Of a DNA stretch of 45,165 nt, positions 1 to 45,165 are shown piece after piece; position 1 is the first letter of the stretch, and each line of letters opens with the position of its first letter. The stretch comes from Lachnospiraceae bacterium. Its GTDB lineage: Bacteria > Bacillota > Clostridia > Lachnospirales > Lachnospiraceae. Made by a program: the position numbers and the translations under genes. A model generated the notes under the pieces. The model ran no database searches. It was not told where the DNA came from and was given only the letters and a program-made list of their open reading frames with translations. Location of the stretch: assembly GCA_024692825.1 (NCBI GenBank), contig JAILMB010000280.1:1-45165 (forward strand), given 5' to 3'.

Positions 1-150
1 GGAATTGGACCAGCAAGACGAAAAGCTCTGATGCGAAAATATGAAAGTGCAGAAGATATGAAAAATGCATCCATTGAAGAACTGGCAGACATACCGGAAA
101 TGAATCGTGAAGCAGCAGAAAATGTATACAATTATTTCAAGCGGGGATAG
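1..150 (+). CDS. uvrC: UvrABC system protein C (excinuclease subunit C), C-terminal fragment
   Basis: Frame 1 reads GIGPARRKALMRKYESAEDMKNASIEELADIPEMNREAAENVYNYFKRG*, a helix-hairpin-helix C-terminus typical of UvrC; truncated by the window start. uvrC next to hprK is common in clostridia. Confidence 0.85.
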   Translation, partial: GIGPARRKALMRKYESAEDMKNASIEELADIPEMNREAAENVYNYFKRG

Positions 151-209
151 ATTGACAAACCCCTAAAATACTATAAAATTTAAGGGTAATATACGAAGGA
201 GGTAGTATT

Positions 210-1145
210 ATGGGAGACGGAGCAAAGCTTTCCACATTAGTGGAGAAATTGGAATTAAAAAACTATACATCAAAAATTAATTTAGAAGACCATGAAGTAA
301 ACATGGCAGATGTGAATCGTCCAGCCTTACAGTTGAATGGATTCTTTGATCATTTTGAAGCTGGAAGAATTCAGTTGATTGGAATGGTAGAGTGGACCTA
401 CCTTCAAAGCGAACAGTCAAAAGAGGAACGATTAGAAAGTTTTGATAAACTTTTAAGCTATGATATACCTTGTATTATTTTCTGCCGTGGATTTGTACCT
501 GACAGAAGAATTTTAAAGATTGCCAATGAACGTAATATTCCTATTTTGGGAACGGAACGCGGCACTTCAGAATTCATGGCGGAACTAATTCATTTGTTGA
601 ATTACGAATTAGCACCTATGACATCTATTCACGGCGTGTTAGTAGATGTTTATGGTGAAGGTCTGTTAATTACAGGTGAAAGTGGAATCGGTAAATCTGA
701 GGCAGCGTTAGAGTTGATTCGAAGAGGCCATCGATTGGTAGCGGATGATGTTGTGGTAATTCGACGTACTTCAAACAATACGCTTATGGGCAGTGCACCT
801 GAGGTGACAAAACATTTAATCGAACTTCGAGGAATCGGAATCATCGATGTAAAGAGTTTGTTCGGTGTTGAATGTGTAAAAGAGAATCAAAAAATTGATT
901 TTGTTATAAAGCTAGAAGATTGGAAAAAAGAAGCAGAGTACGACCGTATTGGCCTTGAGGATGAGTATATGGAAATCCTTGGAAACAAGGTGACATGCCA
1001 TAGCTTACCAATTCGTCCGGGCCGTAACTTAGCTGTTATTTGTGAAACGGCAGCAGTAAACCATCGTCAGAAAAAGATGGGATACAATGCAGCTACAGAG
1101 TTGTATCGCCGTGTCCAGAACAATATTGCGAAAGCTGATCATTAA
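210..1145 (+). CDS. hprK: HPr kinase/phosphorylase
   Basis: 311 aa; P-loop GESGIGKSEAALELI, VADDVV, RGIGIIDV and IRPGRNLAVICETAA signatures; SD gaaggaggtag. Confidence 0.95.
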   Translation: MGDGAKLSTLVEKLELKNYTSKINLEDHEVNMADVNRPALQLNGFFDHFEAGRIQLIGMVEWTYLQSEQSKEERLESFDKLLSYDIPCIIFCRGFVPDRRILKIANERNIPILGTERGTSEFMAELIHLLNYELAPMTSIHGVLVDVYGEGLLITGESGIGKSEAALELIRRGHRLVADDVVVIRRTSNNTLMGSAPEVTKHLIELRGIGIIDVKSLFGVECVKENQKIDFVIKLEDWKKEAEYDRIGLEDEYMEILGNKVTCHSLPIRPGRNLAVICETAAVNHRQKKMGYNAATELYRRVQNNIAKADH

Positions 1146-1168
1146 TTATATAGAAAGAAGGAAGAAAA

Positions 1169-2584
1169 ATGGAAAGAGAAAATGCGTGGAAGAAATATCC
1201 AAAGGGAAAAAAGAGACAGACAGTGATGGACTTCGCAGAAGGATATCGTAAATTCTTATCGCAGTGCAAAACAGAAAGAGAATGTACCTCTTTTTTTATC
1301 AGTGAAGCTGAGAAAAAAGGATTTAAAAATTTAGCAGATATTATTGCTAAAAACGAGAAATTAAAAGCCGGAGATAAGGTATATTTATCAAACAGAGGAA
1401 AGGGACTTGCTGCATTTGTAATCGGTAAGGAACCATTAGAAAATGGTATGAATATTTTAGGTGCTCATATTGATTCCCCTCGAATGGATTTAAAACAGAA
1501 TCCTTTGTATGAGGATACGGAAATGGCACTTTTAGATACTCATTACTATGGTGGAATTAAGAAGTATCAGTGGGTAACACTTCCATTGGCATTACACGGA
1601 GTTGTTGTAAAAACAGATGGTAGTGTAGTGACAGTTAATATCGGAGAAGACCCTTTTGACCCAGTATTTGGTGTATCTGATTTGTTGATTCACTTAGCTG
1701 GTGAACAGATGGATAAGAAGGCATCTAAGGTAGTGGAAGGAGAAGCGCTGGATATTCTCGTTGGAAGTATGCCATTAGATGAAGCTGTTAAGGGAAAAGA
1801 CAAGGAAGAAACCGAAAACAAAAAGGATTTGGTAAAACAGAATATCTTACGTATCTTAAAAGAAAAATACGGTATGGAAGAAGAAGATTTCCTGTCTGCT
1901 GAAATCGAGGTAGTACCAGCTGGTGAAGCTAGAAACTATGGATTTGATGAAAGTATGATTATGGGATATGGACATGATGATCGAGTATGTGCATATCCAT
2001 CCTTTATGGCTATTGCAGAAGCAAAGGCTCCAAAGAGAACATTGGCTTGTCTTTTAGTAGATAAGGAAGAGATTGGCAGTGTTGGAGCAACCGGTATGGA
2101 AAGCCGTTTCTTCGAAAATACAGTAGCAGAATTGGCAAATCTTACAGGAGATTACTCTGAACTTGTAGTTCGTCGTTGCCTTACAAATTCAAAGGCACTT
2201 TCTTCTGATGTAAGTGCTGCATTCGATCCAAATTATCCTTCTGTAAGTGAGAAGAAAAATGCCTGCTATTTTGGCAAGGGTATTGTGTTTAATAAGTACA
2301 CTGGAAGCCGTGGAAAGTCCGGATCAAACGATGCTTCAGCTGAATTCATGGGTGAACTTCGTGGAATGTTTGATAAGGATGAGATCTCATATCAGACAGC
2401 AGAACTTGGAAAGGTTGATCAGGGTGGCGGTGGAACAATCGCCTATATTTTAGGAAATTATTCTATGCTTGTTATTGACTCGGGAGTAGGCGTATTAAAT
2501 ATGCATGCACCTTGGGAAATTATTAGTAAAGTAGATTTATATGAATCATTCAGAGGATATTGTTCTTTTTTAAAGAATGCATAA
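1169..2584 (+). CDS. M18 family aminopeptidase
   Basis: 471 aa; GAHIDSPRMDLKQNP, GHDDRVCAYPS, DKEEIGSVGATG and MHAPWEIISK metal/active-site motifs of M18 aspartyl aminopeptidases. Confidence 0.93.
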   Translation: MERENAWKKYPKGKKRQTVMDFAEGYRKFLSQCKTERECTSFFISEAEKKGFKNLADIIAKNEKLKAGDKVYLSNRGKGLAAFVIGKEPLENGMNILGAHIDSPRMDLKQNPLYEDTEMALLDTHYYGGIKKYQWVTLPLALHGVVVKTDGSVVTVNIGEDPFDPVFGVSDLLIHLAGEQMDKKASKVVEGEALDILVGSMPLDEAVKGKDKEETENKKDLVKQNILRILKEKYGMEEEDFLSAEIEVVPAGEARNYGFDESMIMGYGHDDRVCAYPSFMAIAEAKAPKRTLACLLVDKEEIGSVGATGMESRFFENTVAELANLTGDYSELVVRRCLTNSKALSSDVSAAFDPNYPSVSEKKNACYFGKGIVFNKYTGSRGKSGSNDASAEFMGELRGMFDKDEISYQTAELGKVDQGGGGTIAYILGNYSMLVIDSGVGVLNMHAPWEIISKVDLYESFRGYCSFLKNA

Positions 2585-2587
2585 TAT

Positions 2588-3493
2588 ATGAAGAAACAAA
2601 TTGAGAATCAATTAGAAAATATAATAACAGAAGGCGTAATCAAATATGATGAGCCAATGAGTGCTCATACTACATTTCGCATTGGAGGAAAGGCAGATTG
2701 TTATATCGAGCCTTCCTTCCAGGAAGTGGAGCCGTTATTTGCCTTTTTAAAACAGGAACAAATTCCATATACCCTGATTGGAAACGGTTCAAATTTATTG
2801 GTTTCTGACGAGGGAATAGAGGGTGTGACAGTTTCATTTGGAACTTCTATTGCTGAGGTTTCCTGTGAGGGAACAACTCTGAAGGCTCAGGCTGGAATTC
2901 TACTTTCCCGATTAGCCTCCTTTGCTGCCGAACACTCGCTAAAAGGATTGGAGTTTGCATCAGGAATTCCAGGAACTTTAGGCGGTGCAATTACAATGAA
3001 TGCGGGAGCTTATGGCGGTGAGATGAAAGATGTTGTGACCTATGTCACATTGTTAGAAGACGGAGAAATAAAAAGATGTCCTGCATCTGAGATGGATTTT
3101 TCTTATCGACATAGCAAGGTCTTAGAGTCAGATATCATTGTTTTGGCTGTTGAGATGGACCTTCAAGAGGGAAATCAAAAGGAAATTCTTGCGTTATCCA
3201 GGGAGTTAAATCAACGACGGGTAGATAAGCAACCTCTAAATTATCCTAGCGCAGGAAGTACTTTTAAAAGACCAGAAGGTCATTTCGCAGGTAAACTAAT
3301 TGAAGATGCGGGATTAAAAGGGTATACCGTTGGTGGAGCTCAGGTTTCTGAAAAACACAGTGGCTTTGTTATCAATATTGGCGGTGCTACTGCAAAGGAT
3401 GTCAGAGATTTAATCTCGGACGTAAAGCGAATTGTCAAAGAAAAATTTGACGTTACATTAGAACCAGAAGTTCGAATGATAGGAAGGTTTTAA
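2588..3493 (+). CDS. murB: UDP-N-acetylenolpyruvoylglucosamine reductase
   Basis: 301 aa; TTFRIGGKADCYIEP, LIGNGSNLLV, SGIPGTLGGAITMNAGAYGGEM, YPSAGSTFKRPEGHFAGKLIEDAGLKG. Confidence 0.96.
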   Translation: MKKQIENQLENIITEGVIKYDEPMSAHTTFRIGGKADCYIEPSFQEVEPLFAFLKQEQIPYTLIGNGSNLLVSDEGIEGVTVSFGTSIAEVSCEGTTLKAQAGILLSRLASFAAEHSLKGLEFASGIPGTLGGAITMNAGAYGGEMKDVVTYVTLLEDGEIKRCPASEMDFSYRHSKVLESDIIVLAVEMDLQEGNQKEILALSRELNQRRVDKQPLNYPSAGSTFKRPEGHFAGKLIEDAGLKGYTVGGAQVSEKHSGFVINIGGATAKDVRDLISDVKRIVKEKFDVTLEPEVRMIGRF

Positions 3494-3494
3494 A

Positions 3495-4373
3495 ATGAAA
3501 CTAATAATTTTAACCGGAATGTCTGGAGCCGGAAAACACACAGCCTTTAAGACCTTAGAAGATCTTGGATATAACTGTGTGGACAACTTACCTATTCCAC
3601 TGCTAAAAAGTTTTGTTGAACTGGCATGGAAAAATGAGGCAGAGACCAATAAGGTAGCAGTAGGAATTGATGTAAGAAGTGGTGAATCCATTGAAAATAT
3701 TGAGGCAACTTTAAATGAAATTGAAGCAGATGGAAAGGATGTAAGCATTATTTTTCTAGATGCAGAAGATGACGTTTTAATTGCCAGATATAAGGAAACA
3801 AGACGAAACCATCCCCTTGCTATTGGAGAAAGCCTGTATGACGGCATTATGCGAGAACGGGAACGGGTAGCCTTTTTAAAGGAACGGGCAGATTATGTCA
3901 TAGATACGACCCATCTTTTAACAAAGGATTTAAAAGCAGAACTTCGAAAAATATTCTTAGAGCATCAAAATTTCCAGAGCCTTTTTGTTACCGTTATGTC
4001 TTTTGGATATAAATATGGAATCCCACAGGATGCGGATCTGGTCTTTGATGTTCGATTTTTACCAAATCCATATTATGTTCAGGATCTACGTCCAATGACA
4101 GGAAACGATAAACCCATTCAAGACTATGTTATGAACAATGACATTGCAAAAGAGTTTAAGTTTAAGCTTATGGATATGATATCCTTTCTGATTCCCCGCT
4201 ACATTGAGGAAGGAAAAACCCAGCTGGTAATTGCTGTAGGATGTACAGGTGGAAAGCATCGTTCTGTTACAGTGGCAAATGAAATCTATCAGGAGCTACT
4301 TGGTAAGGACGGTGGATATGGACTTCGAGTGGAACACAGAGATATCGATAAAGACCGAAAGAGAGGAAAGTAA
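3495..4373 (+). CDS. rapZ: RapZ/YvcJ family nucleotide-binding protein (RNase adapter)
   Basis: 292 aa; GMSGAGKHTAFKTLEDLGYNCVDNLPIPLL, RRNHPL, FGYKYGIPQDADLVFDVRFLPNPYYV, IAVGCTGGKHRSVTVAN. Confidence 0.93.
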   Translation: MKLIILTGMSGAGKHTAFKTLEDLGYNCVDNLPIPLLKSFVELAWKNEAETNKVAVGIDVRSGESIENIEATLNEIEADGKDVSIIFLDAEDDVLIARYKETRRNHPLAIGESLYDGIMRERERVAFLKERADYVIDTTHLLTKDLKAELRKIFLEHQNFQSLFVTVMSFGYKYGIPQDADLVFDVRFLPNPYYVQDLRPMTGNDKPIQDYVMNNDIAKEFKFKLMDMISFLIPRYIEEGKTQLVIAVGCTGGKHRSVTVANEIYQELLGKDGGYGLRVEHRDIDKDRKRGK

Positions 4374-5233
4374 TGTCCTTTTCTCAGGATATAAAAAAGG
4401 AGTTATTTCCCATTATTCCAAAACCGAGGCATTGTCTGATTGCTGAACTATCGGCATTTGTTACAATTCTTGGCAGGATAGAGAATCACTGTCTTTGCAT
4501 AGAGACGGAAAATGGGGAATTGAAAAGAAAATACTTTACTTTGCTAAATAAAACGATTAGTATAAGTGAGTGTGACGATGTGCTTTCTGAAGGCATCACA
4601 AAAGAACTTTTTGAAACATTAAAAATCAAAGATTTTTGCTTGGATTTGGATGGATTATTAATTCAACAATCCTGTTGCAAAAAAGCATTTATCCGTGGCG
4701 CATTTTTATCTGCTGGATCAATCAGTGATCCAAAAAAAGGGTATCATTTTGAAATTGCGGTTTCTAATTTGAACCTGGCGAAGCAGATTCAAGGGGCCAT
4801 TGATTTTTTTGAAATTGATGCTAAAATCGTTGAACGTAAACAACAATATGTTGTATACGTGAAAGAAAGTAATCAAATTGAAGATTTACTTGCGTTGATG
4901 GGAGCGAACATTGCATATCTGAAATTTGAGAATGTTCGCATTGAAAAAGAAATGCGAAATTCAATTAATCGTCAGGTGAACTGCGAAACAGCAAATATTG
5001 GTAAAACAGTATCGGCTGCCTATCGACAATTAGAAGATATAAGGCTGATTGAGGAGAAGAGAGGCCTTTCATCGTTACCGAAGAACTTACAAGAAATAGC
5101 AATACTACGGAAAGAACATCCTGATATGGCGTTAAAAGATTTGGGGAATCTTTTAGATCCGCCTGTGGGTAAATCAGGAGTGAATCATCGGTTACGTCGT
5201 ATTGGGGAGATTGCCAAATCAATCCGCACGTAA
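4373..5233 (+). CDS. whiA: DNA-binding protein WhiA
   Basis: 286 aa; N-term SFSQDIKKEL, CCKKAFIRGAFLSAGSISDPKKGYHFE, C-terminal HTH ALKDLGNLLDPPVGKSGVNHRLRRIGEIA; its start overlaps the rapZ stop. Confidence 0.93.
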   Translation: MSFSQDIKKELFPIIPKPRHCLIAELSAFVTILGRIENHCLCIETENGELKRKYFTLLNKTISISECDDVLSEGITKELFETLKIKDFCLDLDGLLIQQSCCKKAFIRGAFLSAGSISDPKKGYHFEIAVSNLNLAKQIQGAIDFFEIDAKIVERKQQYVVYVKESNQIEDLLALMGANIAYLKFENVRIEKEMRNSINRQVNCETANIGKTVSAAYRQLEDIRLIEEKRGLSSLPKNLQEIAILRKEHPDMALKDLGNLLDPPVGKSGVNHRLRRIGEIAKSIRT

Positions 5234-5249
5234 ATTAGGAGGAACTGTT

Positions 5250-5498
5250 ATGAAGAGAGATGTTGTCATTCAGATGAACAATACTATGGAGGCAACACCA
5301 ATTGCACATTTGGTCCAACTGGCAAATCAGTTTGAAAGCCGTGTTTACTTTGAAATGGATACAAAGAGAGTAAATGCGAAGAGTATTATGGGGATGATGA
5401 GCCTGGTTTTATCTACCGGAACAACTGTTACTATTGATGCTGAGGGAAGTGATGAAGATAAGGCAATTAATGCCATGGAGAATTTTCTTACAACCTAA
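5250..5498 (+). CDS. HPr family phosphocarrier-like protein, Crh-like (catalytic His replaced by Glu)
   Basis: 82 aa from ATG 5250 with SD aggagg; MKRDVVIQMNNTMEATPIAHLVQLANQFESRVYFEMDTKRVNAKSIMGMMSLVLSTGTTVTI aligns with HPr/Crh; KSIMGMMSL Ser46 motif intact. The ORF track start at 5202 overlaps whiA and lacks a better SD. Confidence 0.9.
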   Translation: MKRDVVIQMNNTMEATPIAHLVQLANQFESRVYFEMDTKRVNAKSIMGMMSLVLSTGTTVTIDAEGSDEDKAINAMENFLTT

Positions 5499-5507
5499 GA
5501 CAATAGA

Positions 5508-6404
5508 GTGAAACGTATGGAGAAGAAATTACTATTTATTTATAATCCTCATTCAGGTAAAGGTACCATTAAACAAAACCTTTCCGATATTATGGATTGC
5601 TTAATTAAAGCAAATTTTGAAGTCACAATTTATGCGACACAGGCTCAGGGTGATGCTGTAGTGAAGTGTCGTGATGAAGCCCAACATTATGACCGAATCG
5701 TTTGTTCCGGCGGAGATGGAACTTTAGATGAAGTGGTGACAGGGGTAATGGAATCTGGTCATCATGTACCGATTGGCTATATTCCAGCTGGAAGCACCAA
5801 TGATTTTGGTAATTCTTTGGGCATTAACAAAGAAATGCTTTCTGCGGCGAAGATTGCAGCCGGGGAGCATTCTTTTTTGTGTGATGTAGGTCAGTTTGGG
5901 GACGACTATTTTGTATATGTGGCAGCCTTTGGAATTTTTACAGAAGTGTCCTACGCGACAGATCAGAATCTGAAAAATATGTTAGGTCACGCAGCCTATA
6001 TTCTTGAAGGAGTAAAACAGCTTTGGGATATTCCTTCCTTCCGAATGCTAGTAGAGCACGACGGGAATATATTCTACGATGAATTTATTTATGGAATGGT
6101 GACAAATACCATGTCTGTCGGTGGATTTAAAGGAATTATTCCGGGAAATATCGAATTAAATGATGGTCTGTTTGAGGTGACTTTAATTCGAACTCCTAAG
6201 AACCCAATCGAGTTAAATGAGATTCTCGCTTTCTTAACGGGAATAGCAAAGGAAACAGACTTAGTGTATTCCTTTAAAACAAACCAGCTGAAATTGACAA
6301 GTAATGAAAAAGTAGCCTGGACATTAGATGGTGAATATGGTGGGGAACAGGAATGCGTCCTAATCAAAAATATACATGAAGGCATGGAAATCATGGTTGA
6401 ATAG
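5508..6404 (+). CDS. Diacylglycerol/lipid kinase family protein (YegS/DagK-like)
   Basis: YNPHSGKG, GGDGTLDEVVTGVM, GYIPAGSTNDFGNSLGI motifs. Start may be GTG 5508 or ATG 5517. Confidence 0.9.
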   Translation: MKRMEKKLLFIYNPHSGKGTIKQNLSDIMDCLIKANFEVTIYATQAQGDAVVKCRDEAQHYDRIVCSGGDGTLDEVVTGVMESGHHVPIGYIPAGSTNDFGNSLGINKEMLSAAKIAAGEHSFLCDVGQFGDDYFVYVAAFGIFTEVSYATDQNLKNMLGHAAYILEGVKQLWDIPSFRMLVEHDGNIFYDEFIYGMVTNTMSVGGFKGIIPGNIELNDGLFEVTLIRTPKNPIELNEILAFLTGIAKETDLVYSFKTNQLKLTSNEKVAWTLDGEYGGEQECVLIKNIHEGMEIMVE

Positions 6405-6425
6405 GCCCTCATTTTAAGATATAAT
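6397..6425 (+). promoter_or_regulatory. Predicted sigmaA promoter for fba (TTGAAT-N17-TATAAT) overlapping the lipid kinase stop codon
   Basis: ttgaat at 6397-6402, 17-nt spacer, tataat at 6420-6425. Confidence 0.6.
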
Positions 6426-6507
6426 TGTAAGCGGAAATCTTACGGGCAAGGGCCCGTTTTGATATTATCCTTCTTTATAGAGGGGAAAAGAATGGAGGAA
6501 ACTTTAT

Positions 6508-7371
6508 ATGTTAGTATCTGCAAAAGAAATGTTAGACAAAGCAAAAGCAGGACATTATGCTGTTGGACAGTTCAACATCAACAACCTTGAGTGGACAAAA
6601 GCTGTTTTGCTTACTGCTGAAGAATGCAAGTCACCAGTTATCTTAGGTGTATCTGAAGGTGCTGGAAAGTACATGACAGGATTTAAGACTGTTGCAGCTA
6701 TGGTTAAGGCTATGGATGAGACTTTAGGAATTACTGTTCCTGTAGCTCTTCACTTAGATCATGGTACATACGAAGGAACAAAGGCTTGTATCGAAGCAGG
6801 CTTTACATCAGTTATGTTTGATGGTTCTTCTTATGATATCAACGAAAATGTTGAAAAGACAAAAGAGTTGGTTGAACTTTCTCATAAGAACGGAATCTCT
6901 ATCGAAGCTGAAGTTGGTTCAATCGGTGGAGAAGAAGATGGCGTAGTTGGAATGGGTGAATGTGCAGATCCAGATGAATGTAAGATGGTTGCTGATCTTG
7001 GCGTTGATATGCTTGCTGCTGGTATTGGTAACATTCATGGTGTATATCCTGAAAACTGGGCTGGTCTTTCATTTGAGACATTAGATGCTATTCAGCAGAA
7101 GACAGGAACAATGCCTTTAGTACTTCATGGTGGTACAGGTATTCCTGATGACATGATCGCTAAGGCTATTTCTCTTGGTGTATCAAAGATTAATGTTAAT
7201 ACTGAATGTCAGTTGGTATTTGCAGATGCTACAAGAAAATATATTGAAGCTGGTAAGGATCAGCAGGGTAAGGGATTTGATCCTAGAAAACTCCTTGCAC
7301 CTGGTACTGAAGCTATCAAAGAAAAAGTAAAAGAAAAGATGGAACTTTTCGGTTCTGTTGGAAAAGCTTAA
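6508..7371 (+). CDS. fba: Class II fructose-1,6-bisphosphate aldolase
   Basis: 287 aa; FNINNLEWTKAVL, HLDHGTYEGTKACIEAGFTSVMFDGS, EAEVGSIGGEEDGV, LHGGTGIPDDMIAKAISLGVSKINVNTE. Confidence 0.96.
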   Translation: MLVSAKEMLDKAKAGHYAVGQFNINNLEWTKAVLLTAEECKSPVILGVSEGAGKYMTGFKTVAAMVKAMDETLGITVPVALHLDHGTYEGTKACIEAGFTSVMFDGSSYDINENVEKTKELVELSHKNGISIEAEVGSIGGEEDGVVGMGECADPDECKMVADLGVDMLAAGIGNIHGVYPENWAGLSFETLDAIQQKTGTMPLVLHGGTGIPDDMIAKAISLGVSKINVNTECQLVFADATRKYIEAGKDQQGKGFDPRKLLAPGTEAIKEKVKEKMELFGSVGKA

Positions 7372-7391
7372 GTATTACTTTTGTAATTTAT

Positions 7392-7424
7392 GAAGGGGTG
7401 CCTGTTTTGGCATCCCTTTTTTAA
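7392..7424 (+). terminator. Rho-independent terminator after fba
   Basis: aggggtgcc-tgtttt-ggcatccct followed by a T run. Confidence 0.85.
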
Positions 7425-7452
7425 AAAATATTTATAGAAAAGGATAGTCATA

Positions 7453-9573
7453 ATGGACAAAGATTATTTTAATGTTGCGGATATTTTCGGGGAGAATGTA
7501 TTTAATGACGCTACAATGCAAGAGCGTCTTCCGAAGAAAACCTATCAGAAGTTGAAGGAAACCATTCGCCAAGGAAAAGAGTTGGATTTAGAAACCGCTG
7601 ATGTGGTAGCTCATGAGATGAAGGAATGGGCTATTGAAAAGGGCGCTACCCATTACACACATTGGTTCCAACCTCTTACCGGTGTTACTGCGGAGAAACA
7701 TGATTCATTTATTTCTGCACCAAAAGAAAATGGAAAGGTCTTAATGAGCTTTTCCGGTAAGGAACTGATTAAGGGTGAACCAGATGCTTCGTCATTCCCT
7801 TCTGGTGGACTCCGTGCTACCTTCGAAGCAAGAGGTTATACAGCCTGGGATCCTACTTCTCCGGCATTTGTTCGTCAGGATGCAGCAGGAGCAACTCTTT
7901 GTATTCCAACAGCATTTTGCTCTTATACAGGAGAGGCATTGGATCAAAAAACACCATTGCTTCGTTCTATGGAAGCAATTAATAAACAGTCCATTCGACT
8001 TTTAAGATTGTTTGGAAATACCACATCTTCACGTGTGACACCATCTGTTGGTGTAGAACAGGAATACTTCTTAATCGATCGTGAGAATTTCTTGGCTCGT
8101 AAGGATTTGGTATATACCGGCCGTACCTTAATTGGTGCGATGCCTCCAAAGGGTCAGGAAATGGATGATCATTATTTTGGAGCCATTCGTGAACGTATTG
8201 CAGCCTTTATGAAGGATGTAAATATAGAACTTTGGAAATTAGGTGTATCTTCTAAAACACAGCATAACGAGGTTGCCCCTGCACAGCATGAGCTTGCTCC
8301 GATTTATACAGAGGCTAATGTGGCTGTAGATCACAACCAGTTAATTATGGAAACCTTAAAGAAGGTTGCTTATCGTCATGGCCTACAGTGTCTGCTTCAT
8401 GAAAAGCCATTTGCAGGTGTAAATGGATCTGGTAAGCATGACAACTGGTCACTGGTAAGTGATGATGGAATCAACCTTTTAGAGCCCGGAAAAACACCAC
8501 ATGAGAACATTCAGTTCTTGCTGGTTCTTTGCTGTATTTTAAAGGCAGTAGATGAACATGCTGATCTTTTAAGAGAGTCAGCAGCAGATGTTGGTAATGA
8601 CAATCGATTGGGCGGAGATGAAGCACCTCCATGCATTATTTCTGTTTATCTTGGAGAGCAGTTACAGGATGTGTTGGATCAGTTGATTAACACCGGTGTG
8701 GCAGATCACAGTATCTCTGGAGAAAAGTTAGATACAGGTGTAACTACATTGCCTGATTTCTTAAAGGATGCAACAGATCGTAACCGTACTTCACCATTTG
8801 CCTTTACAGGAAACAAGTTTGAGTTCCGTATGGTTGGTTCAGAAGACTCTGTTGGAGAACCCAATATCGTATTAAATACAATTGTTGCTCAGGCCTTTTC
8901 AGAAGCTTGTGACGAGTTAGAAAAAGCAGATGACTTTAACATGGCTGTTCATGATATGATTAAGCGCCTTGCAAAAGAGCATCAGCGTATTGTCTTCAAT
9001 GGAAATGGATATTCTCCAGAATGGGCAAAGGAAGCTGAAAAACGTGGTCTTTCTATTATCAATAATATGTTAGATGCGATTCCTGCATTGGTTTCTGATA
9101 AGTCCGTAAAACTTTTTGAAGAGTTTAATGTATTTACAAAAGCAGAATTAGAATCTCGTGCAGAAATCGAATATGAGATTTATGCAAAGAAACGTAATAT
9201 TGAAGCAAAGGTTATGATTGATATTATTCGCAAGCAAATCATTCCAGCTACTATTCGTTATACCACTGTTTTAGCTGAGTCTGTAAACATGGTACGAAGT
9301 GCTACAGATGCAGCTGATGTAAGTACTCAGGTTGAAATGCTTACAGAAGTATCTGCCTGCTTAAAGGAGACAAAAGAAAAACTTGTTGAGCTTGAGAAGC
9401 ATGAAGCGAAAGGCGTTGATTTGGCTGATATTAAAGAAAGAGCCTTCTACTATAGAGATTACGTTCTTCCATCTATGGAAGCCTTACGTAAGCCGGTAGA
9501 CCGCTTAGAAATGTTAGTAGATAAATCAATGTGGCCAATGCCTTCTTATGGCGATATGATTTTTGAAGTTTAA
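7453..9573 (+). CDS. Glutamine synthetase type III (GSIII)
   Basis: 706 aa; [93 protein letters not shown]. Confidence 0.96.
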
Positions 9574-9576
9574 TAT

Positions 9577-9610
9577 AAAAAATCTCTGTCCTATGGACAG
9601 AGATTTTTTT
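9577..9610. terminator. Bidirectional terminator between GSIII and PBP genes
   Basis: aaaaaatctctgtcctatggacagagattttttt; perfect stem with A/T tracts on both sides. Confidence 0.88.
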
Positions 9611-9630
9611 GTTTGCAATAAATTAATATT

Positions 9631-12273
9631 CTATTCTTCTACTGTTAAATCAGTAGTATCTGTATCAGGTAAATCAGTGGAAGAGTCATCATAGCTTTCA
9701 TCCACTTCTTCTGTATCGTCTGAATCGTCAACATCGTCCTCTGAATCGTCGTCACCATTACTGCTTGTATTCTTTCCATGTCGATCGCAGAATTGAGATA
9801 AGAACTCATCTGTTAGCAAATAAGGTGTATCAGCAGTACCCTGACTTCCACCAACAATGTAAACTCCAGTAGTTGTGTTTGGACAATACTCATTTGCAAT
9901 CATTCGAGAGTCATTGCATAGGGTAGCAGTGACATGGTGATCACAGGTTTCTGTAGGCTGTGTGCCTTCTGCGAAGTATTCGGTGTAAACCATCGATCCT
10001 CTTGGATCACAGTCACAAACACCTTCAACAGGCAGTAAACCTGATTTTGAACATACACTTACTTGAACAATGCCACTTGGCTTTGTAAAGTCCTTGTACT
10101 CAAGACCTTCGTGGATACGGGACATTACTTCTCGCCAAATGTTCTTAGAGTAAACGGTACTTGACTGAGGAGAGTTATCATCACATCCGCCCCAAATGGC
10201 TGCAGTGTAATATGGAGTATAACCACAAAATACGGTATCTCTATCCTTGGTTGTGGTACCTGATTTACCGGCAACAGCCATGTTAGAGATGTTTGCTCTT
10301 GTACCGGTACCCTTTGTCATAACGTCTTTCATAGCGCTTGTTAATAACCAGGCAGTAGTATCTTTTAACACCTCAGTAGATTCGTTTTGTGTGTTATCTA
10401 ATAAAACATCGCCGTTATAATCCAATACCTGAGTATAGAAAACAGGTTTGTTATAATCACCGCTATTGGCAATGGTTGCATAGGCAGCGGTCAACTCTAG
10501 GTTTGTAACACCTTTTGTAATACCACCAAGAGCAAGTGCTTGGTTATTGTCACCGGTATCTAGAGTAGAAATACCAAATTTCTCAACATATTCATATCCG
10601 AGCGAAGTGCCAATCTGTGTAAGGGTTTTTACAGTAACTACATTGATAGAATTGGTAATTGCAGTACGGATATTTGTAAAACCACGGTAGTTGTTGTCAT
10701 AGTTTGAAAGTGATGTACCGTTGGCGTAGGTCATTGGCGCATCATCCTGTACAGATGCAAGGGTGAGTCCACCAGCGTCTAAGGCAGGAGCGTATGCCGC
10801 TAATATCTTGAAAGTGGATCCAGGCTGTCTTGTAATTCCTGTGGCTCTGTTTAAGGTCTTGCTGGCAGTTTTGTCACCACGTCCGCCTACGATTGCTACA
10901 ACATATCCTGTGGATTGATCCATAACAGTCATGGCTGCCTGAGGCTGAAGCGTGAAGATAAGAGATTCTCCTGACTCGGAGATGGTATCTCCTTCTTCCA
11001 TTAGTTCTGCTTTATATGCATCTATGGCTGCCTGAGCTTCCTCTTCAGAGTTAAAGTTAATGCTATAGCTTGAGTCTTTTGCCTGATAGTAGGACAACAT
11101 GGTTTGTTCACTGTAGTTCTCGTAAGTCCCATCTGCTTTTGTGATGGTCAAACGATAAGTAAAGGATACCTTAGGGTCTGTCGCATAGTTTTCGTTATTA
11201 TTAATCTCTTCTTCAACAATATTTTGAATGTCACTATCCTGAGTAGAATAAATAGTTAATCCACCGGAATAGAGCTTTTGGTAAGCTTCTGTTTCCGTAT
11301 AACCCTTTTGTTCCATTAAATCGTCGATGACTTCATCGGTGAGAGCATCTACAAAGTAAGAAGTAGATGAGGTATCAATTTCATTATTGATAATCTGAAT
11401 ACGATCGTAGACGTCATCTGCCATGGCTTCATCGTATTCCGTTTCTGTAATGTAGCCCTGGTCAAGCATATTTTCCAATACTTTTTTCCTACGCTTTGCA
11501 TTTTCATCAGGGTTCGAAATAGGATTGTACTTCGAAGGATTCTGAGTAATACCTGCAATGACTGCGCATTCTGAAAGGGTTAATTCACTAACACTTTTAT
11601 TAAAGTATCTTTCGGAAGCTGCTTGAACACCCAGGGTGTTTTGACCAAGGTTAATAGTATTTAGGTAATTCTCCATGATCTCATCTTTGGAGGTAACCTT
11701 TTCTAACTGAATGGCCAAATACTGTTCTTGAATCTTTCGGTCAATACGATCTTTAAAGGTTGTTTCACTTGTCCATGTGGTAAAGTAATTATTCTTTAGA
11801 AGCTGCTGGGTAATAGTGGAAGCGCCCTGAGATGCTCGATTTCCACTGAATACATTTACAATATCAACGGCTACAGCTCGAATAATACCCTGAATATCAA
11901 TACCGTTGTGCTCGTAGAATCTGGAATCTTCAATAGCAACAAAGGCATGCTGTAAGTTTTCTGGAATAGAAGATAATTCAACATATTCTCTGTTTGCACC
12001 AGAAGAAGCTAAATTTTCAATCTCTTTTCCATCACTATCATATATGGTAGTGGAAAATCCTTCTGGTGAAATATCAATGGATGAAACATCCGGCAGTTCG
12101 TTGATAAGGCCAGTGACATAAAATGCAGCACCACCGAGACCAATGACTGCGATCAGTGCAATACAAATCAATAAGGTCTTAATAAAGGATATTCCAAATT
12201 TTTTTCTAGCTTTTGCTTTCTTGTTGGACAAGGAAGCTTTATTCTTTTTCAAGTTCTTTTTGCCGTAATTCAT
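9631..12273 (-). CDS. Class A penicillin-binding protein (PBP1A-type transglycosylase/transpeptidase)
   Basis: 880 aa; cytoplasmic basic tail plus one TM; EDSRFYEHNGID and GASTITQQLLKN (GT51); RQPGSTFKILA (SxxK), SIN, AGKSGTT (KTG-like) transpeptidase motifs; acidic C-terminal tail. Confidence 0.95.
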   Translation of the reverse strand: MNYGKKNLKKNKASLSNKKAKARKKFGISFIKTLLICIALIAVIGLGGAAFYVTGLINELPDVSSIDISPEGFSTTIYDSDGKEIENLASSGANREYVELSSIPENLQHAFVAIEDSRFYEHNGIDIQGIIRAVAVDIVNVFSGNRASQGASTITQQLLKNNYFTTWTSETTFKDRIDRKIQEQYLAIQLEKVTSKDEIMENYLNTINLGQNTLGVQAASERYFNKSVSELTLSECAVIAGITQNPSKYNPISNPDENAKRRKKVLENMLDQGYITETEYDEAMADDVYDRIQIINNEIDTSSTSYFVDALTDEVIDDLMEQKGYTETEAYQKLYSGGLTIYSTQDSDIQNIVEEEINNNENYATDPKVSFTYRLTITKADGTYENYSEQTMLSYYQAKDSSYSINFNSEEEAQAAIDAYKAELMEEGDTISESGESLIFTLQPQAAMTVMDQSTGYVVAIVGGRGDKTASKTLNRATGITRQPGSTFKILAAYAPALDAGGLTLASVQDDAPMTYANGTSLSNYDNNYRGFTNIRTAITNSINVVTVKTLTQIGTSLGYEYVEKFGISTLDTGDNNQALALGGITKGVTNLELTAAYATIANSGDYNKPVFYTQVLDYNGDVLLDNTQNESTEVLKDTTAWLLTSAMKDVMTKGTGTRANISNMAVAGKSGTTTKDRDTVFCGYTPYYTAAIWGGCDDNSPQSSTVYSKNIWREVMSRIHEGLEYKDFTKPSGIVQVSVCSKSGLLPVEGVCDCDPRGSMVYTEYFAEGTQPTETCDHHVTATLCNDSRMIANEYCPNTTTGVYIVGGSQGTADTPYLLTDEFLSQFCDRHGKNTSSNGDDDSEDDVDDSDDTEEVDESYDDSSTDLPDTDTTDLTVEE

Positions 12274-12372
12274 AAAATCTCCTTTTACACAAAGATGGAT
12301 TTATTATAACAGAAATTAACATTATTATAAAGATGCTGTGACTTGTAGAAATTTCAACTGGGGTTTTATATA

Positions 12373-13023
12373 ATGACAAATATGGAATACGAAATTTTAA
12401 AAAATGGTGAAGATAAAATAACAGAAAAAAAGTCGGTGTTTATTGGAGCTGTGGCTTCTGTTCACAGTGAAGAAGAAGCATTGGATTTTATAGCTGCAAA
12501 GAAAAAGGAACACTATGATGCAAGACATAATTGTTTTGCCTATGTCATTGGGGATGAGAATCAAATTATGAGATCTTCCGATGATGGAGAACCAAGTGGA
12601 ACAGCAGGAAGACCTATGCTCGATGTGATTCTTGGCCATAGTCTCCACAATGTTGTGGTAGTGGTTACAAGATACTTTGGTGGGGTGTTGCTTGGTACAG
12701 GCGGGCTGGTGCGCGCTTATACAAAGGCTACTGAAGTAGGGATTCAATCCTGTGCGCTTTTAGAAAGACATCGGGGAAAATCCCTTCGTATTGCTTTAGA
12801 CTATACCTTGTTAGGAAAGATTCAATACATATTAAAAGAACGAAACATCTTTGTGGAAGATACGATATATGATGCCAATGTAGTGATATTGGCATATGTA
12901 GATACAAAAGATGTGGCAGAACTTGAACAGCAGCTTATTAACCAGAGTGGAGGGAAAGTCTCCTTAGAATGGGGAGAAGAAACCTCCTTTGGTATTTCTG
13001 AAGGGAAACTACTTCTTTTTTAA
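12373..13023 (+). CDS. YigZ/IMPACT family protein
   Basis: 216 aa; EKKSVFIGAVASVHSEEEALDFI, HNCFAYVIGDENQIMRSSDDGEPSGTAGRPMLDVI, VVVTRYFGGVLLGTGGLVRAYTKA. Confidence 0.93.
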   Translation: MTNMEYEILKNGEDKITEKKSVFIGAVASVHSEEEALDFIAAKKKEHYDARHNCFAYVIGDENQIMRSSDDGEPSGTAGRPMLDVILGHSLHNVVVVVTRYFGGVLLGTGGLVRAYTKATEVGIQSCALLERHRGKSLRIALDYTLLGKIQYILKERNIFVEDTIYDANVVILAYVDTKDVAELEQQLINQSGGKVSLEWGEETSFGISEGKLLLF

Positions 13024-13551
13024 AGGCTCGCACTCATAGTGAACTAAGAGTCTTGACATATAGGTTTCCAATTCCTCTGTACTAGCAGTGTAACCTTCTT
13101 CGCAGTAACTGCGTGCAATTCCAGTAAGTCCACCTGCAGTTACATTGTTCATATAGAGGCAGGATTTTTTACAACAGGACATAAACACATCATAGACACT
13201 TTCATATATGAGATATAGGATATTGTTTTCCCAAAGTAGTTTGAAATAGTCCTTGTTATTTACGAGATAGTGAGCAAATCCATGGCAAAATTCACTGAAG
13301 GGCTTTTCGTCCTTAGGGGATTTTACCGTTTCTTTTGTGTCGAAATAACATTTTTGAAGCTCAAATACAATAACATTGTCTTTCTCGTTAAATAGACTGT
13401 AGAAGGTTTGACGAGAAATATTTGCTTCTTTACAAAGTAAACTAATACTAATATCCTCGTATTTTTTCTTCTTTAATAGAGCCGTCATAGCATTTGAAAT
13501 CTGGGTTTGTGAAGCAATGGCTGTTTTATTGGAACCACAGTACATATTCAT
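13009..13551 (-). CDS. TetR/AcrR-type transcriptional regulator
   Basis: 180 aa; N-terminal HTH ISNAMTALLKKKKYEDISISLLCKEANISRQTFYSLFNEKDNVI. Confidence 0.85.
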   Translation of the reverse strand: MNMYCGSNKTAIASQTQISNAMTALLKKKKYEDISISLLCKEANISRQTFYSLFNEKDNVIVFELQKCYFDTKETVKSPKDEKPFSEFCHGFAHYLVNNKDYFKLLWENNILYLIYESVYDVFMSCCKKSCLYMNNVTAGGLTGIARSYCEEGYTASTEELETYMSRLLVHYECEPLKKK

Positions 13552-13554
13552 AAA

Positions 13555-15468
13555 TTAATTCCCTTCAAAATATTCTCTTAATCGCTCAATTGGGACAGGT
13601 TTAGCGTATTTGTAGCCCTGGATGTAGTCGAATCCATGATTGATACAGAATTGTGTTTGCTCATCTGTTTCTACTCCTTCCACAAGAGGAGCGATATTAC
13701 TTTCCTTTAACATGTGAATTAAAGCAAGAATCATTTCTTCTGTATTTTCGTCCTGCATGGCTTTGTAAAGTATGGTCTTATCAAATTTAATGGTATGAAA
13801 ATCTCCGGAAGTTAAACGGTCAAAATTTGAGTAGCCGGTGCCAAAGTCATCTAAGTAGAAGTGGATGCCCTCATCGTTCATGCTTTGCATATTATTTGCA
13901 ACACTATCGTAGTTTTCGTAAACAGAGCTTTCTGTTACTTCCAGACGAATCTTATGCGGATCAATCTGATTGTCTTCGATAATACGAAGTAAATCATCGG
14001 TCATACTCTTAACGGATAATTCTAAGGGAGAACAGTTGACGGTAATGCAATCAAACTCATAGTTGTCGTCCATCCGACGGATCTCCTGACATACCTTATT
14101 TAAAATAATACAGGTAAGAGAATGGATGCATCTGCTTTCTTCGGCAATTGGAATGAATGTTCCAGGGTATAGAATATTTCCATCGATTTCCAAACGCATA
14201 AGAGCCTCGGCACTTAGGAAAGCCTTTTTCTCAACGGAGAAGATTGGCTGTGCATAGGCTAACACTCTTGGATCATTCAAGTCTTTGCGATCTCTGATAT
14301 CTTCTAGTGCTAAATGTACACGATAGTATTCCATAAACGCTGTCATTTCACTATTACCGGCAAACAGGCACTCATTTTTTGCGTCATTTGCAACCTTTGT
14401 TTGCAGGAAGGAAAAGTAGTGCTGCAAAATATCAATATTTCGAAGAAAGGGGTGGTGAGAAATTCCAATAGCTTTAAAATAGGCAGGTAGATACTCATAA
14501 CCCGTAGGATGGCTGATGATATCAATTACGGCATCAAAATAATCCCGAGCAGTAATATTTTCATCTAAATAGGTAAAAGCCGCATAGGTACTTGTGGAAA
14601 TACGATAGGCATAACTGCGATTACAAATGCGCTCCGTTCTTCTTGCAATATCAGAAATAATATTGTGAATGGAAGATTCCTGTAGTACAAAGTTAGTTTT
14701 TTCCAGTTGAGGAATAGAAACAAAAACAACAATAAACTTTTTATTTTTCTTAATGGAATCAGAGATTTTTGTGTTTAGAGGATCCCCGTTTTGTGTACCT
14801 GTTTCTTCGTCATAAGGATTGCTATGAAAAAGTAAATAGCAAGCCATGAAAGGAACGGTATAGGTGAGGCTGATAAACACCTTTGTAGAGAAGAACAATT
14901 GGAAAATCAAGGTGACCGACATAGCAACAGAGAAAATCTGCATGCTAAGCAAGATGACCTTAGGCAATTTATTCCTATTTAAAAACGTAAGAATTAACAC
15001 GATAACGCAAGCCACTAATCCAAATTGGCAGCAAAACATAATGAATCGTTGCAACAATATGGCATCAGAAGGGAAGGGATTATGAAATCCGTGGATAAAA
15101 GAAAAGTAGGCAAATCCAATAAACCCATAAAACATACAAAAGATGAGGGCGCTTAAAAGAGCTGGCCGATTATAAGAAGAACCGTGTGTCAAATAATATA
15201 TATAGGTAAGAATCAGATTTAAAATACCAATATAACAAACTCCATATACAATGAAAGCAATCAATATTAAAAGAGCGTTGTGGGGACGGTCGCCGGATAC
15301 AGAGAATCCAATGAAAAGCAGGGTAATGCTTCCAATCATTCCTAGAATAATACCCACAAAGTCAATCATATACCCAAGGGTTTTACGAGGGTTTGAATAT
15401 AGCATAAAGAATAGGATTAAACATCCCAATATTACACTAGAAATTTCACCATATACATTAATAACCAT
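13555..15468 (-). CDS. Membrane EAL-domain c-di-GMP phosphodiesterase with a degenerate GGDEF-like region
   Basis: 637 aa; about 7 N-terminal TM segments; EAL motifs EALMRLE, EVTES, LDDFGTGYSNF, IKFDKT, VEGVETDEQ, QGYKYAKPVP; the central region lacks a GGDEF signature. Confidence 0.9.
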   Translation of the reverse strand: MVINVYGEISSVILGCLILFFMLYSNPRKTLGYMIDFVGIILGMIGSITLLFIGFSVSGDRPHNALLILIAFIVYGVCYIGILNLILTYIYYLTHGSSYNRPALLSALIFCMFYGFIGFAYFSFIHGFHNPFPSDAILLQRFIMFCCQFGLVACVIVLILTFLNRNKLPKVILLSMQIFSVAMSVTLIFQLFFSTKVFISLTYTVPFMACYLLFHSNPYDEETGTQNGDPLNTKISDSIKKNKKFIVVFVSIPQLEKTNFVLQESSIHNIISDIARRTERICNRSYAYRISTSTYAAFTYLDENITARDYFDAVIDIISHPTGYEYLPAYFKAIGISHHPFLRNIDILQHYFSFLQTKVANDAKNECLFAGNSEMTAFMEYYRVHLALEDIRDRKDLNDPRVLAYAQPIFSVEKKAFLSAEALMRLEIDGNILYPGTFIPIAEESRCIHSLTCIILNKVCQEIRRMDDNYEFDCITVNCSPLELSVKSMTDDLLRIIEDNQIDPHKIRLEVTESSVYENYDSVANNMQSMNDEGIHFYLDDFGTGYSNFDRLTSGDFHTIKFDKTILYKAMQDENTEEMILALIHMLKESNIAPLVEGVETDEQTQFCINHGFDYIQGYKYAKPVPIERLREYFEGN

Positions 15469-15517
15469 TTATACTCACCAATTACTTTCTTTGATTTTTA
15501 CCGAAAAAACCAAACAT

Positions 15518-15546
15518 ATAATAGATGGAACGTTTACAGATGTCAA
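15518..15546 (-). promoter_or_regulatory. Predicted sigmaA promoter for the EAL gene (TTGACA-N17-TATTAT, minus strand)
   Basis: Plus-strand ataata 15518-15523 and tgtcaa 15541-15546 with 17-nt spacing. Confidence 0.65.
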
Positions 15547-15746
15547 CCTTAAATCAAATTATTTCTATTTTTTGAAATAGTATTCAGAAAATATTGGAAA
15601 ATCAGTAGTTTACTTTGCGTTTACAATTCCATGTAAAATGTATATCCATAATACAAATCCGAGAATTTGTTCATTGAAAAAACGTTTTGTCGGGAATAAA
15701 ATCACTTAAAGATAAGATAATAATATGGAAAGTAGGAGGTTTGCTT

Positions 15747-17240
15747 ATGGCTTCTGTAGCAGAAAATATGAAACACGCAGCAGAGAGACAGGCGTTTTCT
15801 GTAGCTATTGACAGTTTTTTAAATCATGTAGACAAACAGAACGAGACAGAAAGATGCGAGACTTATTTAAAGCTTGTGAATATGGCAGAAAAGTTCTGGG
15901 GAAAGGGAAATGAAGAAACCATGGACAAGGTCCGTGCGGCAGTTTCTGATCCAAACAATCGCTGGGTAAAATACGTAAATAAGATTATTGATGAATCAAA
16001 TCCTAAATTTGCTAAGAAGTTTATCTTAAACCTTGGATACGAAGCATTTTTCCGAGGCACAAAGATGATTCGTGCAAATCGTGAAAAATACAATTGTAAT
16101 ATTCCTTGGTTGATTCTTTTTGATCCAACCATGGCTTGTAACATGCACTGTGTAGGTTGCTGGTCCGGTACATATGGACATAAGGCAAACCTTACATTTG
16201 AAGATATGGATAAGATCGTTACAGAAGGTAAGGAACTTGGCGTATATCTTTATATGATGACCGGTGGAGAACCAATGGTTCGTAAGGCTGATATTATTAA
16301 GCTTTGTGAAAAGCATAATGATTGTATCTTTGCAGCTTATTCTAATTCTACCTTAATTGATGAAGAACTTTGCAAGAAAGTAGTAGAATTAGGAAACTTA
16401 ACCTTCATGCTTTCTATTGAAGGAACTCCTGATACAAATGATGCCCGTCGTGGTGAAGGACATTATGCAGCCGTAATGAAGGCAATGGATTTACTTAAGA
16501 AGTACGGTATCGTTTATGGTACATCAATTTGTTATACAAGAGATAATATTGAAGCCGTTACAAATGATGACTTCTTGAGATTTATTTCTGAAAAAGGAGC
16601 ACGTTTTGGATTCTACTTCCATTACATGCCAGTAGGTAATAATGCAGTACCGGAACTTATGCCTACAGTTGAACAGCGTAAGAAGATGATTGAAAAGATC
16701 CGTTGGGTCCGTTCAAAGGAAAGCGACATTGAGTTCTATCCAATGGACTTCCAGAATGACGGTGAATATGTTGGTGGATGTATCGCTGGTGGTAGAAATT
16801 ACTTCCATATCAATTCTAATGGTGATGCAGAACCTTGTGTATTCATTCATTACTCAAATACAAATATTCACGAGCATAGCATTTTAGAGATGCTTCAGTC
16901 TCCATTATTTATGGAATATCACAAAGGACAGCCATTTAACCGTAATCATTTACGTCCATGTCCAATGCTTGAGAATCCTCAGTTGCTTCGTGAAATGGTA
17001 GACAGAAGTGGTGCACATCAGACTAACTTAGAGTCTCCTGAAGAAGCTGATCATCTATGTGCAAAATGTGATGATTATGCTGCTGAATGGGCTCCGGTTG
17101 CAGATGAAATTTGGGCTAGTCAGACACATCGTAAGGCTTCTTACGAAAACTATTCAAAGGAACATCGTGAGCATCCAGAACTTGCAGCCTTTGAGACCTT
17201 AGAAGATTTAGAGGAAAAATCTGAATCTAAGGTTGGTTAA
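15747..17240 (+). CDS. Radical SAM protein with SPASM-like C-terminal cysteines
   Basis: 497 aa from ATG 15747 (SD gtaggagg); FDPTMACNMHCVGCWSGTYG (CxxxCxxC), MMTGGEP, C-terminal Cys motifs GGCIAGGRNYFHINSNGDAEPCVFIHYS, RPCPML and LCAKCDD. Confidence 0.92.
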   Translation: MASVAENMKHAAERQAFSVAIDSFLNHVDKQNETERCETYLKLVNMAEKFWGKGNEETMDKVRAAVSDPNNRWVKYVNKIIDESNPKFAKKFILNLGYEAFFRGTKMIRANREKYNCNIPWLILFDPTMACNMHCVGCWSGTYGHKANLTFEDMDKIVTEGKELGVYLYMMTGGEPMVRKADIIKLCEKHNDCIFAAYSNSTLIDEELCKKVVELGNLTFMLSIEGTPDTNDARRGEGHYAAVMKAMDLLKKYGIVYGTSICYTRDNIEAVTNDDFLRFISEKGARFGFYFHYMPVGNNAVPELMPTVEQRKKMIEKIRWVRSKESDIEFYPMDFQNDGEYVGGCIAGGRNYFHINSNGDAEPCVFIHYSNTNIHEHSILEMLQSPLFMEYHKGQPFNRNHLRPCPMLENPQLLREMVDRSGAHQTNLESPEEADHLCAKCDDYAAEWAPVADEIWASQTHRKASYENYSKEHREHPELAAFETLEDLEEKSESKVG

Positions 17241-17267
17241 TTACATATATACCTTATTTGATAAGTT

Positions 17268-17302
17268 ATCCGTCTCGATGTAATGTCGAGGCGGATTTTT
17301 TG
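17268..17302 (+). terminator. Rho-independent terminator after radical SAM gene
   Basis: atccgtctcga-tgtaatg-tcgaggcggat followed by TTTTTT. Confidence 0.88.
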
Positions 17303-17393
17303 TCTAAATTATGATATAGAAGTAAAAAATATGATATTTATAATGAATTTACATAGGTTATGATAAAATAAATGAAAAGGAGGAGGATAGATT

Positions 17394-19829
17394 ATGGCAT
17401 TAGCAAACTATGAAACAGAACATATAGATAAGGTTCGCGACATATCATCAGAATGTATGGTGTTATTAAAGAGCAATGGAGATTTTCCCTTAAAGGAAGC
17501 GGGAAAAGTTGCTTTATATGGAAATGGTGCCAGACGAACAATAAAGGGTGGTACCGGCTCAGGAGATGTGAACTCAAGATTTTATGTTACCTGTGAGTAT
17601 GGTTTAAAAAAAGCGGGATTTTTTATTACGACGGATAAGTGGATGGATGCTTATGATGAAATTTGTGAAAAGCATAAAGAAGCTTTTGTAAAAAAGATGA
17701 AGGCTGAGGCAAAGGCGGTAAAATTGCCTGCAATGATGTATGCTATGGGAAAGGTGCTAACAGAGCCTGAGTATGAACTCCCCATAGATGGAGAAGGGGA
17801 TGTTTGTGTGTATGTCCTTTCCAGAAATTCTGGAGAAGGAAATGACAGAGTTCCTGAAGCAGGAGATGTGTTGCTGACTGAAGCAGAAAAAAGAGATATT
17901 TTGAAGTGTTTCAAGCAGTACAAAAAGTTTATTCTCGTATTAAATGTAGGCGGTGTGATCGACTTGTCTGATGTTTCAGAAGTTGAAAATATCCTGGTCT
18001 TATCACAGCTTGGCGTTTCAACAGGAGATGCTCTTGCAGATGTTTTATTAGGAAAGAGTAATCCATCTGGAAAGTTAACCACCACTTGGAGTGCATGGAA
18101 AGATTACTCTACCATAGGAGAATTTGGAGATAAAAACGAGACTCGTTATAAAGAAGGCGTTTATGTCGGATATCGTTACTTTGATTCTGTAGGGAAAAGG
18201 GCGCTCTATCCCTTTGGATATGGGTTGTCTTATACTACCTTTTCCATGGAATGCAAGGATGTTTCGGTAGAAGATACAAAGGTTCATCTTAGCTGTATAG
18301 TGAAAAACACCGGGGCTATGAAGGGAAAAGAAGTAGCACAGCTTTATGTTACCTGTCCCTGGGGAAAATTAGATCAGCCTTATCAGAAATTGGCAACTTA
18401 TCAAAAGACGAAGCTTTTGGCTCCGGGAGAAGAAGAAAAACTGGAACTTTCCTTTGGCATGGAAGAGATTGCGTCCTATGATGAAGAAAGTGCATCCTAC
18501 CTATTAGAAAAGGGACAGTATATTTTACGACTTGGAGCAAACAGTCAGGATACCAAAGAGGTAGCTGCTTTGGAATTGAAAGAGACAGTGACCCTTCGCA
18601 AATTAAGTCGTGTGGGTGGAAATACAGACTTTAAGGATTTTGTCCCAGAGAAGACATGGAGTGATGTATCACAGGGAAGTACAAAGGTAATCAGCGTAGA
18701 TGAGAAGGCATTTGAATGCTTATCATGGCCAAAGCCAATGGAACTTAGTAAGAGAGCAAAAGATTTTGTCTCTACTCTTACAGAAGAAGAATTGATTTAT
18801 TTAAATATCGGTCAATTTAGTGAGAAGGGAGGCATTAATTCTGTAATTGGAGCGCAATCAGGTCATGTGGCAGGTGCTGCAGGAGAAAGCTCTTCAAGGG
18901 TGAATGGTATTGCTCCAATTATTATGGCAGATGGCCCTGCAGGTTTACGTTTGAATAAGGAATATGTTAAGACAAAGGATGGGGTAAAGGCAGTTGGTAA
19001 TACTATGCCAGAAGGATTTGATGATTATCTTTCCCCTGTTGTAAAATTTGCTCTGGATAAACTGGTGTATCGCAAGCCGAAAAAGGATGTCTTTACACAA
19101 TACTGTACAGCAATTCCTATTGGAACAGCTCTTGCTCAGTCATGGAGCGATGAAGTATGTATGATGTGTGGAGATATTGTTGGAGATGAGATGGAGCGCT
19201 TTGGTGTACAACTTTGGTTGGCACCGGCCTTTAATATTCATCGAACACCACTTTGCGGAAGAAACTTTGAATACTGTTCAGAAGATCCTTTGATTAGTGG
19301 AAAAGTAGGTGCAGCCATTACAAAGGGTGTGCAAAAACATAAAAACTGTGGTACGACCATTAAGCATTTCTGTTGCAACAATCAGGAACTTTCACGATAT
19401 CAAAATGATTCTATGGTATCAGAAAGAGCATTGCGTGAGATTTATTTGAAGAATTTTGAAATTTGTATCAGAGATTCTCATCCAATGGCCTTAATGACCT
19501 CTTATAACCTTTTAAATGGTGTTCATACAGCAGAACACGAAGATTTATTAAAAGGTGTATTGCGTGAGGAATGGGGATATGAAGGTCTGGTAATGAGTGA
19601 TTGGATTCTGGATATGATGGTGGACAAAAGTTGTAAAAACAGAACCACCCATTCTGCTCCGGCAATGAAGGCTGGAAATAATGTCTTCATGCCAGGATCA
19701 ACCGCTGATTTTAATCGAGCATTAAAGGCGGTAAAGAATGAGAGCGAAGAAGGCTATACTCTAACTCGAGAGGAATTAGAGTTTAATGCAGCCGTTCTTT
19801 GTGAAACCAGTTGGAAGTTACATGAGTAA
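17394..19829 (+). CDS. Glycoside hydrolase family 3 beta-glucosidase-like protein, circularly permuted domain order
   Basis: 811 aa; GH3 C-domain motifs first (SSECMVLLKSNGDFPL, GTGSGDV), FnIII-like middle, GH3 N-domain motifs last (ADGPAGLR, GRNFEYCSEDPLISG, IKHFCCNNQE, VMSDW). Confidence 0.93.
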   Translation: MALANYETEHIDKVRDISSECMVLLKSNGDFPLKEAGKVALYGNGARRTIKGGTGSGDVNSRFYVTCEYGLKKAGFFITTDKWMDAYDEICEKHKEAFVKKMKAEAKAVKLPAMMYAMGKVLTEPEYELPIDGEGDVCVYVLSRNSGEGNDRVPEAGDVLLTEAEKRDILKCFKQYKKFILVLNVGGVIDLSDVSEVENILVLSQLGVSTGDALADVLLGKSNPSGKLTTTWSAWKDYSTIGEFGDKNETRYKEGVYVGYRYFDSVGKRALYPFGYGLSYTTFSMECKDVSVEDTKVHLSCIVKNTGAMKGKEVAQLYVTCPWGKLDQPYQKLATYQKTKLLAPGEEEKLELSFGMEEIASYDEESASYLLEKGQYILRLGANSQDTKEVAALELKETVTLRKLSRVGGNTDFKDFVPEKTWSDVSQGSTKVISVDEKAFECLSWPKPMELSKRAKDFVSTLTEEELIYLNIGQFSEKGGINSVIGAQSGHVAGAAGESSSRVNGIAPIIMADGPAGLRLNKEYVKTKDGVKAVGNTMPEGFDDYLSPVVKFALDKLVYRKPKKDVFTQYCTAIPIGTALAQSWSDEVCMMCGDIVGDEMERFGVQLWLAPAFNIHRTPLCGRNFEYCSEDPLISGKVGAAITKGVQKHKNCGTTIKHFCCNNQELSRYQNDSMVSERALREIYLKNFEICIRDSHPMALMTSYNLLNGVHTAEHEDLLKGVLREEWGYEGLVMSDWILDMMVDKSCKNRTTHSAPAMKAGNNVFMPGSTADFNRALKAVKNESEEGYTLTREELEFNAAVLCETSWKLHE

Positions 19830-20987
19830 TTAATTTAAAATAAGGGATTTGATTTCCTCAGAAGAGGCGGTGAGAGAACCTTGAATCATTTCAGGTTTTC
19901 CGCCGCCTTTTGCATGTAGTTTTTCTCGGAGGGTTTTCGCTAAGACGCTACAATCCTTTTCCATTGATCCAATGATAAAATTATATCCATGATCATTCTT
20001 ATTGAAGATGGCGCAGTATCCAGGATGGATGGTAGTTAAATGGTTGACTTCATATCGCAATACATTTGCGTCAGTGTTTTCTGTAAATAAAACCACATCG
20101 CAGGCGTCCGGATCAAGGGATGCACTTTTAAAGGCGAGAAGATTCTTTTGACTACTGGCTAGTTCCCCTCTCAGTACGCCTATATCCTCTTTTAGTTTAT
20201 TTACGGAAGGTACAATATCGTCAATCTTTGCAGAAGTGAGATGAGAAATCTCTCGACACTGTGATAGACGGAGACGATAGTCCATTAGGGCACGCATGCC
20301 ACAAAGGATGGATAAACGCACACCACCTTTGTAGTTTGTGATGTCAATTACTTTTAAAATTCCAACTTCAGCTGTGGATTTTACATGGGGTGCACAGCAG
20401 GCACAAATATCGGTATCCTCAATAGATACGATACGAATGGCACCCTTTAATTCTTTTTTACTGCGATAATCTAGGGTTGCTAGTTTTTCTTTTGAGGGAT
20501 AGTAACAAGTGACAGCTTTCCCTGCAAAAATAGCCTCGTTTGACTCTTTTTCTAATTCGAGGATTTCTTCTTCTGTCATAGGACCATTATAATCCATGGT
20601 AACTATGGAATCGCTTAGATGAAAACCAACATTTTCGTATCCAAATCTTTTGTTAACAAGACCGGAGAAAATATGTTCGCCGGTATGCTGCTGCATATTG
20701 GAGAAGCGGTGAGCCCAGTCAATTTGGCAGAATACGGTTTCATTTTCTTTCAGAGTAAGATTTGTGGCAGAAACGGTATGGATGATGATTTCGTCCTTTA
20801 TTTGAACGTCACATACTTCGTATCCGTTTATGGTACCTCGATCAGGAGTCTGCCCGCCTTCTTCGGGAAAGAAGACAGTTTGGTCTAAAATTATCTGACA
20901 GGTAGAATCGTCTACGTTTTTACAAGATAGAACTCTACTTTCACAGGTTGTTTGATAAGCATCAATATCATATAATTTCGTTGTCAT
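19830..20987 (-). CDS. AlaX-type alanyl-tRNA editing protein
   Basis: From MTTKLYDIDAYQTTCESRVLS; FFPEEGGQTPDRGTI, QQHTGEHIFSG (HxxxH), CACCAPHVKSTAEVGILKV (CxxxH), C-terminal AKGGGKPEMIQGSL. The ORF extends to 21086 but the likely start is internal. Confidence 0.88.
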   Translation of the reverse strand: MTTKLYDIDAYQTTCESRVLSCKNVDDSTCQIILDQTVFFPEEGGQTPDRGTINGYEVCDVQIKDEIIIHTVSATNLTLKENETVFCQIDWAHRFSNMQQHTGEHIFSGLVNKRFGYENVGFHLSDSIVTMDYNGPMTEEEILELEKESNEAIFAGKAVTCYYPSKEKLATLDYRSKKELKGAIRIVSIEDTDICACCAPHVKSTAEVGILKVIDITNYKGGVRLSILCGMRALMDYRLRLSQCREISHLTSAKIDDIVPSVNKLKEDIGVLRGELASSQKNLLAFKSASLDPDACDVVLFTENTDANVLRYEVNHLTTIHPGYCAIFNKNDHGYNFIIGSMEKDCSVLAKTLREKLHAKGGGKPEMIQGSLTASSEEIKSLILN

Positions 20988-21117
20988 AGAAATATCCTTT
21001 ACTGTTTTATAATTTAAAAATAGTTCTTTTGCTATGGAGTTTAATAGCAACAAAACTATCATATCTTCTAGAGGAATAAATGTCACGAAAATGTTTGAAA
21101 AAAATTTAAAAAAGTAC

Positions 21118-21146
21118 TTGCATTCCTATAGGGTCTTCTGTATAAT
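21118..21146 (+). promoter_or_regulatory. Predicted sigmaA promoter for tRNA-Gln (TTGCAT-N17-TATAAT)
   Basis: ttgcat 21118-21123, 17-nt spacer, tataat 21141-21146. Confidence 0.75.
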
Positions 21147-21221
21147 GTCTATTGTTGACTTGGTTCAACAAACAGCCCAACCCGCTGAATAGTTTTATAA
21201 AAACTATAATTTTATAAATAA

Positions 21222-21294
21222 TGCCCAGTCGCCAAGTGGTAAGGCAACGGACTCTGACTCCGTCATTTCCAAGGTTCGAATCCTTGCTGGGCAG
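21222..21294 (+). tRNA. tRNA-Gln (anticodon CTG)
   Basis: Acceptor stem tgcccag/ctgggca + G; anticodon arm acgga-ctCTGac-tccgt; T-arm ggttcgaatcc; CCA not encoded. Confidence 0.9.
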
Positions 21295-21299
21295 CTATT

Positions 21300-21330
21300 A
21301 GACCATCTCTTATGAGATGGTCTTTTTTTA
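21300..21330 (+). terminator. Terminator after tRNA-Gln
   Basis: agaccatctc-ttat-gagatggtct followed by T run. Confidence 0.88.
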
Positions 21331-21345
21331 TGTTCAATCAAAAGA

Positions 21346-21375
21346 AAACTCCCGGAGAAAAGTTCTCCGGGAGTT
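21346..21375 (-). terminator. Terminator of the minus-strand OYE gene
   Basis: aaactcccggagaa-aag-ttctccgggagttt; T-rich on the minus strand. Confidence 0.8.
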
Positions 21376-21405
21376 TATGTGTGTATGTAAAATATTTATA
21401 AAGTT

Positions 21406-23346
21406 TTATGCAAGAAATCCGCAAGCACGGTTTACTGCATCTAAAGTAGCTTCCATGATTCTGCCAGGACAGGCTGCATCACCAACTACGACCACTTCAT
21501 CAAAAGCTTCCTTTAAAGGAGCGAGTAATGCGTTTTCTGACTTCACACCGATTGCAAGAATAACGTTATCTGCATCAATGTGAGACTTGCTTTGATCCTT
21601 TGTGCTTTCTACATTTACACCAGTAGCATCAATAGATAATACCTTTTGACCTGTGCAAATAGTCTCATCGAATTTAGCAACACGAATCTTATAATCAACT
21701 AAAACGGAACGATATAAGCCACGACCGATTTCGTCCATCATTTCAATCAGAGAAACTTTCTTGCCATCATACGCAAGTGTTTCTGCAACTTCCATACCAG
21801 TGTTTCCACCACCGATAACGGCAATAGAACCATCTTTTACAGTTTTTGCGCCTGATAAGAATTCTTCAGCTGTGATTACATTTTCTCCATCTACACCATC
21901 AAAGCCAGGTACGATTGGAGTACCACCGGTTGTTAGGAATACACCAACTGGATTTACTGATTTTACAACATCCACAGTTGCTTCGCAGTTTAATCTCACT
22001 TCAATACCGGCAGCTTTTACTCTTGCAATTAAGCTGTTTTTGTAAGCGCCTAATTTGTCCTTTAATACAGGCTTGTCAGCAAGATTTAACTGGCCACCAA
22101 GAACGTCAGCCTTTTCAAAAATTACAGGCACAAATCCGCGGGTCTTTAATGTAAGTGCGGCTTCCATACCAGCCGGGCCACCACCGATGACTGCAACACA
22201 ACGTCCGTCGCCGTTTTTCTCATACTGAGAAAACTCAACTTCACGTCCACAACGTGGGTTAACGGTACATTTAATGTGTCCTAAGGTTCCGATGGAACCG
22301 AAGCAGTTCAAACAACCGATACAACGGTTTACTTCGTCCTCACGTCCTTCCTTTGTCTTTTTGATAAATTCAGGATCAGCTAAAGTAGCACGACCAAGAC
22401 CGATAAAGTCACAAACTTCTTCCTGTAAGAGTTCTTCTGCTATAGAAGGCTCTTTGATATTGTTTACAGCGATAACTGGAATGTTTACAGCTTCGCGAAT
22501 GGTTTTTGCAAGATGCTTCTTCCATCCCTGAGGATATGAAGCAGGCTCTACAATAGTAGTAGAAGATTCATAGATACCACTGGAAACATTGATGACATCA
22601 ATACCGCATTCTTCTAATGCTTTTGCAATAGGTACTGTCTGCTCTAAAGTAAGACCACCTTCCACAAATTCATCAGCGCTGATACGAACAGAAATAGGGA
22701 AGTCTTTTCCACAGGTTGCACGAATACCGGCAATGATTTCTGCCATAATAGTGAATCTTTTTTCAAAAGATCCGCCGTATTTATCTTCACGAACGTTGGT
22801 GTATGGTGATAGGAATTCATCTAGAAGATATCCGTGAGCACCGTGAAGTTCAACACCGTCAATTCCAGCAGCTTTTGCAATATTTGCACCTTTTACGAAA
22901 TCCTTTACAAGGCTTTCAACTTCTTCTGTAGTTAAGGCTCTAGGCTCTTCTTGTGTGACTTTACATGTGATTGCTGAAGGAGCTACAATCTGACGTCCTT
23001 CAATCATTGCAGATTTGTTTTCACGTCCAGGATGATGGAGCTGAACAAAGATTTTGGTGCCATAACGATGAACACGATCGGCAAGACGTTCAAGTCCTGG
23101 AATGAGTTTTGGGTCATTGGCACCTAACTGGCAGAGCATACCGGTACCATATTTGGGTTCTACACGTGTGATTTCGGTAATAATTAAACCGATGCCACCT
23201 TTTGCTCTTTCTTCGTAGTAACGAATAATGTGTTCGTTTGCTTCTCCGCTTGACTCTGCTAAACCTACACCCATAGCGGTCATAACAGAACGGTTTTTGA
23301 TGGTAAGTCTTCCAATCTTACCTTCTTCAAATAATTTTTTTGACAT
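21406..23346 (-). CDS. NADH:flavin oxidoreductase/FAD-dependent oxidoreductase (Old Yellow Enzyme-type, enoate/2,4-dienoyl-CoA reductase-like)
   Basis: From [19 protein letters not shown]; TIM-barrel motifs [37 protein letters not shown], Fe-S CIGCLNC...CTVNP, FAD motif [15 protein letters not shown] and second Rossmann [16 protein letters not shown]; SD gcggagg. Confidence 0.93.
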   Translation of the reverse strand: [646 protein letters not shown]

Positions 23347-23451
23347 AATTTTTCCTCCGCTTTCATACGTCTCGGATAACACCCCTATTATCCTTTTTGT
23401 GGGCCTTCATTATTAACAACGAAAAACCGTATGAAGTTTTGGAAAACATTT

Positions 23452-23943
23452 TTACTTACTTGTCCGTTTTATATTGTTTACATAAGTACTGTCTTCAATG
23501 GAAGTAGTTAAGGCTTCTGCTATGTGGGCTCGATAATCTGCAGGTATGCGATTTAAAGCCTTAAACATTGGTGCAAAATGACAGCGCAATATTTGTTCGG
23601 TATAAGCCATGTATAGCTTTTTCCCTTTGTCATTTACATTTACAAGAATTTCCTTTTTACTTCCGGTCAGTAATGATTTTGTTACAAGTCCCTTGGATTC
23701 CAGTCGATTGACAATTTTTGTAAAATTGGATTTTGTGATACCAAGACGAGAAGCGATTGTAGACATGTTATCATGTAAATCTTCATTCTCTAGAAGGTAT
23801 TCCAAAACCTGAATCTGTGCATATGAATATTGCACATCTTCAAATTCCAGCTTCTCAAGTTTGTATACTCCTGCGTAAATATTGCAGTACTTGATCAGCG
23901 CTTCAACCAGTTTTCTGTTGTCTCCCATCCATTCGAGTTTCAT
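23452..23943 (-). CDS. MarR family transcriptional regulator
   Basis: 163 aa; winged-HTH STIASRLGITKSNFTKIVNRLESKGLVTKSLLTGSKKEILVNVNDKGKKL. Confidence 0.9.
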   Translation of the reverse strand: MKLEWMGDNRKLVEALIKYCNIYAGVYKLEKLEFEDVQYSYAQIQVLEYLLENEDLHDNMSTIASRLGITKSNFTKIVNRLESKGLVTKSLLTGSKKEILVNVNDKGKKLYMAYTEQILRCHFAPMFKALNRIPADYRAHIAEALTTSIEDSTYVNNIKRTSK

Positions 23944-24003
23944 AACAAAATCTCCTTTTGAATACTATATACACTTATATACTATATCCTCAAAATGAGT
24001 ATC

Positions 24004-24031
24004 TTGCAATTCACTCTATTAATAGTATAAT
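24004..24031 (+). promoter_or_regulatory. Predicted sigmaA promoter (TTGCAA-N16-TATAAT) for the membrane hydrolase gene
   Basis: ttgcaa 24004-24009; tataat 24026-24031. Confidence 0.6.
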
Positions 24032-24034
24032 ATA

Positions 24035-24057
24035 TTTAGTTTCCAATGGAAACTAAA
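24035..24057. promoter_or_regulatory. 23-bp perfect palindrome, probable MarR-type operator
   Basis: TTTAGTTTCCA-A-TGGAAACTAAA, 11-bp perfect arms around one central base, 3 bp downstream of the -10. Confidence 0.75.
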
Positions 24058-24091
24058 ATTTAATATTTTTTATTTGTAAAGGGGGATTTAT

Positions 24092-26128
24092 ATGAACACA
24101 AATAAAAAAACGCTCAGAGTGCTATGTCTGGCACTCATTCTGATCTTCTTAGGAAGCGCTGTGGCGGGGTTAATTAACAGTAGCTTCACGGGAGTAAAGG
24201 TCAGTCGAATTTCTTTTGAAACGGCAAATGGAGAGTTAAGCGGGCTTTTGTATTTGCCAAAGGATGCTTCACAATCCAATCCGAAACCAACCATCATTGT
24301 TACCCACGGATATTTAAATTCAGCAGAAATGCAGGATGCAAATGCAATCGAACTTTCCAGAAGAGGGTTTGTTGTATTGGCCCTAGATCAATATGATCAT
24401 GGACATTCAGCATTGAATAAAGAAAATTATATGTCAGAGGATTTTCTTGGTATGTGGATGCCATTCTGGGTAAATTCCATGAACGATGCTGTTCAGTATA
24501 TGTATGAGCAGCCATATGTATTAAAGGATGCACAAGGAAATGGAATCATTGGTGTAACAGGCCATTCCATGGGAGGATTTTCTTCCTCTATGGCCCTTGC
24601 TATGGACGAAGCACAGTATGAAACATCCGGGGTTAGAAAAATTTATGCTGGCTTAACAGAGGGCTCTGATTTTTCTTATACATCTTATGCAGGTATTGAT
24701 GTTGCTACTGCAGATGCCCTGGGTGGCGGAAGAATCATGGGAAAGGTTGCTGCTCAGTATGATGAATTCTTTTTCAATGATCCATCAGAAACAGTAAACA
24801 CAGTTCGTCACAAAGATTATGTATCTACAGAGGAAGCACAGATCTGGCTGGAACAGGACGCTCCACAGGTGGATACCTGGTATGATACAAAGGATGGGGG
24901 AAAACGTATTATTTATGAACCCGCACAGACTCATCCCTGGAACCATTTCTCAAAAACCACTACAAGCTATGCTGTTTCTTTTTACATGACAGCATTTGAG
25001 GATTATGGTGATTTGTTAAAAGACATTGATCCAAACGCTCAGGTATGGCAGTGGAAAGAATTCTTTGAACTTGTGGCACTGGTAGGATTTATAATGCTCT
25101 TTGTACCGGTTGTTACATTGCTTACAAAACTTCCATTCCTTAAGGAAGCCGTCACAGAAGCTCTTCCGGTAAGAAATGTGAAAACATCAACTGCAGGAAA
25201 AGTTGTAAGTGGAATTGTTTTAGTAGTGGTAGCTTTGTTACCAGCAATTTTCTATACTCCATTAGTAGATGGCGGTGCCGGTTCACTTGGAACAAATATT
25301 CTTATGGGAATTGGAATCGCTGGAGCAGTTTGTGGAGTTATTTCATGTGCACTATCACAAAAAGCGAAAAACAAGAGCGGAAGAAATGGAAGTATTGTAG
25401 CGATTATTTCCGGTATTTGTCTGGCCTTTACTGCTCATACCGCTATGTATGAAAACATTGTTGTTTGGCCGGCTCCAGCAGTAAGCGATATTGCATACTG
25501 GACAATAAATGCAGCTTTGATTTCAATTTTGGCAATGGCTTTAATCTATGGTTTTACAAAGGCAAAAGATGGAGTAAAACTTTCTGATTACGGTATTGTC
25601 TGCTCAGTAAAAACCATCGTTGCTGGTCTTTGTACGGCAGTTGCAGCAGTAGTAATCGGATATGTTGTATTGGCACTTATGGATGTACTCTTTAAGGCAG
25701 ATTTCAGAATCTGGACCTTTGCCTTTAAGACTTTTGATGCCAATATCATGCCCACAGTATTGAAATTTTTGCCGACCTTCTTACTGTTTTATGTTGCATC
25801 GACTGCATCTATTACAATTAATACAAATACAGAAGGCACAAAGGGGGTTAAGGGATATTTCCTGGCTATGTTTTTAAATGCCGGCGGAGTATTCATCTGG
25901 CTGATTCGTCAGTATGGCACCTTATTTGCCACTGGTGTAGCAGCTCATCCGGAATCAGCATTGTCTGGAATCGTCCTTGTAGCTATGGTGCCAACATTGG
26001 CTGTAGCAGCAATTTTATCTAGAGCTTTGTACAAACGCATGGGTAATATTTGGACTCCTGCATTTTTAAATGGTATCTTAATGACGGTAATGACCATTGC
26101 AAATACCACTGTATTTTTAAAGGTATAA
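24092..26128 (+). CDS. Alpha/beta hydrolase fused to a C-terminal polytopic membrane domain
   Basis: 678 aa; N-terminal TM, TIIVTHGYLNSAEMQ, GVTGHSMGGFSS (GxSxG), followed by multiple hydrophobic segments. Confidence 0.88.
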   Translation: MNTNKKTLRVLCLALILIFLGSAVAGLINSSFTGVKVSRISFETANGELSGLLYLPKDASQSNPKPTIIVTHGYLNSAEMQDANAIELSRRGFVVLALDQYDHGHSALNKENYMSEDFLGMWMPFWVNSMNDAVQYMYEQPYVLKDAQGNGIIGVTGHSMGGFSSSMALAMDEAQYETSGVRKIYAGLTEGSDFSYTSYAGIDVATADALGGGRIMGKVAAQYDEFFFNDPSETVNTVRHKDYVSTEEAQIWLEQDAPQVDTWYDTKDGGKRIIYEPAQTHPWNHFSKTTTSYAVSFYMTAFEDYGDLLKDIDPNAQVWQWKEFFELVALVGFIMLFVPVVTLLTKLPFLKEAVTEALPVRNVKTSTAGKVVSGIVLVVVALLPAIFYTPLVDGGAGSLGTNILMGIGIAGAVCGVISCALSQKAKNKSGRNGSIVAIISGICLAFTAHTAMYENIVVWPAPAVSDIAYWTINAALISILAMALIYGFTKAKDGVKLSDYGIVCSVKTIVAGLCTAVAAVVIGYVVLALMDVLFKADFRIWTFAFKTFDANIMPTVLKFLPTFLLFYVASTASITINTNTEGTKGVKGYFLAMFLNAGGVFIWLIRQYGTLFATGVAAHPESALSGIVLVAMVPTLAVAAILSRALYKRMGNIWTPAFLNGILMTVMTIANTTVFLKV

Positions 26129-26129
26129 G

Positions 26130-26158
26130 TTGATTTCTACCAGTTTTTATGATATAAA
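26130..26158 (+). promoter_or_regulatory. Predicted sigmaA promoter for pnuC (TTGATT-N17-TATAAA)
   Basis: ttgatt 26130-26135, 17-nt spacer, tataaa 26153-26158. Confidence 0.6.
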
Positions 26159-26164
26159 AAACAA

Positions 26165-26276
26165 ACATAATAGTTAGTAACTGCCACCGGGTAGTGAATG
26201 TTAAAAGCATTCGTTTTCACATCGTAAGGTCTTAGAAGATGTGAATACGGATGCTTTTTTGATGAAGAGGTGTTCT
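26165..26276 (+). promoter_or_regulatory. Candidate structured 5' leader (riboswitch/attenuator) of pnuC
   Basis: Terminator stem gcattcg...tcacatc/gatgtga...cggatgc at 26207-26254 plus TTTTTT; competing pairing gaatg (26196-26200) with cattc (26208-26212); upstream hairpin actgcc-accg-ggtagt (26180-26195). Confidence 0.55.
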
Positions 26277-26960
26277 ATGAAAAACATAAAGGGGTATTTT
26301 ACCCGGTTTGAAAAAATATTATGGCTTGGTTCAGTGTTTTTGATTGTTGGTTCTTTTTATATATTTGACAAAGAGAGCTATTATACTCTGGTTGCATCTT
26401 TTATAGGTGTAACGGCCATTTTATTAAATGCCAAGGGGAATCCCATAGGGCAGTTTCTCATGATTTTATTTAGTATGCTCTATGGATATATCTCCTATCG
26501 TTTTCAGTATTATGGTGAAATGGTTACTTATTTGGGAATGACCATGCCCATGGCGTTAGTAGCACTGATTTCCTGGCTTCGTCATCCCTTTCAGGGAAAT
26601 AAAAAAGAAGTGGAAGTAAATCATCTGACAAAAAGTGAAATCTATGGAATGTTTCTATTAACTGTTGTCGTTACCTTTGCCTTTTATCATGTTTTAAGCT
26701 GGTTTCATACCGCAAACATTATACCAAGCACTTTTTCTGTTACCACAAGCTTTTTGGCAGTATATCTTACCTTTCGCCGAAGCCCGTATTTTTCTTTGGC
26801 CTATGCAATGAATGATATTGTTTTGATTGTCTTATGGATTCTTGCCAGTTTTGAAAGTATCCACTATGTTTCTGTGACAGTATGTTTTTGTGCTTTTTTC
26901 ATAAATGATGTGTATGCATTCATCAGTTGGAAAAAAATGGAAAAACGACAGAGGAGGTAA
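26277..26960 (+). CDS. pnuC: PnuC-family vitamin/nicotinamide riboside transporter
   Basis: Start MKNIKGYFTRFEKILWLG; multi-TM protein with NAKGNPIGQFLMILFSMLYGYISY, YFSLAYAMNDIVLIVLWILAS, CAFFINDVYAFISWKKM, characteristic of PnuC. Confidence 0.88.
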   Translation: MKNIKGYFTRFEKILWLGSVFLIVGSFYIFDKESYYTLVASFIGVTAILLNAKGNPIGQFLMILFSMLYGYISYRFQYYGEMVTYLGMTMPMALVALISWLRHPFQGNKKEVEVNHLTKSEIYGMFLLTVVVTFAFYHVLSWFHTANIIPSTFSVTTSFLAVYLTFRRSPYFSLAYAMNDIVLIVLWILASFESIHYVSVTVCFCAFFINDVYAFISWKKMEKRQRR

Positions 26961-27031
26961 AGGTGGAAATTTTTATAAAATTTTGATACAATGCACTTTG
27001 TGTAAATTGAAAAAAGATTTTGGAGGACGAC

Positions 27032-27499
27032 ATGTTACAGTATCTTATTTGTTTTTTGATATCAATGGTACCTTTGATTGAACTTCGTGTGGCTGTACCT
27101 TACGGTTTGGCTATGGGATTAGATCCTACGATTGTTTATCCTATTTGTATTGTTGGAAATATGCTTCCTGTACCAATTATTTTCTTCTTTGCAAGAAAGG
27201 TGTTGGAATGGGGAAAAGATAAAAAAGTGATTGGAAAATTCTTTACTTTTTGTTTGGAGAAAGGACATAAGGGAGGAGAAAAACTTCAAGAAAAAGCAGG
27301 CCGTGGATTGTATGTTGCCTTATTTTTATTTGTCGGAATTCCTGTTCCCGGAACAGGTGCCTGGACCGGAACATTAGCAGCATCTCTTTTGGATATGGAG
27401 TTTAAAAAGAGTGTAATTGCCATTGTTTGTGGAGTTGTTTTAGCAGGTATTATTATGGGAGCTGGAGCAGCTGGAGTTTTAACTTTATTTGGATTATAA
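27032..27499 (+). CDS. Small multidrug export-like membrane protein (COG2426-type)
   Basis: ATG 27032 with SD ggagg; LISMVPLIELRVAVPYGLAMGLDP, GIPVPGTGAWTGTLAASLLDM. Confidence 0.85.
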   Translation: MLQYLICFLISMVPLIELRVAVPYGLAMGLDPTIVYPICIVGNMLPVPIIFFFARKVLEWGKDKKVIGKFFTFCLEKGHKGGEKLQEKAGRGLYVALFLFVGIPVPGTGAWTGTLAASLLDMEFKKSVIAIVCGVVLAGIIMGAGAAGVLTLFGL

Positions 27500-27504
27500 A
27501 AAAA

Positions 27505-27560
27505 TGCGCCAGATTGAGTATTTGGATTCATCCTTTAAATACTCAAGACCGACGCTTTTT
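27505..27560. terminator. Bidirectional terminator between convergent genes
   Basis: gcg...ttgagtattt/aaatactcaa...cgc stem flanked by A and T runs. Confidence 0.8.
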
Positions 27561-27562
27561 TA

Positions 27563-28474
27563 TTAGATATTTAGTTTTGTAATAAAATCTTTTACCATCT
27601 TGTCATAGCCGGCTTTGTCGGACATACATGACCAGGCGTGATCCGCACCTGGGAAGAAATGAATTTCTTTGTAGCAGTTTTGTGCGTGTTTATAATTTAT
27701 CTCGGAATGTTTCTTGTCAATAAAAGTATCAGCAGCGCCATGAACAAATAATATAGGCGTAGTGTTTTCTTTTAGCATCATGCAAGGCTTTACATCGGAA
27801 AAATAAAAACCGTGAATAAGTTTGCACCAAAGGGAGGCAAGGGATGTGAAAAACCGAGGCAAGTGCATTTGCTTTCCAATCAAATCGCCTAATAACAGCT
27901 CTAGATCGGCGTATCCGCAATCCGCAACACAAAATTTAAAATCACTGGTAAGGCCAAGGGCGGATAGACTAATGGCACAACCTAAACTCTCTCCGTGAAT
28001 ACCGATAATGATATCATTCCCAAATCGGTGCTGCAGTGCGTTTTTAACCTCGATAAGATCTTTCTTTTCAAGGAAACCCATGGTAGTAAAGCATCGCTTG
28101 TTGGCTCCGTGATGACGATCGTCATAGATGTAGATATTGTAACCTAAATCATAGAAGGTCGGCACGTAGCGAAGACTTCCATAGCGATTGGAAGTGTAAC
28201 CGTGGGTGATTATACAAAACTTGTTTGAATCAGCGGCAGCAGAATGATTCTTGATTAAGGTGCCGTGTAAAAGATATCCGTCAAAGGATGTGACATCAAA
28301 TTCTTCTTTGTCGTAAGTATCATAGTCCTTCCAATTGTCGTATTCCTTTTCTAGTTTCTCCCCATCTTCTAGAGAACGAACCTTTGGTGTAAGAACGTAG
28401 TACATACAAAAATAAGAAATCCCCAAGATGGCAACGATTAAAATAAGTAAAATGATTAGTAATACTTTTAGCAT
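27563..28474 (-). CDS. Alpha/beta hydrolase (serine-aminopeptidase-like), membrane anchored
   Basis: 303 aa; N-terminal TM; ITHGYTSNRYG, GIHGESLGCAISLS (GxSxG), TPILFVHGAADTFID, GADHAW. Confidence 0.9.
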   Translation of the reverse strand: MLKVLLIILLILIVAILGISYFCMYYVLTPKVRSLEDGEKLEKEYDNWKDYDTYDKEEFDVTSFDGYLLHGTLIKNHSAAADSNKFCIITHGYTSNRYGSLRYVPTFYDLGYNIYIYDDRHHGANKRCFTTMGFLEKKDLIEVKNALQHRFGNDIIIGIHGESLGCAISLSALGLTSDFKFCVADCGYADLELLLGDLIGKQMHLPRFFTSLASLWCKLIHGFYFSDVKPCMMLKENTTPILFVHGAADTFIDKKHSEINYKHAQNCYKEIHFFPGADHAWSCMSDKAGYDKMVKDFITKLNI

Positions 28475-28588
28475 AAATAAACCCCCTTTAATCTGCTAAG
28501 AAATATTTTAACACCCCCCAAAATCATATCAAGTATTTTTTGGCCAAGGAGCAGAGTGTGTTATAATATCCCGTCAGGAGATAATGAA

Positions 28589-30367
28589 ATGAAAGCGAAT
28601 AGAGAAGACAGCTTGGTAAAGTTTTTTCACTCTATACCAAGTATTTTAATTTATCAAATTATTACAAAGAGTTTATTATATGTGATTGTAAGTCTTTTAA
28701 AGCAGGCTGCACTTTTATATTTATATCATGCAGGACGCAGTGCCATTACCAGTGGAGATTTACCATACATCCTTAGAACAAAAGAGGGATGGGTTGTAAT
28801 GATTATAGGCCTTGTATCTGTATTTATTTACACGGTGTTCGACATAAATGCCATGTTTATTCTAAGCGATAATATCTTACACGGGAAAAAGAAGCCATGG
28901 TGGATTATTTTAAAGGAAGCCTTTATTTCGCTGAAGTATTTTTGGCATCCACAAGGCTTGTTTGTAACCTTATATATGGGACTTTTAGGACCTTTAATTG
29001 GAACGGCCTTTGGACTGTCTTTTATGATTGGATTTTCTGCTCCAAACTTTGTCCTAAAATATATCAGTGCAAACCTCTGGCTAAGAGTTTTGGTTTTTTG
29101 CGGGGTAATGCTGTATTTATTTGTAGTAGGAATCTATATTTTTACCCTTTTATATGTGATATTTCAGCATCAAAAAATTAATGTGGGAATGAAATCGTCC
29201 CGATACATAGTGACACGAAATTGGAAGAGCTTTTTAAAGTCAATGATAGGGTTTTTATTGGCTGCCATACTGGTGGAAGGGGCCGTTACCGTAGGGCTTT
29301 ACGTACTCCCTATGTGGGCAATCAATACACTTTCGTTATCTTTGTATGTATCAAGGGTGCTAAAAATCTTTTTTATTGCCTTGTTTGTAGTGGGAAGCTA
29401 TTTGTTTATTCTTTTGTTCTGTCCCTTTTTTGCTATGAAAATTACGGTGTTGTTTGAGTACTATGAGAAAATGCAAACCACAGTGATTTATCCAACAAGA
29501 CAGAATAAAAAAAGAAACCGCGTGGCAGGGACACTATGTATATTAACACTTTTTGTGGCCAGCACCATTTGTGCAAATCGATTTGATGTAGTATTTCCTG
29601 TTAGAAACAGTGCAAAAATAGTTGCCCATAGAGCAGGAGGAAATCTAACTACGGAAAACACATTACAGGGCATAAATGAGGCAATTGCCCATGGAGCAGA
29701 TGTGGCAGAAATCGACGTTCAGCGAACCGTAGATGGACATTATATTGTTTGCCATGATAGTGACTTAGAAAGATTGACAGGTGAAAAAGGAGATCCTAAG
29801 GCCCTGACCCTAGAAGAAATAAAAGAGTATAGAATCATCAACACCGCCCGGCCATGGGAGGATGGAGATGAGATTGCTACCTTGGAAGAGATTCTTGATG
29901 CTGCAAAGGGAAATATTGACCTTTTCATCGAATTAAAGGGGAAAACCGCGGATGAGCAGATGGTGGAAGATGTCTATAAGATGGTAAAAGAACGGGATAT
30001 GTTATCGCAATGCGTCTTTACCTGTTTTTACTACCGGATAATCGAGTATATAGAAGAAACCCATCCAGAAATAGAAACAGGGTATTTGGTATATTTTTCC
30101 TTTGGCAATCTGGAAGAAATGAGTGGGGATGATTTATTTGTAGAAACAGAGTGCCTGTCAGAAAGTGAAATTGATCGCATACATAATTTAGGAAAGAAAG
30201 TAGGCGTTTGGACAGTTAATACCAGCTCGGATCTAAAACTTTGGCTATTAAGTGACGTGGATTACATTGTTACAGATGAAATCAGAGGCGCTTTGGCTTT
30301 AAAGCGATTTTTACATTTAGACGATGATGAAGAACGAATTATGGATGCAATGTTTCTCTTAATGTAA
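28589..30367 (+). CDS. Glycerophosphodiester phosphodiesterase with N-terminal membrane domain
   Basis: ATG 28589 (SD aggag); multi-TM N-half; VAHRAGGNLTTENTLQGINEAIAHGADVAEIDVQRTVDGHYIVCHDSDLERLTGEKG, GVWTVNTSSDLKLWL. Confidence 0.93.
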   Translation: MKANREDSLVKFFHSIPSILIYQIITKSLLYVIVSLLKQAALLYLYHAGRSAITSGDLPYILRTKEGWVVMIIGLVSVFIYTVFDINAMFILSDNILHGKKKPWWIILKEAFISLKYFWHPQGLFVTLYMGLLGPLIGTAFGLSFMIGFSAPNFVLKYISANLWLRVLVFCGVMLYLFVVGIYIFTLLYVIFQHQKINVGMKSSRYIVTRNWKSFLKSMIGFLLAAILVEGAVTVGLYVLPMWAINTLSLSLYVSRVLKIFFIALFVVGSYLFILLFCPFFAMKITVLFEYYEKMQTTVIYPTRQNKKRNRVAGTLCILTLFVASTICANRFDVVFPVRNSAKIVAHRAGGNLTTENTLQGINEAIAHGADVAEIDVQRTVDGHYIVCHDSDLERLTGEKGDPKALTLEEIKEYRIINTARPWEDGDEIATLEEILDAAKGNIDLFIELKGKTADEQMVEDVYKMVKERDMLSQCVFTCFYYRIIEYIEETHPEIETGYLVYFSFGNLEEMSGDDLFVETECLSESEIDRIHNLGKKVGVWTVNTSSDLKLWLLSDVDYIVTDEIRGALALKRFLHLDDDEERIMDAMFLLM

Positions 30368-30420
30368 TTGTAAAAACAGCTCTATATTTGCTATAATAAG
30401 ACATACTTTGGAGAGTATAT

Positions 30421-32124
30421 ATGGAAAATTCAAATAATTCACTTATGAAAAGAATAGTCTTTGGAATTTTGGCAGCGCTGGTACCACTATCAGCGCTTGT
30501 TTCTTTGCCTAAATCTGCGGACGTTCCATATACATCAGAAGTCTATTATTTAGTAGACGACATAGAAGAAAATGGAGAACCATTTACAGGAAGAAATCTT
30601 TCCCGTGGGGAAGAATTGGTCCTGACCTGGGAAGTGCTTGAAGATAAGAGCATTGCCTATCCTACCCTGAATTTGAATACAGAGTATTGTGCCATAGAGG
30701 TATATATTGATGATGAATTATTCTTTCAATATGGAGACAAGGAAACTGTAACAAAGAAAGTTTTTGGCAGAACACCAATCTCCATTCCTTTACCAGAGGA
30801 TTGCTATGGAAAAACCCTTAGTCTACATTTGTATGCCTCTCAAAATGTTACTTTTACAACGGATGCTATATATTATGGAAATATTGAGGATATAGGAAAC
30901 TTCTACTTTAAAAACAGGAGATTTGCTCTTTGGGTTGGAATGTTTTTGTGTGTATTTGGATTACTGTTAACAGCTACAGTTCCATTTTTAAAATCAATTT
31001 ATTCCCGTTCAAAAAACATTCTGTTTCATGGACCACTGTTACTTTGCCTTGGAATCTATTTTTTAAGCTATAATCAACTGTTTTTTATCATCCTTCCGAA
31101 ACCTTTAGTATCAAATTACGTAGAGTACTTGAGCTTGTATATTCTTCCTTTTTTAGTGCAGGGAGCAACTCTCGCGGAAAGAAACAGTAAGATTAACAAA
31201 GTTGGAAAACTGTTTTTGCTAGTAGATGGTGTATTCATCATAAGTTCTTTGATTTTGAGCTTTACCGGCGTAATCTTTATAAGAAATCTATTAAAGGTTG
31301 GTCATGTCTTTATTCTAATTCAAGGAGTTATTACACTGTTTAACTTCATTACCCAGATTAAGAGCTATTATGCGTCAGGACAAGATCAATATTTATACAA
31401 TGGTAAATTTGGGTTTTTAAGTGTGATTACAGGGGCACTTATTATGGATGTCCTCTCCTTTACGGAGTTAATTAGCTGGTATGTAACGAATTCTTTGGGA
31501 AATAAGTACAATATTATAATGCGCGGTCGTTTTTTGATGATTGGTGCGTTGATTCTGGCTGCCTGTATGATAGCAGCCTATTTTTTCTATACCATAGCAA
31601 ATATCAATGAACAAAATATCAAAAAAGATTTAGAAGGGTTGGCTTATAACGATGAACTGACAGAACTGGCAAATCGTGCTTACTGTGAACAAAAGCTGGA
31701 GATGCTAACTCGAAATAAAACGAAATGCATCGTCATTAGCTTAGACTTGGATGGATTCAAGCAGGTCAATGACAGTATTGGCCACGGCGCCGGTGATAAG
31801 ATGCTTGTCGAGTTTTCAGATATTTTAAAATCTATTTTTGGTGGAAGTACCCTCTTAGGACGAATGGGTGGCGATGAGTTCATTGTGGTGTTAGATGGAG
31901 AAAACATAGAAAAGTGCGAAGAGTTACTGTGGGGCCTGGAAAAAGAATTGGAGCTATTCAATGAAGAAGAACATGAGTTTCAACTGGAAGTTTCCGGAGG
32001 ATATGCGTGTTCATCTGAGACAAAAGACTATAACGCAAATAATACATATCTTTTAGCGGATGCGGAAATGTATAAGAATAAAAAACGGAAAAAGGAATTG
32101 GAGGGACAAAAGTATGAGAATTAA
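30421..32124 (+). CDS. Membrane diguanylate cyclase (DISM-like extracellular/7TM + GGDEF)
   Basis: 567 aa; N-terminal signal/TM, extracellular beta-rich region, about 7 TM, YNDELTELANRAYCEQ, DLDGFKQVNDSIGHGAGDKML, RMGGDEFIVVL. Confidence 0.92.
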   Translation: MENSNNSLMKRIVFGILAALVPLSALVSLPKSADVPYTSEVYYLVDDIEENGEPFTGRNLSRGEELVLTWEVLEDKSIAYPTLNLNTEYCAIEVYIDDELFFQYGDKETVTKKVFGRTPISIPLPEDCYGKTLSLHLYASQNVTFTTDAIYYGNIEDIGNFYFKNRRFALWVGMFLCVFGLLLTATVPFLKSIYSRSKNILFHGPLLLCLGIYFLSYNQLFFIILPKPLVSNYVEYLSLYILPFLVQGATLAERNSKINKVGKLFLLVDGVFIISSLILSFTGVIFIRNLLKVGHVFILIQGVITLFNFITQIKSYYASGQDQYLYNGKFGFLSVITGALIMDVLSFTELISWYVTNSLGNKYNIIMRGRFLMIGALILAACMIAAYFFYTIANINEQNIKKDLEGLAYNDELTELANRAYCEQKLEMLTRNKTKCIVISLDLDGFKQVNDSIGHGAGDKMLVEFSDILKSIFGGSTLLGRMGGDEFIVVLDGENIEKCEELLWGLEKELELFNEEEHEFQLEVSGGYACSSETKDYNANNTYLLADAEMYKNKKRKKELEGQKYEN

Positions 32125-33796
32125 GCGGATACTCATTGTTCTTATGTTGTTTGTTCTTTTATATTTGATTTCTGTAAATACTGCAATTGTATTTGTTCAT
32201 GACGATTTCACAACGGAAATGAATACTGACCAAGAGTGGAATGTATTCTTGGATGGTGAGTTTTTATGCGAAACAAATAATTTAAGGAATGTATATACTT
32301 ATCATAAGGATATTGATAAAGGGTCCGTTTTAGTGTATGAAACGACACTAAAAAATGTTGGTGATTATATGTTCCCGGCAGTATTTATAAAGGAACATTA
32401 TTGTGCCTATAAGGTTTTTTTGAATGATGAACTGATAGCAGAAAAGTATTTAGAGAAAGATCGTCGATATATTGGATTGGAACAAAGGGTGATTTCTCTT
32501 CCGAAGAATTATAAAGATGGAAGGTTAACAATTGAGCTATATGCTCATAGCACTGCTAGAATTGTGGGACTTGAAAACGTGGTAATTGGAGATTCCATAG
32601 GACTTCGAAATGGATTTTTCAGATTTCATATGGTGGGATCAGAAACAAGTATGCTTTTGATTTTCTTTGGTGCTATATATCTGTTTTTGACTTTTTTGTT
32701 AACGCCAAAATTCTCCTATATGAAGCAGTATATTCCGCTGGGACTTTTATCCATAGAATTAGGCCTAATGATTGCAACTAGATATGAATTATATTTTATG
32801 CTTTTAGACAATTCTTTTTCATCTTTTTTGTATGAATGCACCTTGTTCTCCATTCTGCCTCTTGGAATATGGAGTGGTTATTCTATGTTAGGAAGAGATG
32901 AGAATCTGTTTACTCGAAGAATCTCTATTGGGATCGCTTGTGCTGGAGTTGTTTTGTCTCTTCTTAGAATTGGGGAATGGATTGTACTGCCTCAGGTTCA
33001 GATGCCATTTGCCATTCTTTGTACCATAATGTTTATAGTACTTTATTACAGAGTGTATCGCATCTTTAAGCAAAGAGAGATGAAAAAGGACAACAAGGTA
33101 ATTGTGGAGGCCTTGTGCATTTGTACCTTTTTTATGTTGATAGGATTTACTTTCAGTGGACTTCGGTGGCTGGGATGGAACCGCCTGACTACTATGGGAG
33201 ATCTATTGGAAGTAGCAGTGATGTGTGTGGGGCCAATGCTTTTTGCATATTTTTTGCTTTTGGATTTCCTTTTCAATATTTCGAGAGTGTATGCGAAGTC
33301 TCAAGAATACGACTCTTTAACACGGCTAGCCTATGAAGATGGTTTGACGCATATTCCAAATAGAGCCAGGGCCAATCGCTATTTGAATCTTCTTGAAAGA
33401 AAGAAGACGGATTACTGTGTGATTAGTATGGATGTAAATGGACTGAAGAAAATAAATGATACCTATGGGCATGGAAAAGGGGATAAATTATTAAAGACCT
33501 TTTCAAAAGTGTTAGAAAAGGTTTACGAAAACCATTTTTATGCTAGAATAGGTGGCGACGAATTTTTAGCAGTAATGGAAGATGCTTCTGAAGCAGAAGT
33601 GAAGGAAAATATACGCTCGTTAAAAACAGAGTTAGATGCAATTAATGTACTAGGCGAAGATCCGTTTTCATACAGCGTTGCTGTGGGATATGCATATCGG
33701 CATGAGACGAAAGATCCTTCTCCGCATCAAACCTATTTGTTGGCTGATGAAAGAATGTATGATGACAAAAAACAGGGTCGGGAGATGAATCCATAG
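32114..33796 (+). CDS. Membrane diguanylate cyclase (DISM-like extracellular/7TM + GGDEF), paralog of preceding gene
   Basis: Start MRIKRILIVLMLFVLLYLIS at 32114 (SD ggaggg); same architecture; DVNGLKKINDTYGHGKGDKLL, ARIGGDEFLAVM. Overlaps the previous CDS by 11 bp. Confidence 0.92.
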   Translation: MRIKRILIVLMLFVLLYLISVNTAIVFVHDDFTTEMNTDQEWNVFLDGEFLCETNNLRNVYTYHKDIDKGSVLVYETTLKNVGDYMFPAVFIKEHYCAYKVFLNDELIAEKYLEKDRRYIGLEQRVISLPKNYKDGRLTIELYAHSTARIVGLENVVIGDSIGLRNGFFRFHMVGSETSMLLIFFGAIYLFLTFLLTPKFSYMKQYIPLGLLSIELGLMIATRYELYFMLLDNSFSSFLYECTLFSILPLGIWSGYSMLGRDENLFTRRISIGIACAGVVLSLLRIGEWIVLPQVQMPFAILCTIMFIVLYYRVYRIFKQREMKKDNKVIVEALCICTFFMLIGFTFSGLRWLGWNRLTTMGDLLEVAVMCVGPMLFAYFLLLDFLFNISRVYAKSQEYDSLTRLAYEDGLTHIPNRARANRYLNLLERKKTDYCVISMDVNGLKKINDTYGHGKGDKLLKTFSKVLEKVYENHFYARIGGDEFLAVMEDASEAEVKENIRSLKTELDAINVLGEDPFSYSVAVGYAYRHETKDPSPHQTYLLADERMYDDKKQGREMNP

Positions 33797-33810
33797 AGAG
33801 GCGCTAAATT

Positions 33811-34512
33811 ATGTATGAAATGAAAATACGTGTGCCCTATAATGATATAGGTGCAGATGCTTATATGACCGAAACAGGAATGATTAATGAGTTCCAGAAT
33901 TGTTGTACCTTTCACAGTGAAGATATCGGTTTTGGTCTTCGAGAGATGAAAAAAGATAATTTAGGATGGTTCTTGATTTCCTGGCAGGTTCACATTTATA
34001 AAAAACCATTTTATGGAGAAGAAATTATCGTGCAAACTATGCCGTACAGTCTAAAAGGTGCATTTGGCAATCGTAATTTTAGAATGAAAAGTTCAGATGG
34101 AGAAGTCTTAGCAGAGGCAAATTCCATTTGGGTTTTGATGAATTTGGAAAAAGAATCTCCGGTTCGAGTTCCGAAGGAAATGAAAGAGGCTTTTGGAATA
34201 GATGAGCCTCTTGATATATCCTGGCCGGATCGAAAGATTCCTTTGTGGGATCATCATGAAAAGGTATATGATTTTGAAGTGTCATTTATGCATGTAGATA
34301 CCAATGGCCATATGAATAATACCTATTATATCGATGGGGCCTTGGCTGTACTTCCAAAGGATTTTTGTTCGAAAGAAATATATGTGGAGTACAAGATGCA
34401 GGCAAAGCTGGGAGATAAGGTGATCGTAGCCGTAGCGCAGAAAGAAGATAGATTTCAGGTTGTATTAGAAAATGAAGAACAAGAGATTTATGCAACAATA
34501 GAGTTTGCATAA
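33811..34512 (+). CDS. Acyl-ACP thioesterase family protein
   Basis: 233 aa; NEFQNCCTFHSEDIGFGLREM, LGWFLISWQVHIYKKPFYGEEIIVQTMPYSL, HVDTNGHMNNTYYIDGAL. Confidence 0.9.
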   Translation: MYEMKIRVPYNDIGADAYMTETGMINEFQNCCTFHSEDIGFGLREMKKDNLGWFLISWQVHIYKKPFYGEEIIVQTMPYSLKGAFGNRNFRMKSSDGEVLAEANSIWVLMNLEKESPVRVPKEMKEAFGIDEPLDISWPDRKIPLWDHHEKVYDFEVSFMHVDTNGHMNNTYYIDGALAVLPKDFCSKEIYVEYKMQAKLGDKVIVAVAQKEDRFQVVLENEEQEIYATIEFA

Positions 34513-34536
34513 CCATACGTAGGAGGACGGAAAGAC

Positions 34537-35373
34537 ATGTTAAAATTAGGTGAGTATCAGAATTTAACCATGGTAAAAAAGGTTGAATTCGGTGTTTATT
34601 TGGCAGAGGAGAGAAATAGTGAAGAGCGTGTGCTCTTACCGGCAAAACAGGTTCCCCAAGGACTAAAAACCGGTGATAGTTTACGGGTATTTTTATATCG
34701 TGATTCGAAAGATCGTATGATTGCTACCACACAACAGCCCTTAATTACCATGAACGAAGTGAAACCTTTGAAGGTAAAGGAAGTTACAAAGATTGGTGCA
34801 TTTTTAGACTGGGGACTAGAAAAGGATTTGTTCCTTCCATATAAGGAAATGACTGAGAAAGTAAGGGAACCACAAGAGATATTGATTCGTCTGTATGCGG
34901 ATAAAAGTAATCGTCTCTGTGGAAGTATGAAACACATTTATGACTATTTGAAACAGTCATCCCCTTATCAGATTGGGGACGAAGTGCAGGGACGAATCTA
35001 CGAGTTTGGCCATGACTTTGGAACCTTTGTTGCTGTAGATGATCAGTATTCAGCCATGATTCCAAAACACGAGGATGTATCAGGATATCATATAGGTGAT
35101 ATGGTTTCGCTTCGGGTTACAAATGTAAAAGAAGATGGAAAATTAGATGTTTCTTTGCGAGAAAAATCTTATGTACAAATGGAGGATGATGCGGAAGCGA
35201 TTTTGCAATTAATTGATGCTTACGCAGGAGTATTACCTTTTACCGAAAAGGCATCTCCAGAAGTTATTAAAAGAGAAACCGGTTTGTCTAAGGCCGCATT
35301 TAAACGTGCCATAGGCCGGTTATATAAGGAAAGAAAAATAGATTTAACCGACGGAAAAATTCGTCGTGTTTAA
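34537..35373 (+). CDS. CvfB-like S1 RNA-binding domain protein
   Basis: 278 aa; repeated S1-like modules (EFGVYLAEE, KIGAFLDWGLEKDLFLPYKEM, VTNVKEDGKLDVSLREK) and C-terminal winged helix. Confidence 0.88.
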   Translation: MLKLGEYQNLTMVKKVEFGVYLAEERNSEERVLLPAKQVPQGLKTGDSLRVFLYRDSKDRMIATTQQPLITMNEVKPLKVKEVTKIGAFLDWGLEKDLFLPYKEMTEKVREPQEILIRLYADKSNRLCGSMKHIYDYLKQSSPYQIGDEVQGRIYEFGHDFGTFVAVDDQYSAMIPKHEDVSGYHIGDMVSLRVTNVKEDGKLDVSLREKSYVQMEDDAEAILQLIDAYAGVLPFTEKASPEVIKRETGLSKAAFKRAIGRLYKERKIDLTDGKIRRV

Positions 35374-35398
35374 TATAAAGAAGAAAGAAGGTTATAAC

Positions 35399-35773
35399 AT
35401 GAAAAACATCATTAGTACAGATAAGGCTCCTGCAGCAATTGGACCTTATTCTCAGGCAGTAGAAATCGGTGGGATTGTGTATACGTCAGGAGTGATTCCT
35501 GTAGATCCGGCAACCGGAAATATTCCAGAAGGTAGTGTCCTTCAAGCAAAGCAGGCTTTTACGAACATGAAAAATCTATTAGAGGCAGCAGGCACATCTA
35601 TGGATAAAGTATTAAAGACCACTGTATTTATCAAAGAGATGAATGATTTTGGCGCTATTAATGAAGTGTATGCTGAATTTTTCCCAGAACCATATCCGGC
35701 AAGAAGTTGCGTTGAAGTTGCTAGACTTCCAAAAGACGTTATGCTTGAAATTGAAGTAATTGCTGAAAAATAA
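35399..35773 (+). CDS. ridA: RidA family enamine/imine deaminase
   Basis: MKNIISTDKAPAAIGPYSQAVEIGGIVYTSG...PYPARSCVEVARLPKDVMLEIEVIA. Confidence 0.94.
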   Translation: MKNIISTDKAPAAIGPYSQAVEIGGIVYTSGVIPVDPATGNIPEGSVLQAKQAFTNMKNLLEAAGTSMDKVLKTTVFIKEMNDFGAINEVYAEFFPEPYPARSCVEVARLPKDVMLEIEVIAEK

Positions 35774-35783
35774 TCTATAAGAC

Positions 35784-35816
35784 AAAAAAGCCTTACCAAT
35801 CGGTAAGGCTTTTTTA
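35784..35816. terminator. Bidirectional terminator between ridA and yjfB-like gene
   Basis: aaaaaagccttacc-aatc-ggtaaggcttttt. Confidence 0.88.
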
Positions 35817-35818
35817 AT

Positions 35819-36022
35819 CTAGATACTCATATCAAAGTTCCCGCCAACGGATGGATTAACGGAAAGCTCCATTCCAGGTGCGGAAGCAATCATCTGTGAT
35901 ACACCTGCACCCTCCATCTTCATGGCATCCATAGACATATCTAAAACGGCGTAGCCTACGTCGTTATAGGTCTCGGCACGTGATAAATATGTAGCTAATG
36001 CTGCAACTCCTGTTACATCCAT
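35819..36022 (-). CDS. YjfB family putative motility protein
   Basis: 67 aa; MDVTGVAALATYLSRAETYNDVGYAVLDMSMDAMKMEGAGVSQMIASAPGMELSVNPSVGGNFDMSI; family-typical C-terminus (GG-x-(I/F)-D-(I/M)-S); SD and TTGTAA-N16-TATAAT promoter upstream on the minus strand. Confidence 0.8.
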   Translation of the reverse strand: MDVTGVAALATYLSRAETYNDVGYAVLDMSMDAMKMEGAGVSQMIASAPGMELSVNPSVGGNFDMSI

Positions 36023-36220
36023 AGACTCACCCCTTTCGTTTGTATAGTTATTTATATTATAACATGATTATCAATAATTACAATGAGAAAGTCTAAGTTT
36101 CACACTTGTATAAGTTGGTAAAAGTGTACAAAATACGTTGAATTTGTAGTGCTAAAAGCGTAAAATGTCACTAAGGGTGGAGCCCGTTATTGAAAATTTC
36201 ATTTTAAGGAGGAGAGAGAC

Positions 36221-38023
36221 TTGGAAAAACAGAATCCTAAGGAAAAAATATCTTTTTTTAATTCTCTTAGTGCAAAAATTGTCATGATGGTTGGCGCAGT
36301 AGGAGGTATTATAGTTATTGTTCTAGTCCTCGTTGCAATTAAATCATCAACTGCAACTATTGAGACTACGTACTCAAATTACACTATGAATATGGCAGAG
36401 GCAGCTGCAGCTTCGTTAAATTCTTTAATGACAGGACAGGCACAGGGAATGGCACAAAATGGTGAAGTGTCATTTGACGGAGCAGGAGCTGAGAATTATT
36501 TAGCAACTAAGAGCATTGAGGATGATCCTGCCGGAGTGGCAGAGACCTTTGGTACAGCCCTGGCGGATGTAGAACTTGAAGGTATTGAAAGTTCCTATAC
36601 TTATATGGTAAGTGCTACCGGTGTTATGTTATATCATCCAGATGCTGAAAAAGTTGGCGGTAATGTGGAAAATGCAGCTGTAAAGGGATTAGTTGAACGT
36701 TTGGCTAATGGCGAAACAGCTGAGTCTATCGGAGATGGATCTATTATTTATACTTACAACGGGGCAAAGAAGTTTGCAGGTTACGCTTTTACTTCAGCTG
36801 GAAACATTATCATTGTTACCGGTGATTATGATGAAATCTTAGCACCTATTTCGTTACTTACAACGAGATTGATTTTAGCAGCTATTTTCTTGATTGTTGT
36901 AGCGATCTTTGTATTCTTCTTTGGAACACAGATGCTGTTGCGTCCATTAGGACAGGTAGCAGAGATTATCGATCGTACTGCCAGATTTGATTTTACTCGT
37001 ACAAGTAACGGTTCAAAGCTTGCAGCTCGAAAAGACGAGATTGGTATGATTGCAAAATCAACTTCATCAATGAGAGCCAGCTTACGAGATATTGTAAATC
37101 AGATTAACGGTGCATCTAATTTGATTAATACAGATGTCGTTGATTTGATGGACACTACAAGAGATGTTAATAATAAGTGTTCTGATAACTCTGCAACTAC
37201 AGAAGAAATGGCAGCTGCTATGGAAGAAACATCTGCAACTACACAGAGTATTCAGGGCAATATTCAAGATATGCAACAGAGCGCATCTGATATTGAAACA
37301 CTTACAGCTAGCGGAGAGAAGTTCTCTGATGAAGTTATGAATCGTGCGACAGAGCTTCGTAGTAATACTCAGACCGCTGCAGACAAGACAAGAAAGATGT
37401 ATGAATCCGTTAAGGTTAAAGCAGATGAAGCTTTAGAGGATTCAAAGTCAGTAGATAAGATCAACGAATTAACAGATTCTATTATGAATATTTCAGATCA
37501 GACTTCACTTCTTGCTTTAAATGCATCTATTGAGGCTGCTCGAGCAGGTGAAGCAGGTAAGGGATTTGCAGTAGTAGCTGGTGAGATTGGCTCTCTTGCA
37601 AATCAGACTTCTGAGACAGTTGGAAATATCAATGAAATTGTGGGAGAAGTTATTGCAGCTGTTAAGAAGATGAGCGATTGTTTAGGAGAGACCAATACTT
37701 TCTTGGCAGAGAATGTTTTAACAGATTACGAGCAGTTTACAAGTGTCAGTGAACAATATCAGTCAGATGCAGATGAGTTTAAGACAAGTATGCTTCAGAT
37801 TAAAGGTGGCGTAGAAGCTTTGAATGCAAATATTGATGAGGTTGCTGATTCGATCAACGGTATTTCAAATACAATTGAAGATGTTGCAAATGGAGTTACA
37901 GATATTGCAGGAAAGACAACAGATATTGTTGAAGGAACTTCCACACAGCAAAATAAGGTGGATGAGTGCAAGTCTTGTGTAAACGATTTGGAAGAAATCG
38001 TTGGAAGATTTACCCTGGAATAA
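36221..38023 (+). CDS. Methyl-accepting chemotaxis protein (Cache sensor, HAMP-like, MCP signaling domain)
   Basis: 600 aa; two TMs flanking a Cache-like region; hairpin signature [44 protein letters not shown]. Confidence 0.95.
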
Positions 38024-38053
38024 ACATCTGAAAACATAATAATTTAAAAGGCT

Positions 38054-38102
38054 TATAGACCATTGACAAATTTTTGACAATGGTCTATATTTGCTTTATA
38101 CG
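38054..38102 (+). promoter_or_regulatory. 36-nt near-perfect palindrome with two overlapping predicted promoters upstream of the crotonase
   Basis: TATAGACCATTG-A-CAAA-TT-TTTG-A-CAATGGTCTATA (38054-38089); TTGACA(38063)-N17-TATATT(38086) and TTGACA(38074)-N17-TATACG(38097). Confidence 0.65.
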
Positions 38103-38159
38103 AAAACGACATAGAAAATCATATGAGGATTTTCACGGAAAGGTTAGGAGGATTATTAA

Positions 38160-38963
38160 ATGGGAAATTTTAACAATTTAAAGTTGGAAGTAGCAGATGA
38201 AATCGCAACACTTACCATCTCACGTCCTGCAGCACTTAATGCATTAAACAGTGAAACATTGGAAGAGTTGGATGTTTGCTTAACAGAGATTGAAGCAAGA
38301 GATGATATTAAGGTTGTAATTTTAACAGGTGGTCCTGATAAAAAGGACAATCAGTTTAAATCTTTCGTTGCTGGAGCTGATATTTCAGAAATGGTAAACT
38401 TTACAGCACCAGAGGCAAGAGCATTTGGAATTAAGGCATCTGTTCCTTTCTTTAAATTAATGAATATGCGTCAGGTAACAATCGCTGCAGTAAACGGATT
38501 CGCTTTAGGTGGTGGATGCGAAATTGCTATGGCATGTGATATCAGAATTGCTTCTGAAAACGCTATCTTTGGTCAGCCTGAGACAGGACTTGGAATCATT
38601 CCTGGATTTGGTGGAACACAGCGCCTTGCTCGTTTAGTTGGTATGGGACGTGCAAAAGAAATGATCTTTACCTGTGATAATGTTGATGCTCAGGAAGCAT
38701 ATAGAATTGGCCTTGTAAATAAGGTAGTTTCTACTGATGATTTATATGAGACAGCAAACGCTATGGCTAAGAAGATTATCAGCAAGGGAAGTTATGCAAA
38801 CTCTGTTGCAAAGGCAGCAATCAACAATGGTTATGATATGGATATCAAGAATGCAGTTGAGATGGAAGCAAACCTCTTTGGTGTAGTAAATGATACTCAT
38901 GATAAAAAAGAAGGTATGGGTGCATTCCTTGAAAAGCGTAAAGCAGATTTAACAGATTTCTAA
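38160..38963 (+). CDS. Enoyl-CoA hydratase/crotonase family protein
   Basis: 267 aa; SRPAALNALNSETLEEL, SFVAGADISEM, AAVNGFALGGGCEIAMACDIRIASENAIFGQPETGLGIIPGFGGTQRLARLVG. Confidence 0.94.
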   Translation: MGNFNNLKLEVADEIATLTISRPAALNALNSETLEELDVCLTEIEARDDIKVVILTGGPDKKDNQFKSFVAGADISEMVNFTAPEARAFGIKASVPFFKLMNMRQVTIAAVNGFALGGGCEIAMACDIRIASENAIFGQPETGLGIIPGFGGTQRLARLVGMGRAKEMIFTCDNVDAQEAYRIGLVNKVVSTDDLYETANAMAKKIISKGSYANSVAKAAINNGYDMDIKNAVEMEANLFGVVNDTHDKKEGMGAFLEKRKADLTDF

Positions 38964-38994
38964 AAAGTATATCTATAGTTTTATAAAAGTAATA

Positions 38995-39042
38995 AGAGCT
39001 GAGGGACTCTGAGAGATATCATCATGAGACCTCAGCTTTTTT
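38995..39042 (+). terminator. Rho-independent terminator after crotonase
   Basis: agctgagg (38997-39004) / cctcagct (39030-39037) followed by T run. Confidence 0.78.
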
Positions 39043-39046
39043 ATGT

Positions 39047-39052
39047 TATAAT
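39047..39052 (+). promoter_or_regulatory. Extended -10 (TGtTATAAT) 7 nt upstream of mutY ATG
   Basis: tgttataat at 39044-39052; a 4/6 -35 match (atgaga) at 17-nt spacing. Confidence 0.5.
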
Positions 39053-39059
39053 AGCGGTC

Positions 39060-40154
39060 ATGTTAGAAGATTATAAGTTAGAAAAATTAGTAACACCAGC
39101 AATTGCATGGTATGAAGAACATAAAAGAGATTTGCCCTGGAGAAAGGACAAAAATCCGTATCATATTTGGGTGTCAGAAATCATGCTTCAGCAAACCAGA
39201 GTGGAGGCAGTAAAGGGATATTATGAAAGGTTTTTGCATAGACTTCCAACTATTAAAGCCTTAGCGGAATGCCCGGAGGATGAACTTTTGAAACTTTGGG
39301 AGGGCCTTGGGTATTATAATCGCGTTAGAAATATGCAAAAGGCTGCCAAAATCATTATGGAAGAGTACGAAGGTAGTATGCCAAAGGACTATGATTTGAT
39401 TCTTTCGTTGCCTGGAATCGGCGCATATACGGCAGGAGCAATTTCGTCCATTGCTTACGATATTCCTTCCCCGGCGGTGGATGGTAATGTGCTTCGTATT
39501 CTTTGCAGAGTTACGGAAGATGATAGTGACATCAAAAAAGAGGCAGTGAAAAAGAAGGTGACAAATCTCCTGTTTCCCATTATGCCAGAGGATGTATCTG
39601 GAACATTTAATCAGGCGTTGATGGAAATAGGAGCTACGGTTTGTGTTCCGAACGGAGAGCCTTTATGCAAAAAATGCCCCTGGGAGAAGATGTGTGGCGC
39701 CTATCATCACAAAACCATAGATCAATATCCAAAAAAATCGAAACCGCTTCAACGGAAGATAGAAGAAAAGACCATTCTTTTAATTATGGATGGAAATCGT
39801 ATTTTAATAGAGAAAAGACCAAATAAAGGACTGTTGGCTGGACTTTATCAATTCCCCAATATGGAGGGCTATGAAAGCAGAGAGACTGTGGTATCATTTG
39901 CACGTAAGAAAGGCCTTGATCCTTTGTATGTGGAAGAATTACCGGATGCAAAGCATATTTTTTCCCATATTGAGTGGAAAATGAAGGGATATTTAATTAA
40001 AGTTTCCGATTTGAGTTTGTATGAGGTGGAAAAAAACGAGGCACCAGTTTTAATAGAAAAGGAAAAGATTCAGTCAGAATATGCCATTCCGGCTGCATTT
40101 GAGAAATACGCTTCTTACGTAAATCTATCCCTCGGGAAAAAAGGGTTTATGTAG
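39060..40154 (+). CDS. mutY: A/G-specific adenine glycosylase
   Basis: ATG 39060; ITPAIAWYEEHKRDLPWR-like N-term, YHIWVSEIMLQQTRVEAV, LPGIGAYTAGAISSIAY, PAVDGNVLRILCR, 4Fe-4S CxxxxxxCxxCxxxxxC region CVPNGEPLCKKCPWEKMC. Confidence 0.94.
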   Translation: MLEDYKLEKLVTPAIAWYEEHKRDLPWRKDKNPYHIWVSEIMLQQTRVEAVKGYYERFLHRLPTIKALAECPEDELLKLWEGLGYYNRVRNMQKAAKIIMEEYEGSMPKDYDLILSLPGIGAYTAGAISSIAYDIPSPAVDGNVLRILCRVTEDDSDIKKEAVKKKVTNLLFPIMPEDVSGTFNQALMEIGATVCVPNGEPLCKKCPWEKMCGAYHHKTIDQYPKKSKPLQRKIEEKTILLIMDGNRILIEKRPNKGLLAGLYQFPNMEGYESRETVVSFARKKGLDPLYVEELPDAKHIFSHIEWKMKGYLIKVSDLSLYEVEKNEAPVLIEKEKIQSEYAIPAAFEKYASYVNLSLGKKGFM

Positions 40155-40207
40155 ACAGTTTCCAAAAACTTGTTATAATAGAAGTTGTGTTTCAGGAGGA
40201 TTATATT

Positions 40208-41224
40208 ATGAAACTTATTAGCTTTGGAATTCCATGCTATAATTCCTACGCATATATGGGAAAATGTATTGAATCATTACTTCCAGGTGGAGAAGATGTT
40301 GAAATAATTATAGTTGATGATGGTTCTACAGACAGAACAGCAGAAATTGCGGACGCTTATGCGAAGAAGTATCCGAATATCATCAAGGTGGTACATCAGG
40401 AAAACGGTGGTCATGGAGAGGCTGTAAACACAGGTCTTCGGAATGCAACAGGTTTGTACTATAAGGTTGTTGATTCTGATGATTGGGTAGATCATGATGC
40501 ATATATGGAAGTGATTGCCACTCTGAAAAGGCTGGTCGATGAAGGTACACCGGTGGATATGCTTTTGACAAATTACGTGTATGAAAAGCCGTCAACAGAT
40601 CAGCATAGAACCATGCACTATCGCCTGCTATTCCCACAGGAAGAAATTGTCGGTTGGGATGGAATGAAAAGAAATATTAAAGGATTTTCCATTTTGATGC
40701 ATTCCGTAACATATCGAACAGAATTACTAAGAGAATGCAAATTAGAGTTACCAAAACATACCTTTTATGTAGATAATTTATTTGTTTATGTACCATTGCC
40801 ATATGTAAAGACCATTTACTATTTAAATGTAAATTTCTATCGTTATTATATTGGTCGCGAAGGTCAATCCGTTAATGAGCAAACCATGATTAAACGAATT
40901 GATCAGCAGCTTAGAGTAAATTATCTAATGATTGATGCTTATGATTTATGGAGCATTGAAGAAAAGCATTTGCGTGAGTACATGCTTTCATATTTAGAGA
41001 TGATTACGGTAGTTTCCTCTGCCATTGGTTATGTGTCAAAGACAGAAGAAAACCTTAAAAAAGTGAAAAAACTTTGGAAGTATATCAAAGAAAAAGATCC
41101 AAAAACCTATCGCCATTTGCGCTATGGAGTGTTAGGCGGATCCATGAATTTGCCTGGCAAGTTTGGAAGATATTTATCTGTAAAAGGATATAAGATATCC
41201 CAAAGATTGGTTGGATTTAATTAA
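40208..41224 (+). CDS. Glycosyltransferase family 2 protein
   Basis: ATG 40208 (SD aggagg); FGIPCYNSYAYMGKCIESLL, VDDGSTDRTAEIADAY, NGGHGEAVNTGLRNATGLYYKVVDSDDWVD. Confidence 0.92.
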   Translation: MKLISFGIPCYNSYAYMGKCIESLLPGGEDVEIIIVDDGSTDRTAEIADAYAKKYPNIIKVVHQENGGHGEAVNTGLRNATGLYYKVVDSDDWVDHDAYMEVIATLKRLVDEGTPVDMLLTNYVYEKPSTDQHRTMHYRLLFPQEEIVGWDGMKRNIKGFSILMHSVTYRTELLRECKLELPKHTFYVDNLFVYVPLPYVKTIYYLNVNFYRYYIGREGQSVNEQTMIKRIDQQLRVNYLMIDAYDLWSIEEKHLREYMLSYLEMITVVSSAIGYVSKTEENLKKVKKLWKYIKEKDPKTYRHLRYGVLGGSMNLPGKFGRYLSVKGYKISQRLVGFN

Positions 41225-41269
41225 AAGATAAAATTTCAAAAGATGGGTTGGTTTTAATTAAGAGTTAGA

Positions 41270-41308
41270 AATCTCCAAGGAACGATTTGTTCCTTGGGGA
41301 TTTTTTTA
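41270..41308 (+). terminator. Rho-independent terminator after GT2
   Basis: aatctccaaggaac-gattt-gttccttggggatt + T run. Confidence 0.88.
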
Positions 41309-41385
41309 TTTGAAACTTTTAAGTTTGTTTAAGGTTGTCTATGTATGATGTGTATATCAAAAGGAGACCAAAGGAGGAAGCTAAG

Positions 41386-42141
41386 GTGGCGAATCAGTAC
41401 ACATTCAAACGAAAAGAAATGAAATATCTCTTAAGTAAAGAACAGTATCTTGGATTTATGGAAAGAATCAAAGATATGGCAAAGGTGGATGCTTATGGAG
41501 AGACTTCTATTTTAAACATTTATTTTGATACGCCAGATTTCCGATTAATTCGTACATCTTTAGAAAAACCGGTGTATAAGGAAAAATTGAGATTGCGTAG
41601 TTACGGAGTTCCTACAGATGAAACAAATTCCTTTATTGAAATTAAAAAGAAATATAAGGGAATTGTGTATAAAAGAAGAATTTCAGCTCCTTACAAAAGT
41701 TCAAAGGACTATCTATATGAAGATAAGCCATTAGAAAAACAAAGCCAGATTTCTTCTGAGATTGATTACTTTAAAAAGTGCTATCCGGGGCTTCGGCCGG
41801 CAATGGCTATTTCATATGATCGCATTGCAATGGCAGGAATAGAAGATCCAGAATTAAGAATTACCTTTGATAAAAACATTCGTTGGAGAACTAATCAGTT
41901 GGATTTGAAATATGGAAATACCGGAAGGGAAATTTTAGAAAAAGATCAGTATCTTATGGAATTAAAAATTGCAGGAGCAATGGATTTAAAACTTGTAGAA
42001 ATCTTAGAAGATTTAAATATAAGACAGGTTTCATTTTCGAAATACGGCCGTGGATATGAAACCCTGTTGGCAGAGAGATTAGAACTTGTAGGCCAAAGAG
42101 AGCTGATGCCTACAGCAGAAAAAGGATATGCATTTGCATAA
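41386..42141 (+). CDS. VTC-domain polyphosphate polymerase-like protein
   Basis: GTG 41386 with SD aaggaggaag; FKRKEMKYLL, EKLRLRSYG, FIEIKKKYKGIVYKRR, SYDRIAM, LRITFDKNIRW, LMELKIAG, FSKYGRG match VTC catalytic tunnel motifs. The ORF track start at 41335 is less likely. Confidence 0.88.
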   Translation: MANQYTFKRKEMKYLLSKEQYLGFMERIKDMAKVDAYGETSILNIYFDTPDFRLIRTSLEKPVYKEKLRLRSYGVPTDETNSFIEIKKKYKGIVYKRRISAPYKSSKDYLYEDKPLEKQSQISSEIDYFKKCYPGLRPAMAISYDRIAMAGIEDPELRITFDKNIRWRTNQLDLKYGNTGREILEKDQYLMELKIAGAMDLKLVEILEDLNIRQVSFSKYGRGYETLLAERLELVGQRELMPTAEKGYAFA

Positions 42142-42152
42142 GAGGAAATGTT

Positions 42153-43241
42153 ATGAGTAAAGAAACGATAATTGTAATACCGGCCTATGAGCCGGAGGGA
42201 AAACTGGTTGATTTTATTGGGGATTTAAAAGAAGCGGGGTATGAAAAAATCGTGGTAGTGGACGATGGGAGTGGAGTGGATTATCGCTCCATTTTTTCTT
42301 CTATAGAACTTATGGATGTCATCGTACTTCGACATATGAGAAATCAAGGAAAGGGCAGGGCGCTACGAAGTGCATTTTTATATATCAAGAGTTATCTTGG
42401 ATATAATGTAAATGTCATTACTGCTGATGCAGATGGCCAGCATCTCGTAAAGGATATTAAGAAAGTGGAACAGGCCATGACACAACATCCTAGAAGCCTT
42501 GTGTTAGGCACTAGGGATTTCACATCAGAAAACGTACCCTTTAAGAGCAAAAAGGGGAACGAGATTACCCGAAAATACTTTAAACTTACAACAGGAGTGG
42601 ATTGTCCCGATACCCAAACCGGTTTAAGAGGAATTCCCGGAAGAATGTTGGATTTTGGATTGGAGCTAGATGGCGATCGCTACGAATATGAGATGAATTT
42701 TTTAACAGAGGCAGCGAATAAGGTGGAATTTTTCTACGTGCCGATTACTACAGTCTATGAAAACAATAACGAATGTAGTCATTTTCGCCCGGTGATGGAT
42801 TCACTAAGGATTTATGGTAGACCAGTTCGTTTTTTGCTTTCATCTTTGACAAGTTCTGGAGTGGATTTATTCCTGTTTTATTTGTTGACCCTTTGCCTTC
42901 AATATCCTCATGGAAAACAAATTGTGATTGCCACAGTTGTAGCCAGAGTATGTTCGGGAATTGTGAATTTTGGATTGAATAAACACTTTAGTTTTAAAAG
43001 TAAGGGAAAAACCCATAGGGAAGGGGCAAGATATTTTGTACTGTTCATAGGTCAGATGCTTTTATCAGCAGGAGGGGTATCTTTAGTATCTATGGTATTA
43101 CCGAATTTAGTCGCAAAAATTCTTGTAGATGTTACCCTTTTTGTTTTGAGTTATATTATTCAAAAACAGTGGGTATTTGCAAAGGAGAATAAGATTGCTT
43201 CTTACGAGAAATCCATTGTGGGAATGGATTCAAATTTATAA
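42153..43241 (+). CDS. Bifunctional glycosyltransferase family 2 / GtrA family protein
   Basis: 362 aa; VIPAYEPEGKLVDFIGDL, VVDDGSG, ADADGQH, DTQTGLRGIP; C-terminal four-TM GtrA-like domain with NFGLNKHFSFKSKG and IQKQWVF. Confidence 0.92.
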   Translation: MSKETIIVIPAYEPEGKLVDFIGDLKEAGYEKIVVVDDGSGVDYRSIFSSIELMDVIVLRHMRNQGKGRALRSAFLYIKSYLGYNVNVITADADGQHLVKDIKKVEQAMTQHPRSLVLGTRDFTSENVPFKSKKGNEITRKYFKLTTGVDCPDTQTGLRGIPGRMLDFGLELDGDRYEYEMNFLTEAANKVEFFYVPITTVYENNNECSHFRPVMDSLRIYGRPVRFLLSSLTSSGVDLFLFYLLTLCLQYPHGKQIVIATVVARVCSGIVNFGLNKHFSFKSKGKTHREGARYFVLFIGQMLLSAGGVSLVSMVLPNLVAKILVDVTLFVLSYIIQKQWVFAKENKIASYEKSIVGMDSNL

Positions 43242-43255
43242 AGTCTTTTGAGGGG

Positions 43256-43283
43256 AACCACGGCGTAAAGCCGTGGTTTTTTG
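43256..43283 (+). terminator. Rho-independent terminator after GT2-GtrA gene
   Basis: aaccacggc-gtaaa-gccgtggtt + T run. Confidence 0.88.
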
Positions 43284-43337
43284 CGCGTTTCTATGGTATA
43301 ATTTGTAAAATACTGTGTCAGTGTATGGGGTAGGGTT

Positions 43338-45165
43338 ATGGGCGATTTAAACGAGTTAGAAAAACTCAAATTAGAAAACGAAGAATTAAAGATTGAGAAT
43401 CATCGGTTGACAGAAAAAATTCAAGAGTCAGAGCGAAGGTTAGGGGATTTTATGAGAAATATGAATCATGGAATCCGAACGCCGTTGAATGCATCCGTTG
43501 GGCTAACAAATTTGATGTTGCAAAATAAGGTGAGTGAGGATGAGGCGAAGACCTATTTGAAATCCATTGAACAATCAGGGATTATGGTTCAGAGGATATT
43601 AAACGATTTGCTGGATTATTCCTATCTGGAAACAGAGGAGATTGAACTTGAGGAATCCGAGTACAATCTTATGGAACTTTTTACAGAAATCGATGGGGAA
43701 GTGCGAGTCCGAATGGGAGGAAAGGAGATTAAAACCTATTTCGATTTTGATCCAGACCTTCCAAGCATCTTGTGTGGAGATAAGAATCGCCTAAAACAAA
43801 TTATCCTAAGCGTAATGAATAATGCAATTCGGTTTACAATAAGGGGTTGTATTTATTTTACAGTAAAAGTTGATTATATAGATAACACAGACAAGGCAAT
43901 TTTGTTTTTTTCAGTCAAAGATACCGGATTGGGATTTGATGAAATTACAGTGGAGCATATATTCGATCCCTTTGGCGGAATCGATAGAATCAATGCTTCT
44001 TTGCTGGATGGTACCGGATTAGAATTATCTATTGCAAGGCGATTAGTGGAACTGATGTCTGGTGGAATTCAGGCGTATAGTGAAAAAGGAGTTGGAACAG
44101 AAATATTTTTTACAATACCTCAAAAGGTGATTGATAAAACACCGGCGAAAAGCTTATCAACAGAAGATGATGAATTTCACTTTATTGCACCTGATGCCAA
44201 AGTGCTTATTGTAGATGATAATGAGATGAATCTGACTGTAGCAAAAGCTCATTTGACGCCATTAAAAATGCAGGTTGATTTGTCCATGAGTGGCAAGGAT
44301 GCACTTTTAAAGATTGACGAAACCTGCTACGACATGGTATATATGGACCACATGATGCCAGAGATGGATGGTGCAGAAACAGTTCAAAAAATCCGACAAA
44401 AAGCTGGGGAGTATTATCAAAACTTGCCCGTAATTGCCTTAAGCGCCAATGTGTTAGAAAAATCGAAAAAGATTTTTAAGGATGTTGGCATGAATGATTT
44501 CCTGGAAAAACCAGTAAAGCCAATGGAGATTATTTCCATGACAAGGCGCTGGTTACCAAAGAAGAAAATTGTAAAAACAAAGGAGGCAACCTTTGAGATA
44601 AAGCAAGAGGATAATCTTCCAAATATAGATGGAATCGACGCAGCAGAAGGCGTGAAGTATTCAGGATCTAAAAGTCGATGGCTGGAAATGCTTGGGGATT
44701 TTTATCATATTATTGACTTTAAGACGCAAAAGATAGAAGATGATTTAAATTTTAAGGATTTAAAATCCTACACCATAGAAGTCCACGCATTAAAAAATAC
44801 AGCTAGATTAATAGGAGCTATGGAGTTGTCAAAGGAGTTTTATGAACTGGAACAATTAGGGGATGAAGGAGATTATCGCCTAATTAATAAAAAGACTCCA
44901 AAGGTGTTAAGTCATTTTAAAGAGTATAAGGCTGTTTTGGAACCATATGCTTTTGCAAAAGAAGAAAAGAATAGAAGTGTAGTATCGAATGAGGAAATAA
45001 TCGAAGTACTAAAACAAATCCGCGAAGCTATTGACGGATTTGATCTGGACGGAGCTGACGCAGGAATGGAGAGATTAAATACATATACTGTGCCAGAGGA
45101 ATACAAAGAACGAATGAAAAAGTTACGTGCTTTAGTGGCAGATGTAGCCATGGAAGATGTAATAA
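43338..45165 (+). CDS. Hybrid histidine kinase with receiver and Hpt domains, 3' truncated by window end
   Basis: Open frame from ATG 43338: MGDLNELEKLKLENEELKIENHRLTEKIQESERRLGDFMRNMNHGIRTPLNASVGL; HATPase (NNAIRF, VKDTGLGF, GTGLELSIARRLVELMSGG); receiver (VLIVDDNEMN, VYMDHMMPEMDG, FLEKPVKP); Hpt (YTIEVHALKNTARLIGAMEL). Absent from the ORF track because there is no stop in the window. Confidence 0.92.
   Translation, partial: MGDLNELEKLKLENEELKIENHRLTEKIQESERRLGDFMRNMNHGIRTPLNASVGLTNLMLQNKVSEDEAKTYLKSIEQSGIMVQRILNDLLDYSYLETEEIELEESEYNLMELFTEIDGEVRVRMGGKEIKTYFDFDPDLPSILCGDKNRLKQIILSVMNNAIRFTIRGCIYFTVKVDYIDNTDKAILFFSVKDTGLGFDEITVEHIFDPFGGIDRINASLLDGTGLELSIARRLVELMSGGIQAYSEKGVGTEIFFTIPQKVIDKTPAKSLSTEDDEFHFIAPDAKVLIVDDNEMNLTVAKAHLTPLKMQVDLSMSGKDALLKIDETCYDMVYMDHMMPEMDGAETVQKIRQKAGEYYQNLPVIALSANVLEKSKKIFKDVGMNDFLEKPVKPMEIISMTRRWLPKKKIVKTKEATFEIKQEDNLPNIDGIDAAEGVKYSGSKSRWLEMLGDFYHIIDFKTQKIEDDLNFKDLKSYTIEVHALKNTARLIGAMELSKEFYELEQLGDEGDYRLINKKTPKVLSHFKEYKAVLEPYAFAKEEKNRSVVSNEEIIEVLKQIREAIDGFDLDGADAGMERLNTYTVPEEYKERMKKLRALVADVAMEDVI

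Follow-up and report, generated by a model that had tools for sequence, protein, structure and literature searches.

The gene at positions 5250–5498 of the window (the whole stretch of 45,165 nucleotides analysed here, from a Lachnospiraceae bacterium) likely encodes a Crh-type, regulation-only HPr that is modified by HPr kinase/phosphorylase (HprK), forms one half of a divided HPr and, in most Lachnospiraceae, probably works with a partner other than classical CcpA. The Bacillus model has a single HPr as the bearer of both signals, so that PTS transport competes with HprK signalling for one molecule and CcpA reads the outcome. In Lachnospiraceae the two HPr functions appear, as far as sequences can tell, to be reciprocally divided between paralogs. 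The observations behind this reading concern the residues of the protein, its synteny and distribution, the reciprocal loss of sites and the lack of a recognisable CcpA.

In this part of the window, hprK is followed by an aminopeptidase-like gene, murB, rapZ, whiA, the Crh-type gene, a lipid kinase gene and an fba-like gene, with the following features:

210–1145, forward strand: hprK, HPr kinase/phosphorylase (TIGR00679, 373 bits against a cut-off of 240; PF07475/PF02603; open reading frame), the presumed modifier of Ser45
2588–3493, forward strand: murB-like gene (open reading frame; its identity in the window rests on sequence family resemblance)
3495–4373, forward strand: rapZ/yvcJ (NF003828, 358 bits), with the P-loop GAGKHT, not GAGKST
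4373–5233, forward strand: whiA, the direct upstream neighbour (TIGR00647, 254.8 bits)
5237–5242, forward strand: Shine-Dalgarno AGGAGG of the Crh-type gene, read in the sequence, 7 nt before the ATG
5250–5498, forward strand: Crh-type HPr gene, 82 aa; Glu14 is HPr position 15, Thr16 position 17 and Ser45 position 46
5289–5291, forward strand: codon GAG (Glu14) at the catalytic His15 position of HPr (sequence and alignment)
5382–5384, forward strand: codon AGT (Ser45) at the position of the HprK site Ser46 (sequence and alignment)
5508–6404, forward strand: YegS/DagK-type lipid kinase, the downstream neighbour (PF00781, TIGR00147; start 5508 GTG or 5517 ATG)
6508–7371, forward strand: fructose-bisphosphate aldolase-like gene (fba), two genes downstream (open reading frame; assigned by eye)

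The Crh-type gene, which begins 17 nt beyond the whiA stop, is genuine: it has a ribosome-binding site, matches the HPr family and is under purifying selection (dN/dS about 0.07–0.15 against relatives with estimable dS). It translates to MKRDVVIQMNNTMEATPIAHLVQLANQFESRVYFEMDTKRVNAKSIMGMMSLVLSTGTTVTIDAEGSDEDKAINAMENFLTT, followed by the stop. Profile scores above the curated cut-offs (Pfam PF00381, 89.5 bits against 23; TIGR01003, 68.3 against 47.9) together with an HPr fold place the product in the HPr family. The fold is that of the AF2 model, with a mean pLDDT of 91 that falls to about 72 over residues 11–20, the former active centre, and all Foldseek matches of this model are HPr and Crh (TM 0.82–0.90). 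The best NCBIfam model, PRK13782/NF010354 (HPr family phosphocarrier protein), gives 91.7 bits and does not reach its curated cut-off of 123. Searched either as a single sequence or as a 46-sequence profile, the protein has its best PDB relatives in B. subtilis Crh, in keeping with the Crh-like character proposed by the first-pass annotation.

Residue equivalences come from aligning the protein without gaps to Crh and HPr of B. subtilis, and they agree with the initial reading of Glu at His15, Thr at Arg17 and a preserved Ser46 site. Glu14 takes the place of the His or Gln at position 15 and Thr16 that of Arg17, whereas B. subtilis Crh has Gln and Arg at these two positions. The catalytic His15 with Arg17 that marks a PTS phosphocarrier is thus missing and a residue that cannot be phosphorylated stands in its place; with this centre gone the protein should, as had been suggested, not serve as a His15 phosphocarrier and would carry no PTS phosphate. 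Ser46 and the surrounding HprK recognition motif are kept (VNAKSIMGMMSL, invariant in relatives), and NAKSIMGMM does not vary in a 46-row alignment of relatives. The loss of Arg17 might nevertheless weaken recognition by HprK too.

With B. subtilis Crh (yvcM; 1mo1, 1zvv) the protein shares the HPr fold, a replaced His15, a conserved NAKSIMG, a gene position after whiA and hprK in the same genome. In B. subtilis crh lies directly after whiA (PMC10714963), and here whiA directly precedes the Crh-type gene both in the window and in 79/79 relatives with enough upstream sequence. Because of the same gene position and of Crh being the best PDB match, the protein corresponds, in Lachnospirales, to Crh of Bacillus. 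Crh itself is a known kind of protein, and Crh-like proteins have already been named in Clostridia, as Ccel_0806 of Clostridium cellulolyticum (PMC3656788) and a Crh homologue of Thermoanaerobacterium saccharolyticum (PMC3526391); the accessible portions of these two papers differ from the present case in that they assign CcpA homologues, and they neither discuss position 15 nor describe a reciprocal loss in the PTS HPr. Another relative close in sequence and fold, the HPr of Thermoanaerobacter tengcongensis (3le1), differs in having both His15 and Ser46 and is an undivided HPr.

The hprK gene was rightly placed in the same cluster at the outset: it is found some 4.1 kb upstream, in the same orientation, and its product has the Walker A motif GESGIGKS and the signature RGIGIIDVKSLFG. 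A murB homologue is also found upstream in relatives and belongs to the conserved gene order, and the fba-like gene is found at the same place in 31/76 of them. FBP, the substrate of fba, is an effector of HprK. Separately, the Walker A motif of RapZ has His for Ser, with GKHT in six sampled loci and GKHS, GKNT, GKVS or GKIT in other relatives, and from these variants the RapZ P-loop adjoining whiA is, by its sequence, eroding in several lineages.

In a set of 80 related loci, Glu occupies position 15 in 71, Gly and Asp in 4 each and Gln in 1, and all 80 have Ser46. A check across the family that the first-pass annotation had proposed gave Glu in 12, Asp in 2, Gln in 1 and Ala in 1 of the 16 Lachnospiraceae genomes with a whiA-linked HPr; 22 other Lachnospirales genomes have Glu (18), Asp (2), Ile (1) and Val (1), with Ser46 in 22/22. 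No whiA-linked HPr with His15 was found within Lachnospirales (80 loci, 16 family and 22 order genomes). Glu15 is the usual state here, and the window gene is part of a widespread lineage and no oddity; the idea that Glu15 is peculiar to its own genome was rejected. Thr17 as in the window is limited to a smaller clade (15/80 loci), and the whiA-linked protein is absent from 5/21 Lachnospiraceae genomes. Outside Lachnospirales an HPr follows whiA in 5/29 whiA-bearing genomes, with His (2), Gln (1), Tyr (1) or Asn (1) at position 15. Since B. subtilis Crh pairs in a tree (83 columns, weakly resolved) with a whiA-linked HPr that has His15 and comes from another order, B. subtilis Crh and the Lachnospirales protein may have lost His15 independently.

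This range of residues bears on a further suggestion, that Glu imitates phospho-His15 and gives the protein a permanent HPr-His-P likeness towards an EII, a PRD regulator or glycerol kinase. Position 15 is Glu or Asp in 75/80 loci, 14/16 family and 20/22 order genomes, but acidic residues that begin a helix are also accounted for by helix capping, and Gly, Ala, Gln, Ile and Val all occur at the site in proteins whose Ser46 motif is intact. The nearest Gly15 clade (L020–L023) otherwise has the motif variant of the window. Moreover, recognition of phospho-His normally makes use of Arg17 as well, which is Thr in the Crh-type protein. According to the available part of one study (PMC3526391), HPr phosphorylated at both sites does not bind CcpA, so such mimicry would oppose the CcpA role that had been proposed alongside it. 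We consider the mimic very improbable, and as an essential feature of the protein it was rejected on the variety at position 15. Even less can be said for a decaying HPr duplicate without present function, to which we give next to no chance: both active-centre residues are lost, but decay is contradicted by conservation, that is, a dN/dS of about 0.1, an invariant Ser46 region and long retention across the order, and was rejected. Of the 22 order genomes with a whiA-linked HPr, 10 give no hit for the N-terminal domain of EI, as would suit a function separate from the PTS.

All HPr-family matches were read with their neighbours in 20 Lachnospiraceae genomes of different genera and in the genome of the window. 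HPr linked to ptsI has His15 and Arg17 in 20/20 cases and Ser46 in only 1/20, the other 19 having Lys, Arg or Ala, and the whiA-linked HPr has Ser46 in 16/16 and His15 in 0/16. This complementary pattern is complete in 13 of the 14 genomes with both types. Fisher tests of ptsI- against whiA-linked residues gave P of 1e-10 and 2e-9 with genomes counted as independent, which they are not. A tree of 119 HPr sequences joins the Ser46-less ptsI-linked HPr in a clade of 19 rows (support 100/100, one row with Ser); this points to a single loss of Ser46 in the ptsI-linked HPr of the family, so that few independent events would lie behind the tests. The 83 columns of this tree are too few for deep branching, and the number of His15 losses is not settled by it. 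Ser46 loss in the PTS HPr was not borne out as an order-wide feature, given that ptsI-linked HPr outside Lachnospiraceae mostly has Ser, in a motif that is often altered.

The genome of the window follows the family pattern. The search for a second HPr with His15, also proposed at the outset, recovered C207 beside ptsI and C18 beside a ybbR-like gene. The ptsI-linked one (L001, G000:C207, 1495–1752) keeps His15 and has Arg for Ser46 (motif DAKRILGVMS), a loss that was absent from the first-pass annotation and makes the split reciprocal; the HPr of B. subtilis, in contrast, keeps Ser46. In the literature searched, which largely lacked subscription papers, we found no description of a reciprocal Ser46/His15 loss, nor of HprK and Crh being retained without a recognisable CcpA, and this is weak evidence of novelty.

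B. subtilis Crh has CcpA as its partner, and the window protein had likewise been cast as a CcpA cofactor, a role that the genomes do not bear out. An hprK that passes the cut-off and retains its P-loop is present in 20/20 Lachnospiraceae genomes, but no CcpA above the curated cut-off (TIGR01481) was found in these 20 or in the genome of the window, an assembly 83% complete in which the absence is weak; B. subtilis and Lactococcus controls pass. Class relatives that carry the docking signature (L315, L318 and L320) fall short of this strict cut-off as well. For that reason an alignment of LacI proteins to B. megaterium CcpA was examined at Tyr295, a docking residue, at Asp296 and at Arg303, and this residue test carries more weight than the cut-off. 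Arg303/304 of CcpA is the key contact to Ser46-P (PMC4591507). Tyr295 and Arg303 occurred together in 0/9 alignable LacI proteins, nearly the whole sets of six family genomes, and two others, G040 (97% complete) and G058 (100%), have no LacI-family protein at E<=0.001 yet keep both hprK and the whiA-linked protein. One LacI protein of a further family genome (L287 in G048) does have Tyr295, Asp296 and Arg303, as do LacI proteins of three genomes outside Lachnospirales at the docking signature. These comparisons suggest that most Lachnospiraceae are unlikely to use CcpA as the partner and that a CcpA-like one may persist in some members, e.g. G048.

These results weigh on the textbook account, in which Crh phosphorylated at Ser46 by HprK serves CcpA as co-repressor in carbon catabolite repression, here through a divergent CcpA missed by the models. 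Position 17, altered in this protein, lies near the CcpA interface, which speaks against that account together with the two genomes devoid of LacI proteins and the missing docking residues. On its side are the match to Bacillus Crh in sequence, post-whiA position and hprK linkage, the single G048 protein, and the Crh-like protein modelled with CcpA homologues for C. cellulolyticum in the accessible portion of that paper (PMC3656788). On balance we regard the textbook account as unlikely.

In the divided arrangement that we favour, Ser45 (Ser46 of HPr) would very likely be phosphorylated and dephosphorylated by the HprK encoded in the cluster. This enzyme would sense ATP, FBP and phosphate as in other Bacillota, the state of Ser46 would report the glycolytic state, and the phospho-form (or the free form) would bind a partner. 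The reader of phospho-Ser is probably not classical CcpA, a metabolic enzyme or another regulator being likelier. We hold as a tentative possibility that the protein mainly controls such an enzyme, e.g. methylglyoxal synthase, with or without transcriptional effects, by analogy with B. subtilis, where MgsA is regulated by Crh (PMC10714963, PMC9631020). Such control would not require CcpA, and the fba-like neighbour acts at the same triose/hexose phosphate node.

Without Ser46, the ptsI-linked HPr should no longer give HprK a means of braking the PTS, and the HprK signal would be expected to run via the whiA-linked protein and the other HPr-like proteins that keep Ser46. On the wider proposal, that the HPr switch of Lachnospiraceae is split and HprK signalling, uncoupled from PTS flux at HPr, passes via a regulation-only HPr to a non-CcpA effector, our judgement is evenly divided. 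If the sites are indeed on separate proteins and no recognisable CcpA exists, textbook catabolite repression is not transferable to Lachnospiraceae, and in these major gut and rumen fermenters the targets of HprK become a directly testable question.

The presence of ybbR-linked and short HPr types means that the split spans several paralogs, of which the ybbR-linked HPr may still join both sites. The latter, found in 15 genomes, has His15 and Ser46, with His15 lost in two (L224 of G040 and L227 of G051, where it is replaced by Asp or Lys). Short HPr-like proteins of about 75 aa, with the His15 loop deleted and the Ser46 motif IDAKSIMGIFS kept, occur in 20/21 family genomes (e.g. L004 at 1495–1722 on the reverse strand, L005 and L006) and are possible further substrates of HprK. 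One short type, near-universal in Lachnospiraceae, is divergent between thiI-like and mtaB-like genes, and the mtaB-linked proteins form a single clade in the tree of 119 sequences. Finally, in L229 (G006) and L230 (G034) an HPr-like protein has His-Lys-Asn for His-Ala-Arg with the Ser46 motif intact, and in both genomes its gene is followed by those for a Lys/Ala-rich, histone-H1-like protein and a CarD-like protein.
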